DNA of 64,000 nt, taken from assembly GCA_003389215.1 (NCBI GenBank), contig QQVP01000119.1, positions 248,001-312,000 of the forward strand, written 5' to 3'. The notes under the pieces were generated by a model, which was given only the letters and a program-made list of their open reading frames with translations, was not told where the DNA came from and made no database searches. The position numbers and the translations under genes are program-made. Shown piece by piece: positions 1-64,000 of the stretch. Position 1 is the stretch's first letter. Each line of letters starts with the position of its first letter. This DNA is from Planctomycetota bacterium. GTDB lineage: Bacteria > Planctomycetota > Planctomycetia > Pirellulales > UBA7805.

Positions 1-593
1 TGGTGAGCTATCTCGCCGATCCCGTGGCCGAGGTCTCCGCCGCCGAGCAGGTGCGCAACTTGCTCGAGGCGGTCGAGGCGACGGAGTTGCCCGTCGTCTT
101 TGCCCGCGCGTCGGGAATGGCGCGGGATGAGTCGACGTGGGGGCCGTTTCGCGATTACGCGGCGTCGCGAGCGGACGTGAGCCTGGTCGACCGCTGCGAT
201 TGGCCGACCTACTGGAGCCTGCTGGGCGCGGCCGAGGCGATCGTGGGCAACGTGCCGACCGGTCTGGTGGAAGCGGCCTGGTTGGGCGTTCCGTTCGTCA
301 ACATCGGCAGCCGTCTGCGGCAGCGACCCGCCGTGCTGGCCGTTCTGGAGGCGGGTTACGAGCGCGACGAGATCTTTGCCTCGATCGCGACCGTCACGGC
401 GAAGGAGTTTCGGGGACTCTATGCGAGCGACGAAGCCCCCTACGGCGACGGCACGTCGGCCGCGCAGATCGTCGACGTGATGCGCGGGATGCTCGACCTG
501 CCGCGGCAAGCGGCAGAGGTGTCGGAGGCCCAGGTGGTCGTGCCTTCGCTGGGCGGCGAGCCCGTTTCGCTCTCGGAACCGAGCATCGGCTAG
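1..593 (+). CDS. UDP-N-acetylglucosamine 2-epimerase-like protein (C-terminal part, cut by window start)
   Basis: The reading frame is already open at the window edge, so only about 196 C-terminal residues are visible. The segment around residues 75-105 (AEAIVGNVPTGLVEAAWLGV, then PFVNIGSRLRQRP) fits the C-terminal domain of hydrolysing or non-hydrolysing UDP-GlcNAc 2-epimerases, where a GNSSSG-like loop and an NIG-R-Q segment bind the nucleotide sugar. Here the loop reads GNVPTG, so substrate may differ. The family makes ManNAc-type sugars for surface polysaccharides. The last ~30 residues are a non-conserved tail. The stop codon TAG lies inside the terminal repeat of the element at 590-753. 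Family assignment is fairly secure, the exact reaction is not. Confidence 0.7.
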   Translation, partial: VSYLADPVAEVSAAEQVRNLLEAVEATELPVVFARASGMARDESTWGPFRDYAASRADVSLVDRCDWPTYWSLLGAAEAIVGNVPTGLVEAAWLGVPFVNIGSRLRQRPAVLAVLEAGYERDEIFASIATVTAKEFRGLYASDEAPYGDGTSAAQIVDVMRGMLDLPRQAAEVSEAQVVVPSLGGEPVSLSEPSIG

Positions 594-753
594 AGCGTTT
601 TTCATTTCCCTGTCGCGTCTCGGCGGGCTACGGTCGCGTTTGACGTCGTCGACCTGCATCGACGAATCTCCTGGATTCGCCTGCTTCGGTCTCCTTGTCA
701 AACTGGCCTCGCTATCCGCCGAATACGCTACATCGATCTGATAAACGCTCTAG
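590..753. repeat. Dispersed intergenic element, copy A (164 bp, CTAGAGCG ends)
   Basis: The element begins CTAGAGCGTTT and ends AAACGCTCTAG, an 11-bp perfect terminal inverted repeat. Bases 648-697 are identical over 50 nt to 60992-61041 in copy D, and the outer part resembles copy C (reverse complement). The left end contains the stop codon of the epimerase gene. It carries no credible ORF. It could be a MITE-like element, a terminator or a small structured RNA; sequence alone does not decide. Confidence 0.75.
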
Positions 754-784
754 TCCCGGCCCACATTTAGCAAACGACGACTTG

Positions 785-1051
785 CTACCAGACGACGATT
801 TGATTGTCGACGTGCAGTTCGCCGGCCACTTCCATGGCGGCGGTCTGGGCAAGTTGATTGCAATGGAACGTGGCACAGAAGCCACGCAAGCGAATCGACG
901 TGTCGAGCACCTCGACCTCGATCTTGTGGATTCGGCCCCCCGTTGCCAGTTGCACGGCGCGAATCACGCGTTGGGCAAGTTGCTCCTGCTCTTCGGAGCG
1001 ACGGGAGAGACCGGTCCGTGCGCTCGTCGGTTTCACGTCGACATCTTCCAT
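785..1051 (-). CDS. Small BON-domain-like protein (88 aa)
   Basis: The start ATG at 1051 follows an AAAGGA Shine-Dalgarno by about 8 nt; upstream in-frame sequence is arginine-rich and looks non-coding, so the longer frame was rejected. After a ~20-residue polar lead, the rest matches the alpha/beta pattern of BON domains: a helix, then alternating hydrophobics (KIEVEVLDTSIRLRGF), then a helix ending in VAGELHVDNQIVV. BON domains bind phospholipid or serve as periplasmic stabilising modules. No signal peptide or membrane segment is visible, so a cytoplasmic role is possible. The gene stands alone. Function unknown. Confidence 0.65.
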   Translation of the reverse strand: MEDVDVKPTSARTGLSRRSEEQEQLAQRVIRAVQLATGGRIHKIEVEVLDTSIRLRGFCATFHCNQLAQTAAMEVAGELHVDNQIVVW

Positions 1052-1695
1052 GGTGTAGATTCCTTTACGCAGGTCCAATTTCCCAGGCAGGCGACGACGA
1101 GGCACACGTTGGCGACTCAAGCGACGTCGACGCTGGCGACGAGAAGATGATGGGATCTTCCCGATCCGCCCTGCGTGGTACATCCGCGTTGCGGGGTGCG
1201 TCCTTGCCAAACTCTCGCGACGCCAAACTCTCGCGACGATCGTGACTAGGGCCTCGTCAAGGAGATCTCCTCGGGAAATCTCCTTGGGGGCTTTCCTCAG
1301 CCTGGCCAACGACCGCCCGTTCAACGAAGAAACAAAACGCCGTTGCGCGGCGAATTCATTGCGAGATGTTCATCAACCCGATTCGAAGTCTTAATGCCCA
1401 GAGGTGCAATCGCCTGCGAATCGGTTCTTCAGAATCGGTTCTTCAATCGAGGCCCGAACCACCGCGGAACTTCTTCAATGAAGTGCTCTGCGTTCCTTTC
1501 TCCGCCCGTTTCGCTCAATCTACGACGACCCACGAGCGGGCGTCAAGGCCACGTCCGGCCGATGCCGCTAGCAGTCGCGCGGAGGGCATCGTCATGGGGA
1601 GCGGTCCGCTCTTCGCGCGCCGCGGTGCGCGGAACCGGCGCGCTCGATACGTCGCGCAGCTCGCGCATCATGGGTCGGCGAAGCGGGCGCGGCAA
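1052..1695. other. Intergenic region of 644 bp
   Basis: No convincing gene was found on either strand. A 9-bp inverted repeat (CAAGGAGAT ... ATCTCCTTG, 1258-1286, 11-nt loop) is the clearest structure and could be a leader hairpin or terminator for the minus-strand gene at 785-1051. A 13-bp direct repeat (AATCGGTTCTTCA) lies near 1420-1450. Confidence 0.4.
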
Positions 1696-2352
1696 CTAAC
1701 TTATCTTGCCCGAAGAACGCAGATAGTCGACGACTTCGCCGGCCAGGGTTTCCGCATCCTTGCCGCCGGCGTCGAGCACCAACTCGGCCGCCAGGGGCGG
1801 CTCATACGGGTCATCGATGCCTGTAAATCCCTTGATTTCCCCCGCGCGGGCCTTCTTGTAAAGACCTTTGGGGTCGCGCTGCTCGCAGACCTCCAGCGGG
1901 GCATCGACGAACACCTCGACGAAGTCGCCCTCGACCTGCTGCCGCCGCACGGCGTCGCGGTCTTGCCGATAGGGGCTGACAAAGGCGGTCAGCACGACCA
2001 CCCCTGCCGCGGCAAACAACTGCGTCACCGCGCCGATACGGCGAATATTCTCGGCGCGGTCCTCGGCAGAAAAGCCCAGGCCGAAGCGACGGGCGAAGTC
2101 GTCGCCATACTGCTCGGCCAGCAGCGCCGGCGTGGCGTTGAGCCCGTGCCGCACGTTGTCGCCGTCGAGCACGAAGCTGCGCACGCCCAAGCGATGCAGC
2201 TGGTGATCGACCAGATTGGCCACGGTGCTCTTGCCCGAACCGCTCAGACCGGTAAACCACACCACGCAGCCCCGATGTCCGGCGAGCTCCTCGCGCTGCG
2301 GGCGCGAAACGCTATGTTCGTGCCAATATACGTCGACTTTCTCGTCCGTCAT
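1696..2352 (-). CDS. cysC: Adenylyl-sulfate kinase (APS kinase)
   Basis: This enzyme phosphorylates adenosine 5'-phosphosulfate to PAPS in the cytoplasm, using ATP, for sulfate activation. The P-loop GLSGSGKS is at residues 35-42, followed by the family signatures LDGDNVRHGLN, FVSPYRQDRD and the lid segment LYKKARAGEIKGFTGIDDPY. Length (218 aa) matches stand-alone CysC. The ATG at 2352 was chosen because conserved sequence begins right after it; the longer frame adds 38 atypical residues. No cysN, cysD or reductase genes are adjacent, so its PAPS may serve sulfotransferases rather than an assimilation operon. Identity is secure. Confidence 0.93.
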   Translation of the reverse strand: MTDEKVDVYWHEHSVSRPQREELAGHRGCVVWFTGLSGSGKSTVANLVDHQLHRLGVRSFVLDGDNVRHGLNATPALLAEQYGDDFARRFGLGFSAEDRAENIRRIGAVTQLFAAAGVVVLTAFVSPYRQDRDAVRRQQVEGDFVEVFVDAPLEVCEQRDPKGLYKKARAGEIKGFTGIDDPYEPPLAAELVLDAGGKDAETLAGEVVDYLRSSGKIS

Positions 2353-2564
2353 GGCGACTCGTTTCGAGGGCAAGTGGGTCGGTCGTGGAGCGGGTGCTGC
2401 ATTGCCTCGATGATAGCCGTAGCGAGCCACGAGCGACAGCGCGCCGCCGCCTGAGCCTGCCGACATGGCGTGTTGATGGAAGATGGGCGAAGCGCTTCGC
2501 AGCCAAGAATTCGCGGGAAGGGCAGTTCGGCCCGCGAAGTTGTCCCAGCGGATGCTCGAACGGG

Positions 2565-4112
2565 CTAGCGTCCGCTCCGTCGCACCCGCCAGCGGTGGCC
2601 CACGAGCATCAACACGCCCAGCAAGCCCAGGGCGATGCTTGTCGGTTCGGGAATGGCCGGCCCCAGGACGACCAAGTCGAAAGGCACCAGCGGTGCCCCC
2701 AGCGATCGGCTCACCTGATTCCCGGTCAACAAGGCCTGGAGTCCCGCCAGGTCGAGGCCCGTGGGGAAGACGGCGCCGATCGAACCGCTGCCGGGGGCCA
2801 GGGCGGCCTCTTCCAGCTGCGACGTGAGCGCCGTGGCGACGCCGACGAGGATCGGCGTGTGATTGCCGGGCAGGAAGCTATTAGTGGCATTCTGCAGCGA
2901 GTAGCCGATGATCGAGCTGCCGTCCGGATCGAGCACGACTTCGCCGGTCGTGGGGTCGTAGATGAGGTCGGGAATGCCGGGATCGCCCGCTGCGGCCGGC
3001 GGGGCCAGCCCGCCCAGCCCGCCCGTGTCGCTGGAGCTGCTAAAATTGCCGAACATCAGCAGCAGATCCTCAACGTCGACGTCCCCGTCGCCCTGGGGAT
3101 GGGCTTCGACGTCGCCCTCGGCCCGTGTCTTGCCGAAGGAGCCGGGCCCGGTGAAGTTGCTGAACGCCGCCAAGACGTCGTTCTCGATATCGACCACCCC
3201 GTCGCCACTGGCGTCGCCCGGGGCCAGCACCCGCACCGACATCGCAATGCCGACCTGTTCGAAGTCGAAGCTTCCCGGCGTGTGCCCGGGTTGGCCAATG
3301 AAGCGAGACGACGAGAGGACCTGTTCGACGTCCGCCAAGGTCATTCCCGTGGCCATGACGGGTCCCAGGTCGTACGTTCCCTCGGCGATGCCACCTTGGT
3401 TGGCTTCGAAGATCTCCGTGGCCGTGGCCGAGGCGAAGCTAGCGGGGTCCGCCTGCGTATAGCCGCTCGACTGAAACGCCCCGGTCGCCGAGTCGAGCAC
3501 GAATCCAACGATTGCCCCACCGTTGGGACCGGTCGTATCGAGTTCGAGGCTGCCGACCAAGGTGTCGTAGGTCAAGGTTGCCTCAGTGGCCCAGGAGGCG
3601 GGCAAAGTGGGTGGATTGCCGACGTTGATCGGCGGCAGCGGCGAGGGGCCATAGATCATCGAGAAGCTGTTGCCCGGCGTACCAAGCTGACCGACCCAAA
3701 GGTTGAACGCGTCGTTGCCGCTAAAGTAGGCGGCGGCCTCGCTTTCGCTCAGTCCCAGGGGCATGATGTTGCCGAGACTGTAGACGCCTGCGGCAATGCC
3801 GACGATGTTCGTCTCGCTCACCTCGAAGTCTTCCGAGGTGACGAACAGCGGCAGGGTATCCATGATCGGCGTGTGCTCGGCGGGCAAGAAACCACCAAAG
3901 CCGGGGGCGATCACGTAACCGGTCATGATGCCGCCGGGGGCATTTGTCACGTCGATCGTTACGTTGCCGTCGAGCGGATTGTAGAACAGCGGCGCCTCGA
4001 TCGAGACCGCCGCACCTGCCCCACCAAAAACGAGCCCACCAAACATGAGCGCGCAGAGCGCCGCCAACATCGCGAATCGGCGCATCACTGCTCGTTGGTC
4101 GCTCACCGTCAT
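2565..4112 (-). CDS. Secreted PEP-CTERM protein with dockerin-like repeat
   Basis: The 515-residue product starts with a signal peptide (hydrophobic segment about residues 12-34, ending GGAGAA). About residues 295-355 carry two calcium-loop-like stretches (DASGDGVVDIENDVL and GDGDVDVEDLLLMFG) typical of dockerin/EF-hand segments. The C-terminus has the PEP-CTERM sorting signal: IPEPTS, a hydrophobic helix and the basic end RWRVRRSGR. Such proteins are exported and processed by an exosortase, usually as surface or matrix components. The two large blocks before and after the dockerin-like part share a recurring phrase (GxIxGYVxxPGxFLPxxHTPI), suggesting an internal duplication. Start could also be the ATG at 4085. 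Precise role unknown. Confidence 0.82.
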   Translation of the reverse strand: MTVSDQRAVMRRFAMLAALCALMFGGLVFGGAGAAVSIEAPLFYNPLDGNVTIDVTNAPGGIMTGYVIAPGFGGFLPAEHTPIMDTLPLFVTSEDFEVSETNIVGIAAGVYSLGNIMPLGLSESEAAAYFSGNDAFNLWVGQLGTPGNSFSMIYGPSPLPPINVGNPPTLPASWATEATLTYDTLVGSLELDTTGPNGGAIVGFVLDSATGAFQSSGYTQADPASFASATATEIFEANQGGIAEGTYDLGPVMATGMTLADVEQVLSSSRFIGQPGHTPGSFDFEQVGIAMSVRVLAPGDASGDGVVDIENDVLAAFSNFTGPGSFGKTRAEGDVEAHPQGDGDVDVEDLLLMFGNFSSSSDTGGLGGLAPPAAAGDPGIPDLIYDPTTGEVVLDPDGSSIIGYSLQNATNSFLPGNHTPILVGVATALTSQLEEAALAPGSGSIGAVFPTGLDLAGLQALLTGNQVSRSLGAPLVPFDLVVLGPAIPEPTSIALGLLGVLMLVGHRWRVRRSGR

Positions 4113-4732
4113 GGATGTCGACTCTTTCGCTTACGACCCGAGTACCTGCAGAGTCGGGCGACTTCACTCAGTGTGGCGTTGACCGAGGGCACGGGACGCG
4201 CGGCAAGCTCGACCCGTGCCTCACCTCACGGACCACTCGGCAAAAGACGGCAGCAAACTCTCCTCGGCGGCAACCGCCAGACCGCACCTGCATGTCTCCC
4301 GTGGCCGGACGGGTAGAGGGCCTTGACGGTTTCCCACAAGCGGACTCCCCACAGGTGGACCTGGGCAGGCCCACGCACTCGTCGCGCGAACGAACGGCGG
4401 AGATTCCCCCAAGCTTCCCAAGAACAGTGGAAATCCGCGTAGAAAATAACGCGCGACGCAGCGGTGGTCAAGCAAATCGAAGTCAAATCGGGGTACAAAA
4501 ATCGATACCAATTCGCGGGCAGTGCCATCTTCTCCCGCTGCGGCAACTCCTGCGAGATCGTCGATGGGTTCGCTGCCGCACGCGAGCTGGTAGGCCCGAG
4601 ATGCCCCTCTTGCGAGTGGGGTTCGACGGGCCTCCGCACCGACACTCAAGCAGACCGGATTCGCCAACCTGACGACGTTGGACGAGACGGGCGTGAGCCT
4701 CGTCCGAGCCTGCTCGCGACAAGACTCGCGCT
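4113..4732. other. Intergenic region of 620 bp
   Basis: No supported gene. It contains a possible minus-strand promoter (4443-4471) and, at about 4600-4627 on the minus strand, a stretch reading NPTRKRG in one frame, which resembles a short motif I associate with interspersed repeats in planctomycete genomes. The AT content rises around 4470-4520. Confidence 0.4.
4443..4471 (-). promoter_or_regulatory. Possible sigma70-type promoter upstream of the PEP-CTERM gene
   Basis: On the minus strand TTGACC (4466-4471) is followed after exactly 17 bp by TATTTT (4443-4448). It points to the PEP-CTERM gene but would leave a leader of about 330 nt, so it may serve something else or be chance. Confidence 0.35.
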
Positions 4733-5815
4733 CTAAGACTCGATTCCCGCCAACTCGCAAAGATTGCTCGCCACCACCGGAGCGGGACAACTCCAGACCA
4801 GGAAGAACAACGCCTCGCGGCACCAGCGACCAGCCGGATGCCCCGTCACGAATCCCGTCCCCTTGGCCGCCGTCAGCGCCGCCTGGCTCGCGCGCAATAC
4901 CAGACTGTTCGCCCGCGATCGCAGCTGCTCGGACGTACAAACCGCCTCGCCCTCGGCGAGCGAGAGTAGATCGCTCATCACGGCACCCAGCTCGTGGCGC
5001 AGGGCGGCGGCCGCCTCGTCGAGTTCCGTTCGCCGGGCGCGTTCCGCTTCGACCAGCGTGACCGCGGCATCGGCCAGGCCAATCGCCAGGGCGGAAGTCT
5101 GCAGCCCTCCGGTGCTAGCACCCTTGGCCCCGACCAACACATTCTCCACCGGTCCCGCCAACAGCCAGGCGGAGTCGACGAACACCTCGCGCAGCTGAAC
5201 CGCGCCCGTCTTACTACCCGAGAGCGCGACCAACTCGGTGGGCTCGTCGCAGTCGACTCCGGCCGCCGAGGTCGGGACGATCGTGAGGATCTGGCGACCG
5301 TCCGCCAGCTGGGCCCCGGTCACAATCCAGTCGGCATACAGCCCGCCAGTGACCCAGGGACTGTAGCCGTCGAGTCGAAAGCCATCGCCCTCGGGCGTGG
5401 CCCGCAGGGCGGGTTCGGCCAGATGCCGGCGACTGGTCGTCAGGTGCGAAATTCCCAGTGTCGTAAAGGCGTCGCCCGCGAGCAGGGCGGGCAACACCCG
5501 CTCGCGCACCTCGTCATGCTGCGACGTCGCGATCCGGCGCAAGGCCCCCGAGGCCTGGGTAATGACGAATGTCGTGGTCAGACAGGCCCGAGCCAGCCGC
5601 AGATAGCCGCGCATCAAGTCGGCCTCGCTCCAGCCCAACCCGCCATCGGCCGGACTCAGAAACCATCGCCACAAGCCCGCTTCGGCGCACAACCGCAGTT
5701 GTTCTTCCGGCCAGGCCTGCTGGCGGTCGAGTTCCGCCGCGCGATCGGCCAGCTCGTTGCACAAGCGATCGAGCTTGGCATCCGTGGGCGATTCGATCCA
5801 AAGGTTGCGATTCAT
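4733..5815 (-). CDS. Acyl-CoA dehydrogenase-like flavoprotein
   Basis: The 360-residue product follows the acyl-CoA dehydrogenase fold: an N-terminal helical domain (DRLCNELADRAAELDRQQAW), a middle beta domain (about 125-235, with GFRLDGYSPWVTGGLYADWI corresponding to the usual G-x-K-x-W-I-T-N region) and a C-terminal helical domain. The canonical catalytic glutamate region of the C-terminal domain is not recognisable to me, so it could be a monooxygenase-type or inactive member. The ATG at 5815 lacks a strong Shine-Dalgarno; an in-frame start at 5917 is possible. No beta-oxidation genes adjoin it. Substrate unknown. Confidence 0.75.
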   Translation of the reverse strand: MNRNLWIESPTDAKLDRLCNELADRAAELDRQQAWPEEQLRLCAEAGLWRWFLSPADGGLGWSEADLMRGYLRLARACLTTTFVITQASGALRRIATSQHDEVRERVLPALLAGDAFTTLGISHLTTSRRHLAEPALRATPEGDGFRLDGYSPWVTGGLYADWIVTGAQLADGRQILTIVPTSAAGVDCDEPTELVALSGSKTGAVQLREVFVDSAWLLAGPVENVLVGAKGASTGGLQTSALAIGLADAAVTLVEAERARRTELDEAAAALRHELGAVMSDLLSLAEGEAVCTSEQLRSRANSLVLRASQAALTAAKGTGFVTGHPAGRWCREALFFLVWSCPAPVVASNLCELAGIES

Positions 5816-6007
5816 CGACGTGTCGGCAGTTCGCGCGAGCGACGCATGCCAGCTAGAAGTGTCAGCCGAGCGGCGGTTCTCGTTGACCGAGCTTTGTGCC
5901 CAACCTTCGCAGTTCACCTTATCCTGCCAAATCGGTCGTCACAACCAACGCACCTGCGCTTCACCGGCGAGCGACAGTCTCGACTAGGTGCCAGGGTAGG
6001 GAAGTCC

Positions 6008-6013
6008 TATAAT
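6008..6013 (+). promoter_or_regulatory. Perfect TATAAT -10 box upstream of glgP
   Basis: TATAAT stands 54 bp before the glgP ATG. No good -35 hexamer is found at 16-18 bp, so this may be an extended or activator-dependent promoter. Confidence 0.5.
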
Positions 6014-6067
6014 ACGGCCTTCTCAAATTCAAAATAGGCAATCCCAATCGCCCGTTAGGTACCACTT

Positions 6068-8263
6068 ATGAGTCAAGCCGAATTGGGGATTCCCACGGGC
6101 AGCCGACCGCTGCGACAGCCCGGCATCTCGGCCGAATCGCTGTACGAAAAATGCATGACGCTGGCCCGCAACCTGTGGTGGAGTTGGCATCCCGAGGTCG
6201 TCAATCTGTTTCGCGATCTCGATCCGATCCGCTGGCGGCAGTTGGACCACAATCCGATTTCGCTGTTGGCCGAATTCACGCCGCAGCGGCTCGAAACCCG
6301 CGCGACCGAGATGGTGCTGCACAGCCGGGTCAACCACGCCTATCGGCAGCTGCGCGAGTATCTCAAGTCGGGTCAGACTTGGGGCGCCACGCAGGCGGGT
6401 GTTTTGGGAGCCCGGCCGGTCGCCTACTTCTCGGCCGAGTTCGGCATTCACGAATCGGTGCCGATCTACTCGGGCGGCCTGGGCGTGCTATCGGGCGACC
6501 ATATCAAGAGTGCCAGCGGCCTGGGCATTCCGCTGGTGGCGATCGGTCTGTTCTACGATCAAGGCTATTTTCGCCAGCAACTCGACTTGGACGGCTACCA
6601 ACACGAGGAGTATGTCGATTCGCACGTCGACAATCTGCCGCTGGAGCCGGCCCTCTGTCCCCAAGGCAATCCGATCACCGTCGAGATCGAGACCCGCGAA
6701 GGCCGCCTGCTGGCCAAGGTCTGGAAGGTGCTTGTCGGTCGGGTGAGCCTGTTCCTGCTCGACTGTGACGTCGACGGCAACAAGCCCGAAGACCGTCAGC
6801 TCACCAGCCGGCTCTACGGCGGCGACACCCGCACGCGCATTCGTCAGGAGTTGGTCATCGGCATCGGCGGCACGCGGGCCCTGCGAGCGATGGGCATCCG
6901 ACCGGCCGTCTATCACTTGAACGAAGGTCACAGCGCGTTTGCGGTCCTCGAGGTCATCCAAGAACGGATGCATCAAGACGGTCTCGCGTTCGACGACGCC
7001 CTCCGCGAAGTCTCGCAGCAGACGGTTTTCACCACGCACACACCGGTGCCGGCGGGACATGATCGTTTCGACGCGGATCTAATCGAAGAACATATCGGCC
7101 CCCTGCGCGACAAGTTGGGCATCTCCAGCGAACAGCTGATGGGGCTGGGACGCGTCGAGCCGCAGAACGAGCGCGAACCGTTTTGCATGACGGTGCTCGC
7201 CCTGAAGGTCTCGCGTCGGGCCAATGCGGTCAGCTCGCTGCACGGACACGTGAGTCGGCGGATGTGGTCGTCGCTGTGGCCGTGGCGCGTGGAAGAAGAG
7301 ATCCCGATCGGCCACATCACCAACGGCGTGCACATTCCCAGCTGGCTCGCCTGGCAGATGAAGCAGCTCTACGATCGCAACTTCCCGGCCGCCTGGACGC
7401 GAAAGATGGGCGAGCCGGAAGTCTGGCAGCACATCCACAGGGTCGACCCCGGCGAACTTTGGGAAACCCACAACGCCCTGAAGAACCAGCTGCTGGCCTT
7501 CACGCGGCGGCGGCTTTCGCGTCAATGTCGCCGGCGCGGCGAAAGCGACGAGATGGTCGAAGCCGCCCGCACGATGCTCGACCCCAGCGTGCTCACGATC
7601 GGTATCGCCCGGCGCTTTGCCACGTACAAGCGGGCCGACCTCGTCTTTACCGACATCGACCGTGCCGCGGCGCTGGTGCAGGATTCCGATCGGCCGATTC
7701 AGTTCATCGTCTCCGGCAAGGCCCATCCCGCCGACGAACCGGGCAAGGCCCTGATTCAGAAGATTGCCAATCTGCGGCTCGACGAGCGCTTCGCCGGGCG
7801 CGTCGTGTTTCTGGAAGACTACGACATCAACGTGGCCCGTCACCTGGTCCAGGGCATCGACGTCTGGCTCAACAACCCGCGGCGACCACTGGAGGCCTCC
7901 GGCACCAGCGGCCAGAAGGTCGTGCTCAACGGCGGCCTGAATTTTTCGGTGCTCGACGGTTGGTGGGCCGAGGCCTACAACGGCAGCAACGGATTCGCCA
8001 TCGGTCAGGGTCGGAGCCACGTCTCGGACGAGACGACCGATGCCCGCGACGCGGCCGACTTGTACCGCGTGCTCGAAGACGAGTTGATCCCGATGTACTA
8101 CGATCGCGACGACGACGGCTTGCCGCGAGAGTGGATCGGGCGGATGATGAACTCGATCGGGTCGCTGGCCTGGCGGTTCAGCTCGCACCGCATGGTGATG
8201 GACTACTGCCGCAGCGCGTACATTCCCGCGGCCGGCGGCCTGAGCTGCGATATGAAGATGTAG
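6068..8263 (+). CDS. glgP: Alpha-glucan (glycogen/maltodextrin) phosphorylase
   Basis: The enzyme phosphorolyses alpha-1,4-glucans to glucose 1-phosphate in the cytoplasm using pyridoxal phosphate. The 731-residue protein belongs to the shorter bacterial alpha-glucan phosphorylase family: an N-terminal DUF3417-type segment (LARNLWWSWHPEVVNLFRDL), then YFSAEFGIHESVPIYSGGLG, GGTRALRAMG with NEGHSAFAVLE, FTTHTPVPAGHDRF, and the C-terminal PLP/phosphate region TYKRADLVFTD, NNPRRPLEASGTSGQK with NGGLNFSVLDGWW. All core motifs are intact. A TATAAT box lies 54 bp upstream. The deoxyhypusine-synthase-like gene follows 134 bp downstream on the same strand. Identity is secure. Confidence 0.94.
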   Translation: MSQAELGIPTGSRPLRQPGISAESLYEKCMTLARNLWWSWHPEVVNLFRDLDPIRWRQLDHNPISLLAEFTPQRLETRATEMVLHSRVNHAYRQLREYLKSGQTWGATQAGVLGARPVAYFSAEFGIHESVPIYSGGLGVLSGDHIKSASGLGIPLVAIGLFYDQGYFRQQLDLDGYQHEEYVDSHVDNLPLEPALCPQGNPITVEIETREGRLLAKVWKVLVGRVSLFLLDCDVDGNKPEDRQLTSRLYGGDTRTRIRQELVIGIGGTRALRAMGIRPAVYHLNEGHSAFAVLEVIQERMHQDGLAFDDALREVSQQTVFTTHTPVPAGHDRFDADLIEEHIGPLRDKLGISSEQLMGLGRVEPQNEREPFCMTVLALKVSRRANAVSSLHGHVSRRMWSSLWPWRVEEEIPIGHITNGVHIPSWLAWQMKQLYDRNFPAAWTRKMGEPEVWQHIHRVDPGELWETHNALKNQLLAFTRRRLSRQCRRRGESDEMVEAARTMLDPSVLTIGIARRFATYKRADLVFTDIDRAAALVQDSDRPIQFIVSGKAHPADEPGKALIQKIANLRLDERFAGRVVFLEDYDINVARHLVQGIDVWLNNPRRPLEASGTSGQKVVLNGGLNFSVLDGWWAEAYNGSNGFAIGQGRSHVSDETTDARDAADLYRVLEDELIPMYYDRDDDGLPREWIGRMMNSIGSLAWRFSSHRMVMDYCRSAYIPAAGGLSCDMKM

Positions 8264-8397
8264 CACTCGCGGCGAAGCGCGGAGATCGGCCGCTATGTTC
8301 GTCCGCGGCGCCTCCTCGGCGCCCCCGATCCTGGAGCGCCGTCATCGCACGTCGTCCTCGAAGTCGTCCTCGCACGCCGCACCCCGGGCCGACGGCC

Positions 8398-9360
8398 ATG
8401 TCGATCTCCGCCTTTCTCGACGAACACTTCCAGCACTTCAACGCCCGCGAAACGGTCGACGCGGCTCGTGCCTGGCGGGCGCATCTGGAGCGGGGCGGCA
8501 AGATGCTGCTGGCCATGGCCGGGGCGATGAGCACCGCGGAGATCGGCCGTTCGCTGGCTCGCCTGATTCGCGAAGACAAGGTCCACGCCATCAGTTGTAC
8601 GGCCGCGAACCTGGAAGAGGACGTCTTCAACCTGCTGGCCCACGACGAGTATCGCACGGTTCCGCACTACCGCGACCTGGCACCCGCCGACGAAGAGCGA
8701 CTTCGTGACGAGGGCCTGAATCGCGTCACCGATACCTGCATTCCCGAGACGGTCATTCGCCACGTCGAAGGCAAGCTGCTCGACTACTGGGTCGAGGCCT
8801 CGGAGCGCGGCGAGTCGTACTTCCCCTGCGAGTATCTCTTCCGCGCGCTGGGCGAGGCCGACGTCGCGCAGCATTTTCAGATTCCGCCCACGGCAAGCTG
8901 GGCGATGGCCGCCCGCGAGGCCGGCATTCCCGTGTTCACGCCGGGCTGGGAAGACTCGACGCTGGGCAACATTTTTGCCGCCCGGGTTATCGACGGCGCG
9001 GTCCGCAGCCACGCGGTCGTGCGGACCGGCACCGAGCAGATGCAACAGCTCGTCGACTGGTACCTGGAAAACCAGGACGCGCACCCGTTGGGTTTCTTTC
9101 AGATCGGCGGGGGCATCGCGGGCGACTTTGCCATCTGCAGCGTGCCGCTGATTCGGCAGGACCTCGAGCGGCCGTGTGCCAGTTGGAGTTACTTCGCGCA
9201 GATCTCCGACTCGACGACCTCCTACGGTTCGTATTCCGGGGCGGTGCCCAGCGAGAAGATCACCTGGCACAAGCTTGACGCCGACACGCCGACGTTCATG
9301 ATCAACTCCGACGCCTCGATCGTGGCCCCGCTGATCTTTGCCTACGTGTTGGGCGAGTGA
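8398..9360 (+). CDS. Deoxyhypusine synthase-family protein
   Basis: The 320-residue product resembles deoxyhypusine synthases: KMLLAMAGAMSTAEIGRSLA near the N-terminus, the GGG-I-GDF segment near residue 240, and a C-terminal stretch SEKITWHKLDAD then SDASIVAPLIFA. By alignment from memory with eukaryotic DHS (WGKIR), Lys292 in WHKLD takes the place of the catalytic lysine. Bacteria lack the eIF5A substrate, so these homologues are thought to act on polyamines (homospermidine-synthase-like) or an unknown target. The ATG at 8398 was chosen because similarity begins there; the frame upstream overlaps glgP and is a shadow. Its stop is 7 bp from the convergent uxaA stop. Confidence 0.85.
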   Translation: MSISAFLDEHFQHFNARETVDAARAWRAHLERGGKMLLAMAGAMSTAEIGRSLARLIREDKVHAISCTAANLEEDVFNLLAHDEYRTVPHYRDLAPADEERLRDEGLNRVTDTCIPETVIRHVEGKLLDYWVEASERGESYFPCEYLFRALGEADVAQHFQIPPTASWAMAAREAGIPVFTPGWEDSTLGNIFAARVIDGAVRSHAVVRTGTEQMQQLVDWYLENQDAHPLGFFQIGGGIAGDFAICSVPLIRQDLERPCASWSYFAQISDSTTSYGSYSGAVPSEKITWHKLDADTPTFMINSDASIVAPLIFAYVLGE

Positions 9361-9367
9361 GGCGGCC

Positions 9368-10930
9368 TTAGAGCACCGGGCCCGGTTGCCACGGCACGAA
9401 CTCTTCATCGCCCAGGCCCAACTGCTCGCTCCGCGTCGGGCGGCCCGAGGCGGTCGCCACGATCGCCTCAAAAATCTCCCGGCCCACCTCGGCCACGGGG
9501 CGACCCGCGAGAATCTCGCCGGCGGAGAGATCCATGTCGTCGCGCATCCGCTCGTACATCGGCGTGTTCGTGGCGACCTTCAGCGACGGCGTCGGCTTGC
9601 AGCCGAAACAACTGCCGCGGCCCGTGGTGAACACGACCACATTGGCCCCGCCCGCCACCATGCCGGTCACGCTCACCGGGTCGTAGCCGGGCGTGTCCAT
9701 CACGACGAGTCCCGGCGACGTCACCGGCTCGGCATATTGGTAAACTGCCTCGAGTGCGGTCGAGCCGCCCTTGGCCACCGCCCCGAGCGCCTTCTCGTAG
9801 ATCGTCGTCAGGCCGCCTTCCTTGTTGCCGGGCGATGGGTTGTTGTCGAGCTCGACGCCGAAGCGGCCCGTGTAGTCCTGCCACCAGGCGAGACGATCCA
9901 ACAGCGCCTGGGCCACCACGGGCGTTCGGGCACGTCGCGTGAGCAACTGCTCGGCCCCAAAAATCTCGGGCGTCTCGCCGAGGATCACCGTGCCGCCGGC
10001 CGCCACGACCATATCGGCCGCCACGCCCAGGGCCGGGTTGGCCGTGATGCCGCTGGCCCCGTCCGAGCCGCCACACTCCGTACCCACGATCAGGTGCGCA
10101 AGCGGCAGCGGCTCGCGACGCACGTCGTTGGCCCGCGGCAACAGCTCGGCGAGTTGGGCCAGTCCCGCGTCGAGCGTGGCCTGCGTGCCACCGCAATCTT
10201 GCAGCGAGAAGACGGGTGGCCGTCCGTTGCGCTGGCCGGCGGAGGTGGCCCCGTCGATTTGCACGAGCCGTTGATCGTCGAGCAGGTAGCCCATCGTGCC
10301 CTGTTCGCAACCCAGCCCGATGAGCAGATAGGCGCCGATGTTCGGATGGCGGGCAATGCCGCCGAGCACCCGGTTGAGCGTCTGGTGCACCTCGCCGCCA
10401 AACTGCATGCCGCAGCCGCCGCCGTGCGTAAAGGCGACCAGCCCGTCGATGTTCTCGTACCGGGCCAGGGCCGTGCGATCGAAACGCGTGACGATCGACT
10501 TGCTCACCGAGGCCGAGCAATTGACGGTCGAGATCACGGCGACGTAGTTCCGCGTGCCGGCTCGACCCGAGCCGCGGCGGAAACCCTCGAAGGTGCGATC
10601 GGCGAGCGGCTCGGGCGGGGGCGGAATCGCGCTCGAAGCGGCAGCGTCGAGGCGATGTTCGCCGGCGGTGAGGTTGTGCGAATGGACGTGCTGGCCCGGC
10701 GCGATCGCGGCGGTGGCGATGCCGATGGGATGTCCGTACTTGATGACGAGGCTGCCCTCGTCGATGGCGGCGACGGCGACCTTGTGCCCGAGCGGAACCT
10801 CCTCGGCGAGCGTTAGCGTCAGCTCGCCGCAGTGCACGACCTGGCCCGCGGAGAGCGGTCGCGTGGCCACGGCGACGTTGTCGTCGGCGTGCAGTCGCAG
10901 CAGTTCGTGGGGCTCGTGCGGGTGGCTCAT
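9368..10930 (-). CDS. uxaA: Altronate dehydratase (UxaA family)
   Basis: The 520-residue product joins an N-terminal SAF domain (about residues 10-95, LRLHADDNVAVATRPL) to the UxaA catalytic part (from about 120, GFRRGSGRAGTRNYVAVIST). Conserved cysteine/histidine segments are present: THGGGCGM, GLGCEQ, GTECGGSDG and RGSCFG. The family dehydrates D-altronate to 2-keto-3-deoxygluconate in hexuronate breakdown, in the cytoplasm, with iron. No uxaB, uxuA, kdgK or transporter gene is nearby, so galactarate- or arabinonate-type substrates cannot be excluded. It is convergent with the gene to its left and divergent from the large gene at 11300. Confidence 0.9.
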   Translation of the reverse strand: MSHPHEPHELLRLHADDNVAVATRPLSAGQVVHCGELTLTLAEEVPLGHKVAVAAIDEGSLVIKYGHPIGIATAAIAPGQHVHSHNLTAGEHRLDAAASSAIPPPPEPLADRTFEGFRRGSGRAGTRNYVAVISTVNCSASVSKSIVTRFDRTALARYENIDGLVAFTHGGGCGMQFGGEVHQTLNRVLGGIARHPNIGAYLLIGLGCEQGTMGYLLDDQRLVQIDGATSAGQRNGRPPVFSLQDCGGTQATLDAGLAQLAELLPRANDVRREPLPLAHLIVGTECGGSDGASGITANPALGVAADMVVAAGGTVILGETPEIFGAEQLLTRRARTPVVAQALLDRLAWWQDYTGRFGVELDNNPSPGNKEGGLTTIYEKALGAVAKGGSTALEAVYQYAEPVTSPGLVVMDTPGYDPVSVTGMVAGGANVVVFTTGRGSCFGCKPTPSLKVATNTPMYERMRDDMDLSAGEILAGRPVAEVGREIFEAIVATASGRPTRSEQLGLGDEEFVPWQPGPVL

Positions 10931-11299
10931 GTTCCAAGCTCAGACTCGCTTCGCGCAGCGGACGGCGGCACGGCTTCTGGGCATTCGGGTATGACGGGCG
11001 GACCGGTTCGTCGGGCAACATTGTGGCGGCCAACAACCGCGCATGCCCAGTTTACCGCAGCGCTCGGGCGTTTGCGGCCGCCGCCGCCCGGCCAAATACG
11101 GCCTTCTGCCAGCGGGCAAATCGGCCTGTTTCCGCGGCATTGCTGGGCGCGCCGTCGCAAATTGGCCGAAGAGTCGTATAATAGAGCCGGTTTGGCTCCG
11201 TCTGCCTCACGCGGACGGTGGCAGGCCTCGATCGGGGGATTTCGACTCCTCGATGTTGGCGGGCAACCTGGCTCCACATCTGGTATCGCGGGTAGGGTC
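10931..11299. other. Divergent intergenic region of 369 bp
   Basis: It separates uxaA (minus) from the large membrane protein gene (plus). A TATAAT box lies at 11177-11182 on the plus strand. No gene was found in it. Confidence 0.5.
11177..11182 (+). promoter_or_regulatory. TATAAT -10 box upstream of the large membrane protein gene
   Basis: A perfect TATAAT preceded by GTCG stands 117 bp before the ATG at 11300. No matching -35 hexamer is obvious. Confidence 0.4.
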
Positions 11300-14200
11300 A
11301 TGTCGACGGGAACCACCACGGGCAGGTCATCTCCCAAGTTGCCCTATCCGGCACCGGGCGCCGCCTCGCAATACGACGACTATATCGAGGAGCGGGTCGA
11401 GAAGGCCTCGAGCTATGTGCGGCTGGTCGACATGGCCTCCGCGGCCCTGACGATTCTGGTCGGCGTCGTGCTCTACGCGTTCGTGCTGGCCCTGATCGAT
11501 CAGTGGCTCGTCCGCGGCGGGCTCTCGCAGGGCGTGCGGACGACGTTCTGGGTCGCCATGCTCGCCTCGCTCGGCGTGTTCGTCGTATGGAAGATCGGAC
11601 CCCATCTGCTGCGACGGGTCAATCCGCTCTATGCCGCCCGGACCATCGAGCAGGCGGAGCCCTCGCTGAAGAACGCGGTCCTGAATTTCCTCCTGCTTCG
11701 CGAAGATCATCGCGGTGTGCCCGAGGGGATGTATCGCGGCCTGGAAAAGCAGACCGCGGTCGGTATCTCGCGGGTGCCGGTCGAGACGGTCGTCGACCGC
11801 ACGCGCATCATCTATGCCGGCTATGCGCTGGTCGGCATCCTGGTTGTGGTGGTGTTGTACGCCATCTTCTCGCCCAAGGATCTCTTGCCCTCGGTCGGTC
11901 GGGTGCTGCTGCCGATGGCCGACATTGCGCCGGTGACCCGTGTTTCGATTAACGACATTCGTCCCGGCGATACCGAAACAACCCTGCAGGAGCACCTCGA
12001 GGTGAGTGCTCAGGTGACCGGCCTTCGCGAGGAAGAGTCGGTCACGCTCTACTACACGACGGTCGACCGCCAGGTCGTGCGCCGCCCGCTCGCGATGCGG
12101 CGGCAGGGCGAAGGCAACTTGCACGTCTGCCGCCTTCCCGACGACGCGTCCGGCTTTGGTCAGGACGTGACGTACCAAATCGAAGCGGGCGATGCCACCT
12201 CGCCGGAGTTTCATATCGACGTCGTCGTGGCTCCGACCATCGTGGTTCGCAAGTTGCGCTACGTCTATCCGCCGTACACCGGCATCCCGGAGACCACCGT
12301 CGAGGGCGTGGGCGATATCAAGGCCCTCGAAGGGACCCGCGTCGTCGTCTATGCCGAGGGGAGCCAGCCGATGGAGGATGCGTCCATCGAGCTCGAGGGA
12401 CCCGGCGGGTACACGCAGTCGATGCGGGTCAAGTCTCCGGAGAACCTGCGGGCGAGCGGTCCGATTACGTTGCGAATGAAGGCGACCGGCAGCGGCAAGC
12501 TGGCGCTGTACGAGAGTTACCGGCTGCGGCTCCGCACCCCGGCGCTGCGGAAGAATCGCGACCCGATCCGCTACCGCATCGAGACGCTGCCCGATCAGGC
12601 GCCGGTGGTGGAGATTCTCGCGCCGCGTCAGCCGGTCATCGAGGTTCCGCTCGACGGCGACGCGATTATCGAGGTCCGCGGTCGCGATCCCGACTTTGCC
12701 CTTTCGCAGTTGCAACTGGTCATGAAGCGTCAGGACGAGCTGGTCCTGCGCGAAGAGTCGCTGTTGCCCGAGCAAGGGGTCACGGCCGGCACGGCGGTGC
12801 GCGAGCAGATCCGCTTTGTCCCGGCCGAGCACGACCTGAAGGTTGGCGACGTGGTGACCTTTCGCGCGTTGGCCGTCGATAACAAACGTCCCGATCCGAA
12901 TCGGGTGGAGACGCCCGGCTATCAGTTGCGGATCACCCGGCCGAGTCGGCCGCTCGACCAGCGCCAACGACCCGGCGAAGACGATCGCGGCGAGCCCGAC
13001 GAGAACCGCGGAGACGAGAAGCGCGCGAACGGGGGACGTGAGGGTGACGACGGCGAGCCCGGCGATGGCCGTGGCGATCGCGGCGACATCGGCGACTTCG
13101 AGCGCGATCCCGATCAGGACGATTTCGGCGACGACCGGCAACGCGACGGCGAGCGCGACGACGACGATCGCGGTGACGGGGAACGCGGCGATGACAATCC
13201 CAGCGGCGGCGACGACGGGGGTCGTGACGACGAACAAGAGCAAGGTGCCGACGAGGGTGGCCGCAACGAAGGTGGTGACGGTGGTCGCGGCCGACCCGAA
13301 GCGGGTCGTGATGGATCGGCACGCGGCGAACAGCCTCAAGGCGAACAGGGCCGCGGCGAAGAATCGCCGTTTGAGCAGGGTGGCGGCGAGGATCGAGAGG
13401 CCCGCGGTGGCGATGCCGAACCCCAACGCGGCGAAGGTGAGCCTCAGGAGGGTCAGCCGCGCGAGAAGATCCAAAACGATGGCGAGGCGATGGAAGAAGT
13501 CCTCGACCACATGAAGGAAAAGCAAGACGGGCAATCCCGAGGCGGCCAATCCCAGGACGGCGGTGAGCCGAACGACGGCCCTGCGGCCAGTGGCGATCCC
13601 CAGGGCGGCGCCGATCCGCAGCCTCCCCAGGCAGGTCGCGATCGTGGCGATCAAGAGCAGCCTGGGCAAGATGCCGGTCAGCAGCGTGACGACGGCGGCC
13701 AGGACCAAGGTCGCAACGGCGGACGTCAGGAACAACCCGACGGCAGAGACCAGCCGCAGGCGGGTGAGCCGGCGCAACAAGATCCGCAGGGGCGACAACT
13801 CGAAGATGGCGGTCAGCGGCAAGACGGCGAGCGTCCCGGAGAGCGCGATCGCCAGGACGGCGGCCAACAGGACGGCGGCCAACAAGACGGTGGCCAACAA
13901 GACGGCGGCCAACAGGACGGTGGCCAACAGGATGGCGATCAACAGGGTGCCGCCGACGGTAAGGGCGGCGACCAGTCGTCGCAGCAGGACGGCGGACAGG
14001 ATCGCGGTGGCGCGCAGGACGGACAGGGTCAGCAGGGTCCGCCCCAGGACGGCGGTCCGCAGGCGGGCAGCGAGCCGAACGGCGGCCAGGATCGTCAGAC
14101 CGGCTCCGGCGACCAGCAAGGTTCGGAGCAGGATCGCGAAGGCGAAACCACCGGTAGCGAGGATGGTCAGGCGGGTAAGCCGAGCGGTCAGCAACCTGGC

Positions 14201-15118
14201 TCCGGCGATGCACCGCCTCCTTCGGAGGGTGCTTCTCGCGAACGCGGGTCGCCCGACTCGTCTTCAGCTAGTTCCAGCGAGCAGGAAGGTAGCGACAGCA
14301 GCGTCAGTCCGCACGAGTCCGATTCCGAAGGCGAGTCGGCCGGCAGCCAAAGCGGCCAGGGAGAAGAGGGCGGCGGTCAGGACAGCAATCAACAAGGCAA
14401 GGGTTCGCCCGGCAGTAGCACCTCGTCCGAAGAGGGAAGCGGCCAGTCGAGCGAGTCGGGCCAGGGCGAGAGCGGCTCCGGCCAGGGCGAAGGTCAGGGT
14501 GAGGGAAAGGGCCAAGGCAACGAGCAGGGAAGTGGCCAGGGTGAAGGCGAAGGCCAAGGCGACAGCAGCGGCGACGGCCAAGGGAAAGGCCGTGGTCGAG
14601 GTCAGGGACCCGGCCAGGGCGAAGGAAAGGGCCAAGTTCAAGGCGACGGTGCGGGGACAGGCGGCGATGGCCGCGGCGGTCAGGGCACCGCCGGGTCCAA
14701 ACAAAAGGACGCCGGGTCGGACGAGGCCAACCTCGACTATGCCCGCAAGCAGACCGACCTGGTCCTCGATTACCTGGAGGATCAGCTCGACCAGCGCGAG
14801 GTCGATCAGGAATTGCTCGATCGGCTCGGCTGGTCGCGGGAAGACATGGAGCGCTTCGTGCGTCGCTGGCAGCAGCTCAAGCGTGACGGCGCCGCCCGCG
14901 ACGGGGAGGGTCAGAACCAGCTCGACGAGGCGCTCAAGAGCCTGGGTCTGCGTCGGCCAGGCTCCCGCGTCCGCACGGGCACGCCGGGCGAGAACAAAGC
15001 CCGCGGTCTGAAACGCGACAACTACGGCGAGCCGCCGAGTGGCTATCGCGATCAGTTCGACGCCTTCTTGCGCGGTCTCTCGCAGGGCGTTGGCGGCGAG
15101 GGTGGTGGTGACGATTAG
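11300..15118 (+). CDS. Giant membrane-anchored protein with Gln/Gly/Asp/Glu-rich low-complexity region (DUF4175-like N-terminus)
   Basis: The 1272-residue product has three predicted membrane helices near the N-terminus (about residues 48-72, 83-100 and 174-193), then an extracytoplasmic beta-rich part to about 545 that resembles the DUF4175-type proteins of planctomycetes. Residues about 545-1135 are almost only Q, G, D, E, R and S, first charged (D/E/R), then QQDGG pentads (13851-13945), then GQG/GEG runs. The last ~130 residues fold again (NLDYARKQTDLVLDYLEDQL and SREDMERFVRRWQQL). ATG at 11300 follows GGGTAGGG; the upstream part of the frame is not conserved-looking. An antisense frame stays open across most of it, a codon-bias artefact. 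Function unknown, likely envelope-associated. Confidence 0.85.
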   Translation: MSTGTTTGRSSPKLPYPAPGAASQYDDYIEERVEKASSYVRLVDMASAALTILVGVVLYAFVLALIDQWLVRGGLSQGVRTTFWVAMLASLGVFVVWKIGPHLLRRVNPLYAARTIEQAEPSLKNAVLNFLLLREDHRGVPEGMYRGLEKQTAVGISRVPVETVVDRTRIIYAGYALVGILVVVVLYAIFSPKDLLPSVGRVLLPMADIAPVTRVSINDIRPGDTETTLQEHLEVSAQVTGLREEESVTLYYTTVDRQVVRRPLAMRRQGEGNLHVCRLPDDASGFGQDVTYQIEAGDATSPEFHIDVVVAPTIVVRKLRYVYPPYTGIPETTVEGVGDIKALEGTRVVVYAEGSQPMEDASIELEGPGGYTQSMRVKSPENLRASGPITLRMKATGSGKLALYESYRLRLRTPALRKNRDPIRYRIETLPDQAPVVEILAPRQPVIEVPLDGDAIIEVRGRDPDFALSQLQLVMKRQDELVLREESLLPEQGVTAGTAVREQIRFVPAEHDLKVGDVVTFRALAVDNKRPDPNRVETPGYQLRITRPSRPLDQRQRPGEDDRGEPDENRGDEKRANGGREGDDGEPGDGRGDRGDIGDFERDPDQDDFGDDRQRDGERDDDDRGDGERGDDNPSGGDDGGRDDEQEQGADEGGRNEGGDGGRGRPEAGRDGSARGEQPQGEQGRGEESPFEQGGGEDREARGGDAEPQRGEGEPQEGQPREKIQNDGEAMEEVLDHMKEKQDGQSRGGQSQDGGEPNDGPAASGDPQGGADPQPPQAGRDRGDQEQPGQDAGQQRDDGGQDQGRNGGRQEQPDGRDQPQAGEPAQQDPQGRQLEDGGQRQDGERPGERDRQDGGQQDGGQQDGGQQDGGQQDGGQQDGDQQGAADGKGGDQSSQQDGGQDRGGAQDGQGQQGPPQDGGPQAGSEPNGGQDRQTGSGDQQGSEQDREGETTGSEDGQAGKPSGQQPGSGDAPPPSEGASRERGSPDSSSASSSEQEGSDSSVSPHESDSEGESAGSQSGQGEEGGGQDSNQQGKGSPGSSTSSEEGSGQSSESGQGESGSGQGEGQGEGKGQGNEQGSGQGEGEGQGDSSGDGQGKGRGRGQGPGQGEGKGQVQGDGAGTGGDGRGGQGTAGSKQKDAGSDEANLDYARKQTDLVLDYLEDQLDQREVDQELLDRLGWSREDMERFVRRWQQLKRDGAARDGEGQNQLDEALKSLGLRRPGSRVRTGTPGENKARGLKRDNYGEPPSGYRDQFDAFLRGLSQGVGGEGGGDD
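13851..13945 (+). repeat. 15-bp tandem repeat coding for QQDGG pentads
   Basis: About six near-identical 15-nt units encode (R/Q)QDG(G/D) repeats within the low-complexity region of the 11300-15118 gene. Units differ at synonymous positions (CAG/CAA, GGC/GGT). Confidence 0.8.
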
Positions 15119-15320
15119 TTCGTTGCCGTTGAAAGGCCCGTGCTCTTAAGCGGCCGTTCTTTTTTGCCGTCCCAGTCGGCTGTGCTTTGGATGCGGCTAT
15201 CGACGTCGCCGCCCCCTGTCCAGCGCCGCCCGCAGAGATAGGGTACGATAAGGTCACCTCGAGCGGCGTCGCTCGATTCGCCCATGAGAGTTCCCGATCT
15301 GGCGACGGTGCCGGAGCGCC

Positions 15321-16952
15321 ATGCATCTTGCCACTCCCCGCTATCTCGTTCCCTTTCACCCCAAGCGATTGCCCCACCGGTTTGTCGACGTGCTGATCGT
15401 CGGGGGCGGCCTGGCGGGCCTGCGGGCGGCGATCGAGATCGACCCCGCGCTCGATGTGCTGGTCGTTACCAAGGACGACCTGCACCAGTCCAGCAGCGCC
15501 TACGCCCAGGGCGGCATCGCGGGCGTGCTCGACCCCAGCGATCGTTTCGAAGATCACATCGCCGACACGCTCGAAGCTGGTCGAAATCTCTGCAATCGCG
15601 ACATCGTGGAAATGGTCGTCCGTGACGGGCCCCAGCGAATTCGTGAATTGATCGAGTGGGGTGCCCGGTTCGACCAGACCGGCGATCAACTCGATCTGGG
15701 TCGCGAAGGGGGCCACAGCCGCCATCGCGTCGTACACGCCAACGGCGATGCCACGGGCCGCGAGATCATGCGGACCGTGATCAACTGGACCGACAAGCTG
15801 CCGCACGTCGAGCTGTGGGAGAACGCCTTTACGATCGATCTGTTGACCCACCGCGAGAAGTGTCGCGGCGGCCTGGTGTGGCAATCGGGCCGCGGCATGA
15901 CGTTGGTCTGGGCCAAGCAGACGATTCTCTGCACCGGCGGCGTCGGACAGATCTATCGCGAGACGAGCAATCCCGAGGTGGCCACCGGCGACGGGCACGC
16001 GATTGCCTATCGGGCCGGCGCGGAGCTGGCCGACATGGAGTTCATGCAGTTCCATCCCACCATGCTCTACATCGCCGGCAGCAGCCGCACGCTCATTACC
16101 GAGGCAGTTCGCGGCGAGGCAGCCTACCTGGTCGACAACACGGGCCGTCGCTTCATGGGCGACTTCGACGAGCGGATGGAACTGGCCCCCCGCGACGTCG
16201 TCAGCCAGGCCATCACCACGCAGATGGAAAAGACCCGCCATCCGTGCGTCTATCTCGATCTCACCCATCTCGACGGCGAGCACATCAAGAGTCGCTTTCC
16301 CGGCATCGACAAGACCTGTGCCAAGTTTGGGCTCGACGTGGCCCGCGATCCGATTCCCGTCCGACCGGGTGCCCACTACTTCATCGGCGGCGTGACGGTC
16401 GACGCCGAGGGTCGCACGAGTCTCGAGAACCTGTGGGCGGCCGGCGAGGTGACCGCCAGCGGTCTGCACGGGGCGAATCGGCTGGCTTCCAACAGTCTGC
16501 TCGAGGGCATGGTGTTCGGAGCCCACGCCGGAGCCGGGGCCTCGCAGGCGGCGGCGGCGATGTCCGACGAGTTGAAGATCCTGCCGGTCGAGAACGAGAC
16601 GATCGAGCGTGCGAGCCTGACGGACGACGGAGGTGAGCCGCTCAACTTGGACGACATTCGCAACTCGCTCAAGAGCCTCATGTGGCGCAACGTGGGCGTC
16701 GAGCGCGTCCGCGAACGGCTCGAAGAAGCGGCGGACAACCTCGATCTGTGGTGTCGCTACGTGCTGCCGCGGCAGTTCGACGACATCCCCGGCTGGGAAC
16801 TGCAGAATATGTTGCTGGTGGCTCGGCTGATGGTGGCGGGGGCGCTGGCCCGCGAGGAAACGCGCGGCGTCCATCAGCGGACCGACTTTCCCGACACCGA
16901 CGACGGGGCCTGGCGACGTCACCTGGCGTTTCGGCGGGGCGAACCAGTGTAG
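15321..16952 (+). CDS. nadB: L-aspartate oxidase
   Basis: This flavoprotein oxidises L-aspartate to iminoaspartate, the first step of de novo NAD synthesis. The 543-residue product has the FAD motif VDVLIVGGGLAGLRAAIE (about residues 23-40), the SSSAYAQGGIAG loop, the conserved active-site region EFMQFHPT, the catalytic arginine region LITEAVRGEAA, and GLHGANRLASNSLLEGMVFG close to the end of the FAD domain. A helical C-terminal domain follows. The first ~20 residues (MHLATPRYLVPFHPKRLPHR) are a family-typical lead in planctomycetes. No nadA or nadC adjoins it. A TACGAT box at 15244-15249 might be its -10 element. Identity is secure. Confidence 0.94.
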   Translation: MHLATPRYLVPFHPKRLPHRFVDVLIVGGGLAGLRAAIEIDPALDVLVVTKDDLHQSSSAYAQGGIAGVLDPSDRFEDHIADTLEAGRNLCNRDIVEMVVRDGPQRIRELIEWGARFDQTGDQLDLGREGGHSRHRVVHANGDATGREIMRTVINWTDKLPHVELWENAFTIDLLTHREKCRGGLVWQSGRGMTLVWAKQTILCTGGVGQIYRETSNPEVATGDGHAIAYRAGAELADMEFMQFHPTMLYIAGSSRTLITEAVRGEAAYLVDNTGRRFMGDFDERMELAPRDVVSQAITTQMEKTRHPCVYLDLTHLDGEHIKSRFPGIDKTCAKFGLDVARDPIPVRPGAHYFIGGVTVDAEGRTSLENLWAAGEVTASGLHGANRLASNSLLEGMVFGAHAGAGASQAAAAMSDELKILPVENETIERASLTDDGGEPLNLDDIRNSLKSLMWRNVGVERVRERLEEAADNLDLWCRYVLPRQFDDIPGWELQNMLLVARLMVAGALAREETRGVHQRTDFPDTDDGAWRRHLAFRRGEPV

Positions 16953-17330
16953 ACCTGCGCCAGGGTTCTCGTCCCGTAGGGGTGCCGTCCGGGGCCTGCA
17001 AAGCGCGGCGGACTGGACAGATTGGGCCCTTCTGGATAGGTTTTATGCGGGCTGGGTGCGGCTGCGTGAGCCACCTTGGTGGTCACGACGGCCCCGCCCG
17101 ATTTGTCCCCCGTGCGGCCTATTGCGAGCTGGAATGTTCGTCCTCCCCGGGCCTTCGGCGCGCGGGAATTCCCTAGCGAGACGATGCCGGTGTCTGCGAG
17201 CCGCCTTGGCTGGGATCGACGAGCGATCGCGGGAGGGTTGTTGTGAGGCCGGGGAGCCGCCGAGCCCGTGGCCGGCAGCGAGTGCCAAACGCGGTCGAGA
17301 TTGAATCCGAGTGAACGGGAGTAATCGTTG
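16953..17330. other. Intergenic region of 378 bp
   Basis: No gene, repeat or clear promoter was recognised between nadB and the ABC cassette. Confidence 0.4.
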
Positions 17331-18083
<753 letters not shown>

Positions 18084-18173
18084 ACACAATCAGCCACGCG
18101 CGGGGTGGGCCGCCGTCGGCCGCGACTCCCGCGAGACACGAACGAACCGAGAAGACGTTTTCAGGTAACTTTC

Positions 18174-21077
18174 ATGAGCGAGAAATTCACCTCCTTCGCC
18201 GCCTTGGTGAGCATCGATTTTCTGTTCGCCCTGTTGCTAGGTGTGGCCCTATTCCTGCTGGCCCGTTCGCGTCCGGCGGCCTTTGCCGTGATGAAGCGGA
18301 ATTTCCTGGCCTACTTCACCAACCCCACCGGCTACGTCTTCCTCTGCCTGTTCGTGTTGCTTACCTCGCTGGCGGCGTTTTGGACCGAGGCCTTCTTCAA
18401 CTCGAACCTGGCCAATCTCGACCAGCTGAACTCGTTCATCCCGGCGATTCTGCTCGTCTTCATTCCGGCCATCAGCATGAGCATTTGGGCCGAAGAGCGG
18501 CGGCAGGGAACCGACGAACTGTTGCTGACGATGCCGGCCGGTGATTTCGACGTCGTGATCGGCAAGTATCTGGCCGCCGTGGCCATCTTCACCGTGTCGC
18601 TGCTCTTCTCGCAGGTCTGCAACTTTACGGTGCTGTTGAGTCTTGGCAATCCCGACACGGGGCTCGTGCTGGGGAACTACCTGGGCTACTGGATGGTCGG
18701 GCTGGCGATGCTCTCGGTCGGCATGGTGGCGTCCTTCCTCACGAACAACCTCACGGTCGGCTTCGTGCTGGGCGTGCTCTTCAACGCCCCGCTCGTGGCG
18801 GCCGGCTGGTCCGAGGTCTTTCTCGGCCCCACGGTGGCCGCGTACCTGCGACCCTGGAGCATTGCCGCGCAGCTCCGCGACTTTGAAGCGGGCGTGATCA
18901 GCGGTGCCTCGATCCTTTTCTTCGGGTTGCTCATCGTCCTGATGATCTACCTCTCGATGGTGCTCATCGGGCGTCGCCACTGGACCGGCGGCCCGCAAGG
19001 AAACCAGATGGGCTGGCACTTCCTGGCCCGCGCGCTGGCGTTGGTGCTGATCACCGGCGGCCTCTCGGTGTTGGCCAGTCAATTCGACTGGTTCCGGCCC
19101 GACGTGACCAGCGAGCGGATCAACTCGCTTTCCGACGAGACGATCGAACTGGTCTCGAATCTCGAGGCGGAGTATCCGGTGCACATCGATGCCTATGTGA
19201 GCCGCGACTTGCCGGAGGACTATGCCCAGCGTCGGCTCGATCTGCGGAGCCGGCTGCGCGAGCTCGATGCCCTCGGTCGCAAGCAGATCGGCTACACGAT
19301 TCACGAGGTCGACATCAACGACGACGCGGCCTATCAGGCCGAAAAACGCTACGGCATCGAGCCGCAGACGGTGACCACCCAGGTCCGTGGAGCGATCGCC
19401 CAGAAGGACATCGTGTTCGGCATCGCCTGTCGCAGCGGTTCGGAACAGGTCGTCACGCCGTTCTTGGGCAAGGGCGTGCCGATCGAGTACGAGTTGATCC
19501 GCTCGATCGCGACGGTGACCGAGACGAAGCGGAAGAAGATCGGCATTCTGGCCACCGACGCCAACGTGCTGGGCGGCGGCTCGTTCATGGGTCCGGCCGA
19601 AGATCAGCCGCTCGCCGAGGAACTTCGCAAGCAGTACGACCTGGTCAACGTCAGCCCCAACAGCAAGATCGAAGGCAACTTCGCGGCGCTGTTGGCCGTG
19701 CAGCCGTCGTCGCTCACGCCTCCGCAGATGAAGCACTTCGTCGACGCCGTGCGCCGCGGCATCCCCACGGCGATCTTCGAAGATCCGCTGCCCTACACGA
19801 TGAACGTGCCCGGCACCGACCAGCCGAAGCGCGGACAGGGTCCGCTGGCGGCCATGCAGCCGCCGCAGGAGAAGGGCAACCTCGACAGCTTGTGGGATCT
19901 GCTCAGCGTGCGACCCGAGAAACGCGTCTCGCCCGCACAGGCGATCGATCCCTTCGGCGGCGCAGCCGGTCGCGAGGAGATCGTCATCGTCTGGCAAGAT
20001 TACAATCCACATCCGAGCGAGAGTGACGTCTACGGGATCACGCCGGAGTGGGTCTTCATCACGCCCGACGAGGTCGACAATCCTTTCAGCACCAAGAGCC
20101 CGATCACCAACGGCCTGCAAGAGGTCCTGTTTCTCTTTGCGGGCGGAATCAACGCCAACAACGCCCGACAGGATCTCGACATCACTACGCTGGTGCAAAC
20201 CCGCGGCAATTCGGGCACGATTCGCTATTCCGACCTGTTCCGCCGCACGCCGTTCGGCGAGATCCCCGTGCCCCGCAGCGAGGTCGAGGCCAATCGCAAG
20301 CCACCCACCGGCAAGCGTTACGTGCTGGCTGCCCATCTCCGCGGACCGGCGCCGAAGAGTGGCGCGGCGGAGAGCGAGGCCGCCACGCCCGACGCCGCCA
20401 CGGACGAGCCGGGCGACGCCAGCGACGAAGACGGGGCCAAAGACAAGGCTCCCGCGAAGGACCGTGAGTTGAACGTCGTGCTGGTCAGCGACGTCGACGT
20501 GTTGGCGCCTGTGTTTTTCCAGATTCGCACCGTCGGCGACGACGACATCAACCCGATTACGCGCTGGCAGCTCGACAACGTCGCCTTTGTGCTCAATGTG
20601 ATTGACGTCTTGGCCGCGGACACCGACTTCGTCGAGATTCGCAAACGCCGACCCAAACACCGGGAGCTGGAGGCCGTGCAGGCCGCGGTCGAAGTGGCCA
20701 AGCAGTCCCGCCGCGAGGCCCGCGAAAAGGCCGAGGAGGCCGAAAAGAAGGCTATCCGCGACGCCGAAGAGAAGCTGGCGAAGTTGCTCGAGGAGAACGA
20801 TCAACGGGATCCCGAGTTTGTCTCCACCTGGCAGTTGGCCGTACAGCGGGCTCGCGACGAAGTGAAGCGCAAGCAGGCCATCGCCGAGCGCGTCCGTGAC
20901 GAGGAGTACGACGATATCGATCGGGCCATGGCCCTGGAGATTCGCAGTGTGCAGGATCGCTACAAGCTGTGGGCGGTTGTGCTGCCGCCGATTCCGCCGC
21001 TGCTGATTGCCGTCTGTGTCTTCTTCGTGCGTCGTAGCAACGAGCGCGAAGGTGTGCAGTCCGATCGATTGGTCTAG
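18174..21077 (+). CDS. Fused ABC-2 permease and GldG-like protein (GldF-GldG fusion)
   Basis: The 967-residue product begins with an ABC-2 permease of about 270 residues: LARSRPAAFAVMKRNFLAYF, then several helices and the EERRQGTDELLLTMP motif usual for GldF-like permeases. After a further helix (ARALALVLITGGLSVLASQF) comes the GldG/IFT52-like extracytoplasmic part (from about residue 305, SERINSLSDETIELVSNLE) with a coiled-coil-rich stretch at about 845-930 and a final membrane helix (KLWAVVLPPIPPLLIAVCVFFV). In Bacteroidetes GldF and GldG are separate and needed for gliding; planctomycete homologues have no proven role. ATG at 18174 chosen because the homology starts there. Confidence 0.88.
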   Translation: MSEKFTSFAALVSIDFLFALLLGVALFLLARSRPAAFAVMKRNFLAYFTNPTGYVFLCLFVLLTSLAAFWTEAFFNSNLANLDQLNSFIPAILLVFIPAISMSIWAEERRQGTDELLLTMPAGDFDVVIGKYLAAVAIFTVSLLFSQVCNFTVLLSLGNPDTGLVLGNYLGYWMVGLAMLSVGMVASFLTNNLTVGFVLGVLFNAPLVAAGWSEVFLGPTVAAYLRPWSIAAQLRDFEAGVISGASILFFGLLIVLMIYLSMVLIGRRHWTGGPQGNQMGWHFLARALALVLITGGLSVLASQFDWFRPDVTSERINSLSDETIELVSNLEAEYPVHIDAYVSRDLPEDYAQRRLDLRSRLRELDALGRKQIGYTIHEVDINDDAAYQAEKRYGIEPQTVTTQVRGAIAQKDIVFGIACRSGSEQVVTPFLGKGVPIEYELIRSIATVTETKRKKIGILATDANVLGGGSFMGPAEDQPLAEELRKQYDLVNVSPNSKIEGNFAALLAVQPSSLTPPQMKHFVDAVRRGIPTAIFEDPLPYTMNVPGTDQPKRGQGPLAAMQPPQEKGNLDSLWDLLSVRPEKRVSPAQAIDPFGGAAGREEIVIVWQDYNPHPSESDVYGITPEWVFITPDEVDNPFSTKSPITNGLQEVLFLFAGGINANNARQDLDITTLVQTRGNSGTIRYSDLFRRTPFGEIPVPRSEVEANRKPPTGKRYVLAAHLRGPAPKSGAAESEAATPDAATDEPGDASDEDGAKDKAPAKDRELNVVLVSDVDVLAPVFFQIRTVGDDDINPITRWQLDNVAFVLNVIDVLAADTDFVEIRKRRPKHRELEAVQAAVEVAKQSRREAREKAEEAEKKAIRDAEEKLAKLLEENDQRDPEFVSTWQLAVQRARDEVKRKQAIAERVRDEEYDDIDRAMALEIRSVQDRYKLWAVVLPPIPPLLIAVCVFFVRRSNEREGVQSDRLV

Positions 21078-21112
21078 ACAGAAAAGCAGGAAGATCGGAG
21101 AGTGAGCAAGCA

Positions 21113-23074
21113 ATGACCGAAGCCGCCAAGACGAGTATTTTCGTAGGCACCGGCGTGTTGATCGCGGTCCTGGCTTTCGCCGCCTCGCGCGAGCCCACGG
21201 TCACCGGACCCGATCTCGGGGATCGGGCGTTTACGCGCATCGAGAATGCCGAGGACGTCGTCTCGCTGCAAATCGCGAGGTTCAACGACGTCAAAGGACG
21301 CACGGACACCTTCAAGGTCGTCTATCGCGACGGACGCTACGTGATTCCCTCGCATCACGACTACCCGGCCGATGCCCAGGAGCAGCTCCTGGCCGCCGCG
21401 GCCAGCGTGATGGATATCAACATCGTCAAGGTCGAAGACGACGACCGCCGCCAGCACGAGCTTCGCGGGCTGCTCGATCCACTCGATCCGTCGGTCGGCC
21501 GCGACACCGATGCTGAGGCAGTCGGAACCCGTGTAACCATGGAGAATTCGGATCAGGAAACGATCGCCGACTTTATCGTGGGGAAGCGGGTCGGCGAAGA
21601 GGGCAACGTGCGATTTGCGCGGCGCGCCCGCGAAGATCAGATCTACACGGTCGAGCTGGACACCTCGAAGCTGACGACCGATTTCGGGACCTGGATCGAG
21701 AAGGACCTGTTGCGACTCGATCCGCTCGACGTCCGCGGCGTTGCCCTCATCGACTACTCGATCGAGCGGGAGCCGACGCTCTTTGGCATCGAGGTGCCGG
21801 TCGCCATCAATCAACGGGGCGTCGTGGAGCTGTCCTACGATCCGGGCGAGTTGAAGTGGAATCTCGATCGCATGCAGCTCGTCGACCAGGAACAACGAAA
21901 AGTGGTCGATCGAGAGCTCGCCGAGGATGAAGAACTCGACACGGAGAAGCTCAACGGACTGAAGCAAGCCCTCGACGACCTGAAGATCGTCGACGTGCAG
22001 CCGCAGCCGGAGGGTCTCGAATTCGACGGGGAGAAGATTCGTCTTACCCAGGAGGCCCAGGTCGAGCTCTCCCGACGTGGATTCGATTTCCTGAAGGGTC
22101 TCGGCCTGCACTCCGACCAGGGTGAAATTGCCATCGATACGGCCGACGGCGTCCGCTATGCCTTGCGGTTTGGCCGCGTCGCGGGGGCGGACGACGGCAA
22201 CGGAGAGGGCGACGGCGACGCCGAAGCGAAGCAGCAGTTGCGCCGCTATCTTTGGGTGCGGGCCGAAGAGAATCTCGACATCTTCCCGCCGCCTGCTCTG
22301 CAAGAAGTTCCGCCCATGCCCGAGCCACCGCCGGCCGAAGTCGTCAAGAAGGTCGAAGACGGTGCCGCCGCCGGTGAAGCCGCCGCCGGCGAAGCTGCCG
22401 ACGGCGCAGGGGCGTCCGGCGAAGACGCCGATGGTAAAGGTGCCGCCGACGAAGACGCAACAGGCGAGGTCGGCGACGCCGCGGCCGAGGATCCTCAGCA
22501 GCGCTTCGAACGGCTCAAGGCCGAGCGCGAGAAGATCATCCGCGACAACGAGCGAAAGAAGTCCGAGTACGAAGCGAAGATCAACAAGGCCAAGGAAGAG
22601 GTGGCCAAACTGAATCGCCGCTTCGACGATTGGTATTACATCATCGCGAACGATACCTATCAGGAGATTCACCTCGGCGCCGACGACGTCCTCAAGAAGA
22701 AGGGCCCGCCGGAAACCGAAGGCGATGCGACCGGCGGCGTCTCCCCCGATTCGCCTGCCGGTCCCACGAGCGGTCTGGGCGGACTGGGAAATGTCGTCGG
22801 CAAGGCGATCGAGGCCAGCAAGTCGAAGTTGGGAGACCTGCTGCCGAAGGACGACGCGGGGCAAGAGACGGGTCCCGCACCGGCACCGACCGCGAAGCCG
22901 CCGGCCGCTCCCGCAGACGATTCGTCCGTCGGCTCGGAAGACGCGGAAGACCCTCAAGACGCCACGGACGAGGCGCCGGCCGACGCGACAAGCGATGACG
23001 CCGAGCAGCCGCCCGCGCCTCCGGCCGAGAACGGCGCCGGGGAACCCGCCGGCCAGCCTGCGCCCGCCGAGTAG
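21113..23074 (+). CDS. DUF4340 domain-containing membrane protein
   Basis: The 653-residue product starts with one membrane anchor (about residues 8-25, IFVGTGVLIAVLAFAAS). About residues 40-380 fit DUF4340: short repeats of the type DFIVGKRV, R-x-x-x-E-D-Q-I-Y-T-V-E-L-D and DFGTWIEKDLLRLD, seen in proteins encoded next to GldG-like genes. After a coiled coil (about 475-510) and the segment FDDWYYIIANDTYQEI, the C-terminus is Ala/Pro/Glu/Asp-rich and likely disordered. It follows the permease gene by 35 bp and probably forms part of the same envelope complex. Role unknown. Confidence 0.85.
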   Translation: MTEAAKTSIFVGTGVLIAVLAFAASREPTVTGPDLGDRAFTRIENAEDVVSLQIARFNDVKGRTDTFKVVYRDGRYVIPSHHDYPADAQEQLLAAAASVMDINIVKVEDDDRRQHELRGLLDPLDPSVGRDTDAEAVGTRVTMENSDQETIADFIVGKRVGEEGNVRFARRAREDQIYTVELDTSKLTTDFGTWIEKDLLRLDPLDVRGVALIDYSIEREPTLFGIEVPVAINQRGVVELSYDPGELKWNLDRMQLVDQEQRKVVDRELAEDEELDTEKLNGLKQALDDLKIVDVQPQPEGLEFDGEKIRLTQEAQVELSRRGFDFLKGLGLHSDQGEIAIDTADGVRYALRFGRVAGADDGNGEGDGDAEAKQQLRRYLWVRAEENLDIFPPPALQEVPPMPEPPPAEVVKKVEDGAAAGEAAAGEAADGAGASGEDADGKGAADEDATGEVGDAAAEDPQQRFERLKAEREKIIRDNERKKSEYEAKINKAKEEVAKLNRRFDDWYYIIANDTYQEIHLGADDVLKKKGPPETEGDATGGVSPDSPAGPTSGLGGLGNVVGKAIEASKSKLGDLLPKDDAGQETGPAPAPTAKPPAAPADDSSVGSEDAEDPQDATDEAPADATSDDAEQPPAPPAENGAGEPAGQPAPAE

Positions 23075-23306
23075 CGTTCGGCGGCGTTTCTCCAACCTTC
23101 GCCAGCGGGCGACTTTGCCGGTCGGCAGAACTTTGCGGCCGTTGGCCGCGCCCCTCTGACCGTGCGGCACCCTCGAACCGGCAAGTTCTGTCGATCGACT
23201 TGGGCACGTCGCCGCGGTCGGCCGATGGAATCGATAGGGGGCCGGCGCGTGGCCCGCCCTCTCTGAAGATCTTGTTGTCTTGCACGCGCTGCGAACGGTT
23301 CCGAAC

Positions 23307-23636
23307 ATGCTGGGCAACTTACGCGGCTCGAACGGTCATCGCACGGACCGAAAATTCACGCCCGCCCCGCGGCTCGGTTTGCAGTCCGAGGGCGAGCGCG
23401 AATACGGCGGCTTCCGCTACCGCATTTGGCACGCCCGCGTGGGGATGTCCAGCTCGACGATTCGCTACAGCCTGAAGATCACCGATCTGGGCGGCGCCCC
23501 GCGACACTACGTCTCCGGATTCCGCAGCATGGCCGACGCCGAACGGGCAGCCCATGCCTGGATCGACGAAGCGGAAGTTCCCGGCTTGCGACGCGGTCGC
23601 ACCCGTCGCGACGGGGCCCATCGTCGCCGTCGCTGA
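23307..23636 (+). CDS. Hypothetical protein (109 aa)
   Basis: The frame has the GC-rich third positions of its neighbours and a plausible globular sequence (EYGGFRYRIWHARVG, SLKITDLGGAPRHYVSGFRS, DAERAAHAWIDEAE), ending in an Arg-rich tail. No family is recognised. The ATG at 23307 is one of several possible starts. It is convergent with serA, whose stop lies 9 bp away. Could be spurious, but the middle part looks coding. Confidence 0.55.
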   Translation: MLGNLRGSNGHRTDRKFTPAPRLGLQSEGEREYGGFRYRIWHARVGMSSSTIRYSLKITDLGGAPRHYVSGFRSMADAERAAHAWIDEAEVPGLRRGRTRRDGAHRRRR

Positions 23637-23644
23637 CGCAAGAG

Positions 23645-25267
23645 CTAGTCGGCGGCCAGCCAACTCGGCAGTTCACCCGCCGCGGGCAGCTGAATCACGA
23701 TCGCGTCGCGCACGGCCGGATGCGCGCGAACTTCGGCCACCGCGGCCTCGGGCGGAATCTCGTCGAGATTCAAGATCCCGATGCTCTCGCCACCGCGGGT
23801 CGATCGACCGACCGACATCTGCGCGATGTTCACCTGGTGGTTGCCCAGGGTCGTGCCTACGCTGCCGATGATGCCCGGAACGTCCTGGTGCGGAAAGACC
23901 ATCAGCACGCCGTCGAGGTAGGCTTCGAGCTGATTGTCGTCCAGCCGCACCAGTCGCGGCATGTTGTGTCCGAAGAGCGTGCCGCCGGCCGTGGTCGTGC
24001 CACGGTCGGTAATCAGCTCGGCCTGGACCAGCGAGCTGAACGCCCCGTGGGTCGGCTCCTGCTCTTCGGCCAGCTCGATGCCCCGTTCCCGCAGCAGCAA
24101 CTCGGCGTTGACGATGTTCGGCTCGGTATCGAGCGCGTGGGCCAGCAGCCCGCAGGCAAAGCTCGCGGTGAGCAGCTTGGTGTCTTTCTCGGCGACCTGA
24201 CCGCGATAGTGCAAACGACAGGCTCGGGCTCCGCTCGGGTCGAGCTGCGCGAGGAGCAGCCCGAGCCGGAAGGAAACGTCGAGATAGCCGCGCAGGGCGT
24301 CGAGGGTGGCAGCATCGATCGGCGAGACGTTCACCGCGCAGCGGATGTTGCCGTTCGTCAGGTAGTCGACCAACAGGTGGACGGCCTCGACCGCCACCTG
24401 CGTCTGTGCCTCTTCGGTGCTGGCGCCCAGGTGCGGCGTGCTCAGCACGCCCGGCATGCCGAACAGGGGATGTTGCTGACACGGTTCTTCTTCAAACACG
24501 TCGAGGGCGACCCCGGCCAGCTTGCCCGACTCCAGCCCGCGCACCAGCACCGCCTCGTCATACAACCCACCCCGGGCGCAGTTGATCAGTCGCGCCCCGG
24601 GCTTGACGATTTCGAGTTGGGCCTCGCCGAACAGCCCCCGCGTTTCGTCGGTCAGCGGCGTATGCACGGTAAGGTAGTCGATCTCGGGCAACATCGCGTC
24701 GACGCTCTCGAAGCGTTGAATGCCGAGTTCCTGGGCACGCTCTTTGGAAAGGTAAGGATCGAAACCGATGGTGCGCATCTCCAGTGCCTGGGCTCGCAGG
24801 GCGACGGCCTGACCGATGCGTCCGAGGCCGACGATGCCGAGCGTCTTGCCGGCCAGTTGGCTGCCCATATATTTCTTGCGATCCCAGCGGCCTTCGATGA
24901 GGCTCTGATACGCCGGCGCGACATTACGCGACAGGGCCAGCATCAAGGCGACCGTATGTTCGGCCGTACTGACCGTGTTGCCGGTCGGCGTGTTCATCAC
25001 GACGATGCCGGCGCGGGTGGCGGCTGCTTTGTCGATGTTGTCGGTGCCGACGCCGGCCCGCACGATGGCCTTCAGTCGCCGATTTCCTTCCAGCGATTCG
25101 GCCGTGATCTTCACACCGCTACGGCAGATGGCCCCGTCGAACTCGGCCAGCGCCAGGCGAAGTTCCTCGCCGGCCAGACCGGTGCGCACCTCGACGTGCA
25201 GGGCGTCGTTGGCCTGCAGCAGCTGCAGACCTTCCTCCGAGAGATTGTCGAGTACGATCACGCGCAT
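23645..25267 (-). CDS. serA: D-3-phosphoglycerate dehydrogenase
   Basis: The enzyme oxidises 3-phosphoglycerate with NAD+, the first step of serine synthesis. The 540-residue form has the substrate-binding/NAD domains (GIVGLGRIGQAVALRAQ; active-site regions INCARGGLYDEAVL and STPHLGASTEEAQTQVAVE), the intervening ASB domain and a C-terminal ACT domain (VLMVFPHQDVPGIIGSVGTTLG) for serine or similar feedback. Two ATGs stand at 25270 and 25267; the second has the better spacing to GAAGG. serC lies 290 bp upstream on the same strand, so both steps are encoded together though perhaps from separate promoters. Identity is secure. Confidence 0.95.
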   Translation of the reverse strand: MRVIVLDNLSEEGLQLLQANDALHVEVRTGLAGEELRLALAEFDGAICRSGVKITAESLEGNRRLKAIVRAGVGTDNIDKAAATRAGIVVMNTPTGNTVSTAEHTVALMLALSRNVAPAYQSLIEGRWDRKKYMGSQLAGKTLGIVGLGRIGQAVALRAQALEMRTIGFDPYLSKERAQELGIQRFESVDAMLPEIDYLTVHTPLTDETRGLFGEAQLEIVKPGARLINCARGGLYDEAVLVRGLESGKLAGVALDVFEEEPCQQHPLFGMPGVLSTPHLGASTEEAQTQVAVEAVHLLVDYLTNGNIRCAVNVSPIDAATLDALRGYLDVSFRLGLLLAQLDPSGARACRLHYRGQVAEKDTKLLTASFACGLLAHALDTEPNIVNAELLLRERGIELAEEQEPTHGAFSSLVQAELITDRGTTTAGGTLFGHNMPRLVRLDDNQLEAYLDGVLMVFPHQDVPGIIGSVGTTLGNHQVNIAQMSVGRSTRGGESIGILNLDEIPPEAAVAEVRAHPAVRDAIVIQLPAAGELPSWLAAD

Positions 25268-25557
25268 CATGCTGCCTTCGCTAGATGGAGTCACCACCGT
25301 GCCGCCTTCCTTCGCACGTCAGACGCCGGGAGGGGCGAAGCCGAAGTCCGGCGGCGTCCGCCGCGCGGCCGTTCCGCTTCGCCAAAAGCGTGGATTGTAC
25401 TGCCACGCCCGGCGCTCGACCAGACAAGCGACCGCCGTGACTGAGCAGCGATGTTCGCCGCCAGTTCCCCGCAGACGGACTTCGTGCCCGCAGGTGGACC
25501 CCGCCACCTCAGACGGGTCCCGTGCCCCGTAGAAAAACCCCCGTGCCCGCAGAGGAA

Positions 25558-26649
25558 CTACCCGCCGTGCTGCGCGGCGAATTCGCGCATCACGTCGGCC
25601 AGGGCCTTTACGCCGGCGGTCGGCATGGCGTTGTAGATCGAGGCCCGAAAGCCCCCCACGCTGCGGTGTCCCTTCAGCTCGACGAGCTTGCGTGCGGCCG
25701 CCGCGGCGAGAAATTCCGGCTGCAGCTCCTCGCGGGCCAGGCGAAACGTCACGTTCATCGCGCTGCGGCAAGCGGGCTGGGCGTGTCTCAGATAAAAGTC
25801 GGAGTGCGCGTCGATCACGTCGTACAGCAGCGCCGCCTTGGCGCGATTTCGCCGAGCCATCTCCTCGAGCGAACCGGCCGACTCCAGCAGCCAATCGGTC
25901 ACCAGCTTCACCACATAGATGCCGAACACCGGCGGCGTGTTGTAGCAGGAGTCTTCCTTCACGTGATTGCGATAGTCGAGCATGCCGGCCTGGTTGTCCG
26001 GACAGCGGGCCAGCAGGTCGTCGCGGACGATCACCACGGTCACACCGGCCGGTCCGGCATTCTTCTGAGCACAGGCGTAGATCAGGCCATAGCGCGCGAC
26101 ATCGATCGGACGCGAGATGAAATCGCTCGAGGCGTCGCACACCAGCGGCACCTCGCCAGAGGCCGGTTCGACGGGAAACTGCACCCCCTGGATCGTCTCG
26201 TTCGACGTGAAGTGCAGGTAGGCCGCCTCGGGGGAAACCTCGCAGGCATCGCTCGCGGGCAGTCGATCGTAGTTCGTCTCGCCGCCGTCCCAGACGACCC
26301 GCGTCGGCCCCTCGCGCTTCGCCTCGGCCACGGCCTTCTTGCCCCAGGAACCGGTCACCAGATACTCGCCCGTGCGGCCGTCGAGCAGATTCATCGGCAC
26401 CATCGAGAACTGCAACCGCGAGCCCCCCTGCAGGAAGATCACGTGGTAGTTCTCCGGCAGCCCGTAGAGCCGGCGGAGGTTCGCCTTCGCCGCGGCCAGA
26501 ATCTCGCCGAAGGCCGCGCTGCGGTGGCTGATCTCGAGCACCGAGATGCCGACGTCGGGCAGCGCCAACAGCTCGGACTGGGCTCGTCGCAAGACGTCTT
26601 CCGGCAACACGGCCGGACCGGGGGAAAAGTTGTAGACGCGCTCGGTCAT
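25558..26649 (-). CDS. serC: Phosphoserine aminotransferase
   Basis: The PLP enzyme converts 3-phosphohydroxypyruvate and glutamate to phosphoserine, step two of serine synthesis. The 363-residue product has the N-terminal family start VYNFSPGPAVLPEDVL, the SHRSAAFGEI segment, the phosphate loop GGSRLQFSMVPMNLL, the PLP lysine in ACAQKNAGPAGVT and the C-terminal HRSVGGFRASIYNAMP. It matches normal length. A TAGAAT-containing 14-mer at 26712-26725, shared with the yhaM-like promoter, is 63 bp upstream. Identity is secure. Confidence 0.95.
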   Translation of the reverse strand: MTERVYNFSPGPAVLPEDVLRRAQSELLALPDVGISVLEISHRSAAFGEILAAAKANLRRLYGLPENYHVIFLQGGSRLQFSMVPMNLLDGRTGEYLVTGSWGKKAVAEAKREGPTRVVWDGGETNYDRLPASDACEVSPEAAYLHFTSNETIQGVQFPVEPASGEVPLVCDASSDFISRPIDVARYGLIYACAQKNAGPAGVTVVIVRDDLLARCPDNQAGMLDYRNHVKEDSCYNTPPVFGIYVVKLVTDWLLESAGSLEEMARRNRAKAALLYDVIDAHSDFYLRHAQPACRSAMNVTFRLAREELQPEFLAAAAARKLVELKGHRSVGGFRASIYNAMPTAGVKALADVMREFAAQHGG

Positions 26650-26711
26650 CTTGAGGGCTCGGGGATTGGAGAACGGCCGGGTGGCAGCCGAAGAAACGCA
26701 GGGCTGCCGGG

Positions 26712-26725
26712 TCGCCTCGATTCTA
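26712..26725 (-). promoter_or_regulatory. Possible -10 element of serC, in a 14-mer shared with the yhaM-like gene
   Basis: The minus strand reads TAGAATCGAGGCGA. The identical 14-mer lies in the promoter of the yhaM-like gene (39603-39616). The -35 position here is weak. Confidence 0.35.
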
Positions 26726-26936
26726 CGAATTCGCCGTCACGAGAGATAGGCGATCGACCTGCCACGACGGGACTTGTCGCGGAAGCGAGACCCGCGGAGC
26801 GGTCGCGTGAGGAAGACGCAAGACGCGGTCGGCGAACGACGCGAAGGCACGTCGATGCACCGGCACTGATGCAAACGTCGGCTCATCGAGGCCCCATCGC
26901 ACAGAGCCGCGCGCAGAGCCCCCGGTTCCAGGGCCC

Positions 26937-27695
26937 CTATTGCAGCGGCAGCAGCGTCGGTGTGTTGACGACACGCGTCGGCGTGGCCGGCACCGGCGAG
27001 AGCGGATCGCTCACCGCCGCCGAACGGAGCGCCGTCACGCGGGCGGCGACGGCCGGCTGCACGTGGTTGCTCTGCAGGGAGTGATTGTAGTTGGCCAGGG
27101 CCTGGGCATAGTCGCCCTGTGCTTCGCGAAGCCGTCCCAGGGCCGTGCGGGCTCGGGCGTTGAACGTATCGACTTCGACGGCGGCCAGGAGCTGCTCCTC
27201 TTCGCCGACCTGGTCGCCGAACTCGTGGTGCAGACGGGCCAACTCAACCTTGGCATCGGCCGACAGCGGACTCCGCTCGGTCCAGCCACGGAGCAGCCGA
27301 AAGGCCTCGTCGTTGCGATCGCGTTCAACCAGCAAGACGGCCAGGCTGCGATAACAGTCGACGTGTTCCTTGTTCAGCAACTCTGCGCGGTCGAGACACT
27401 GGTTGTAGAAGTTCTCGGCCTGATCGTAGTAAGAGTCGTTGCTTTGGACCTTCGCCAACTGGTGGTAAGTGGCGCCGAGATTGTAATAGCTGTCCGGGTT
27501 GGCCGGATCGGTTTGCATCGCCTCGTGAAACCGCTGGACGGCGGCCATGTGGTTCCCCTGCAGATAGTGGCGCGTGCCCTGGGCGTTCAATCCGCTGGAG
27601 GCCATCTGGCAGCCGCTGGCCAGCGAGACGGCAACGACGGCGAACAAACCCAGGCTGACGGCGCGCGACGGCGGCATATGGCGAGATGTCGACAC
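26937..27695 (-). CDS. TPR-repeat lipoprotein
   Basis: The 252-residue product has a lipoprotein signal peptide with lipobox LASGC (cysteine about residue 29), then TPR helices: GTRHYLQGNHMAAVQRFHEA, NPDSYYNLGATYHQL, CYRSLAVLLVERDRNDEAFR, AKVELARLHHEFG and ARTALGRLREAQGDYAQALA. It is likely anchored in a membrane and scaffolds protein contacts. The GTG at 27695 is preferred over the ATG at 27677 because AAGGGA stands 8 nt before it. The C-terminal ~30 residues are Pro/Thr-rich. Similar TPR lipoproteins are common in planctomycetes; the partner is unknown. Confidence 0.83.
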   Translation of the reverse strand: MSTSRHMPPSRAVSLGLFAVVAVSLASGCQMASSGLNAQGTRHYLQGNHMAAVQRFHEAMQTDPANPDSYYNLGATYHQLAKVQSNDSYYDQAENFYNQCLDRAELLNKEHVDCYRSLAVLLVERDRNDEAFRLLRGWTERSPLSADAKVELARLHHEFGDQVGEEEQLLAAVEVDTFNARARTALGRLREAQGDYAQALANYNHSLQSNHVQPAVAARVTALRSAAVSDPLSPVPATPTRVVNTPTLLPLQ

Positions 27696-27813
27696 GATCG
27701 TGTCCCTTGCAAATGAAGAGGAGATTGTCGAATGACAAGTGGCCGGCGGCGCGGGCGCGCAGCGGGATGGCCGCGAAAGGAAGGGGGACTCTATCGGCCG
27801 CCGAGAACCGATG

Positions 27814-27882
27814 CAAGAGCGGTTTTGCGCGGGCTCGACGCCTCGACGCCAAGACGCTAGAGATAAACGAGACGCGCTCTAG
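27814..27882. repeat. Dispersed intergenic element, copy B (short, degenerate left end)
   Basis: The right end is CGCTCTAG (27875-27882). Read as the reverse complement, the first ~34 nt (CTAGAGCGCGTCTCGTTTAT and on to GCGTCTTGGC) match the start of copy D with about three differences. The other end (AAGAGCGGTTTTG) is only loosely similar to the consensus, so the boundary is uncertain. Confidence 0.6.
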
Positions 27883-27948
27883 CAATCGCCAGCGATAGCA
27901 GCGGAGGCGAGCCGATCAGTCGACCGGCATGGGCGCAAGACGCGCGTC

Positions 27949-28017
27949 GCGCCAGAGAAGTTCACGCCCGAGAAGATCGCGCCCGAGAAGGTCGCGCCCA
28001 AGAAAATCGCACCGATA
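27949..28017 (-). repeat. 15-nt tandem repeat, pentapeptide-like on the minus strand
   Basis: About 4.5 units of GCGCCCGAGAAGATC-like sequence. On the minus strand one frame gives GAIFLGATFSGAIFSGVNFSGA, the A-x-F-x-G pattern of pentapeptide-repeat proteins. It lies after the stop of the H1-like gene and has no start or Shine-Dalgarno of its own, so it may be a gene remnant. Confidence 0.5.
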
Positions 28018-28081
28018 GGCTGCGACCGGCCATCCCTGGCCAGCGGTGCTAGCGGCACCGTCGCGCCTACGGGGTTGTCAG

Positions 28082-28624
28082 TTAGAGCGGCAGCGTGGCC
28101 GACTCGCGTTGGGACGTTTCGTCCGCGACCTCTGCCGTCGGAGCCGCGACGGCGACCGGGACGGCCGATGCGCCGACAGCGTCCTGCTTGACGTAACCCA
28201 ATTCCGCGATCACCTCGAGGATCTCGCTGCAGGTCGGAAACATGCGACCGCTCTTCCGCTTGTATTCGTCGAGGGCCTGCATGAACTCGACCTCGGCGTC
28301 GCTGTAGTCGCGCTCGCAGGTGGTCGGGTCGATCTGGCGACGTCGGTTCACCTTCTGGCGACGCTCGATCTGACGGCGGTCGTCGGCCACCTCCATGGTC
28401 TTCTGACGCCGATCGCCGGTCTGGCGACGGTCGCTCTCGGCCGCCGCGCGGCGCTCGACCGGCGCCTTCTTTTTCGAACTTTTCTTTGAACTCTTCGTCG
28501 AGCTCTTCGTCGTTTGGGCACTTTTCGAGCTGCTGCTCGACTTGGCCGCGGTCTTCTTGACCTTCGTGCTCTTGGTCGCGGCCTTGCTGGTCGACTTCTT
28601 CTTCGCCGTCTTTGCTTTCGCCAT
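28082..28624 (-). CDS. Histone-H1-like Lys-rich protein with conserved C-terminal planctomycete module (180 aa)
   Basis: The N-terminal ~60 residues are Lys/Ser/Thr/Ala-rich ([20 protein letters not shown]), then an Arg/Gln/Asp-rich middle ([20 protein letters not shown]), then a compact conserved-looking module (about 120-155, [20 protein letters not shown] then [14 protein letters not shown]) and an Ala/Val tail. The basic part suggests nucleic-acid binding; the module recalls a short helix-turn-helix-like segment frequent in planctomycete proteins. The ATG at 28624 follows GGAGGGA by 8 nt, which settles the start. The role is unknown; nucleoid binding or regulation is an inference. Confidence 0.8.
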
Positions 28625-28908
28625 CCGTCTCTCCCTCCAATCAACCCCGAAACCGTCGTGCAGCGAGGGTCTCGTGTACCCCTCGGCGACGACTAAGAGC
28701 ATCGGTTTGCCGATCGCGGGAAATAGAGAAGCTGGGAAAAGATTGCGGTTTTCGGGAGTTTTCCGCATTGAGGGGAGGTTGCCGCTGGGGCAATCTTTCC
28801 GGTTGTACCGGCGGCGGCTGCCCCGCGATCGGCCGGCGATCGCGCCGCCGTGGGGAATGCAGTCGCGCCGCCGTGGGGAAGGAGTCGACTGGAGACGTGC
28901 GGGAAGCC

Positions 28909-29574
28909 TCAGCGTCCGTCCCGCTTGTCCCGCCACTGCTGCGAGAACTGCCGCAGCATCTCGGCGGCCGCGCTCTGGGTCTCGCTCGTCGACGGCTTCG
29001 ACTTCGGCGCGGGCGGCGGAGGCAGCTTCCGCGGCGCGTCGGTCCGCTGCGAAGCGGAATCCTCCTCGTTCAACTCCGACTTGTCGATCTGGGCCGTGTC
29101 GGACAGATCGGCGTCTTCCCGCAGCACGCCGCGGGTATCGCTCAGCGATCCTACTGCCTCATCCGATTCGGCCTCGTCGAGCCAGCCGGCGATGTCCTCG
29201 TCGGTGTGGACCGAGTCTTCGCCGGGCTGCTTGCCGGTCACCGCATCACGAACGGGCGACTTTGGCTCGGCGACAACAGCCCCCTCGACGAGGACTTCGA
29301 ACTTCAGCGGTCCCACGGTGAGCTGGTCGCTCGCGGACAACTCCGTCTCGCCCGTGATCCGTTGGCCGTTGACGAGCGTACCGTTCTTGCTGCCGAAATC
29401 GCGGATGCCGACGTACGGACCCTGGATCAAGATCACGCAGTGATGGCGACTGATCAGGTCGCTACGGGGGCGCAGATGGCAGTCTTTGCTGCGGCCAATA
29501 AAGAACTTGGGCCCCTTCAGGGGTATCTCGAGAGCCTTTTCGCTGCCCTCGAGGACACGAAGTTTTACCCGCAT
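28909..29574 (-). CDS. FHA-domain protein
   Basis: The 221-residue product begins with a forkhead-associated domain (about residues 1-95): [39 protein letters not shown] and L-x-x-x-D-x-L-x-V-G, all canonical phosphothreonine-binding motifs. The remaining part is acidic and Pro/Lys-rich, probably disordered, ending in a helix ([17 protein letters not shown]). Planctomycetes have many Ser/Thr kinases, and FHA proteins read their marks. ATG at 29574 was chosen because the domain starts there. Partner kinase not visible nearby. Confidence 0.88.
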
Positions 29575-30030
29575 CGCGCTCTTCCCGTCCGCTGTTCGCG
29601 GCGCCTTCTCGCCCTGCCGCCGAGTCCGCCTGGATTCTGGCAATCCGAGCGAACACACCGGCCACTGCCTGACTCTCTGTAACCGTTGACTAGACCGGAA
29701 TGAGGATATGATGTCCGACTAGGACGAATGCTCGTCAACGACGTCGAGAGTGGCCGCGAGTTGCCTCGCGAGATGCTACGTGATCTGCGCTTCGAATAGG
29801 GGTAGGGAACTTCTCGCCCTTCGATGCGACGGCCTCTCGCTCTCGTAGGTCCGCGGCACACAGGCCCGGTCAGTTTAGCGTCAATCGCGCCGGACGTCAA
29901 AGAAATGGTAAGGCATCCGGGCGGTGAAGCAGCGCGGCCTTCATGGTTCGTCGGTTGCCGCAGTCATTGCCGCGCGGCCGCCGCGCACAGTCGGCGGTTG
30001 CTCGCGCTTTCCGCCCGCCGATCGACCGGC
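29575..30030. other. Intergenic region of 456 bp
   Basis: No supported gene. A TTGACT (29686-29691) and TATGAT (29707-29712) pair on the plus strand has only 15 bp spacing and no gene follows it, so its meaning is doubtful. Confidence 0.35.
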
Positions 30031-30906
30031 TTAGCGTCGCCGCAGCCAGGCGGACGAGGCAAATTTGGTCGTCGCTAGCTGTTCGGCGGTGGCCATTTCA
30101 TCGTCTCCCAGCGTCGCCGCGACGAGCCGCAAACCAAGCCGCGCCGCCAAGATGCGCGACCAATCTTCGATCAGCCGCGGCACATCGATCTCGCGACCGC
30201 TGGTCTCCCTCAGGCCCGGCAGTTCCGGGGCGGCCGCCGATTGGGCCAACAACAGCGAACCGTGCTGCAAGATCGCCCCCTGACGTCGCCGCTGGGCGCT
30301 GCCGAGCAACTTGGGCTGTCGATGGGGGGGAACCTCCCCGTCAGGCAAGCTGGGGGGGTCGCCAGGGGCGTGATCGCCGGGCGTGGCCGTCCGACTCACG
30401 ACGTCGCCCCGCTCGCGTCTCTGGAAACAGAGAAAGGCGGCGTTCGCCTCCGCGGCGGGGGTCTCGTCACAGCAGAGCGGGCCGGCACTGGCTCCCTGCA
30501 GGGCGAGGGCCTCGCTGGCCGCATAGTGAAAGATGCTCACCAGGTCGCTGTGATTCAGCCGCGACTGGTTCGCCAGCGGGGCGGCGAAGCTGTAGGTCAG
30601 CTCGCGATCATGCACGATTGCCCCGCCGCCGGTTGTGCGCCGCACCACGGCACAGTCGCGACTGGCCAGATGCTCGTGCCGCTCGTCGTAGGTCTGAAAG
30701 TAGCCGAGCGAGAGGGTCGGCTCCCGCCACTGGTAGAACCGCAGTGTCGCCGTGCCCTGCGCGTTTGCCGCGTCGAGCAGCGTCTCGTCGACGGCCATGT
30801 TCCGCTCGCCCGCGAGCGGCGGATCGACCAGGTACCGGCACTCGGTCGCGGCCAGCAGGGGCGACGCGGCGGGCTTCGACTCATGGCTAGCGGTAGGGGT
30901 AGGCAT
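30031..30906 (-). CDS. Lipoate-protein ligase A-family protein with in-frame insertion
   Basis: The 291-residue product is of the LplA/LipB superfamily: AVDETLLDAA, RFYQWREPTLSLGYFQ, VVRRTTGGGAIVHDRELTYS (substrate-binding region) and KLLGSAQRRRQGAILQHGSL with the expected catalytic lysine at about residue 199. Such ligases attach lipoate or octanoate to proteins such as GcvH, and this gene follows gcvPB. Residues about 171-198 (30313-30396) are extra relative to the family as I recall it and Pro/Gly-rich; the DNA there contains G-runs typical of an interspersed repeat. A C-terminal accessory domain is absent. The insertion adjoins the active site, so activity is uncertain. Confidence 0.8.
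   Translation of the reverse strand: MPTPTASHESKPAASPLLAATECRYLVDPPLAGERNMAVDETLLDAANAQGTATLRFYQWREPTLSLGYFQTYDERHEHLASRDCAVVRRTTGGGAIVHDRELTYSFAAPLANQSRLNHSDLVSIFHYAASEALALQGASAGPLCCDETPAAEANAAFLCFQRRERGDVVSRTATPGDHAPGDPPSLPDGEVPPHRQPKLLGSAQRRRQGAILQHGSLLLAQSAAAPELPGLRETSGREIDVPRLIEDWSRILAARLGLRLVAATLGDDEMATAEQLATTKFASSAWLRRR
30313..30396 (-). repeat. Suspected interspersed repeat inserted in frame in the lipoate ligase gene
   Basis: This 84-bp stretch has runs of seven or more C or G, unlike the flanking coding DNA. It encodes a Pro/Gly-rich segment (TPGDHAPGDPPSLPDGEVPP) that interrupts the usual GDV...GRK-LLGSAQRR junction. Its identity as a repeat is inferred. Confidence 0.4.
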
Positions 30907-30933
30907 ATCGTGGCGAGGGCAGGGCAGCCGCGA

Positions 30934-31031
30934 TTAGAGCGTTGCTCAGATCGAGCTGGCGTCCGGCGTCGGCGACGTCAAACGTAGTCGTAGTAAGCCG
31001 AGACGCTACAGGAAGATGAGAAGCGCTCTAG
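30934..31031. repeat. Dispersed intergenic element, copy C (98 bp)
   Basis: It begins TTAGAGCG and ends CGCTCTAG. Its reverse complement (CTAGAGCGCTTCTCATCTTC and on through GCGTCTCGG) aligns with the first ~58 nt of copy A. The right end contains the TAG stop of gcvPB. It sits between gcvPB and the lipoate ligase gene. Confidence 0.7.
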
Positions 31032-32500
31032 TTCTCGGCCGCGGTCCACTTTAGCACCGGCTCGCGGGCGGCGGTCACTTCGTCGGGCCGGCTGATCGGC
31101 GTCGTGTGGGGTGCCTCGTGCAGCAGCTCGGGCGACTCGTCGGTAATGCGGAACAAGGTCTCGGCAAAGGCGTCGAGTGTCTGCTTGCTTTCGGTCTCGG
31201 TCGGCTCGACCATCAAGGCTTCCTTCACCGTCAGTGGGAAGTAGACGGTCGGGGCGTGCATGCCGTAGTCGAGCAACCGTTTGGCGATGTCCATCGCCGT
31301 GATGCCGCGTTCCGACTTCAGCTGGGCCGCCGAGGCGACGAACTCGTGCATACAGCGGTCGCCCTGCGGCACCGGCAGAATGTGCTGCACGCGGCTGAGC
31401 AAATAGTTGGCGTTGAGCACCGCGTTCTCGGCGACCTGGCGAAGACCGTCGGGCCCGTGCGTGCGGATGTAGCAATAGGCGCGGACCAACACGCCGACAT
31501 TGCCGAAGAAGCTCCGCACGCGGCCGATCGATTTCTCACGATCGAAGTCGAGTCGATAGACCGGGCCTTCGGGCGTGTCGTCCTTCGCCACCACGGGCGA
31601 AGGCAGGTAGGGACCGAGCTTGCCGGTCACGGCGATCGGACCCGCGCCGGGGCCGCCGCCGCCGTGGGGACCGCTGAACGTCTTGTGCGGATTGAAGTGC
31701 ATCATATCGGCACCGAAGTCGCCCGGTCGCGTGATGCCGAGGATGGCATTCATGTTCGCGCCGTCGCAATAGATCAAACCGCCCAGCTCGTGGACCATGT
31801 CGGCGATTTCGCGGACGTTCGTCTCGAACAAGCCCACGGTGTTCGGATTGGTAATCATGAACACGGCGACTTGTTCGTCGAGCTTGGCGCGGAGGTCGTT
31901 CATGTCGACGTAGCCGGCCGGCGTGCTCTTGATTTCCAAGGTGTCGAAGCCGACGAAGTTGGCGCTGGCCGGGTTGGTGCCGTGGGCCGAATCGGGAACC
32001 AGCACCTTGGTCCGCGTCTCGCCCAGGTCGCGGAAGTAGGCCGCCGCGCACATCAACGCGGTGAGCTCGCCCTGGGCCCCGGCGGCCGGCTGCAGGCTGA
32101 CCGCCTCGAGACCGGAGATCTCCGCCAGCATCTGTTGCATCTGGTGAAGCAGCTCGAGCATGCCTTGGATCGTCGACTCGGGCTGGTAAGGATGCAGATC
32201 GACCATGCCTGGCAGGTTGGCCAACCGCTCGTTGCGTTTCGAGTTGTACTTCATCGTGCACGACCCGAGCGGATAGAAGTTCGTGTCGATGCACATGTTG
32301 AAGGTCGAGAGATTGGCATAATGCCGCACGATTTCCGGCTCGGGCATTTCGGGCAGCGGCGTCGGTGCCGTGGCCCGGTGGCGCTCCGGGATCAGTTCGT
32401 CGAGCGACGTCTCCGGCACGTCACAGGCCGGCAGCCGCGAACCGCGACGGCCCGGATGCGAAAGCTCGAACAGGAGTTGTGTGGCTCGGGTGTTACGCAT
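31028..32500 (-). CDS. gcvPB: Glycine dehydrogenase (decarboxylating) subunit 2
   Basis: This is the PLP-bearing half of the glycine cleavage P-protein. The 490-residue product has ATQLLFELSHPGRRGSRLP at the start, PLGSCTMKYNSKRNE, LQPAAGAQGE and the PLP-lysine region HFNPHKTFSGPHGGGGPGAG. The ATG at 32500 overlaps the end of gcvPA by 8 nt, so the subunits are translationally coupled. The stop codon at 31028-31030 lies within the repeat element at 30934-31031. It works with GcvPA, GcvH and GcvT to split glycine into CO2, NH3 and methylene-tetrahydrofolate. Identity is secure. Confidence 0.95.
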   Translation of the reverse strand: MRNTRATQLLFELSHPGRRGSRLPACDVPETSLDELIPERHRATAPTPLPEMPEPEIVRHYANLSTFNMCIDTNFYPLGSCTMKYNSKRNERLANLPGMVDLHPYQPESTIQGMLELLHQMQQMLAEISGLEAVSLQPAAGAQGELTALMCAAAYFRDLGETRTKVLVPDSAHGTNPASANFVGFDTLEIKSTPAGYVDMNDLRAKLDEQVAVFMITNPNTVGLFETNVREIADMVHELGGLIYCDGANMNAILGITRPGDFGADMMHFNPHKTFSGPHGGGGPGAGPIAVTGKLGPYLPSPVVAKDDTPEGPVYRLDFDREKSIGRVRSFFGNVGVLVRAYCYIRTHGPDGLRQVAENAVLNANYLLSRVQHILPVPQGDRCMHEFVASAAQLKSERGITAMDIAKRLLDYGMHAPTVYFPLTVKEALMVEPTETESKQTLDAFAETLFRITDESPELLHEAPHTTPISRPDEVTAAREPVLKWTAAEN

Positions 32501-33878
32501 AGCTGGCGGTCTCCGCGCTGGAAGGCGAGCTGGAAGCGCGGTCGCCGAGCGCCGCGACGAGTTGATCGATCTCCTGACGGGTCCGTCTCTCGGTGACGGC
32601 CACGAGCAGACAGTCGGAAAGCTCCGGGTACCACGTTCCCAGTGGCACGCCGGCAAAAATCCCTTCCGCAAGTGCCGCGCGAACCAGCCCGTCGACGTCG
32701 TGCTGACGATCGCGGACGACGAACTCCTTGAACACCGGCGAGGCAAACGCCGGCTCGAGCCGTTCCAAACCCGTGAGCTGACCGCGGGCATAGTGGGCCT
32801 TCTGCAGGCAGAGCTCGGCGACCTCGCGCAAACCTTGCGGGCCGAGGGCCGAAAGGTAGACGCTGGCCCGCAGGGCGAAGAGACCTTGGTTCGTGCAGAT
32901 GTTGCTGGTCGCTTTGCTGCGGCGGATATGCTGCTCGCGGGTTTGCAGCGTCAGCACCCAACATCGCTTGCCGCGCCGATCGACGGTTTGGCCGGCGATG
33001 CGGCCCGGCATGCGGCGGACGAACTTTTCGCGGGCTGCCATGATGCCCAAGTAAGGCCCGCCGTATTGCATCGGTGTGCCGAGCGACTGGCCCTCGGCGA
33101 TGGCGATGTCGGCGCCGTAGTCGCCGGGACGCTTGAGCACGCCCAGGCTGATCGGATCGAAGGCGACCACGAACAAGGCCCCGGCGTCGTGGGCGATCTT
33201 GGCGATCTCGTCGGTCTCTTCCAGGGCACCGAAGAAGTTGGGGTGCTGGGCAACGACGCAGGCGGTCTCGTCATTGACCACGCGGGCAAGTTGCTCGAGG
33301 TCGCAGGTGCCGCCGGAGGCCTCGACCGTCACCAACTCGACGCCCAAACTGGTGAGATACGTCTTAAGCGTCTGACGATACTCGGGGTGGACCGAGCCGA
33401 TGGTGACCACGCGACCTTCGCGCCGCGTTACGGCCAGGCTCATCAAGACCGCCTCGGCCGTGGCGCTGCCCCCGTCGTAAAGGCTCTGATTCGAAACGTC
33501 CATGCCGGTTAGCTGGCAGATCAGCGTCTGGTACTCGAACATCGCCTGCAGGTTGCCCTGGGCGACTTCGGCCTGGTACGGGGTGTACGAGGTGTAAAAC
33601 TCGCCGCGCGAGGCGACATAGTCGACCACGGCCGGCACAAAGTGGTCGTAGCTGCCGCCGCCCAGGAAGGAAACGTTCGCCGTGGCCGGCGTGTTTCGCG
33701 CGGCCAGCTCTTGCAGGTGCGCGGTCAGCTCGATCTCGCCCAGGGCCGGCGGCACGTCGAGCGGACGATCGAGCTGCAGCGGCGCAGGGATCGAAGCAAA
33801 GAGTTCTTCAAGCGACTTGACGCCGATCGCCTTGAGCATCTCGGCCTGGTCTTGGGGGGTGTTGTAGAAATACGCCAT
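32493..33878 (-). CDS. gcvPA: Glycine dehydrogenase (decarboxylating) subunit 1
   Basis: The 461-residue product is the N-terminal-half homologue of P-protein, as in two-subunit systems. Typical segments: AYFYNTPQDQAEMLKAIGV at the start, FLGGGSYDHFVPAVVDYVAS, FYTSYTPYQAEVAQGNLQ, TGMDVSNQSLYDGGSATAEA and GGPYLGIMAAREKFVRRMPG. It forms a heterodimer with GcvPB in the cytoplasm. It lies 108 bp after gcvH and overlaps gcvPB by 8 nt. The gene order gcvT-gcvH-gcvPA-gcvPB is the usual two-subunit arrangement. Identity is secure. Confidence 0.95.
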   Translation of the reverse strand: MAYFYNTPQDQAEMLKAIGVKSLEELFASIPAPLQLDRPLDVPPALGEIELTAHLQELAARNTPATANVSFLGGGSYDHFVPAVVDYVASRGEFYTSYTPYQAEVAQGNLQAMFEYQTLICQLTGMDVSNQSLYDGGSATAEAVLMSLAVTRREGRVVTIGSVHPEYRQTLKTYLTSLGVELVTVEASGGTCDLEQLARVVNDETACVVAQHPNFFGALEETDEIAKIAHDAGALFVVAFDPISLGVLKRPGDYGADIAIAEGQSLGTPMQYGGPYLGIMAAREKFVRRMPGRIAGQTVDRRGKRCWVLTLQTREQHIRRSKATSNICTNQGLFALRASVYLSALGPQGLREVAELCLQKAHYARGQLTGLERLEPAFASPVFKEFVVRDRQHDVDGLVRAALAEGIFAGVPLGTWYPELSDCLLVAVTERRTRQEIDQLVAALGDRASSSPSSAETASYA

Positions 33879-33986
33879 GGTCGCGGTTTCGCGGGGGTAA
33901 GGTGGATGATTCCGAGCTGGACAGCGGTAGGGAAGAAAGGTTGGGGGCGGCTCTTGGGCGGGTGTGGCTGACGGCGGGGCGGGGGG

Positions 33987-34385
33987 CTACATCGCCTCTT
34001 CGGCACAGAGTTTCTCGTAGTCGGCGGGTGAGAGCAGGGCGGCCAGATCGGCCTCGTCGGTCATCCTGATCTTGGCAATCCAGCCGGCTCCGTAGGGGTC
34101 GTCGTTGAACAGTTCCAACTTATTCGGAAGTTCGTCGTTGACTTCGACCACCTCGCCGGAGACGGGGCTGTAGATGTCGCTCACCGCCTTGACCGACTCG
34201 ATCTCGCCAAACGAATCGCCGGCACTCACCTGGCGGCCCACCTCGGGCAGCTCCAGAAACACCAGGTCGGTCAGGGCCTCGACCGCGAAGGCCGAAATGC
34301 CGAGCGTGGCCAGCTTGCCACCGTCGGCCTCGCTGACGCGCACCCATTCGTGAGTCTTGGCGAACAGCAGATCTTCAACGCTCAC
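33987..34385 (-). CDS. gcvH: Glycine cleavage system H protein
   Basis: The 132-residue lipoyl carrier shuttles the aminomethyl group between P- and T-proteins. KTHEWVRVSE near the start and GEIESVKAVSDIYSPVSGEV carry the family signature; Lys66 is the lipoylation site, presumably modified by lipoate synthesis or the ligase encoded downstream. The C-terminal YGAGWIAKIRM is also typical. It lies 51 bp after gcvT. Length and motifs are normal. Identity is secure. Confidence 0.95.
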   Translation of the reverse strand: MSVEDLLFAKTHEWVRVSEADGGKLATLGISAFAVEALTDLVFLELPEVGRQVSAGDSFGEIESVKAVSDIYSPVSGEVVEVNDELPNKLELFNDDPYGAGWIAKIRMTDEADLAALLSPADYEKLCAEEAM

Positions 34386-34436
34386 GGCGAATTCCTTTCA
34401 GTTGTTGCACCGTCGGTGCCGGAATATGGGGTCCAA

Positions 34437-35594
34437 CTAATGTTCTCGGGTGTAGAACGGCAGCTCCGCGACTCGCGCCGGCAGCTGGCGACCGCGGACG
34501 TCGACGACCACGTCGGTGCCGACCGCCGCTGCCTGGGGGGCGACGTAGGCCATCGCGATGGGATGCCCCAAAGTGGGTGAATGCGTGCCGCTGGTGACCT
34601 CGCCGACCACTTTGCCGTCGAAGAGCACCGGGCAATGCTCGCGCGGGGCACGACCCCCGTCGGCGACCAGACCCACCCGGCGTGGCAGCGTCGCATCGTC
34701 GACCAGGCCGCGCATCACGTCGGCACCGGGAAAATCTCGGGGCGGACCGCCGCGACCGCGGGTCAGGTTGACGGCAAAGTCGAGCCCGGCCTGTTGGGGC
34801 GAGATCGCCTCGTCCAACTCGTGACCGTAGAGCGGCATCGCCGCCTCCAGACGCAGCGTGTCGCGGGCACCCAGGCCGACCGGCGTGGCCCCTCGCGAGG
34901 CGCCGCGGTCGAGCAACTCCTGCCACAGTTCCGCGGCCCATTCGCTAGGCACGATCAGTTCGACCCCGTCTTCGCCCGTGTATCCGGTGCGGCTGACCAG
35001 CGCGTCGAGCTTGGCGCCGCTCTCCAGACCCACGATGGTCGGGGTCACGGTGTAGTATTTCATGGCGGCCGGATCGACATCGACAAACTCGCCGGCCAGC
35101 TCGACCGCCACGGGTCCCTGCACGGCGATCATGGCCCAGTCGAACGTCAGGTCGGTCATCTTCGCGTCGACGGTCGTGTCGGCGGCCAAGTGCTGTTCGA
35201 TCCAGGCGACGATCTTCTCGCGATTGCTGGCGTTGACGACGAGCAGATGGTGCTCGCCCGCTCCGTCCCGCTCGGCGACACGATAGACCAACACGTCGTC
35301 AAGAATGCCGCCGCTCTCGTTGGTCATCAACGAGTAGCGAACCTGGCCGACTTTCAGGTTGTCGACGCGGCGGGTAAGCAGCGAATCGAGCAGCGGCCCG
35401 GCCCCCGAACCATCGAACCGCAGCCGGCCCATGTGCGAGATGTCGAACAGCCCCGCCTGGCGACGTGTGGCGTGATGTTCGTCGACGATCGACGTGTACT
35501 GCACCGGCATCGACCAGCCGGCGAAGTCGACCATGCGACCCCCGTTTGCTGCGTGCCATTCGTGAAGTGGTGTTTCGCGCATCACCGTGCTCAT
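34437..35594 (-). CDS. gcvT: Glycine cleavage system T protein (aminomethyltransferase)
   Basis: The enzyme transfers the methylene unit from the H-protein to tetrahydrofolate, releasing ammonia. The 385-residue product has TPLHEWHAANGGRMVDFAGW, the HATRRQAGLFDISHMG region, the folate-site segment and SRTGYTGEDGVELIVPSEWA, then LGARDTLRLEAAMPLYGHEL. Three ATGs lie at 35603, 35594 and 35582 and none has a strong Shine-Dalgarno; 35594 is a compromise. It is the first gene of the gcv operon; TACAAT at 35654-35659 could be its -10 box. Identity is secure, the exact start is not. Confidence 0.94.
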   Translation of the reverse strand: MSTVMRETPLHEWHAANGGRMVDFAGWSMPVQYTSIVDEHHATRRQAGLFDISHMGRLRFDGSGAGPLLDSLLTRRVDNLKVGQVRYSLMTNESGGILDDVLVYRVAERDGAGEHHLLVVNASNREKIVAWIEQHLAADTTVDAKMTDLTFDWAMIAVQGPVAVELAGEFVDVDPAAMKYYTVTPTIVGLESGAKLDALVSRTGYTGEDGVELIVPSEWAAELWQELLDRGASRGATPVGLGARDTLRLEAAMPLYGHELDEAISPQQAGLDFAVNLTRGRGGPPRDFPGADVMRGLVDDATLPRRVGLVADGGRAPREHCPVLFDGKVVGEVTSGTHSPTLGHPIAMAYVAPQAAAVGTDVVVDVRGRQLPARVAELPFYTREH

Positions 35595-35653
35595 GGCCAC
35601 CATGATTCGGAGGCGGGGGTGCCGTTTGACTTGCCAAAAGAACGCCTGAGTTC

Positions 35654-35659
35654 ATTGTA
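35654..35659 (-). promoter_or_regulatory. Possible -10 box (TACAAT) of the gcv operon
   Basis: TACAAT on the minus strand stands about 60 bp before the gcvT start. No convincing -35 hexamer is seen. No glycine riboswitch-like fold was recognised. Confidence 0.3.
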
Positions 35660-35858
35660 GTTGATCTGCAGGGTGCGGACAGGGGCAGCGACCCATCGCG
35701 ACGCCCGCGAAACCCCGGCGAAACACGCGAAACCAGGGCCAATGGACGCGGCGAGTGGCAGGGTGCCACGGACGAAGGCGACGAGTGACAAAGACGGCGA
35801 GCTAAAGCGACTATTCCTGCTGGCCGCTGCCGGTTTGTTCGCGCGCGGGCCGGTGCGT

Positions 35859-38462
35859 TTACGACTTGCGTCGCGAGCGCGTCTTCTTTTTCGGCTGGCC
35901 GGCGTGGGGTCGCGACTTCTTGGTGCCGGCCGACGGCTTCTTGCCCGATTTCTTATTCGCCGGGCCCTTCGTCTTGGCCGCGTCCTTGTTGTTGTTCTTC
36001 GACTTGGAGCGCGCCGACCCCGTCGTCTTCTGGCCAGCCGATTTCTTGCCCGTGGTGTTCTTGCCTGTCGTTTTCTTGCCAGGAGACTTCTTGCCGGTCG
36101 TTCTCTGGCCGCCCGACTGCTTGCGGCCCGACTTCTTACCAGCCGCCCCCTGACCAGCCGACGGGCTCTGCTGCTTGCCTTGCTGCCCTCCGCGCGGTTT
36201 CGACGGGCGGCCCTTCGCGCCACGTGCCGCGCCGCCTTTCCCGTGTCTCCCGCGTCGGCCGTCATGCTGACCCTGCGGCTCGCCCGTCTCGTCTGGCCTG
36301 CCGGGCAGGCGGCGGACCAGGCGGAAGTCGAGTTCGCGACCGTCGACGTCGACTCGGGCCACGGCGACCCGCACGAAGTCGCCCAGGCGATAGCTCTGTC
36401 CGCCGCGAAATCCGGAGAGCGAGTGGGTGCGGCGATCGTAGTGGTAATAGTCGTCCTGCAGCGACGAGACGTGGATGAGCCCCTCGGCCGGAAGCTCGAG
36501 GCCCTGGGCGAACAGACCGTACTCCTGCACGCTGGTGATCACCGCGTCCATTTCTTCGCCGATGCGGTGACTCAGGTAGTCGAGCAGCTTCACCTTGATC
36601 AGCTCGCGCTCGGCCGAGGCGGCTCGCTGTTCGCGTTCGCTGCAATGTTCGCCCAAGGTGACCAGCTCGCCGAAGTGCACCGTCGGTGCCTCGCCGGCCA
36701 GGACGCGGTCCAACAGCCGGTGCACCGTCAGGTCGGGATAGCGGCGAATCGGCGAGGTGAAGTGACAGTAACACTCGCTGGCCAGGGCATAGTGGCCCTC
36801 GTCCTCCGGACTGTAGACCGCCTTCTGCATGCTCCGCAGCACCGCATAGTTGATGGCGTGCTCCTCCGGCTCGCGCTTGACCCGGTCGAGCAGGTCCTGC
36901 AACTCGAAGCGGCTCTCCAGGCTCTTGGTCTTGTAGCCCAGGTCGCCGACGAAGTCGCTCAGCATGCGCAACTTTCGCGGGTCGGGCGCGGCATGCACGC
37001 GACGCAGAAAGGCGAGTTCCTTCTCGGCCAAGAGATCGGCGACCGCCTCGTTGGCGGCCAGCATGAACTCCTCGATGATCTGGTGGCTCTCGGTGTGCTC
37101 CTCCAGATGAGCGCCTGCGACGCGACCCTCTTTGTCCAGGTCGATCTTCACCTCGGGCAAGGCCAGCTCGAGCGAGCCGCGGGCAAACCGTCGCCGCCGC
37201 AGAATCATCGCCAGCTCGTGCATGCGACCCAGCAGAGCGTGCACCTCGGGCGTGAGCTTCTTTCGCCACGGCTCGCGGTCTTCCAGAAACTCGTCGACCT
37301 CTTCGTAGGTGAAGCGGCGCTTCGAGCGAATGGCCGCCGCGTGCGGCTCGACGCTCACCCGCGTGCCGTCGGGCGTGAACTCGATGAACACCGTTTTCGT
37401 GTAGCGGACCCGATCGGGCTGCAAACTGGCCAGGTTGTTCGAGATCGTCTCGGGGATCATCGGAATCACCTGGTCGGGCAGATAGACGCTGGTCGCCCGA
37501 TGCTTGGCCTCGCGGTCGAGGGCCGAGTTGTCGCGGACGAAATGCGAAACGTCGGCGATGTGCACGCCCAGCAGCCAGTGCGGTTTGCGCTTCCGGCCGA
37601 CCGGCTCGACCAGTTCCAGCGAAATCGCATCGTCGAAGTCACGGGCGTCGAACGGATCGATCGTAATCACCGTGGCCTCAGTCAGATCGGTGCGGCCTGC
37701 GGCAATCGACTCGTCGAATTGCTCGGCCTGTTCGCGGGCGTCTTCCAAGACGTCGTCGCCGAACTCGCCGGGCAGATTGAACTCGTGAATGATCGAGAGG
37801 GTATCGATGCCCGGATCGCCGCGCTGACCGAGCACGTCGACGACAACCCCTTCGCCTTGATGGACATGCGAGGGAAAGCGGACCATCTCGAGCACGACCT
37901 TGTCGTCGACCTGGGTATCCTTGGCCCCGGCGTCGCCGACGAGAATCGGCTGGGCGAACAACCCACCGTCGACGTTCACATAGCCGCCGCCGGCCGCTTC
38001 GAAGTAGGTGCCGACGAAGCGGTGCGTCTCGCGTTCGATCACGTCGACAATGCGTCCCTGGCGATTCGGTCGCCCGGCGCTGCGTTGCGACTTGCTCAGC
38101 TGCACCGAGACGACATCGCCGTTGGCGGCGTCGCCAGCGCTCTTGGCCGGGATGTAGATGTCGGCCCCCTCTTCGCGGTCGACGGTGCCCCGCGGCCGCA
38201 CGAACCCATAGCCGCCGCTGGTGCGACGAAACACGCCCACGATGCGATTCGAGTGAATCGTGTCGGCGAGCCCGACGGTATGGGCCTCGCCATAGGCCAG
38301 TCGCCCGGCGACGACGAGCCGCTTGACGAGCTTCTTCAGATCGCGGGCTTGCGATTCATCGAGGCCCAGGGCCTTGGCGATCTTGCGCGGTTTGACGGGG
38401 CGATAGCCCTTGCGCCCCAGGTGTTCGAGCAGCGCTTGTTCGAGTTCGTTTGATTCGCTCAT
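35859..38462 (-). CDS. rnr: Ribonuclease R with long Lys/Gly/Ser-rich C-terminal tail
   Basis: This 3'-5' exoribonuclease degrades structured RNA processively. Order of parts: N-terminal winged-helix segment (KPRKIAKALGLDESQARDLK), cold-shock domains, the RNB catalytic domain with TIDPFDARDFDDAISLE (metal-binding aspartates), PIRRYPDLTVHRLLD, and an S1 domain (about residues 640-715). From about residue 722 a tail of roughly 145 residues is dominated by K, G, S, T and Q with TTGKKSPGKKTTGK-type repeats. The ATG at 38462 was taken; a GTG at 38486 is possible. The yhaM-like gene lies 61 bp upstream, so both form one RNA-decay operon. Identity is secure. Confidence 0.95.
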   Translation of the reverse strand: MSESNELEQALLEHLGRKGYRPVKPRKIAKALGLDESQARDLKKLVKRLVVAGRLAYGEAHTVGLADTIHSNRIVGVFRRTSGGYGFVRPRGTVDREEGADIYIPAKSAGDAANGDVVSVQLSKSQRSAGRPNRQGRIVDVIERETHRFVGTYFEAAGGGYVNVDGGLFAQPILVGDAGAKDTQVDDKVVLEMVRFPSHVHQGEGVVVDVLGQRGDPGIDTLSIIHEFNLPGEFGDDVLEDAREQAEQFDESIAAGRTDLTEATVITIDPFDARDFDDAISLELVEPVGRKRKPHWLLGVHIADVSHFVRDNSALDREAKHRATSVYLPDQVIPMIPETISNNLASLQPDRVRYTKTVFIEFTPDGTRVSVEPHAAAIRSKRRFTYEEVDEFLEDREPWRKKLTPEVHALLGRMHELAMILRRRRFARGSLELALPEVKIDLDKEGRVAGAHLEEHTESHQIIEEFMLAANEAVADLLAEKELAFLRRVHAAPDPRKLRMLSDFVGDLGYKTKSLESRFELQDLLDRVKREPEEHAINYAVLRSMQKAVYSPEDEGHYALASECYCHFTSPIRRYPDLTVHRLLDRVLAGEAPTVHFGELVTLGEHCSEREQRAASAERELIKVKLLDYLSHRIGEEMDAVITSVQEYGLFAQGLELPAEGLIHVSSLQDDYYHYDRRTHSLSGFRGGQSYRLGDFVRVAVARVDVDGRELDFRLVRRLPGRPDETGEPQGQHDGRRGRHGKGGAARGAKGRPSKPRGGQQGKQQSPSAGQGAAGKKSGRKQSGGQRTTGKKSPGKKTTGKNTTGKKSAGQKTTGSARSKSKNNNKDAAKTKGPANKKSGKKPSAGTKKSRPHAGQPKKKTRSRRKS

Positions 38463-38523
38463 AAACTCGGCCGAAACTTCCTGCACCCCGGGCGTTGCGC
38501 CGGGCGCGGTGTGCCGCGAATGA

Positions 38524-39528
38524 TCATCGCGCGGGCGAGGACGACGACGCGCCGCCGCCCTTGTAGAGCTTTCGCCCGATGTTGTGGTGATACTGGGTCC
38601 ACGCGCTGGCCGAGTTGGCGTCGTCGCGCAGCAACTGCTCGAAGTGATGAATCTTCGCGTCGAGATTGTCGAGGTGGTGCAGGGCGATGGCCTCGACGGT
38701 CATGGGCACGGTGGGGCTGCCAAACTCGTTTTCGCCGTGATGGCTGACGATCAGGTGGCGAATGCGCATGAACAGCTCGTCGGGAATTCGTTCGCCGCTC
38801 ATCGCCTCGGCCTCGGCCCGCTTGCGATCGAGCATCGCAAAGCCCAGCACGATATGTCCCAGCAGCTGACCTTCGTCGGTGTAGGTCAGCCCCTGCGACG
38901 AGTCGAGCTCGACGATCTTGCCCGAGTCGTGCAGAAAGGCTCCGATCAGCAGTTGATCGCGATCGAGATTCGGATAGCGATCGGCGATCAAGAGCACGAT
39001 CTCCATCAGGTTCACCACGTGTTCGAGCAGTCCGCCGCGATAGGCGTGGTGGTTTTTCACCCCTGCCGGCGCCGTGGTGAACTTACGCATGAACTCTTCG
39101 TCGGCCAGGTAGGTCTCGGCCAGGTGGCGCAGATGCGGATTTCCCAAGCCGCGAAGCATTTCCGCCAGGCGGACCGCCATCTGGTCCATCTGCTCCGTCG
39201 ACACGACCACGAAATCGGCTTCGTCGACATCCTGCGGCTTGGCCCGCACAATCTTCGTGGCAATCAGCTGCATCGCGCCCTGAAACAGCTGGGTCTTGCC
39301 CACGGCGCGAACGTAGTCGCCGTTGTCGAACAGGCGGGCGACGTCCTCGGTGGCGTTCCACATCCGCGCGTTGATCGTGCCGGTGCGGTCCGACAGATCG
39401 AGCTGCAGATAGGTATTGCCCTGACGATTCGTGCGGAGCTGTTTGTCAGAAGCGACGAAGACCTGATCGACCCCCTGCTGATCGGACAGTTCGTTGACGA
39501 ACGAACGCGACGAAGACACGGCAGACAT
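38524..39528 (-). CDS. yhaM: YhaM-type 3'-5' exoribonuclease (OB fold plus HD domain)
   Basis: The 334-residue product has an N-terminal OB-fold (about residues 25-105, YLQLDLSDRTGTINARMWNA) and an HD phosphohydrolase domain (KNHHAYRGGLLEHVVNLM, LLIGAFLHDSGKIVEL, IVSHHG). This pairing is that of YhaM/CvfA-like nucleases acting on single-stranded RNA or DNA ends. The C-terminus is serine-rich (GGGASSSSPAR). A good promoter (TTGTGA-17-TAGAAT, 39611-39639) lies 83 bp upstream, and rnr follows 61 bp after its stop, which supports a joint role in RNA turnover. Activity on RNA in this organism is an inference. Confidence 0.88.
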   Translation of the reverse strand: MSAVSSSRSFVNELSDQQGVDQVFVASDKQLRTNRQGNTYLQLDLSDRTGTINARMWNATEDVARLFDNGDYVRAVGKTQLFQGAMQLIATKIVRAKPQDVDEADFVVVSTEQMDQMAVRLAEMLRGLGNPHLRHLAETYLADEEFMRKFTTAPAGVKNHHAYRGGLLEHVVNLMEIVLLIADRYPNLDRDQLLIGAFLHDSGKIVELDSSQGLTYTDEGQLLGHIVLGFAMLDRKRAEAEAMSGERIPDELFMRIRHLIVSHHGENEFGSPTVPMTVEAIALHHLDNLDAKIHHFEQLLRDDANSASAWTQYHHNIGRKLYKGGGASSSSPAR

Positions 39529-39610
39529 GGCACTCGTAGGTTGACGGGCAGGGCACTCACGAACGCGGAGATTCGCGAACGCGGCAAATCGGGAAGGGCA
39601 ACTCGCCTCG

Positions 39611-39639
39611 ATTCTAGGTGCCTGGCAGACGGCTCACAA
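39611..39639 (-). promoter_or_regulatory. Promoter of the yhaM-rnr operon
   Basis: On the minus strand TTGTGA (39634-39639), 17-bp spacer, TAGAAT (39611-39616). The -10 box and the 8 bases after it are identical to the sequence upstream of serC. Confidence 0.6.
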
Positions 39640-39729
39640 GAGCCACACGGCGTGGCGGCGCGATTCCCCGCGGTGGCAACAACCGCCGGTGAGCGGCCGC
39701 CGGGGCGCTGCGACCCTGCTGCGATTTCC

Positions 39730-39784
39730 TTTAGAATGCCCGCTTTAGAATGCCCGCTTTAGAATGCCCGCTTTAGAATGCCCG
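39730..39784 (+). repeat. 14-bp tandem repeat (4 copies) upstream of proS
   Basis: Unit TTTAGAATGCCCGC repeats at 39730, 39744, 39758 and 39772, the last with one terminal change. Each unit holds TAGAAT, similar to a -10 hexamer. The last copy ends about 60 bp before the proS start. Confidence 0.85.
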
Positions 39785-39844
39785 TTGCGTTTGACTGCTC
39801 GCTCGGAGCGTTCGCGCTCGCCAAAGCCCAACTTGCCGAAGTCC

Positions 39845-41365
39845 ATGCCCAAGCCACCGAAGAACGCGATCAGCCCGACCCGCGCCGAAGACTACCCCGA
39901 ATGGTATCAGCAGGTTGTCCGCGCCGGCGACATGGCCGAGGTCTCGCCCGTGCGCGGCTGTATGGTGATCAAGCCCTGGGGCTACACCATCTGGGAGAAC
40001 ATGCAGCGAGTGCTCGACCGCATGTTCAAAGAGACGGGTCACGAGAACGCCTACTTCCCGCTCTTCATTCCGATGAGCTACCTGGAGAAGGAGGCCGAGC
40101 ACGTCGAGGGCTTTGCCAAAGAGTGCGCGGTGGTCACGCATCACCGCCTCGAGCCGGATGGCGAAGGGGGCCTGCAGCCGGCCGGACCGCTGGAAGAGCC
40201 GCTCATCGTCCGCCCCACCAGCGAGACGATCATCGGCGCGATGTACGCCAAGTGGGTGCAGTCCTATCGCGATCTGCCGATTCTGATCAACCAATGGGCC
40301 AACGTGGTCCGCTGGGAGATGCGGACGCGAATGTTCCTCCGCACGGCCGAATTTCTCTGGCAGGAAGGGCACACCGCCCACGCCACCGAGGCCGAAGCGC
40401 TCGAAGAGACCCGCAAGATGCTCGACGTCTACGCCGACTTCGCCGAGAACTACATGGCGATGCCGGTCATCAAGGGCGAGAAGACGGCCGGCGAACGATT
40501 CCCCGGCGCCGTGGCCACCTACAGCATCGAAGCGATGATGCAAGATCGCAAGGCGCTGCAGGCCGGCACCTCGCACTTCCTGGGTCAGAACTTCTCACGC
40601 GCGCAAGAGATCAAGTTCCAGGACGAGAACGGGCAAGAGGTGTTCGCCTGGACCACTTCCTGGGGCGTTTCCACGCGGCTGGTGGGCGGATTGATCATGA
40701 GCCACGGCGACGACGACGGCCTGGTCGTGCCGCCGCGCCTCGCTCCCTTGCACGTGGTGATCTTGCCGGTGCTGCGCGGCGACGACACCTCGGCCACCGT
40801 GCTCGAGTATTGCGACCGCGTGAAGCGCGAGCTGGAAGATCAGACCTACGACGGCGAGCCGGTCAAGGTTTCGGTCGACGCCCGCGACATTCGCGGCGGT
40901 GAGAAGACCTGGCAGCACGTGAAGCGCGGCGTGCCGCTGCGTGCGGAGATCGGTCCGCGCGACGTCGACGGCGATGCCTGCTTCGTGGCCCGCCGCGATC
41001 GTCCGCCCAAGGAGAAGCAGGGCATTCCGCGGGCCGAGTTCGTGGCCAACATCGGCCAGACGCTGGGCGAAATTCAAAGCGGCTTGCTCGAGCGGGCCGC
41101 AGCCGCGCGAGAAGAGCACACCCGGGTGATCGACGATCTCGACGAGTTCCGCGCGTACTTTACACCCGAGAGCGCCGACAAGCCGGAGATTCACGGCGGG
41201 TTGGCCTATTGTCATTGGGCCGAGGACCCGGCCATGCACGAGATCCTCAAGGACCTGAAGGTGACGATCCGCTGCGTGCCGCTCGACGCCGACGACGAGC
41301 CGGGCAAGTGCATCTTCACGGGCCAGCCGAGCAGCAAGCGGGCCGTGTTTGCCAAGGCGTATTGA
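39845..41365 (+). CDS. proS: Proline--tRNA ligase (ProS type 3, archaeal/eukaryal-like)
   Basis: The enzyme charges tRNA-Pro. The 506-residue length without a large editing insertion, and the start region ITRAEDYPEWYQQVV-like (SPTRAEDYPEWYQQVVRAG), identify the type 3 class rather than the E. coli type. Class II motifs: GCMVIKPWGYTIWEN (motif 1 area), RPTSETIIGAMYAKW and WRWEMRT-like VVRWEMRTRMFLRTAEFLWQ (motif 2), and the motif 3 area TSWGVSTRLVGGLIMSHGDD. The ATG at 39845 is where conservation begins; the upstream part of the frame covers the 14-bp repeats. A palindrome of the RAYT family starts 5 bp after the stop. Identity is secure. Confidence 0.94.
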   Translation: MPKPPKNAISPTRAEDYPEWYQQVVRAGDMAEVSPVRGCMVIKPWGYTIWENMQRVLDRMFKETGHENAYFPLFIPMSYLEKEAEHVEGFAKECAVVTHHRLEPDGEGGLQPAGPLEEPLIVRPTSETIIGAMYAKWVQSYRDLPILINQWANVVRWEMRTRMFLRTAEFLWQEGHTAHATEAEALEETRKMLDVYADFAENYMAMPVIKGEKTAGERFPGAVATYSIEAMMQDRKALQAGTSHFLGQNFSRAQEIKFQDENGQEVFAWTTSWGVSTRLVGGLIMSHGDDDGLVVPPRLAPLHVVILPVLRGDDTSATVLEYCDRVKRELEDQTYDGEPVKVSVDARDIRGGEKTWQHVKRGVPLRAEIGPRDVDGDACFVARRDRPPKEKQGIPRAEFVANIGQTLGEIQSGLLERAAAAREEHTRVIDDLDEFRAYFTPESADKPEIHGGLAYCHWAEDPAMHEILKDLKVTIRCVPLDADDEPGKCIFTGQPSSKRAVFAKAY

Positions 41366-41369
41366 TGTA

Positions 41370-41434
41370 TTAAACGGGACAGGTCTAATTTCGGACGCGT
41401 GTTCGGTTCGCGAAATTAGACCTGTCCCGTTTAA
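41370..41434. repeat. Orphan RAYT-family palindrome (22-bp arms, 21-nt loop)
   Basis: Perfect inverted arms at 41370-41391 and 41413-41434 have the same sequence (TTAAACGGGACAGGTCTAAT and two more T) as the palindromes flanking the RAYT gene at 49-50 kb, but the loop is 21 nt instead of 4. It lies between proS and the DUF4416 gene and could act as a terminator. It looks like a REP/REPIN-type repeat. Confidence 0.85.
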
Positions 41435-41445
41435 GTGCCCGAGCT

Positions 41446-41994
41446 ATGGGAACAATTCACCAACCCGACCTGGTCCTCCCCCTGTTGGCCGCCTTCAGCC
41501 GCCACCCGTCGGCACTCGATTGGGCTCGTGGCAAAGCGTGCGATCACTGGGGGCCGCTCGCCGCAGAGAGTGAGCCGTTCGCCTTCACCGAGACCGACTA
41601 CTACGAGCCGACGATGGGTCCTCACCTGACGAAGGTCTTCTTCGTCTTCGAACGCCTCGTCGATCCGGCGACGTTGGCCCTGATGAAGCGTCAGACGAAC
41701 GACTGGGAAGCCGACTATGCCGGTCGGTGTGAGCACGCCGAGACGCGACCGCTGAATCTCGACCCGGGCTACCTCACGCTCGGCAAGCTGGTCCTGGCGT
41801 CGACGAAGGATCATGCCCATCGCATCTATCTGGGGCAGGGGATCTATGCCGAGGTGACGCTCGAATATCGCGATCGCAATTGGCGATCTCGCGACTGGAC
41901 GTTTGCCGACTATCAGCGGTCCGACTATCAGGCGTTCTTCAGCGAGGCCCGCGAGTACCTCCGCCGGCGGATTCGCGCGGAGCGGACCGATTGA
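41446..41994 (+). CDS. DUF4416 family protein
   Basis: The 182-residue product matches DUF4416 over its length: a start of the type PVKLFVGLLS replaced here by GTIHQPDLVLPLLAAFSRHP, then FTETDYYEPTMGPHLTKVFF, RPLNLDPGYLTLGKLVLAST, KDHAHRIYLGQGIYAEVTLE and TFADYQRSDYQAFFSEARE. The D-P-G-Y-L and H-R-I-Y-L segments are the most conserved in the family. The function of DUF4416 is not established. The ATG at 41446 is 12 bp from the palindrome end. It is probably expressed on its own or with proS. Confidence 0.85.
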   Translation: MGTIHQPDLVLPLLAAFSRHPSALDWARGKACDHWGPLAAESEPFAFTETDYYEPTMGPHLTKVFFVFERLVDPATLALMKRQTNDWEADYAGRCEHAETRPLNLDPGYLTLGKLVLASTKDHAHRIYLGQGIYAEVTLEYRDRNWRSRDWTFADYQRSDYQAFFSEAREYLRRRIRAERTD

Positions 41995-42074
41995 CATCCG
42001 CTCGTGCCCGTCCGGTCGTGCCCGTCCGCACGCCCATTGCCAGCATGTCCGGGCCGCGGCGGTGCCGAACAGAA

Positions 42075-42104
42075 TTGACGCCTTTCGCCGGGCCGCCGTA
42101 CAAT
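42075..42104 (+). promoter_or_regulatory. Sigma70-type promoter of the exported redox gene cluster
   Basis: TTGACG (42075-42080), 18-bp spacer, TACAAT (42099-42104), 44 bp before the ATG at 42148. It is among the best promoter matches in the window and precedes a four-gene run in one direction. Confidence 0.65.
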
Positions 42105-42147
42105 TGGGGTGTTACGGGGCAGCGACTTTTCCCAAGAGACACCGCGG

Positions 42148-43572
42148 ATGAGACTCTCGCTGATTGCCATCCTGGCGGTCATGGCCGGCCTGGTTCTGGG
42201 CACGGCCAGCACCAATTCCGAATTTGGTTACCAGTCGCTCTTGCCGTGGGACGAGTTCCGCCCGCCCACCACCAAGACGATGTTCTACGACGGCTTCTCG
42301 GCCACCACCGAGACGGTCGGACCCAAGGCCGAACAGGTCCAGCTCACCCCGCCGCCGGAAGATCAACCGCAGCCCAAGGCCCGCGTCGAGGCCGACACGC
42401 TCGACTTCGGCATTGTCGAGGCGGGCGACGGAGGCGTGCTGACCTATGTCATCCACAACGACGGCGAGGCTCCGCTCGTGCTGAAGACGGGCGATTCGAG
42501 CTGCAAGTGTACGGTCAGCAAGATCTCGAAGGAGCAGGTGCCGCCGGGCGAGAGCTCGGAGATCGTCGTCGAATATCGCACCAAGGTGGCTAAGGAAAAG
42601 TACCGCCACGGCTTTTCGATCAAGACGAACGATCGCGAGCGGCCGTTGTTGCGTTTCTCGTTGACCGGCAAGGTCCTGCCGGTGCTCTCGTTCGAGCCGC
42701 GTAATGTCTCGGCGCTGCTGTTGACCAAGGGCGAGCCGCATGCGGCCGAGGTCCGGCTGCTCTACTTCCGAGATACCGACCTGGAGATCATCGACTGGCG
42801 GCTGAACAATCGCCGCACGGCGAAGTACTTCGAGGTCAGCACGGAGCCGCTTCGCGAAGACGAGCTGAGTGACACCGACGCGAAGAGCGGTTTTCGCTTT
42901 CGGATTCGCGTGAAGCCGGGGCTGCCGGTGGGCGACAATCGCCAGGAGTTGACCGTCCGCACCAACAAAGATCGGCGCGACCCCGCCCGGGTGGCGATCT
43001 TCCTTCGCGTGCACGAGGCGGTCTCCGTCTTCGGCACGCGGGTTCGCAGCGGTTGGGACTGGTCGACGCAGAGCCTCACGCTCAAGCCGGAAGCCGACGG
43101 GACGGCGAGTGCCGAGCGACTCGTCGTGCAGGCGATGGGCGAACACCGGCACGAAACGCAATACGAAGTCAAAGAGGTCGTGCCGGCCGAGCTCGATGTC
43201 AGCTTTGGCGAGCGTCAGGAGCAGAAGGGCGGCAAGGCGATCTGGACGTATCTGAACGTGGCCTTGCCGCAGGAATTCGACGCCGGGGCGGCCTTCGCCG
43301 AACTGCCCAACCGTCGCGGCCACGTCGTGCTCGCCACGACCAATCCGGCACAACCCGAGGTGCGATTCGAAGTTAGCTACCTGGGCGGGCCACCTCCGCG
43401 ACCGCGTCCGATCGTGGAGCCCAGCAAGGCCGCGGAAGACACGGCGGAAGACACGGCGGCGGGGGAAACGTCTGTCGAGACGTTGGAAGAGCCGAAGGTC
43501 GAAAAGCCCGACGTCGAAGAGCCCCCCGTCAAGGACACCGACGAGCCACTCGACGACTCCATTAAGGATTAA
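42148..43572 (+). CDS. DUF1573 domain-containing exported protein
   Basis: The 474-residue product has an N-terminal hydrophobic export or anchor segment (LSLIAILAVMAGLVLGTAS). About residues 80-175 form a DUF1573/ASH-like immunoglobulin-type domain (DFGIVEAGDGGVLTYVIHND, then DSSCKCTVSK with two cysteines two apart). Two further beta-sandwich-like parts follow, and the C-terminus is Glu/Pro/Asp-rich. DUF1573 proteins are exported and common in Bacteroidetes and planctomycetes; their role is not known. The CKC segment might bind metal or form a disulfide. The gene is first in the run reaching to 49426, 42 bp before the tetrahaem lipoprotein gene. Confidence 0.85.
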   Translation: MRLSLIAILAVMAGLVLGTASTNSEFGYQSLLPWDEFRPPTTKTMFYDGFSATTETVGPKAEQVQLTPPPEDQPQPKARVEADTLDFGIVEAGDGGVLTYVIHNDGEAPLVLKTGDSSCKCTVSKISKEQVPPGESSEIVVEYRTKVAKEKYRHGFSIKTNDRERPLLRFSLTGKVLPVLSFEPRNVSALLLTKGEPHAAEVRLLYFRDTDLEIIDWRLNNRRTAKYFEVSTEPLREDELSDTDAKSGFRFRIRVKPGLPVGDNRQELTVRTNKDRRDPARVAIFLRVHEAVSVFGTRVRSGWDWSTQSLTLKPEADGTASAERLVVQAMGEHRHETQYEVKEVVPAELDVSFGERQEQKGGKAIWTYLNVALPQEFDAGAAFAELPNRRGHVVLATTNPAQPEVRFEVSYLGGPPPRPRPIVEPSKAAEDTAEDTAAGETSVETLEEPKVEKPDVEEPPVKDTDEPLDDSIKD

Positions 43573-43614
43573 GTTCACTCAAGGACTACGCGGTTCCAAC
43601 AGGAAGGTATCACG

Positions 43615-45363
43615 ATGCAGGGCCAAGGATTCGGCAAGCCGTTTTTGCTTCTTTTTTGCAGCGGCGCGACGCTGCTCTACGGCGCCGGTTGCCAGCAGGC
43701 GGACGATCGCGACGCGCCGCCGGCTTCCATGTCGCAAGATGCCGGCGTCCAGGACGTCGCTCGAGATGACACGGACGCGCAGGGTCAGGGTGTCGTCGCG
43801 GAGGCTGCCACCGGCCGACCGGCCCCGCTGAGCATCGACGCGGCTTCGACCGCGGCGGTCGCCGATGCGGCTCCGACGAACGGGCAAGTCGCCCCAGCCT
43901 CGCACGAAGGTGCGGACTCCGAGACCTCGTCTTCCGACCATGGCGGCGCCTACCGGCACGGCAAGTCGGCCAACAACGACGACAAGCCGAAACTCGACGA
44001 GCAGCTTGCCGCCTGGAAGGAGCCGCAGTTGATTCTGCTGCTCTCCGGCGGTCAGCACGGCTATCTCGAACCGTGCGGCTGCGCCGGGTTGGACAACATG
44101 AAAGGGGGCCTCGCACGGCGGCACACGCTCGTCCGCCGTTTGGAGAGGCTCGGCGCCCCGGTGATTGGTCTCGACGCCGGCGACCTGGTCCGCCGCAGCG
44201 GACCGCAGGCCATTATCAAGTATCAGCGTTCCATCGATTCCCTGCTGACCATGCGCTATCAGGCAATCGGTTTCGGCTTTCCTGACTTGCGGTTGCCGGC
44301 CATGGATCTCGTGGCGGCCGTGCCGGCCGATGGTCGCCCGACCCCGTTCGTCTCGGCCAACGTCGGTCTGATCGAGCTGGGCGACGAGACGATCAGCGCC
44401 CGCTACCGCGTATTCGAGGCGGGCGGGGTGAAGCTGGGCGTGACGTCCGTGCTGGTGGGCGACGAGCTGGAAGACGTGGCCAACCCCGATCTGGTGATCG
44501 TCGACGCGGAAGAGGCCCTCGCCGAAGTCGTGCCCGCCTTGGAAGCGGCCGGCTGCGATCGACTGATCTTGCTCGTCTCGGGCGATCTCGAGGCCGCCGC
44601 CGCGCTGGCCGCGGGGGCCACCCAGTTCGACTTCGTCGTCACCCCGGGCGAGAGTGACCCTCCGCCGCCGGCGCCGAGCCCGATCGAAGGCAGCCAGACG
44701 CAGCGCATCGAACTGAGCCACAAGGGCATGTACGTCGGCGTGCTGGGCTTTTTCGACGACGCCACGACGCCGTTCCGCTATCAGCGGTTGTCCATCGACA
44801 GCCGCTTCGAAGATTCGGCCGAGATGAAGGCCATGTTGGCCTCCTACCAGGAGCAGCTGAAGTCGGAGGGCTTCGAGCGGCTCGGCATCTATTCGCAGCC
44901 CGCTCCGCACGACGACAAGTTCGTCGGCAGCAAGGCCTGTCAGGCCTGTCACCAGGCGGAGTTCGACATCTGGAAAGAGAGCGGGCACAGCCACGGCACC
45001 GATACGCTCGTGCATCTCAAACCGCCGCGGCAGTACGACGCCGAATGTCTCAGTTGCCACGTCACCGGCTGGCAGCCGCAAGACTATGTGCCCTTCGACA
45101 CCGGCTATGTGGATCTCGAAAAGACGCCACACCTGGTCGGCGTGGGGTGCGAAAACTGCCACGGGCCGGGCGGGGCCCACGTCGCGCTCGAGACGGCCGC
45201 CGAGAACGGTGACGAGGTCGACGAGGATCGCCAGGACACGCTCTACCTGCAGATGCGCAACACGATCGCCGACGCCCGCAAGAACACCTGCACCCGTTGC
45301 CACGACTTGGACAACAGCCCCGACTTCGACTTCGATACCTACTGGCCGAAGATCGAGCATTGA
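43615..45363 (+). CDS. Tetrahaem cytochrome c lipoprotein with 5'-nucleotidase-like N-terminal domain
   Basis: The 582-residue product starts with a lipoprotein signal (LLYGAGC, lipobox cysteine about residue 26), a disordered Ala/Asp linker to about 120, then a metallophosphatase/UshA-like domain (GGQHGYLEPCGCAGLDNMKG and VIGLDAGDLV) without the full set of metal ligands. The C-terminal part (about 435-565) has four CXXCH haem sites: Cys442, Cys478, Cys512 and Cys559, matching the cytochrome c554-type arrangement. It is probably anchored outside the cytoplasm and passes electrons. AGGAAGG stands 7 nt before the ATG. The substrate is unknown; a sulfur or nitrogen compound is possible. Confidence 0.87.
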   Translation: MQGQGFGKPFLLLFCSGATLLYGAGCQQADDRDAPPASMSQDAGVQDVARDDTDAQGQGVVAEAATGRPAPLSIDAASTAAVADAAPTNGQVAPASHEGADSETSSSDHGGAYRHGKSANNDDKPKLDEQLAAWKEPQLILLLSGGQHGYLEPCGCAGLDNMKGGLARRHTLVRRLERLGAPVIGLDAGDLVRRSGPQAIIKYQRSIDSLLTMRYQAIGFGFPDLRLPAMDLVAAVPADGRPTPFVSANVGLIELGDETISARYRVFEAGGVKLGVTSVLVGDELEDVANPDLVIVDAEEALAEVVPALEAAGCDRLILLVSGDLEAAAALAAGATQFDFVVTPGESDPPPPAPSPIEGSQTQRIELSHKGMYVGVLGFFDDATTPFRYQRLSIDSRFEDSAEMKAMLASYQEQLKSEGFERLGIYSQPAPHDDKFVGSKACQACHQAEFDIWKESGHSHGTDTLVHLKPPRQYDAECLSCHVTGWQPQDYVPFDTGYVDLEKTPHLVGVGCENCHGPGGAHVALETAAENGDEVDEDRQDTLYLQMRNTIADARKNTCTRCHDLDNSPDFDFDTYWPKIEH

Positions 45364-45687
45364 GCCTCTCGAGCCCAGGCGCGACCCGCGCCGCGAATCG
45401 GGCCACGTGCGTGTGCCAGTGGGCGATTTCCGCACGCCTTGCCGACGGGCTGTTTCTGCTTGGTGCGTTGGGGGGGAACGGCCCCGTCGCACGAGCCGGC
45501 TCACGATCTCGCTATCCTGCAACGGTTGCACTAGTTGCGCACCCGCGCCTCCCCAGCTTGGGGGCGGCGGCCGCCGCCCGTTTCGGTCCTCGGGATCGAC
45601 TCCGAGCTACAGTTGGAGGGACACCGACCAGAGTCGCAATTCCCGCGATTTTGGCGGTTTCCGGGCCCCCAACTAGGATCGAATTCC
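45364..45687. other. Intergenic region of 324 bp
   Basis: No gene recognised between the tetrahaem lipoprotein and the redoxin fusion gene. A TATCCT (about 45512) could be a -10 box but lacks a partner. Confidence 0.35.
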
Positions 45688-47532
45688 ATGAGTTCCCTGC
45701 GGTTCTCCTGCGCCATGGTCGCCCTTCTCGTGGGCCTCGGCTTCGTCTCGCCGGTCGCGCTGCGCGCCGCGCCGCTCGAGCTGCCCCGCGACGCCGCGAC
45801 CCGTCCGCAACTGCAGAGCATCTACTCCGAGTTCCACGACGTCACCGAGCTGGTCGATGACGAGACCCGCGCCGTCGTGTTCTGCTTCCTGGGCATCGAC
45901 TGTCCCGTCGCTCAGCAGTACCTGCCCCGGCTCAAGGAGATGAGCCATCGGTATCACGACCGCGGGGTTCGCTTCTATGGCGTCTATCCGAACCAGCGGG
46001 CGCACGTGATGCGGATGGCCACCCACGCCCACGACCAGGACATTTCCTTTCCGGTGTTTCGCGACGAAGGGCAGCGGCTCGTCAAGTGGCTTGGTGCCGG
46101 CGTCACGCCCGAGGTCGTGGTGCTCGACGCCCGCTGGGAGAAGAAGTACCAGGGCGCCATCGACGACCAGTTCAAGAAGCGCGGTCGACGTCGCGTGGTC
46201 AACGAACACTTCCTGGCCGATGCGCTGGAGAGCGTCCTCGCCAAGCAGCCGGTCGCGGTCGCCTATCGACCACCGTCGGGTTGTCCCATCGAATCGGCCG
46301 GACGTCGCCCGCCGCAGCAGAACTTGACGTTTTATCGCGACGTGGCCCCGCTGCTGCAGAAACACTGCCAGTCGTGTCACCGTGATGGGGGTGTCGGTCC
46401 TTTCGAGCTGGCGACCTTCGACGACGCCTACGACAGCGCCGAGCGAATTCAGATGGTCGTCGAAGAGCGACGGATGCCGCCCTGGCACGGCTATCTGAAT
46501 CCGAAATTCGGCGAGCTCAATAACGACAAGCGGATGACTCGCGAAGAGATCCGCACGATCGTCGACTGGATTCGCACCGGAGCGGCCGAAGGCGACGCCG
46601 CCGAGGCTCCCCAGCCGATCGCCTGGCCGGCGGCCGATGCGTGGGAGATTGGCGAGCCCGACTATGTCTACCGCATTCCGCCCTTCCGTGTGCCGAAGCA
46701 CGGCATTCTCGACTACCAGTTCTTCCGGGTGCGGCTCGACTTTGCCGAGGACCGCTGGTTTCGCGCCGTTCAGGTGAAGCCCGGTAGCACCGACGTGGTG
46801 CATCACATCGGCTTGCACATCGTGCCGGCCAATGAGAAGGAGTTCACCGGCTTTGCCGGCATGGCCGAGCTGTACGGGCTCAACGCCGAAGGGGCGATCC
46901 TGATCAACGACTATGTGCCGGGCGACACCTACAACGCCAAGGTCTACCCGGCCGAGCAGGCGGTGCGGATTCCCAAGAACTCCGATCTGATCTTCGAGCT
47001 GCATTACACGCCCAACAATCGCGAAGCGGTGACCGATCGCTCGATGGTCGGCTTTGTGTGGGCGGACGCGGCCCCGGCCGAAGAGGTCTTCACGGCCGTC
47101 TATCGCAAGCCGATCGGGCGGTTTCGCATTCCCCCGCACGCGACCCACCACGTGATGCACGACACGTACTACTTCCGCCACGACGTCCTGGTTGATGCCA
47201 TCCGGCCGCACTTCCACCTGCGGGCCAAGTCGTTCCGGCTGGAGATGGTGACTCGCGACGAGCTTTCCGGCGAGATTGCCGACCGGCAAACGATCTTGAC
47301 CGTGCCCGTCTGGGATCCCGACTGGCAGCGGACCTACGAACTGAAGACGCCGCTGAAGATTCTGGCCGGCACCGAGCTGTTGGCCACGGCGGTGTTTGAC
47401 AACTCGCACTTCAATCCCAACAACCCGGACCCTGCCCAGGAGGTCGAGTGGGGACAGCAAACCGAGGACGAGATGTTCAGCGTGCGTTTCAAGTATCGCC
47501 GCGCCGAAACCTCGCCCGAGAACCCCCGGTAG
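45688..47532 (+). CDS. Exported redoxin - cytochrome c - copper monooxygenase-like fusion
   Basis: The 614-residue product has a signal peptide (AMVALLVGLGFVSPVALRAA), a thioredoxin-like domain (about 35-195; Cys72 in FLGIDCPVAQQYLPRL, a single peroxidatic-type cysteine), one haem-binding motif CQSCH (Cys227-His231, planctomycete cytochrome type, followed by GGVGPFELATFDDA), and a C-terminal domain like copper type II ascorbate-dependent monooxygenases (peptidylglycine hydroxylase fold) with paired His372-His373 (VVHHIGLHIV) and His508-x-His510 (IRPHFHLRAKSF). Oxygen-dependent hydroxylation in the periplasm is an inference. The next gene starts 13 bp after its stop. Confidence 0.87.
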   Translation: MSSLRFSCAMVALLVGLGFVSPVALRAAPLELPRDAATRPQLQSIYSEFHDVTELVDDETRAVVFCFLGIDCPVAQQYLPRLKEMSHRYHDRGVRFYGVYPNQRAHVMRMATHAHDQDISFPVFRDEGQRLVKWLGAGVTPEVVVLDARWEKKYQGAIDDQFKKRGRRRVVNEHFLADALESVLAKQPVAVAYRPPSGCPIESAGRRPPQQNLTFYRDVAPLLQKHCQSCHRDGGVGPFELATFDDAYDSAERIQMVVEERRMPPWHGYLNPKFGELNNDKRMTREEIRTIVDWIRTGAAEGDAAEAPQPIAWPAADAWEIGEPDYVYRIPPFRVPKHGILDYQFFRVRLDFAEDRWFRAVQVKPGSTDVVHHIGLHIVPANEKEFTGFAGMAELYGLNAEGAILINDYVPGDTYNAKVYPAEQAVRIPKNSDLIFELHYTPNNREAVTDRSMVGFVWADAAPAEEVFTAVYRKPIGRFRIPPHATHHVMHDTYYFRHDVLVDAIRPHFHLRAKSFRLEMVTRDELSGEIADRQTILTVPVWDPDWQRTYELKTPLKILAGTELLATAVFDNSHFNPNNPDPAQEVEWGQQTEDEMFSVRFKYRRAETSPENPR

Positions 47533-47545
47533 GAGGCAACCTGCC

Positions 47546-49426
47546 ATGTTCCGACTTGCCCGACTTCTCGCCCTTGCCGCCGTGTGGACGCTGTTGCCGG
47601 CCGCCATCGTGCAGGCCGAGACGGCGCTTGACCAACAGATCTCGCACTATCGCGAACTGCTCCGCCGCGGTACGAATCTGCAGCCGCTCGGGGCCCGCGA
47701 ACTGGCCGCCAGCCGCCGCTCGCTGCTGGTGGCGACCGGTCGGCTGGAAAGCTACCTGAGTCGGGCGGGTACCGACGCCGCCACGGCCTGGAAGCACGAC
47801 CTGCAGTGGCCCGCCATGCGCGCGACGCTCGAGCGCGAGCAGCCCGACCTGGCGGTGCTCAAGTCGGCCCGCATGCGTTACTTCCGCAACGTGCCGGGCT
47901 TGGAAGAGCCGGCCTTCGTGACGCTGCGGTCCCGCCTCGATGACTTCCTCATCCGCACCCGCTACGCCGAAGCGGCACTCGCCCAGCAGGATTCGCAGCG
48001 GCTGCTCGAAGAGTTCGCCCTGCGTCTGGCCCGTTATGAACGTCACCCCACCCGCGACGACGCCCTCGCCATCGGCCAAACACTGACCTTTCTGGAGCTT
48101 TCCGGCAGCGCCTCGGACGAGTTGCTCGACACGCTCCGCGCCCGCTTCGATCACCCCAACGGCTTCCTGCGGGTGAGCAACCGACTGATCGGCTCGATGC
48201 TGCGCCGCGTGATCGACGACGTGCGGCCGTTCAACCGGCGTTCGGGACGAATCACCACGCGGGGTACGGCACGCACCACGGGCGACGTCTACCTGCAACC
48301 GGTGCCCTCGACGGCCGACGCGGCCTTCGACATTCGGCTGATCGGCACGATTCGCTCGCCCGACATGGTTTCGCGTCAGCGCAACGTGGTGGTGCGCAGC
48401 ACCTGCGTCACCCAGGTCGACGCCCGCAAACGGGTTCGCGTTACCAACGGCGGCATCACCTTCGAGTCGGCCACGGCCAACTGTCGCAGTCGGTTGGAGA
48501 TCGTCGACGTCGACGCCCCGCGTCGTTTCGTCGAGCGACTTGCATCCCGTCGGGCCAACCGTCAGATCTCCCAGTACGAGGCGGAAACCGAAGGCATCGC
48601 CCGCCGCGAGATCTCCGGCCAGCTCGACACGGAGGTCGACGTGCCGATCAAAGAGGCCAACAACGTCTTCAACAATCACTTTCGCGTGCCGAGTATCCGT
48701 TTCGGCGCCTGGCCCAAGCAGATGGATTTCTACAGTCGCTTCGACCACGTGGGGGCCAACGTTCACATCGCCGGCACCGGCCGCATTGGCGCGCCACAGC
48801 CGCGGCTGCCCGACGCCGACGAATTCGACCTGGGACTGCTGTTTCACGAATCGTTCCTCGACAACTACTGTGCCGCGATGTTTGCCGGACGGACGATCGT
48901 CGACCGCCAGTGGGCCAACCTGGTCAGCATCATGACCGGTCGCGAGCCGCGGTCGTTGTGGGTCCACGACCGCACGCCCAGCTGGTCGATCACGTTTCAC
49001 GAGTTGCGTCCGCTGGAAGTCGACTTCGACGACGACCGCTTTACGATTTCGATTCGCACCCAGGCGGCCACGCGGGGCGAAGAGCTGCTCGATCGTCCGG
49101 TGCTGCTGGCGGCGACCTATCGGGTCGAGCTGGGACGCGACGGCGCGGTGCTCGTCCGCGAAGGCGATCTGACCGCACAGTTCGACGACGGCTTGGACTC
49201 GGCGTCGGCGGAAGCGGCGGCGGCGTCGGAAGGGACGAGTCTCGAGCAGGAGATGCTCGCCATGCTGGCCTACAAGTTCAACGGGGTGCTGCAACCGGAG
49301 ATGCACTTCGACGGCCTGGTGCCGCCGGCGGGCGGTTCGCTGGGCCGACTCCGCGAGATCGAGATGCAGGCCTTCCGCGCCCGCGAGGGCTGGCTCACGC
49401 TGGGCTTCCGGCTGCGCGGGGATTAA
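47546..49426 (+). CDS. Conserved exported protein of unknown function (626 aa)
   Basis: I do not recognise a family. The product has a signal peptide (FRLARLLALAAVWTLLPAAI, cleavage near VQAE), an alpha-helical part to about residue 230 (ETALDQQISHYRELLRRGTN), then a beta-rich part with DVYLQPVPSTADAAFDIRL, RNVVVRSTCVTQVDARKRV and EADDFDLGLLFHE-type segments. TAGGAGG stands 6 nt before the ATG. It overlaps nothing and follows the redoxin fusion by 13 bp, so it is almost surely co-transcribed with it. The stop codon TAA lies inside the left palindrome flanking the RAYT gene, which can also serve as the terminator. Confidence 0.85.
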   Translation: MFRLARLLALAAVWTLLPAAIVQAETALDQQISHYRELLRRGTNLQPLGARELAASRRSLLVATGRLESYLSRAGTDAATAWKHDLQWPAMRATLEREQPDLAVLKSARMRYFRNVPGLEEPAFVTLRSRLDDFLIRTRYAEAALAQQDSQRLLEEFALRLARYERHPTRDDALAIGQTLTFLELSGSASDELLDTLRARFDHPNGFLRVSNRLIGSMLRRVIDDVRPFNRRSGRITTRGTARTTGDVYLQPVPSTADAAFDIRLIGTIRSPDMVSRQRNVVVRSTCVTQVDARKRVRVTNGGITFESATANCRSRLEIVDVDAPRRFVERLASRRANRQISQYEAETEGIARREISGQLDTEVDVPIKEANNVFNNHFRVPSIRFGAWPKQMDFYSRFDHVGANVHIAGTGRIGAPQPRLPDADEFDLGLLFHESFLDNYCAAMFAGRTIVDRQWANLVSIMTGREPRSLWVHDRTPSWSITFHELRPLEVDFDDDRFTISIRTQAATRGEELLDRPVLLAATYRVELGRDGAVLVREGDLTAQFDDGLDSASAEAAAASEGTSLEQEMLAMLAYKFNGVLQPEMHFDGLVPPAGGSLGRLREIEMQAFRAREGWLTLGFRLRGD

Positions 49427-49472
49427 ACGGGACAGGTCTAATTTATCGCTAAATTAGACCTGTCCCGTTTAA
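49423..49472. repeat. RAYT-flanking palindrome, left copy (23-bp arms, 4-nt loop)
   Basis: Arms 49423-49445 and 49450-49472 are perfect complements around the loop TCGC. It contains the stop codons of both the 47546-49426 gene and the RAYT gene, so it may also serve as a bidirectional terminator. Confidence 0.9.
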
Positions 49473-50140
49473 TGAAGGCGTGGTCGGCCTCGGCGACGCA
49501 AGGTGGATTCCAGGCCGAGTCGTTGTGCTGTCTTCTTGGTCCACGCTTCACTGCCATAAGGTTGGCCGCGGGCGAGACAATTTCGCAGGGCCTGTAACTC
49601 TGCCTCGGTCTGCGGTTTGTTCACATAATCAAGCCAGTTTCTTGGTTTCGGCACGGGCCAGTCGCCGAGTATCTTGCGCTGCGAGGTCGTCCCGTGTATG
49701 CGACGCCACAGGCTTGACCATCTCCACTCTTCGGACTTTGAGACCAGATTAGCGCGCAACGCGTTACGTTCGACGTAGCGTACCGCTTGATAGAAATACT
49801 CGTCTGTCTCGATCGGAAACGATTTGTACCGGCCCTGATAGACGTGGCCCATGCCAACTCGTTGACGATGTTCTTGCCAGTTTCGGACGTGCGTCACACT
49901 GAGTTTCTGCATGAACGCGGCCATGTCGCCATCGTTCTCGGGCCACAGCACGAAATGCCAGTGATTTGGCATGATCAAGTATGCGCATATGCGAATCGGG
50001 CAGCTCTCCAGGGTCTTCTCCATAATCTCTTCGAAAGCCTGGTAGTCACGATCCTTGCGAAATAGGCGCATTTGACCGACGCCACGATTCAGTACGTGGA
50101 ATAGCATTCCGCCGGGCGCAATTCGGGCAGTGCGGGGCAT
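49469..50140 (-). CDS. REP-associated tyrosine transposase (RAYT, Y1_Tnp)
   Basis: The 223-residue product is a Y1-type HUH nuclease. Its start PRTARIAPGGMLFHVLNRGV is typical; the HUH motif is NHWHFVLWP (about residues 57-65), the next block is KLSVTHVRNWQ, and the catalytic tyrosine is in the region ESDEYFYQAVRYVERNALRA (TDEYFYQAVRYVERNA). KRVGMGHVYQGRYKSF-like sequence (VGMGHVYQGRYKSFP) is also characteristic. It lies between two copies of a 22-23-bp-armed palindrome that it probably recognises. The Arg-rich C-terminus (RRRGRPRLH) fits DNA binding. Length is normal, so it may be active. It differs from IS200/IS605 by lacking a TnpB partner. Confidence 0.92.
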   Translation of the reverse strand: MPRTARIAPGGMLFHVLNRGVGQMRLFRKDRDYQAFEEIMEKTLESCPIRICAYLIMPNHWHFVLWPENDGDMAAFMQKLSVTHVRNWQEHRQRVGMGHVYQGRYKSFPIETDEYFYQAVRYVERNALRANLVSKSEEWRWSSLWRRIHGTTSQRKILGDWPVPKPRNWLDYVNKPQTEAELQALRNCLARGQPYGSEAWTKKTAQRLGLESTLRRRGRPRLH

Positions 50141-50208
50141 CGTGAACGTAGCCTACCAAGGTGCGGCCCAAGAAGAAACGCAAAGCCTGTCGAAACTCGA
50201 CAACGAAT

Positions 50209-50256
50209 TAAACGGGACAGGTCTAATTTATCCGTAAATTAGACCTGTCCCGTTTA
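50209..50256. repeat. RAYT-flanking palindrome, right copy (22-bp arms, 4-nt loop)
   Basis: Arms 50209-50230 and 50235-50256 are perfect complements around the loop TCCG. The same arms occur at 49423-49472 and 41370-41434. Confidence 0.9.
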
Positions 50257-50263
50257 TTGCCCG

Positions 50264-51016
50264 CTACCCCGCGTCGATCTCGGCCATTGCCTCATCCGGC
50301 AAATTGAAATTGGCCGACACGTTTTGCACGTCGTCGTGGTCGTCGAGCCGCTCCATCAGCTTGAGCACCTTCTTGCCGGTCGCCGCGTCGAGATCGACCG
50401 TATTCGTCGGAATCCGCGTGACCTCCTTCATCTCCGCCTCGATATCGGCCGCTTCGAGCGCCTCGACCACGTCGCCGTAGACGTCGACCTCGCAGGTCAG
50501 TTGCAGCTTGTCCCCTTCGCGGGTCACGTCGTCGGCGCCGTGCTCCAGGGCCAACTCGACGAGCGTGTCTTCGTCGACCGCCTCGGGCGCGAACAGGAAC
50601 AGACCCTTCCGCTCGAACATCCAGGCCACGCAGCCGGTGCCGCCGAGCTTGCCGTCGCAGACCTCGAAGATCTTGCGAATCTCGGGTGCCGTGCGGTTGC
50701 GGTTGTCGGTCAAAATCTCGCAGAAGACGGCCACCCCGCCCGCCCCGTAACCCTCGTAGACGATCTCTTCGAGATTGCCGCCCTCGAGCTCGCCCGTGCC
50801 CTTCTTGATCGCCCGTTCGATGGTGTCCTTGGGCATGCGGGCCGCCTTGGCGTCGGCCACCGCCAGCCGTAGCCGCGGGTTCTGGTTGGGGTCGCCACCG
50901 CCGAGCTTGGCCGCCACGATGATCGCCTTCGAGCACTTGCTCCAGACCTTGCCGCGCTTGTTGTCGATGAGGGCCTTCTTGTGCTTGATCCCGGCCCAGT
51001 GGGAATGACCTGCCAT
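50264..51016 (-). CDS. yebC: YebC/PmpR family DNA-binding transcriptional regulator / translation factor
   Basis: The 250-residue product has the family opening AGHSHWAGIKHKKALIDNKR (the usual W-N-I is W-A-G-I here), then WSKCSKAIIVAAKLGGGDPN, RMPKDTIERAIKKGTGE, the YEGYGAGGVAVFCEILTDNR region and GCVAWMFERKGLF. YebC proteins regulate genes and, in recent work, help ribosomes at proline stretches. The ATG at 51016 was taken where conservation begins. The right RAYT palindrome ends 7 bp beyond its stop and could be its terminator. Identity is secure. Confidence 0.94.
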   Translation of the reverse strand: MAGHSHWAGIKHKKALIDNKRGKVWSKCSKAIIVAAKLGGGDPNQNPRLRLAVADAKAARMPKDTIERAIKKGTGELEGGNLEEIVYEGYGAGGVAVFCEILTDNRNRTAPEIRKIFEVCDGKLGGTGCVAWMFERKGLFLFAPEAVDEDTLVELALEHGADDVTREGDKLQLTCEVDVYGDVVEALEAADIEAEMKEVTRIPTNTVDLDAATGKKVLKLMERLDDHDDVQNVSANFNLPDEAMAEIDAG

Positions 51017-51108
51017 GTTGCTCGACGCTCCTCTCGTTCGCGGCGGCGTCGTCCGCCGCACCCTTCCGACTTGTTCCCGCTTGCTCGGCTGACTCGCCTG
51101 TGCCGGTC

Positions 51109-53334
51109 TTACTCGCCCTTACTGTACTTTACAATCTTCGCCGCGATCTGTTCTCTGCGAGTCGCATCGGCCGCATCTTCGAGAACCGCGTAGGCTCGCT
51201 TCCAGCTGGCCACCGCCTCGACGGGCTGGCCGGCTTCGCGCAGGGCATCGCCCAGGTGGTCCAGCAGAATGCCGTCCTCACGGTCGCTCAGTTCGATCGC
51301 CCGCCGCAACTCGACGATCGCCGCGGGAAACTTCCCCTGCCGGTAGAAGACCCAGCCGAGCGTATCGCGATAGGCCGCACTGTCGGGTTTGGCGGCCACG
51401 GCGGCCCGCGAGAGCACCTCGGCCAGCTCGAGCTGCGTATCGTCCTCGGCCAGAAAGTAGGCCAGATCGTTCTTCGCCCCGATGTTCTGCGGATACTCGT
51501 CGAGCACCTCGCGCAGCAGCTCCGCCCCGCGGGCAAAGTCGCCGTCGAGCGCGTGCAGCTGCGAGAGCGAAAGCCGCGACTCGCGGACCAGCTCCCGCCG
51601 CTCGCCCGACTCGTAGCTACCCTGAAACTCCTCGATCAAAGATGCGTAGATCTTGCGGGCCTCGTCGCGGCGGTCGGCACGCGTGAGCACCCAGGCCAGC
51701 CGGCTGCGGAACTCGGGCGAGCGCGGATTGGCCGACACCGCCCGGCGGGCGTTCTCGATCGCCTCGTCGAAGCGATCGACCATCACCAGGGCCCCGGCCA
51801 GATAGTAGTGCACACTCGCCTTGTCGGCCCCGAACAACTTCTGCTCGAGACCTCGCTTCAGCAGAGCCGCCGCCTCCTCGTAGCGCTCGACCATCAACAA
51901 TTCGAAACCCCAAGCCAACAGCACGGCCGGCCGTTCCGGGTGATCGCTGTTGATGATCCGCTCGAAGAACTCGCGGGCCACGTCGAACTCACGGGCGGCC
52001 AGGGCCAGGCGACCCATGGCCAGATACGAGCCGAACGCGCTGCGAATCGACTTGTCCTCCAAGCGACGCGCGGCAGCGTAGAGCTTTTGCCGCGTCGCGG
52101 CGTCGTCGAGCAGCGCTTTGAGTTCTTCCTCCAGCGGTTCGAGCGAGTCGGTCGCCGCGACGAATGTGCCCAGCAACGCGACCAGTTCGTCCCAATCGCC
52201 TGCCTCGCGATAGATCGCCGTCAGGCCGCGATGAGCCTCGATGGTCGGTTCGCGGTCGACGATGCGGCGAAACTGTCGGCGGGCCTCGGCGGTGCGGTCG
52301 CGTCGCCGATATTCTTCGCCCAGATACGTCTGCACGGCGGCGTTGCCCGGCTGCCGACGGGCCAGACGCTGCAACCGGGTGACGAACTCGTCCGAGCGGC
52401 CGAGCTTCTCGTAGATGTCGCCCAGCAGACGATACGGATCGCCGCCCGCTTCGTCCGAGCCGCTGGCCAGGTACTTTTCCAACTCGCTCAGACCGGCCTG
52501 ACTGTCGCCCGCCTCATGACGAATGCGGGCGCGAAAGTAACTCGCCAGTACCTTGTCGGCCCGTTTCCGCTCGGCTTCGGCCAGGGCGGCCAGCGCCTCG
52601 TCATAGCGCTTGGCCTGACGGAAGACGTCGCTCATCAGCAGATAGAGGGCTCGGGCGGTCTCTTCGTCGGGAAGCGGGTCGGCGTCGCCCAGACCGAACT
52701 TGTCGGGCTCGGAGAGGGCCCGACGGACCCGAGCGAAGGCCTCCGCGGCGCGGGCCGGTTGTCCCTGCCGGCGATAGATGCGGCCGGCCAGCTTGTGCAG
52801 CTCGAACCAGATTTCGTTGCGCGGGGGATCGCGCTCGGCCAGCGTGCGTTCGTAGAGGGCCGTGCCTTGCGACTCGTCGTCGCCGCTGCTCAGGTAGATC
52901 AGGGCCTGTAGCAGGACCAGGTCGTCGTCCCGTTGCCGCTCGGCCAGCATCACCGCGTAGCGGGCCGCGACTTCATAGCGGCTGAGCACCTGGGCCAAGC
53001 GCACGACCCGCGCCAGCGCGGGCACGGAACGCGGATCGTGGCGCACGGCTCGCTGGTAGTAACGCAGGGCCTCGGGCAGCTTCTCGCGTCGTTCGAGCAG
53101 CCGCCCGGTGGCGAACAGCGAAACGGCCCGCAGCCGCAGAAACTCTTCGGCGGATCGCGGCTGGCGTTCGGCGAGCGGCTTCGCCCGATCGTCCGTGAGC
53201 TGACGCGGCGAAGCCGTGGGCTCTTGCTCGGGGGGCGTCTCGCGGGCCGCGACGTGCCCCGGGGCGATGGCCAGGCAGATGACCGCCGCGGCGATCCCGC
53301 GGCAAAGACGGCGTCTAGACGAGGCGAACGGCAT
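51109..53334 (-). CDS. Large exported TPR-repeat protein (741 aa)
   Basis: After a signal peptide (GIAAAVICLAIAPGHVAA), the whole protein consists of tetratricopeptide-type helical repeats (for example LPEALRYYQRAVRHDPRSVP, RYEVAARYAVMLAERQRDDD, RFDEAIENARRAVSANPRSP, PDSAAYRDTLGWVFYRQGKF). It therefore probably works as a protein-binding scaffold in the cell envelope. The ATG at 53334 was chosen because the signal peptide starts there; the frame upstream is not protein-like. It lies downstream of the EndoIII-like/H1 gene and 93 bp before yebC on the same strand. No enzyme domain is visible. Partner unknown. Confidence 0.86.
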   Translation of the reverse strand: MPFASSRRRLCRGIAAAVICLAIAPGHVAARETPPEQEPTASPRQLTDDRAKPLAERQPRSAEEFLRLRAVSLFATGRLLERREKLPEALRYYQRAVRHDPRSVPALARVVRLAQVLSRYEVAARYAVMLAERQRDDDLVLLQALIYLSSGDDESQGTALYERTLAERDPPRNEIWFELHKLAGRIYRRQGQPARAAEAFARVRRALSEPDKFGLGDADPLPDEETARALYLLMSDVFRQAKRYDEALAALAEAERKRADKVLASYFRARIRHEAGDSQAGLSELEKYLASGSDEAGGDPYRLLGDIYEKLGRSDEFVTRLQRLARRQPGNAAVQTYLGEEYRRRDRTAEARRQFRRIVDREPTIEAHRGLTAIYREAGDWDELVALLGTFVAATDSLEPLEEELKALLDDAATRQKLYAAARRLEDKSIRSAFGSYLAMGRLALAAREFDVAREFFERIINSDHPERPAVLLAWGFELLMVERYEEAAALLKRGLEQKLFGADKASVHYYLAGALVMVDRFDEAIENARRAVSANPRSPEFRSRLAWVLTRADRRDEARKIYASLIEEFQGSYESGERRELVRESRLSLSQLHALDGDFARGAELLREVLDEYPQNIGAKNDLAYFLAEDDTQLELAEVLSRAAVAAKPDSAAYRDTLGWVFYRQGKFPAAIVELRRAIELSDREDGILLDHLGDALREAGQPVEAVASWKRAYAVLEDAADATRREQIAAKIVKYSKGE

Positions 53335-53490
53335 GAGACGCAAGGGGTATCTGGCGCGAAATGGAGAGTTGATGGATCGGGCCGCCGCGAACCGAGTCAC
53401 GGACGCCACGGATCGCCCGGTGGTCCACCGCCTCGGTTGACTCGCGGGCTTCAAGCCAGCGGCCGGCCGCCGTCGGCGCGAAGCGGGCGC

Positions 53491-54507
53491 CTAGCGAGGT
53501 TTGCGTTTGGCGAGCCGCTTCGTTGTGGTCTTCTTCTTGGCCGCTTTCTTGGCGGGCGTCTTCTTCTTGGCGGCCTTCTTCTTGGGCGTCGCCTTGGCGC
53601 GCTTCTCGGGCGTCGCCTTCGCGGTCTTCTTCTTGGCGGGGGCCGCCTTCTTGGTCGTGGGGGCGGCCTTCTTGGCCGGCTTCGTCTTGGCGGTTGCTTT
53701 GGCGGCCTTGGCCGCTTTGGCTTGTTCGGCCTTCTTGGCCTTCTTTTCCGCGGCGGCCTTCTTCTCAGCGGCCTTCTTCTCCGCGGCCTTGGCGGCCGCT
53801 TCTTCCTTGGCGATCTGGGCCTTCGTTTTCCGCTTGGGCAGGCGATCCTTGGCGTCGGCCGCGATCGAGAGCAGAAGCTTCTTGATCGTGGGCGAGTAGG
53901 GGCTCTTCACAAATTCATAGGCCAGCTGATTCAACAGCGCGCCGAACTCCAAACCTTTGTTCTTGGGGATGGCACGCTCCAGGCCCGGCACCTTCTTGGC
54001 GTCGCGTTCCTTCTCGTCGATCACGCCGATGATGTAGAGCACCTGCAGTCCGCCGGCGCTGACGGGGATGTCGTGCCCCCCGAGAGATGTCTGGGTAAGG
54101 AAGGAGACGCCGAAGCTGGAAACGCCCTGGTGTTTCTCCAGTTGCTTGACGGCCACCCCGATGTTCTGTTTCTTGAGCGGTTCCAGGTCGAAGGCGTAGT
54201 GCGCTTCGAAGACCGATTGCAGCGCCCCGCGCACCCGGGCGGCGGCGGCGGCTGGGTCGGGCAGCATCGAGAGCGTCTCGGCCAGTTCGGCCACGGTGGA
54301 AACCCGCACCTCGTTCCAGTCGAAATATTGTTCTTCGAGGGCGGCGTAGGCCTTCTGGGCCGCTTCGACCGGCGCCTCTTCCAGGCAGCAGGCAAACACC
54401 AGCTGCTCGAGTAGCGGCAACTTCAGGCTGGGCGGCTGCGTCTTGTATTGCTTCTTCAGAACGCGGTGGGTCTTCGTCAACAGCTCGCTGCGATTGGCGC
54501 GGGGCAT
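53491..54507 (-). CDS. Endonuclease III-like domain fused to a histone-H1-like Lys/Ala-rich tail
   Basis: Residues 1-210 resemble the all-helical HhH-GPD fold: LEQLVFACCLEEAPVEAAQK, ELAETLSMLPDPAAAAARVR, then LEKHQGVSSFGVSFLTQTSL at the helix-hairpin-helix position and DIPVSAGGLQVLYIIGVIDE. The usual catalytic lysine and the D of the VDTHV motif are not clearly preserved and no Fe-S cysteine set is present, so glycosylase activity is doubtful. Residues about 225-338 are K/A-rich (AKKAAPTTKKAAPAKKKTAK) like eukaryotic H1 tails. The pairing suggests a DNA-binding, nucleoid-type protein. It lies 120 bp after rbfA and may be in the nusA operon. Confidence 0.82.
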   Translation of the reverse strand: MPRANRSELLTKTHRVLKKQYKTQPPSLKLPLLEQLVFACCLEEAPVEAAQKAYAALEEQYFDWNEVRVSTVAELAETLSMLPDPAAAAARVRGALQSVFEAHYAFDLEPLKKQNIGVAVKQLEKHQGVSSFGVSFLTQTSLGGHDIPVSAGGLQVLYIIGVIDEKERDAKKVPGLERAIPKNKGLEFGALLNQLAYEFVKSPYSPTIKKLLLSIAADAKDRLPKRKTKAQIAKEEAAAKAAEKKAAEKKAAAEKKAKKAEQAKAAKAAKATAKTKPAKKAAPTTKKAAPAKKKTAKATPEKRAKATPKKKAAKKKTPAKKAAKKKTTTKRLAKRKPR

Positions 54508-54627
54508 GATTTGCGTCTGTCCTCTGACTGGCTCGTGATTGCGGGGTGGCTTACTCGTGATTGCGGGTGGGTCGCGAATGTCGCCGGGAAAGGGGGCGAC
54601 CGCGGAATCGTCGTCGTGACCGCCGAG

Positions 54628-55035
54628 TCAGGTCGGCTCGCTGGCCGAGGCGTCGACGTCGTCGCTCGGACTCGCCGCCTCGGAATTTTCGTCCTCGGGC
54701 AGCACTTCTTTCAAGATGCGGGCGACCTCGATGGAGTGTTTGACCCCCTGATCGAGCTCGAACCGCAGCCGCGGCGTGTAGCGGGTGTCGATCCGCTTGG
54801 CGATCTTGGATTGCAGATAGCCGGCGGCACTTTGTAAACCGTGCAGACTCAACTTCTGCGTCGCTTCGTCACCCATCACCGAGACGCGGACCTTGGCGGT
54901 TCGCATGTCCTTGGCCACTTCGACGTAGGTGACCGTGACGTTTTGGATACGGGGGTCCTGCAGCTCCATCAAGATCGCCGTGCTGACGACCTCGCGGATG
55001 GCTTCGGCGGCTTTGAGAACGCGTCGACTCGACAT
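54628..55035 (-). CDS. rbfA: Ribosome-binding factor A
   Basis: The 135-residue protein binds the 30S subunit and helps 16S rRNA 5'-end maturation. It has SRRVLKAAEAIREVVSTAIL, DPRIQNVTVTYVEVAKDMRT and ATQKLSLHGLQSAAGYLQSK, then KRIDTRYTPRLRFELDQGVK. The acidic C-terminal tail (DDVDASASEPT) extends the family core. ATG at 55035 was taken; the longer frame adds 14 atypical residues. It follows infB by 78 bp in the canonical nusA-infB-rbfA order. Identity is secure. Confidence 0.93.
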   Translation of the reverse strand: MSSRRVLKAAEAIREVVSTAILMELQDPRIQNVTVTYVEVAKDMRTAKVRVSVMGDEATQKLSLHGLQSAAGYLQSKIAKRIDTRYTPRLRFELDQGVKHSIEVARILKEVLPEDENSEAASPSDDVDASASEPT

Positions 55036-55113
55036 CGGGAATCTCGCGATCGAGGGTTGCCCGCGGGCGAAAACCAATGGTTCCGGTGACGATCTTGCCG
55101 GTGCGGCCGCGGC

Positions 55114-57750
55114 CTAATCGGCGGCGGGGACCATCGCGCTATCGAGCGTCCGCGCGATCTCCTCGATCTTGTAAACTTCCAGAATGTCGCCTTCCTTGAC
55201 GTCGTTGAACCCCCCGAGCTTGATGCCGCACTCGAGTCCCTCGCGGACCTCTTTCACGTCGTCCTTGATCCGCTTGAGCACCTCCAGCGGATAGTCGCCG
55301 ATGATCGTCTGCTCGCGCACCACCCGCACTCGGGCGCCGCGCTGCACGATTCCGCTGAGCACGCGACAGCCGGCCACCGTACCGACGCGACTGATTTTGA
55401 ACGTCTGCTGCACCAGGGCCCGACCCAATTCCGCCTCGCGCTCTTCCGGCTTAAGCATACCCTCGAGGGCTTTCTTCAAGTCGTCGGTAAGGTTGTAGAT
55501 GATGTCGTAGCGGCGAATCTGAATGCCGCGGGCATCGGCCAGGGCCCGGGCTCCTTCGTCCGGAACGACGTTGAAGCCGCAGATAATCGCATCGGAAGCA
55601 TCGGCCAGGTAGACGTCCGCCTCGGTGATGCCGCCGACCGAGGCCTGCAGGATCTTGAACTTCACCTCGGGATGGACGAGCTTCTCCAGCTCCTGTTGAA
55701 TCGCTTCGATCGAGCCGCGGACGTCCGCCCGCAAGATCAGGTTCAACGTCTGCGGTTCGTCCTGGCCGAGTCGATCGAACAAGCCTTCCAAGGTGACGTG
55801 GACCGGCGTGCCGAGCGTGGAGGTCCGCTCCAGATGATCGCGCTGCTCGGCGATGCGACGTGCTTCGGCGATGTCTTCGAGAACATAGAAGCGTTCGCCG
55901 GCCGCCGGGGCGACGTCGAGACCGGTGATGTCGACCGGTGTCGAAGGCCCTGCTTCCTGGAGTTGGTGCTTGGTGTGCAGGGTGTTGTACATCGTCTTGA
56001 TGCGGCCGTAGGCGCTGCCGCAGACGATGCAGTCGCCGATCTTCAGCGTGCCGTTCTGGACGATGAACTTGGAGACGACGCCGCGACCTTCGTGCAGCTG
56101 CGCCTCGAGGCAGGTTCCCAACGCCGCCCGCGAGGGATTTGCCTGGTACTGCTTGTCTTCGGCGATGAAGAGCAGCATTTCCAGCAGCTCGTCGATGCCG
56201 TCGCCGGTGATGGCGCTGGTGCGAATGACTTCGACGTCGCCGCCCCAGGCGGTCGGCAGCAGCTCGTTGGCCGCCAGCTCCTGCATGATGCGATTCTCGT
56301 CGACGCCCGGCAGATCGATCTTGTTCAGCGCCACGACGATCGGCACCTCGGCCGCCCGGGCGTGGCTGATGGCTTCTTCGGTCTGCGGCATGACCCCGTC
56401 GTCGGCCGCCACGACGAGTACGGCGATGTCGGTCACGTTCGCCCCGCGAGCTCGCATTTCGGTGAAGGCCTCGTGGCCCGGCGTGTCGACGAAGGCGATC
56501 TGCCGATCGTCCTTGGTCACCTCGTAGGCGCGAATATGCTGGGTGATGCCGCCGCTCTCGCCGCTGACCACGTCGATGCCGATGATGCGATCCAGCAGCG
56601 ACGTCTTGCCGTGGTCGACGTGGCCCAGGAAGGTCACGACCGGCGGCCGCAACGTCAGCGAGGCCGGGTCGTCCTCTTGCTCGGCCACGCGGCTGAGCAA
56701 TTCATCTTCCAGCGTGACCGGCTGCTTGAACTCGACATCGGCCCCCAGTTCCAGGGCCAACAGCTCGGCGGTTTCCGGTTCAATCTGCGAATTGATCGTG
56801 ACCATCTGCTCCATCTGCATCAGCTGGCGCTGAATGTCGCGGGCCGAAACCCCGATCGCCTCAGAGAAACTCCGCACGGTGCAGGGAAGCTCGACCGTGA
56901 CTTTGCCCTTCCGCGGGGCGGCCGTGTTCACGCCCGTGTGGCGAATGCGACGTGTGCCGAGCCGCCGTCGTGGTCGGTCATCGTCGTCGCCGCGGCTCTT
57001 CGTGGCGACCCGTTTGCGCTGGATCTGGCGGGCTTCGCGACCACCCAGCAGGGCGCGGTCGTCGTCTTGCAGCGAGGCGGGCGCCTCTTTGCCCTTGCGG
57101 CGGCCGCCGCGCGGGTCTTTTCCAGGAGCGGCCGGGGCTGCGGGGCCGGATGGTGCCTTGCCGCTGGGCGGGGCCGGCTCATCACCTTCGCTACGGCGGC
57201 GTTCGTGTTTCTTCAGATGCTCCGAAAGGGGAGTCGCGCCCGAGCGACTGGCCCGCATCGCCTCGACCGGCAACTTCATGTCGGGCTTCTGCGCGCCGCT
57301 GATTTCCTCCGGCGTCGGATCCGCCGGGGTGGGTGCCTCGGGCATCGGCGCCAGCTTGATGGCCGGCGGCGGCACCGGTTTAGGCGTCTTGGGCGTCTCG
57401 GGCTTTTCCGGCTTGTCCGCATCGGCCGGGGTGGCCGGCTTGAGGACACGCGGACGCCCTTGCGTTTCGGTGCCAGCGGGGGCGACGTAATCTTCGCGTC
57501 GGATGGCGCCGCCGGAGCCGCCTTGCGCGGCGATTTGCTGGGCGGTCGAGCCGCTCGCGTCGGCCGGAGCGGCGGGCTTGGCTGCTTTGCCGCGCCCGCT
57601 GATGTAGTCGCGTACCTTGTCCGCCTCGTCGTCGGTCAGACTTGCCAGCGCAGAACCCTTGCCTGTAACACCGGCTTTCGTACAGATGTCCGAAAGTTCG
57701 CCGCTGTCAAGTTTGAGTTCCTTTGCGAGTTCGTAGATGCGAACGGGCAA
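55114..57750 (-). CDS. infB: Translation initiation factor IF-2
   Basis: The 878-residue GTPase places initiator tRNA on the ribosome. The N-terminal IF2_N domain (RIYELAKELKLDSGELSDIC) is followed by a long Pro/Ala/Lys-rich region, then the G domain from about residue 370 (LGHVDHGKTSLLD, DTPGHEAF, NKIDLPG) and domains II-IV (ALVQQTFKISRVGTVAGCRV near the end). It starts with TTG at 57750, supported by AAGGA 8 nt upstream. The order nusA-infB-rbfA is kept. The N-terminal linker is longer than in E. coli in Pro/Ala content. Identity is secure. Confidence 0.96.
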   Translation of the reverse strand: MPVRIYELAKELKLDSGELSDICTKAGVTGKGSALASLTDDEADKVRDYISGRGKAAKPAAPADASGSTAQQIAAQGGSGGAIRREDYVAPAGTETQGRPRVLKPATPADADKPEKPETPKTPKPVPPPAIKLAPMPEAPTPADPTPEEISGAQKPDMKLPVEAMRASRSGATPLSEHLKKHERRRSEGDEPAPPSGKAPSGPAAPAAPGKDPRGGRRKGKEAPASLQDDDRALLGGREARQIQRKRVATKSRGDDDDRPRRRLGTRRIRHTGVNTAAPRKGKVTVELPCTVRSFSEAIGVSARDIQRQLMQMEQMVTINSQIEPETAELLALELGADVEFKQPVTLEDELLSRVAEQEDDPASLTLRPPVVTFLGHVDHGKTSLLDRIIGIDVVSGESGGITQHIRAYEVTKDDRQIAFVDTPGHEAFTEMRARGANVTDIAVLVVAADDGVMPQTEEAISHARAAEVPIVVALNKIDLPGVDENRIMQELAANELLPTAWGGDVEVIRTSAITGDGIDELLEMLLFIAEDKQYQANPSRAALGTCLEAQLHEGRGVVSKFIVQNGTLKIGDCIVCGSAYGRIKTMYNTLHTKHQLQEAGPSTPVDITGLDVAPAAGERFYVLEDIAEARRIAEQRDHLERTSTLGTPVHVTLEGLFDRLGQDEPQTLNLILRADVRGSIEAIQQELEKLVHPEVKFKILQASVGGITEADVYLADASDAIICGFNVVPDEGARALADARGIQIRRYDIIYNLTDDLKKALEGMLKPEEREAELGRALVQQTFKISRVGTVAGCRVLSGIVQRGARVRVVREQTIIGDYPLEVLKRIKDDVKEVREGLECGIKLGGFNDVKEGDILEVYKIEEIARTLDSAMVPAAD

Positions 57751-57853
57751 GTTTCACGTTCCTTTCGTTGGTCGCGACCCTTTCGGGTGTGCGACGTGCT
57801 GACCGACCTAAATCATGACGAGGGCCTCCGCGCGCCTGCGATACGGTCCGATA

Positions 57854-59278
57854 CTAGTTTGTCTTGGTTTCCTCCGACACGGCTTCCTCCGCGGCGAGGG
57901 GCGTGCTCGCCTCGCCACCGGTGGCCTCGGACGTTTCGTCCGCGGCCGGCGCCTCATCGCCACTCGTTTCCGCAGCTGCGGTCTCGGCCGCTGCCGCTTC
58001 CTCACCACTCGACTCGGCCGACTCGCCAGCTGCCGCGCGGGCAGCCGCTTCGGCCGCTTCGGCGGCGGCGGTGGCCGCTTCGAGTCGCTCCTGTTCCTTC
58101 TGGCGTCGTCGCGCTTCGGCCGCCAATTGCTCGGCTTCTTCGGCACGAACTTCCGCCTGCTCCACGATCTTGTTGACCGCCTCTTCGCTCAGCGAGCCCA
58201 TCTCCATCAGGGCGTCGGGCTCGATGACCGAGAGGTCGTCGTACGACATGAAGCCTTGTTCCACCAATTTTACGGCCAGTTCCTCCTCGAGTCCGTCCAA
58301 CTCGCTGAAGCCGGCAACGGCCCGATCGATCTGCTCGCCGAGCTCCTCGGGCGTCATGATTTCGATATCCCAGCCCGACAGCTTACTGGCCAGGCGGACG
58401 TTTTGACCGCGGCGACCGATGGCCAGCGAGAGCTGGTCTTCGCGAACCAGCACGATCGCCCGACCGAGCATCTGGCAGAGGATGACGTCGTCCACCTCGG
58501 AAGGCTGCAGGGCGTTGGGAATCAGCACCTGTAGGTCTTCGTCCCAGCGGACGATGTCGATTCGCTCGCCGGCCAATTCGTCGACGATGTTCTTGATGCG
58601 ATTGCCCCGCACCCCGACGCAGGCACCGACACAATCGACGCGCTGATCGAAGCTGCTCACGGCGACCTTGCTGCGGTAGCCCGGCTCGCGAGCCATGGCG
58701 CGGATGACGATCACGCCCTCGGCGATTTCGGGAATTTCTTGTTCGAACAGCCGCTGTACCAGGTGCGGTCGAATTCGGCTGAGAATGATTTTGACGCGGC
58801 TGCCCTGTTTGCGGACCTCGAACACGGTGGCCCGCACCCGCTCGTTGGCATGATGCGTTTCGCCGGGAATCTGTTCGCTGCGGGGCAGGATCGACTCGTG
58901 CCCGCTGGGCAACTGCACCGTGGCGGCGCCGCCTTCGTAGCGCTGCACGACACCGGTCACCATCTGGCCGATCAGCTCGGTGTACTCGTCGTAGAGCGCG
59001 TCCCGCTCCGCCTCGCGGATCTTCTGAATGATGACCTGCTTGGCCGTTTGGGCCCCGATGCGGCCGATCTGGTCTTCGTGCAACGGTTGTTCGTTGTGCG
59101 TCCCGCCGATCTCGCCCGACTCACGATCGATCGTCACCACGACATCCTCTTCCTCGCCAAAGTGCTTCTTGGCACCGGTGATGAGTGCCTGCTCGATGGC
59201 GGTGAAGACGATCTCTTTGTCGATGTTCTTATCGCGGTGAATCGCGTCGACGATCCGCAGTACTTCCGTAGAGTTCAT
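57854..59278 (-). CDS. nusA: Transcription termination/antitermination protein NusA
   Basis: The 474-residue protein modulates pausing and antitermination by RNA polymerase. It has the NusA N-domain ([20 protein letters not shown]), an S1 domain ([20 protein letters not shown]), two KH domains ([40 protein letters not shown]), and a helix-hairpin segment ([15 protein letters not shown]). From about residue 385 the C-terminus is an Ala/Glu/Ser-rich tail of about 90 residues. It is the first gene of the nusA-infB-rbfA operon; rimP, often upstream, is not visible. TTGACA-18-TATCCT and a leader hairpin lie upstream. Identity is secure. Confidence 0.95.
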
Positions 59279-59344
59279 AGACCATCCCCGGCCTCGACCG
59301 GCGCATCGACACAACGCGACCGACGGGGCACGTCTGGCACCGCG

Positions 59345-59362
59345 GCGGAAATCGTTTTCCGC
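59345..59362 (-). promoter_or_regulatory. Leader hairpin upstream of nusA
   Basis: GCGGAAA (59345-59351) and TTTCCGC (59356-59362) pair with a 4-nt loop in the untranslated leader, between promoter and nusA. It has no U-run, so pausing or mRNA stability is more likely than termination. Confidence 0.4.
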
Positions 59363-59391
59363 TCACGACTTAGTGCATCCGTAATCGGTTT

Positions 59392-59421
59392 AGGATACCC
59401 GCCGTCCCCGCGAACTGTCAA
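59392..59421 (-). promoter_or_regulatory. Promoter of the nusA-infB-rbfA operon
   Basis: On the minus strand a perfect TTGACA (59416-59421), 18-bp spacer and TATCCT (59392-59397), about 115 bp before the nusA ATG. Confidence 0.65.
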
Positions 59422-59546
59422 CCGACCCGATGAGACCCGTGCCGACGAGGATCTCCCTCCAGCGGCGGAAGCGCGGGACGCCGCGACCACTCGCTCCCCA
59501 GACCCCCGATTCGCGCGGCAGCAGACACACCGCCAACACGCGGCAG

Positions 59547-60866
59547 CTACTCGGCCGCTCGAACCGCGAGCACGCTGGCCTGCCCCTGCGGCGTGACGTT
59601 GATATTCACAAAGCTCTTGCCGGCGGCCGCTTCGTCATGCCGCACCACGTTGACGTCGCACGCCTCGTCGGGCGTCTCGTAGTTCAGCACGCGGAACAGC
59701 CGGCCTTGCTGCTGGGCGAGCAGCGAAGCGGCCAGCTCGATCATCCCGCCACCGGCCCCCAGGTTGCCCAGGTGACTCTTGGCCGCCACCACCGGAGGCT
59801 GCCCTCCGCGGTCTCCAAAGACGGTCGCGATCGCGGCGGCCTCGTCGGCGTCGCAGGCCCGCGTCGCCAGACCATGAGCGTGCACGTGCCCCACTTCGTT
59901 CCGCGCTAGCGATGCCTGGCGGAGGGCCGCTGCCAGGGCGTTGGCAATCGCCCGCCGACGGTCGGCGATCGAGGGGGCCCGCGTTACGGAGGACGATCCG
60001 ACGCCCACCACTTCCCCGTAGATTCTCGCACCGCGGGCGCGAGCCGCTTCCAGTTCTTCCAGAATCACGGCCCCCGAACCCTCGCCCAGCACCATGCCGG
60101 TGCGGTCGCGATCGAAGGGCCGCGAGGCCTCGGCGGGGGCCACGTGGTTGCCGGCCACCTCCTCGTGCTGCAGGGCGTGCAGCATGTTCATCGGATGTAG
60201 CCGCGTACCGGTCGCGCCGGCCACCATCACGTCGGCCGTGCCGCGGCCGATGATCTGGGCCGCTTCGCCCACCGCCAGGTTCGAGGCTGCTTCGCGCTGG
60301 GTGAGCGAGTTGCTCGGGCCGCGCAGGTCGTTGTAAATCGCCACGTGACTGGCCGGCATGTTCGGCAAGTAGAACAACAGCCACAGGGGACTTACCCGGG
60401 GCAAGCCCTGGGATCCCCACTGCTCATAGGCGAAGTCGCCCTTGTCGTCGACACACTGCTTCGCCCCGTCGACGAAGTCCTCGGGCATGGTGAGCATATA
60501 GTCGGAACCGAACACGCAGCCGGTCCGCTCGGGGTCGTAGTCGCCCATCGCCAGGCCGGCGTCTTGCAGCGCTCGTTGCGAGGCGGCCACGCCCATCATC
60601 GTTTCGCGGCACATCAGCTTGGTGCCTTTGCGGATCAGCTTTTTCTGATCCTTGGCCAGCTCGCCAAACTCGTCGATATGCCCGGTGAACTCGGCGGCCG
60701 GGGCGCCAAAGCGGGTTTCGCCGACGAAGGCTGCCAGCGCTTCGAGCGGACGCACGCCGCTGTGGCCGGCAGAGAGATTGTCCCACAGCGTGGCCGACGA
60801 TTGGCCGAGCGGGCTGACGACGCCGATGCCGGTGATTGCCACGCGGCGCGGTTGGGTGGGGCGCAT
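59547..60866 (-). CDS. Beta-ketoacyl synthase homologue lacking active-site Cys and one His
   Basis: The 439-residue product has the FabF/KAS fold: VAITGIGVVSPLGQSSATLW at the start, NDLRGPSNSLTQREAASNLA at the nucleophile elbow, EVGHVHAHGLATRACDADEA at the first catalytic His and AAKSHLGNLGAGGGMIELAA at the second. Aligned by eye with FabF (GPS-I-S-I-A-T-A-C), the nucleophilic cysteine is Glu192, and the second His (KSMTGH) is Asn368; His331 remains. Chain-length-factor subunits of type II PKS also lose the Cys. No acyl carrier or partner KAS is adjacent, so it is unlikely to condense by itself. Possibly a regulatory or partner subunit. Confidence 0.86.
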   Translation of the reverse strand: MRPTQPRRVAITGIGVVSPLGQSSATLWDNLSAGHSGVRPLEALAAFVGETRFGAPAAEFTGHIDEFGELAKDQKKLIRKGTKLMCRETMMGVAASQRALQDAGLAMGDYDPERTGCVFGSDYMLTMPEDFVDGAKQCVDDKGDFAYEQWGSQGLPRVSPLWLLFYLPNMPASHVAIYNDLRGPSNSLTQREAASNLAVGEAAQIIGRGTADVMVAGATGTRLHPMNMLHALQHEEVAGNHVAPAEASRPFDRDRTGMVLGEGSGAVILEELEAARARGARIYGEVVGVGSSSVTRAPSIADRRRAIANALAAALRQASLARNEVGHVHAHGLATRACDADEAAAIATVFGDRGGQPPVVAAKSHLGNLGAGGGMIELAASLLAQQQGRLFRVLNYETPDEACDVNVVRHDEAAAGKSFVNINVTPQGQASVLAVRAAE

Positions 60867-60933
60867 CGAAGTGACGCTCCGCGGGGAGGGAATTCGCCTG
60901 GCAAGGCCGGGCGGGTGAGGCCGTTAAGAGGGG

Positions 60934-61096
60934 CTAGAGCGCGTTTCGTTTATCTATCGCGTCTTGGCTAGCTGCGGCTGTGCTTGGCGACGTCGACCTG
61001 CATCGACGAATCTCCTGGATTCGCCTGCTTCGGTCTCCTTGCCAAACTTGCCTCGCCCACGCCAACGACGCTACACCTATACCAAACACGCTCTAA
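60934..61096. repeat. Dispersed intergenic element, copy D (163 bp)
   Basis: It starts CTAGAGCG and ends CGCTCTAA; the ends pair over about 12 of 14 bases. Bases 60992-61041 are identical to 648-697 in copy A over 50 nt, although the copies lie 60 kb apart. Length differs by one base from copy A. Confidence 0.75.
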
Positions 61097-61122
61097 ATTC
61101 TAGCCCTGCCGCCGGGCCCAGT

Positions 61123-61177
61123 CGAGATGACAGCGAGATGACAGCGAGATGACAGCGAGATGACAGCGAGATGACGT
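61123..61177. repeat. 11-bp tandem repeat (5 units)
   Basis: CGAGATGACAG repeats at 61123, 61134, 61145, 61156 and, with two changes, 61167. It lies between element D and the next gene and looks like a slippage-type microsatellite. Confidence 0.85.
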
Positions 61178-61273
61178 CGAATTGACCGCCAGCCGAGTCG
61201 CAGGCTCGCCAGTCCGTCGCGCCGCCGCGGCCCCAGGGAACTCGCAGTGGACTTGCGGCGATCCCGCGGCAAA

Positions 61274-62596
61274 TCAATAGCGGCCGTGGTACTTCGTCGC
61301 CGGGGCGCTGGCCGTGCCGGCCGGGGTCACGTTGCGGACCGCGGCCCCCTTGTTCTCGATGAAGATCAGCGTGTCGGCCCGGGGCGGCGCCGGACTGGTC
61401 AGTGGCAGCGAGAGCGGGCTCTTCATTTGCGGCACGGGGCTGGCGACCATGCCCAGCGAGACGAGCAACACCTTGTCCGAAGGCCAGCGGAACCGCTCCT
61501 GCAGCCGGCAACTACTCAGCTGCGGGACTTCCGTGTTCACCCATTGCTGGGCCGTGCCGGGGGCCTGCAGCTGGACCGCAACCATCTTCTCGACCTGGTC
61601 GTTGTGAAACTTCAGCACCGCGTCGATCGTCGAGCCGTCGAGCGAGAGCAGGGGGCTCAGCTCCAGCGTGTAGCCTTCGGTCAGCTGGGCCACGTCGGGC
61701 GTGTAGCCAGCCAGGCCGTTGGCACTGGCCAACACCCCGCGGACATATTGCCGTGAGCGGGTGCCGTTGAGAATCGTCGTTTGTCCGTTGTTCACCAGCA
61801 GGTGTGGCGAACTGTGCTGCTGATAATCGCTGCGGCGGCCCAACTCGGTGAGCAGCAGCGTGGCGTCCTCCTTGGCCAGCAGCCAGGCCTGAATGCCCTG
61901 CGTTTGCGTCGGCACCGGCCGCAGCATCTGCGAAGCGCGGGCTCGCCAGTTGGGATGCCCGACCGTGGCCACGCGGACGGTCATGGCCTGGGTTTCCGCC
62001 TCGGTGTTGACGAAGCGGTCAACAATTTCGCCGACAATCGCCTGCTTTTCGGGTGTGTGATAGACCCGCAGTGTGCCTCGCGTGGCGTTCAACACGGCGA
62101 CCTCTTCACCGTGCCAGGCTTCGTAGCCGGTCTCGCGGAGAATCCAGTCGACGATCGCCTGTTCGGGCTGGTTCGTCGAGGTCACCCGCAGCGTGTAGGG
62201 CGAGATGTCGTACTCGCGCCACACCTGGCCTTGGTCGTTGGGCAGGGTGCCGCTGCCTTTGGTCACGCGGGCAATCGGGGGGCGTGCGGTCGGGCCGCCG
62301 GTGGCTTGAGCGGTGCGAACACCGTCGCGGGGGGCGATCGGGTCCTCGGCCGCGGCCGGCACGACCTGCGAACCGGCGTCGTCGGCGGTCACCAGCACGC
62401 TTGCGCGGCCGCTCGATTTGTCATCGTCGGCGCGAGTAGCCGAACGGCTGTCGGTGGAGTCGGTCGCACGAGCGGTCGACTTTTCGCCCGGCGGTCGCCA
62501 GCGGACCGAGCCACGAGCGCGGCTGCTGGTTTGGGCGGCGGCCGAGTCGGCCAACAGGAACACGACGAGGGCGAACGCTACGAGCCGGGCGGACAT
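61274..62596 (-). CDS. Exported protein with secretin-N-domain-like segment (440 aa)
   Basis: I do not recognise a named family. It has a signal peptide (LVAFALVVFLLADSAAAQ), a Ser/Arg/Asp-rich disordered part to about 100, then a segment like secretin N domains or STN domains (REYDISPYTLRVTSTNQPEQ, WILRETGYEAWHGEEVAVLN, LRVYHTPEKQAIVGEIVDRF). The rest, with VNNGQTTILNGTRSRQYVRG, SPLLSLDGSTIDAVLKFHND and WPSDKVLLVSLGMVASPVPQ, recalls a secretin beta-domain but without the final pore signature. A type II secretion-like envelope role is an inference only. Confidence 0.78.
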   Translation of the reverse strand: MSARLVAFALVVFLLADSAAAQTSSRARGSVRWRPPGEKSTARATDSTDSRSATRADDDKSSGRASVLVTADDAGSQVVPAAAEDPIAPRDGVRTAQATGGPTARPPIARVTKGSGTLPNDQGQVWREYDISPYTLRVTSTNQPEQAIVDWILRETGYEAWHGEEVAVLNATRGTLRVYHTPEKQAIVGEIVDRFVNTEAETQAMTVRVATVGHPNWRARASQMLRPVPTQTQGIQAWLLAKEDATLLLTELGRRSDYQQHSSPHLLVNNGQTTILNGTRSRQYVRGVLASANGLAGYTPDVAQLTEGYTLELSPLLSLDGSTIDAVLKFHNDQVEKMVAVQLQAPGTAQQWVNTEVPQLSSCRLQERFRWPSDKVLLVSLGMVASPVPQMKSPLSLPLTSPAPPRADTLIFIENKGAAVRNVTPAGTASAPATKYHGRY

Positions 62597-62882
62597 GGGT
62601 CAGCCTCCTTGCTGAACCGGGAGTCGCGAATGTCGAAAAGCGGGCCGCGCGCGGGGCGCGGGGCGGGAGTATAGGGACGCCGCTCGGGTGCCACAAGGTC
62701 GATGGAGGCCCGGCGGCCGCCTCCGCGTGGGCGCGGCGGGGCCCCGCTATCACGCCCCAAAACCCTTCAAAACAAGCACTTGGGGATTTTTGGATTTTTC
62801 GTGTCACAAACCGCGGGGGCCTTCGCTTGGGAACGTAGCGAGAGTTGGTTCCCTTCAAACCCCTCACACAGGAGACACGAAA

Positions 62883-64000
62883 ATGAAGACCTCGCTCAAG
62901 TACACCGTCGTCGTCGTTCTTACCCTCACCCTCAGCATCGTCGCCAGCAGCGACTTGCTGGCCGCCAAAAAGGGCGGCAAAGGCGGCCGCAGCTTCAACA
63001 GCGGCGGAAACCGTGCTCGTAGCACCTCGATGCAACGTCGCAGCGCCCCGCAGCGTCGTAGCGCCCCGCGGATGAAGACCTCCCAGGCAGCTCGCGGCAA
63101 GAAGGCCACTTCGCACCGTGCCAACTTCGCCGGCAAGAAGGGCGGCCAAGCCCGCAACCTGAAGATGGCTCCGAAGAAGGGCGATTTCGCCCGCAATCAG
63201 CGTACGAACCAGAAGCGGAACTTCCCCACGGCCCAGCAGAAGCCGCGAATTCAGCCTCGACAGGGTGGTTTGCAGAAGCCTGGCAAGTTGCGACCGAACT
63301 TCCCTCGCCAGCCCGGCCTGCAGAAGCCCGGAAACCTGCGTCCGAACGTCCCTCGGAATCCCGGTTTGCAGAAGCCGCGCTTGCCAGGTCGTCCCGACAT
63401 CCAGCGTCCCGGTACGCGACCGAACCTGCCCGAGATGCCGAACCTGCCGGGTCGTCCGGGTGCCCGACCGACCCCGCCGATCACCAAGCCGCTGCCTCCG
63501 GTTGTGAAGCCACGTCCGCCGATCGTCAAGCCGCTGCCCCCGGTTGTGAAGCCTCGGCCGCTGCCCCCGATCGTCCGGCCGCTACCCCCGATCGTCCGGC
63601 CGCTACCCCCGATTTGTCCGCGACCCGATTGGTGCCGACCCCGTCCGCCTCGTTGCCACTGGTGGTACGACTGGTGCCCGCGGATTCGTCACTGCCAACC
63701 GCAAGACTGTGTCAGCTACTCGATCAACTACGTCGACGTCCCGGCCGAGGATGCGGTGGCGACGAAGTGGTACCTCGGCGTGTCGGGCCTGATGCTCGAC
63801 GGCAAGGGCTTTGGGATCGAGTCGGTTGAAGCGGGCTCGCCCGCCGAAGCCGCCGGTCTGGCCACCGGCATGGTGATCACGAAGGTCAACGGCGTCGAGA
63901 TCCTCGACACCGCCACGTTGGCCGAAGCGATCGCGACCTCGGTCGACGGGCTCCTCGAACTCGAGGTGATCGTCGAAGCCGGTGCCGAGCCGGTGCCCGC
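62883..64000 (+). CDS. Exported Arg/Lys- and Pro-rich protein with PDZ domain (cut by window end)
   Basis: The frame opens with ATG at 62883 after AGGAGA and remains open to the window end, at least 372 residues. It begins with a signal peptide (VVVVLTLTLSIVASSDLLAA), a basic Gly/Arg/Gln/Lys part, a repetitive part (GLQKPGKLRPNFPRQP, GLQKPGNLRPNVPRNP), a Pro-rich part (KPLPPVVKPRPPIVK, PLPPIVRPLPPIVRPLPPI), a short Cys/Trp segment (CPRPDWCRPRPPRCHWWYDW) and a PDZ domain from about residue 293 (WYLGVSGLMLDGKGFGIESV, AGSPAEAAGLATGMVITKVN). Cysteine pairs may form disulfides. The rest is beyond the window. Function unknown; surface or periplasmic scaffold is likely. Confidence 0.86.
   Translation, partial: MKTSLKYTVVVVLTLTLSIVASSDLLAAKKGGKGGRSFNSGGNRARSTSMQRRSAPQRRSAPRMKTSQAARGKKATSHRANFAGKKGGQARNLKMAPKKGDFARNQRTNQKRNFPTAQQKPRIQPRQGGLQKPGKLRPNFPRQPGLQKPGNLRPNVPRNPGLQKPRLPGRPDIQRPGTRPNLPEMPNLPGRPGARPTPPITKPLPPVVKPRPPIVKPLPPVVKPRPLPPIVRPLPPIVRPLPPICPRPDWCRPRPPRCHWWYDWCPRIRHCQPQDCVSYSINYVDVPAEDAVATKWYLGVSGLMLDGKGFGIESVEAGSPAEAAGLATGMVITKVNGVEILDTATLAEAIATSVDGLLELEVIVEAGAEPVP

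Follow-up and report, generated by a model that had tools for sequence, protein, structure and literature searches.

A planctomycete Y1 transposase gene bracketed by palindromes that appear to be dimers of its family's terminal inverted repeats

REPINs are among the commonest repeats of bacterial chromosomes. RAYTs are mostly portrayed as domesticated genes that are present in one copy and stay in place, and the insertion sequences of the IS200/IS605 group end in subterminal hairpins and lack terminal inverted repeats (TIRs). Di Nocera et al. (2013; PMC3733652) described TIRtrons, the transposase of which is called TIRYT. According to that paper, their TIRs share the motif GGGGWSAS, form dimers and are in some cases self-complementary, and the transposase genes showed 'no obvious correlation' with the families of repeats. 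In a classification published in 2018 (PMC6006769), TIRYT corresponds to subclass 2.1 of TnpAY1, and no REP-like sequences are reported near its genes.

The locus described here lies in a 64,000-nucleotide stretch of planctomycete DNA (the window, by which we mean that whole stretch) and can be compared with each of these systems. As in the TIRtrons of PMC3733652, a Y1 HUH gene lies between inverted repeats, which resemble the GGGGWSAS motif and may overlap the end of the gene, and the repeats are scattered as single units, dimers or clusters, some TIRs being self-complementary; the flanks carry putative TIRs and not GTAG REPs, and each TIR of the window appears to be a dimer. Different from the TIRtrons, as far as that text portrays them, are the complete TIR dimers with 4-nt loops around the window gene, a clear association of gene and repeat over 98 genomes, and whole elements present in several copies. 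With subclass 2.1 (PMC6006769) the protein shares the greater length of class 2 and a C-terminal extension, whereas the dispersed dimers associated with it set it apart, and no helix-turn-helix (HTH) model of Pfam matched it; its placement there is one of resemblance only. A single gene bracketed by pairs of inverted repeats, dispersed inverted dimers and a fold like that of 4er8 are equally features of REPtrons, with their RAYTs and REPINs (BIMEs). The window differs from these in having neither a GTAG tag nor a stable hairpin of a single REP, in its C-terminal extension and in its probable TIR ancestry. Finally, the HUH-Y1 fold, the multi-copy whole elements of relatives and the absence of an evident target-site duplication around these recall IS200/IS605 elements such as IS608 and ISDra2, from which the family of the window differs by its TIRs of ~20 bp.

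Table 1. Positions of the transposase gene, its neighbours and the repeats. Coordinates are those of the window unless a contig of its genome (G000) is named.
Feature	Position	Strand	Details
Y1/HUH transposase gene (TIRYT/RAYT), 223 aa	49469-50140	-	ORF, Pfam, structure model, catalytic residues
HWH motif, residues 60-62	codons 49963-49955	-	
Catalytic Tyr122	codon 49777-49775	-	
Converging gene, stop codon within palindrome 1	47396-49426	+	
Presumed YebC-family gene, codirectional with the transposase gene	50264-51016	-	
Palindrome 1 (putative head-to-head TIR dimer, downstream of the transposase gene)	49422-49473		arms 49422-49445 and 49450-49473, loop TCGC
Palindrome 2 (putative head-to-head TIR dimer, upstream of the transposase gene)	50209-50256		arms 50209-50230 and 50235-50256, loop TCCG
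Palindrome 3 (similar putative dimer, intergenic gap)	41370-41434		24-bp arms, 17-nt loop
Matching-arm dimers of G000	C1:243875, 289375, 297428, 298213		
Dispersed repeat of ~170-240 bp in G000	contigs C33, C129, C74, C68		loci L024, L028, L027, L025

The product of the transposase gene matches the Pfam family Y1_Tnp with 40.5 bits and the NCBIfam model REP_Tyr_transpos (NF047646) with 64.2 bits, under the cut-off of 80 of the latter. Its HWH motif and Y122 are intact and conserved across the family; the tyrosine motif reads YVERNA, compared with Y---NP in class 2, and relatives have either NA or NP. The AlphaFold2 model (mean pLDDT 91) found its best Foldseek match in 4er8, the structure of TnpAREP in complex with a REP hairpin (E 1.1e-8), followed by the transposases of ISDra2 and IS608. 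By its closest solved fold the protein is RAYT/TnpAREP-like, in agreement with the RAYT named in the preliminary description. The C-terminal third forms a helical extension in the model and has no Pfam match, and no HTH was recognised there by Pfam at E values up to 1. Homologues occur in Planctomycetota, Acidobacteriota, NPL-UPA2 and several Parcubacteria-type candidate groups, and a search of plasmids yielded only distant ones (<60% identity). The genome of the window holds a second, intact RAYT gene (L150, G000:C3:137746-138408; 55% identical), in the flanks of which no TIR was detectable. Homologues of the converging gene align up to 3 residues from its end, and it therefore looks untruncated. 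The gene on the other side is one that we take, from general knowledge of the sequence, to be of the YebC family.

Two nearly identical palindromes stand on either side of the transposase gene (Table 1), as previously noted, and they are real and beyond chance. Their arms are perfect and had been given as 22–23 bp long; this fits the 22-bp pair of palindrome 2, whereas the pair of palindrome 1 is slightly longer at 24 bp. In place of the four differing loop bases reported earlier, the alignment shows 3 differences over 53 bases, of which two are in the loop and one is at an outer base. Folded as single strands, palindromes 1 and 2 reach −25.4 kcal/mol (z −13.4) and −23.7 kcal/mol (z −11.4), respectively, and none of the shuffled sequences folds as well as either; for palindrome 3 the z value is −9.6. 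When up to 3 mismatches are allowed, the window contains six occurrences of the 21-nt arm, where 0.00 would be expected; four of them flank the transposase gene and two make up palindrome 3. Neither palindrome 1 nor palindrome 2 contains a GTAG or CGTC tag. An Rfam search with the palindrome returned only sub-threshold matches to microRNA hairpins, which were taken as chance.

The palindromes had also been placed at gene ends with stop codons, and this is so: palindrome 1 holds the TAA codons of both the converging gene (49424-49426) and the transposase gene (49471-49469), and the end of yebC lies 8 bp from palindrome 2. Such a position, together with the very stable hairpins, would suit transcription terminators or mRNA-stabilising hairpins with an incidental likeness to TIRs. 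We consider this highly improbable as the primary explanation, given that nearly identical arms recur at 12 loci of the genome and are identical to the TIRs of relatives, that no Rfam family exceeded its threshold, and that the terminator-like scores of palindrome 2 are weak and confined to the minus strand. The bidirectional terminator suggested in the preliminary description likewise has little in its favour, since palindrome 1 is not followed by a T-run in either direction. An effect on termination or mRNA stability is possible as a secondary role.

The origin of the arms becomes apparent from the homologues. In 81 full-length homologues with usable flanks, an inverted repeat between the upstream and downstream flanks (score of at least 14) was present in 69 cases and in none of the control windows further out. 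Most of these repeats are single arms (64 of 69) and two are self-complementary TIRs; palindromes on both sides are rare, being found in three of the 81 homologues (the window gene, L258 and L270). In most homologues the start of the upstream arm falls between −50 and −60, and this arm often directly precedes a TTGAC-like promoter element, while the downstream arm overlaps the stop codon or closely follows it. In the nearest homologues (67–75% identity) the TIR is exactly the arm of the window, AAACGGGACAGGTCTAAT. By this comparison each arm of the window appears to be the terminal inverted repeat of its transposase clade, and the palindrome a TIR dimer without a gene, rather than the longer version of an ordinary REP that had been proposed. 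The window's CGGGACAG agrees with the GGGGWSAS motif at seven of eight positions; among the homologues 10 of 38 agree at all eight and 23 of 38 at seven. Some TIR types of the family fold on their own (e.g. −4.8 kcal/mol), whereas a single arm of the window type has no stable fold (0 kcal/mol), which means that in the clade of the window only the dimer offers a hairpin. The homologues from Parcubacteria-type candidate groups (L044–L050, L055 and L056) have TIR types of their own, and several of their single TIRs are small hairpins.

These data bear on the reading, that of the preliminary description, in which the locus is a classical REPtron, in other words an ordinary RAYT with its cognate REPs, only found in a planctomycete and with longer arms. 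A RAYT-like fold with 4er8 as its best match, and repeats that both flank the gene and are dispersed, are what a REPtron would have. A REPtron should, however, carry the GTAG/CGTC tag at the 5' side of a REP hairpin, and the tag is absent here and the single arm does not fold; the NF047646 score is below the cut-off, nearly all relatives have single TIRs and not REPs, and in some of them whole elements are present in multiple copies. We regard a classical REPtron as decidedly unlikely.

In the tree the window gene nests among single-TIR elements (clade supports 97/87 and 98/93), and its dimer-bracketed state is therefore taken to be derived. L258 (G023:C4) and L270 (G029:C82), which have dimers on both sides as well, are distant from the window gene, about half of the residues being different, and among their own closest relatives are single-TIR genes that share their TIR sequence. 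This makes it probable that the dimer-bracketed state arose more than once and that the conversion of TIRtrons to REPtrons is recurrent. Near L270 there is a third dimer, the spacer of which almost matches that of the dimer upstream of the gene. Upstream of the window gene, GACAGG at −51 to −46 lies near the canonical position and was considered as a possible remnant of an original single TIR. It was rejected: the likeness is too weak, and the bases belong to a separate small hairpin.

We then turn to the copies in the genome of the window (5.55 Mb in 135 contigs, 93% complete). The arm has 16 matches with at most one mismatch, and 13 full palindromes of the form CGGGACAG...CTGTCCCG were found. 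They represent 12 loci, contigs C30 and C72 having been merged as one because of their identical 127-bp ends at a dimer; the counts come from pattern searches, which may miss diverged copies, and the true number may exceed 12, as some contigs end at a copy. The preliminary description had named an arm unique to the three sites in the window as an outcome against its reading; the arm is not unique to them, and this check came out in favour of the reading. Four dimers with matching arms (TCTAATTT/AAATTAGA) all lie on contig C1, no more than 55 kb from the transposase gene, the type of which has no second copy in the genome. At the remaining eight loci the two arms are slightly unequal, and almost all of these loci share the loop region CCCCGAAGTATTGG or something very close to it, as if they had been amplified from one master. 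With random placement, the chance of finding both non-flanking C1 copies within 54 kb of the gene is ~4e-4, for a pattern that was noticed post hoc; local spread is a possible cause of the clustering. A dispersed intergenic repeat of ~170–240 bp (ending in ..GGAATCGTTTTTGTAC; Table 1), without an Rfam match, adjoins several of the palindromes.

Two further readings concern the dimers that bracket the gene. If the two dimers and the gene now moved together as one composite element, one would expect the dimers to be nearly identical and their outermost arms to stand in the correct TIR orientation, and both are the case; the only other matching-arm dimers are on this contig too, at distances of ~8 and 54 kb. 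The unit is nevertheless single-copy in the genome, with no duplicate or empty site found, and we think its movement as a composite rather unlikely. It is doubtful, too, that the dimers were made in place from the gene's own TIRs by template switching at the replication fork, and not inserted. Perfect arms with 4-nt loops do fit snap-back copying, but the upstream dimer is located at −67 to −116 and not at the canonical −35 to −55, and dimers with other loops are dispersed elsewhere.

Dispersed dimers are also found in other genomes. In G029, 18 of 20 sampled sites have conserved inverted ends of ~20 bp around a variable middle of ~30 nt, the dimers measuring 71–74 bp in total and lying between unrelated flanks. 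The dimers of G094 are 61 or 82 bp long (AAAGG type) or 91–111 bp (window type), those of G024, G044, G031 and G043 span 48–79 bp, and the shortest are those of the window's genome, with loops down to 4 nt. A REPIN is defined as a pair of inverted units around a spacer that is dispersed as a whole and linked to a RAYT. As judged from their sequences, these dimers have a REPIN-like architecture that appears to be built from TIRs.

In order to relate the repeats to the transposase, 98 genomes were compared, 63 with a homologue and 35 without. The arm of the window occurs in 14 of the 63 and in 0 of the 35 (Fisher p 0.001). Equal abundance in relatives without a RAYT, which the preliminary description had set out as a further outcome against its reading, was therefore not seen, and this check too came out in favour of the reading. 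At least three copies of TIR type GGTGTCAGGAACC are present in 20/63 genomes with a homologue and 0/35 without (p 4e-5), and any copy of type GGGGACGGGAGTC in 29/63 and 5/35 (p 0.001). The Fisher tests treat the genomes as independent, and since the genomes are related the p-values are optimistic. The TIR cores diverge in step with the proteins (Mantel r 0.40, none of 5000 permutations as high). A TIR type is also more numerous where the genome's own RAYT carries that type than in other RAYT-bearing genomes, a comparison somewhat inflated by counting the gene's own arms. In G043, the exact window-type copies are only its own two TIRs. Conversely, G033 and G085 contain 9 and 8 TIR copies of the third type (GGGGACGGGAGTC) with no RAYT detected, for which lost genes or assembly gaps could account. 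Across the 98 genomes the repeats appear clearly linked to their cognate transposase, the dependence on the enzyme being correlational. That TIR types go with their cognate genes revises the statement of no obvious correlation in PMC3733652.

Some relatives retain what seem to be mobile elements. G097 contains five or more copies of a TIR-gene-TIR element of 758 bp, 96–98% identical, and G045 contains two copies with 97.8% identity, in each genome between unrelated flanks. The identity ends at the TIRs, except for 'GAA' on the left and about six bases on the right. Nearly identical whole elements at unrelated sites indicate that TIR-gene-TIR elements move as units. Target-site duplications are not expected from HUH chemistry, and none was evident around these multi-copy elements. 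One paralogous left flank in G097 suggests that the left-hand 'GAA' is part of the target, and no clean empty site was seen among the paralogous left flanks found for the G097 elements. For the window element there was likewise no empty site: the converging gene and yebC are not neighbours in the loci of the 19 relatives examined, and an insertion of the window dimers, as opposed to a loss elsewhere, is accordingly presumed. Two Planctomycetota MAGs, CSMAG_2480 (L037) and CSMAG_2418 (L038), are sister genomes that are 93–96% identical here, and in L037 an intact element seems to be directly preceded, on its upstream side, by a truncated copy, which suggests local re-insertion. A 44-bp repeat, CTGGAAGTGTTGCTGGGGACGTGATTTATGGTGCGATCGCCGTG, in the right flank of L284 has many copies in G097 and G093 (92–100% identity).

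We conclude, with a probability of about 0.85, that the locus belongs to a TIR-associated branch of RAYTs (TIRtron/TIRYT) and is in a derived, REPtron-like state, its dimers being TIR pairs without a gene. This conclusion draws on the TIR and dimer architecture, the dispersal, the association with the gene, the mobility of whole elements in relatives and the nested position of the window gene, all as they appear in the sequences. The ancestral element, of the kind found in most relatives, would have been ~760 bp long and composed of a TIR, the gene and an inverted TIR, with TIRs of ~20 bp around a core GGnGWCAGG; the gene would have started ~55 bp inside, with the second TIR overlapping the stop codon or standing just after it. 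Such an element can move whole, and its enzyme would recognise its own type of TIR. A head-to-head pair of TIRs that lacks the gene would constitute a non-autonomous dimer (REPIN- or MITE-like), and where the DNA is single-stranded, as in the lagging-strand template, this dimer would form a long hairpin. The Y1 enzyme presumably cuts single strands, and by cutting and rejoining the dimer hairpin in trans it would spread dimers to intergenic sites and gene ends. In the window, the single TIRs of the gene itself were presumably replaced by two dimers with 4-nt loops. Compared with PMC6006769 and PMC3733652, and within the open-access literature, the strong link between gene and repeat, the mobility of whole elements and the derived dimer-bracketed state appear to be new.

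In one family, and among related genomes, mobile TIR elements, gene-less dimers and dimer-bracketed genes are found side by side. More tentatively, and at less than even odds, this transposase family may be a surviving transitional form that links autonomous transposons with domesticated RAYT/REPIN systems, in which at least three lineages became dimer-bracketed and from then on only the dimers spread. Since all three states exist within related genomes, the transition can be tested by comparison of close strains. If the proposal is true, REPINs would originate as TIR pairs from which the gene was deleted, and the conversion would be traceable in present-day genomes.

Follow-up and report, generated by a model that had tools for sequence, protein, structure and literature searches.

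What can a ketosynthase do once its catalytic cysteine is gone, and does it do so alone or with a partner? The question is raised by a gene at 59547..60866 (-) of the window (the whole stretch of planctomycete DNA that was analysed, 64,000 nucleotides), which codes for a Cys-less ketosynthase homologue of 439 residues, here called KS^E and assigned to clade A, as recognised from its open reading frame, its Pfam domains and its orthologues. PF00109 and PF02801 span nearly the whole protein. Alignment to Escherichia coli FabF bears out the two substitutions reported in the first-pass annotation: Glu192 (codon GAA, 60291..60293 (-)) occupies the position of the nucleophilic Cys163, and Asn368 (codon AAC, 59763..59765 (-)) that of the catalytic His340. 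His331 (59874..59876 (-)), equivalent to FabF His303, and Lys363 (59778..59780 (-)), equivalent to Lys335 and a Lys in 147/157 Cys-less ketosynthases, have been retained. In this alignment the Cys-His-His (C-H-H) triad of an active KAS II is absent from KS^E and E192/H331/N368 is found instead; the GFGG/Phe400 gating loop has become PQGQA, and the pantetheine-binding threonines are lost (T270 to S299, T305 to L333). The NCBIfam fabF equivalog cut-off of 493.75 is not reached by KS^E, which scores 264.5 bits, about half. An AF2 monomer model (pLDDT 81.6, pTM 0.85) confirmed the ketosynthase fold. Its pLDDT falls below 50 at residues 158-164 and 168-189, the interface/nucleophile segment, and therefore no pocket geometry is claimed. 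A Foldseek search with the model returned FabF-like ketosynthase structures, FabF at a query TM of 0.74-0.80, and the ishigamide KS-CLF structure appeared only at rank 46 among the matches. KS^E is a full-length protein of KAS II fold that lacks the catalytic Cys, the second His and the gating loop.

The loss of catalytic residues is the sole point in favour of a pseudogene, a recent mutation or an assembly error, and this explanation has already been refuted by conservation. Orthologues with 48-61% identity have been found in 54 of 58 relatives searched; the four relatives without one are assemblies only 62-83% complete, and the gene is present in all relatives of the order that are at least 85% complete. 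Glu was found at the Cys position in 30/30 orthologues fetched first, and in the final order-level alignment Glu and Asn occur in 93/93 sequences and the first His in 92/93, all of these being counts over related, hence not independent, sequences. Locus L030, outside the 93-sequence set, carries His in place of Asn, and one row was scored D-H-S in a further residue scoring of orthologues. A contig scan of genomes yielded 80 further loci, nearly all of them labelled planctomycetes. The reading frame holds no stop codons, long motifs are conserved, and three base changes separate GAA from TGC or TGT. Since Glu is fixed among the order orthologues, the substitution is an old, selected state. The question raised in the note, whether Glu is fixed, is answered in the affirmative for the order, and the view that selection keeps the scaffold has held.

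A residue pattern so strictly kept might also betray a different chemistry. For example, KS^E could be a KSQ-like malonyl-ACP decarboxylase, in which Glu192 would mimic an acylated Cys and His331 and Asn368 would assist, supplying acetyl-ACP primers. The near-invariance of E-H-N in clade A and the retention of Lys363 agree with such a role, as does the resemblance of E-H-N to Cys-His-Asn, the triad of FabH. The activity is nevertheless very improbable. Both His occur in only 6/157 Cys-less ketosynthases and neither in 19, yet an acid is kept in 153/157, so that within the family its presence does not depend on His chemistry; the position carries Glu or Asp instead of Gln; and the window genome contains two FabH-like genes, so that priming does not need KS^E. 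The same two genes rule out a missing FabH as the reason for a decarboxylase primer route. Clade A alone keeps E-H-N strictly and so might have an activity of its own.

The gene neighbourhood bears on the question of a partner. In the window genome, KS^E lies between nusA-infB-rbfA and a fabF-acpP-fabG-fabD cluster. Downstream is nusA (57854..59314 (-), from sequence reading and synteny), and beyond it come infB (55114-57750) and then rbfA (54628-55077), placed by synteny and by the RBFA Pfam match of an orthologue. Near these ribosome-maturation genes, an open reading frame at 49469-50140 (-) reads like a REP-associated (Y1) transposase. Between KS^E and the fab cluster there are a divergent PDZ-like open reading frame and a secretin-like one (61274..62596 (-)) with a signal-peptide-like start and a sub-threshold Pfam Secretin match (E=0.099). 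The latter is directly upstream of KS^E in 16/21 order loci, and the Pfam search found no tie between it and lipid synthesis. The recurrent order is fabD-fabG-(acpP)-fabF-[secretin-like]-KS^E-nusA-infB-rbfA. The statement in the first-pass annotation that no partner KAS is encoded alongside proved mistaken, because the window ends too soon: a canonical C-H-H FabF, next to acpP-fabG-fabD and on the same strand, starts just beyond base 64000, about 3.3 kb upstream of KS^E. An upstream FabF on the strand of KS^E was counted at 11/21 loci of the order and at 12/42 of a second set; several sister-family genomes have it about 0.4 kb upstream.

Other ketosynthases of the genome widen the choice. KS_C17 (contig C17; 4731-6011 (-) of locus L009) has an intact C-H-H triad and belongs to an operon of a FabZ-like dehydratase (DH1), an ACP, a second FabZ-like dehydratase (DH2) and the ketosynthase itself. 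It is present in 149/149 genomes of the class, and the search for a co-conserved KAS elsewhere in the genome, suggested by the early note, was thus answered positively. KS_C103, in turn, is a second Cys-less protein, 44% identical to KS^E, with Glu at the Cys position and Tyr at the second His. Its orthologues form clade B, in which Glu or Asp, once Ser, is found at the Cys position, and a fatty acid desaturase often adjoins their genes. Another C-H-H enzyme, KS_C4, belongs to an OleC/OleD-like cluster that also includes two desaturase-like genes. This cluster (L008 980-9884, G000 contig C4:112000-124000) reads as an OleC-like AMP-ligase, an OleD-like NAD-dependent epimerase, the C-H-H ketosynthase and two phytoene-desaturase-like oxidoreductases; its ketosynthase is 74-78% identical in several relatives, that is, strongly conserved. 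An orphan without any partner is ruled out by the neighbouring contig stretch and these other KAS genes. As for which KAS is the partner, clade A might have switched to the neighbouring FabF, acting in the manner of a chain-length factor (CLF) and tuning ordinary chain length, with KS_C17 left to clade B (the C103 protein). The upstream, same-strand position of FabF agrees with such a switch, as does the stronger conservation of clade A relative to clade B; in about half of the loci or more, however, FabF is no longer linked. Together with the residue pattern and the relatives lacking clade B described below, this makes the switch unlikely.

The other candidate emerges from lineages in which the two types of ketosynthase gene are still adjacent. 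In families f87-f91 of the class, a Glu/Asp ketosynthase is directly upstream of a KS_C17 orthologue in 14/14 loci, within an operon DH1-(KR)-ACP-DH2-KS^E-KS^C-(alpha/beta hydrolase)-(GH3). Elsewhere in the phylum, the tandem also occurs in f23, f49, f62, f67, f73, f79, f83, f94 and f97, in most of the loci read there. Outside f87-f91 the first ketosynthase has Glu in 15/19 cases and Asp, Asn, Gln or Ser in the rest. Counted over 31 tandem pairs, Cys is found in the first ketosynthase in 0/31 and C-H-H in the second in 31/31. The likening to chain-length factors was right. Relatives of KS^E elsewhere in the phylum stand at the head of a tandem whose second gene codes for an intact KAS. In the window's order, DH1-(KR)-ACP-DH2-KS_C17 is found without a Cys-less ketosynthase in the window genome and in 18/20 further loci; the remaining two are incomplete, one being without DH1 only and the other consisting of KS_C17 alone. 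In the window genome FabF is the active ketosynthase gene near KS^E, and KS_C17 is on another contig, so the partner has to be deduced from other lineages. Behind the tandem, L221 (4411-6105) and its orthologues in L220-L233 code for a GH3-family acyl-amide synthetase, distantly related to the lyso-ornithine lipid synthetase OlsH, together with an alpha/beta hydrolase, hinting at an amide-linked lipid product. Apparent fusions of the two ketosynthases in long frames of L359, L361 and L366 were rejected as GC-rich read-through upstream of ordinary starts.

The residues lost by each member of the pair complement each other. In E. coli FabF, Lys65, Arg68 and Lys69 contact AcpP, which is touched mostly by the FabF monomer to which it is not crosslinked (PMC7138838). 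In the ishigamide KS-CLF complex, the ACP touches mainly the CLF (PMC8358021). Residues were compared among 157 Cys-less ketosynthases, 53 KS^C, 27 housekeeping FabF and the 31 tandem pairs. The equivalents of FabF 65 and 68 (Lys80 and Lys83 in KS^E, 60618..60629 (-)) are basic in 157/157 Cys-less proteins, and Pro131 is likewise kept in 157/157. Trp162 of KS^E (60381..60383 (-)), at FabF position 133 within the conserved segment PLWLLKYLPNMPA of the dimer interface/acyl tunnel, is Trp in 156/157. The Cys, both His, Lys335, Asp265, Thr270, Thr305, Thr307 and Phe400 are invariant in 53/53 KS^C; in KS^E the Cys, the His pair, Phe400, Thr270, Thr305 and Thr307 are eroded. Position 65 in KS^C, on the other hand, is mostly acidic or neutral, and within the tandem pairs 31/31 first ketosynthases have both docking basics, against 0/31 second ones. 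KS_C17 of the window's order is often basic at 68, so that docking residues have been lost less thoroughly there than in the tandem pairs. If the ACP serving the active subunit docks on the dead one, the docking face of the active subunit is free to decay, and complementary degeneration is the pattern that a heterodimer predicts. Housekeeping FabF has all three docking basics and the full catalytic set in 27/27 cases, as expected for a self-sufficient homodimer, which argues against FabF as the partner. Glu108, Glu134 and Gln137 (FabF numbering) are also invariant in 53/53 KS^C, at positions that are mostly hydrophobic in FabF, which suggests that the acyl tunnel of KS_C17 may be unusually polar. 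In the active site of the ishigamide KS-CLF, a charged residue, Asp113, is reported to promote product release (PMC8358021).

Retained docking lysines in a protein that has lost catalysis, and whose gene has the housekeeping fatty acid genes on one side and nusA-infB on the other, could also describe an ACP-binding regulatory pseudoenzyme, a homodimer outside any condensing enzyme that serves, for instance, as an acyl-ACP sensor. The tandem with an active ketosynthase across the phylum and the complementary degeneration are unexpected for a stand-alone sensor, and such a role has little to recommend it.

The history of the pair has been followed in two maximum-likelihood trees of 92 and 91 rows, drawn without actinobacterial CLF sequences, in which all Cys-less ketosynthases form one clade (support 100/100 and 100/99) that arises beside FabF and KS_C17 in planctomycetes. 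KS^E of the window falls in clade A (100/99); the mutual relation of the clade B lines has weak support. KS_C17 and all second ketosynthases form another clade, with the second ketosynthase of family f33 at its base, and the deep branching of the first- and second-ketosynthase trees agrees. The sister of the Cys-less clade is the first ketosynthase of f33, which is still C-H-H. Orthologues with a normal triad had been named beforehand as the sign of a local mutation or error; none was found in the order, and the f33 protein, outside it, does keep C-H-H but shows where the change arose, not a local error. In the f33 loci L100, L101, L102 and L103, both tandem ketosynthases are C-H-H and the second is already without ACP-docking residues; the two losses were therefore not simultaneous. 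The f33 tandem is possibly the ancestral state of the pair. The simplest history is that a KAS was duplicated in tandem, that the first copy lost its Cys once f33 had split off, and that this copy later left the operon and was duplicated to give clades A and B, these last steps being placed in the window's order and the sister family. The intact pair of f33 and the intermediates with Asn, Ser or Gln offer a readable series from FabF to a CLF-like subunit.

KS^E is thus probably a KAS II-type subunit that has no catalysis of its own and plays the part of a chain-length factor (KS-beta). It would heterodimerise with the active KAS of the DH1-(KR)-ACP-DH2-KAS operon, KS_C17, and KS^E, the dead subunit, would offer the docking surface to the substrate-laden ACP that serves the active site of KS_C17. 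Segment 131-137 of one FabF subunit lines the acyl tunnel of its partner, and the corresponding PLW(L/M)LKYLPNMPA segment of KS^E may line or cap the tunnel of KS_C17 and so set chain length. The buried Glu192 may pair with Lys363, stabilising the emptied pocket. The gene would have left the ancestral operon and duplicated in the window's order and sister family, and the clade A copy would have come to lie next to fabF/acpP in the housekeeping fatty acid cluster, acting from there in trans. The gene content of the operon, with its pair of dehydratases and its ACP and, at some loci, a ketoreductase, an alpha/beta hydrolase and a GH3 acyl-amide synthetase, makes a specialised acyl chain, reduced or unsaturated, the probable product. 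Co-occurrence alone is uninformative as to the partner, KS^E and KS_C17 both being universal in the class. More telling are four relatives that are 96-99% complete (G017, G024, G034 and G041): both clade A and KS_C17 are present and no clade B match was found in them, so that clade A is the only partner available to KS_C17, which also speaks against FabF. On ancestry, docking pattern and these four relatives, all read from sequence, KS_C17 would rank ahead of FabF.

A class-wide Cys-less partner suggests that core lipid metabolism in planctomycetes includes a heterodimeric condensing enzyme, with a division of labour that would leave catalysis to one subunit and ACP docking to the other. A wider and rather doubtful proposal is that Planctomycetota evolved their own Cys-less partner for a FAS-like condensing enzyme as class-wide core lipid machinery, and that the free, trans-encoded subunit pairs with both KS_C17 and FabF, its swaps switching chain length. 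Were this true, exchange of a dead subunit would replace the chain length of specialised synthesis by that of ordinary fatty acids, or the reverse.

Cys-less paralogues have been reported in planctomycetes before. In the part of Rattray 2009 drawn on here, the Rhodopirellula baltica FabF paralogues RB3714 (Asp) and RB4527 (Glu) lack Cys163, and another substrate or function was suggested for them (PMC2649909). They carry the same type of substitution as KS^E and are very likely members of clades A/B, matched by substitution rather than by sequence comparison. Pairing, docking pattern and a phylum-wide tandem are not described in that part of the paper (PMC2649909). A 2023 catalogue lists Planctomycetes among the phyla with KS/CLF-like pairs and scores many non-actinobacterial pairs as FAS-FAS (PMC10132072). 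Among the open-licence papers searched, nothing direct was found on a CLF with Glu or a dead ketosynthase in fatty acid synthesis, nor any account of KS^E and KS_C17 as a pair, of the docking pattern or of the encoding in trans. Compared with the FabF/KAS II homodimer, KS^E shares the fold, about 30-32% identity to FabF structures, Lys335 and the docking Lys65/Arg68, but it has lost Cys163, His340 (now Asn), the Phe400 loop (now PQGQA), Thr270 and Thr305. KSQ decarboxylase domains are also ketosynthase folds with the Cys replaced; they have Gln at that position and two His, whereas KS^E has Glu and one His. There is also a likeness to the KS-CLF of type II PKS, highly reducing types among them (ishigamide Iga11-Iga12, aryl polyene ApeO-ApeC), in which, as in KS^E, a ketosynthase fold is found without Cys: the relatives of KS^E stand in tandem with an active ketosynthase alongside ACP and dehydratases, and the loss of the nucleophilic Cys is fixed in a clade. 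Gln is usual at the Cys position of actinobacterial CLFs, in contrast to the Glu/Asp of KS^E. Sequence and fold searches alike place KS^E nearest to FabF, and in the window's lineage it is trans-encoded, close to the housekeeping fatty acid genes. Finally, chain-length factors are known chiefly from natural-product clusters, and KS^E belongs not to an occasional cluster of that kind but to every member of its class.
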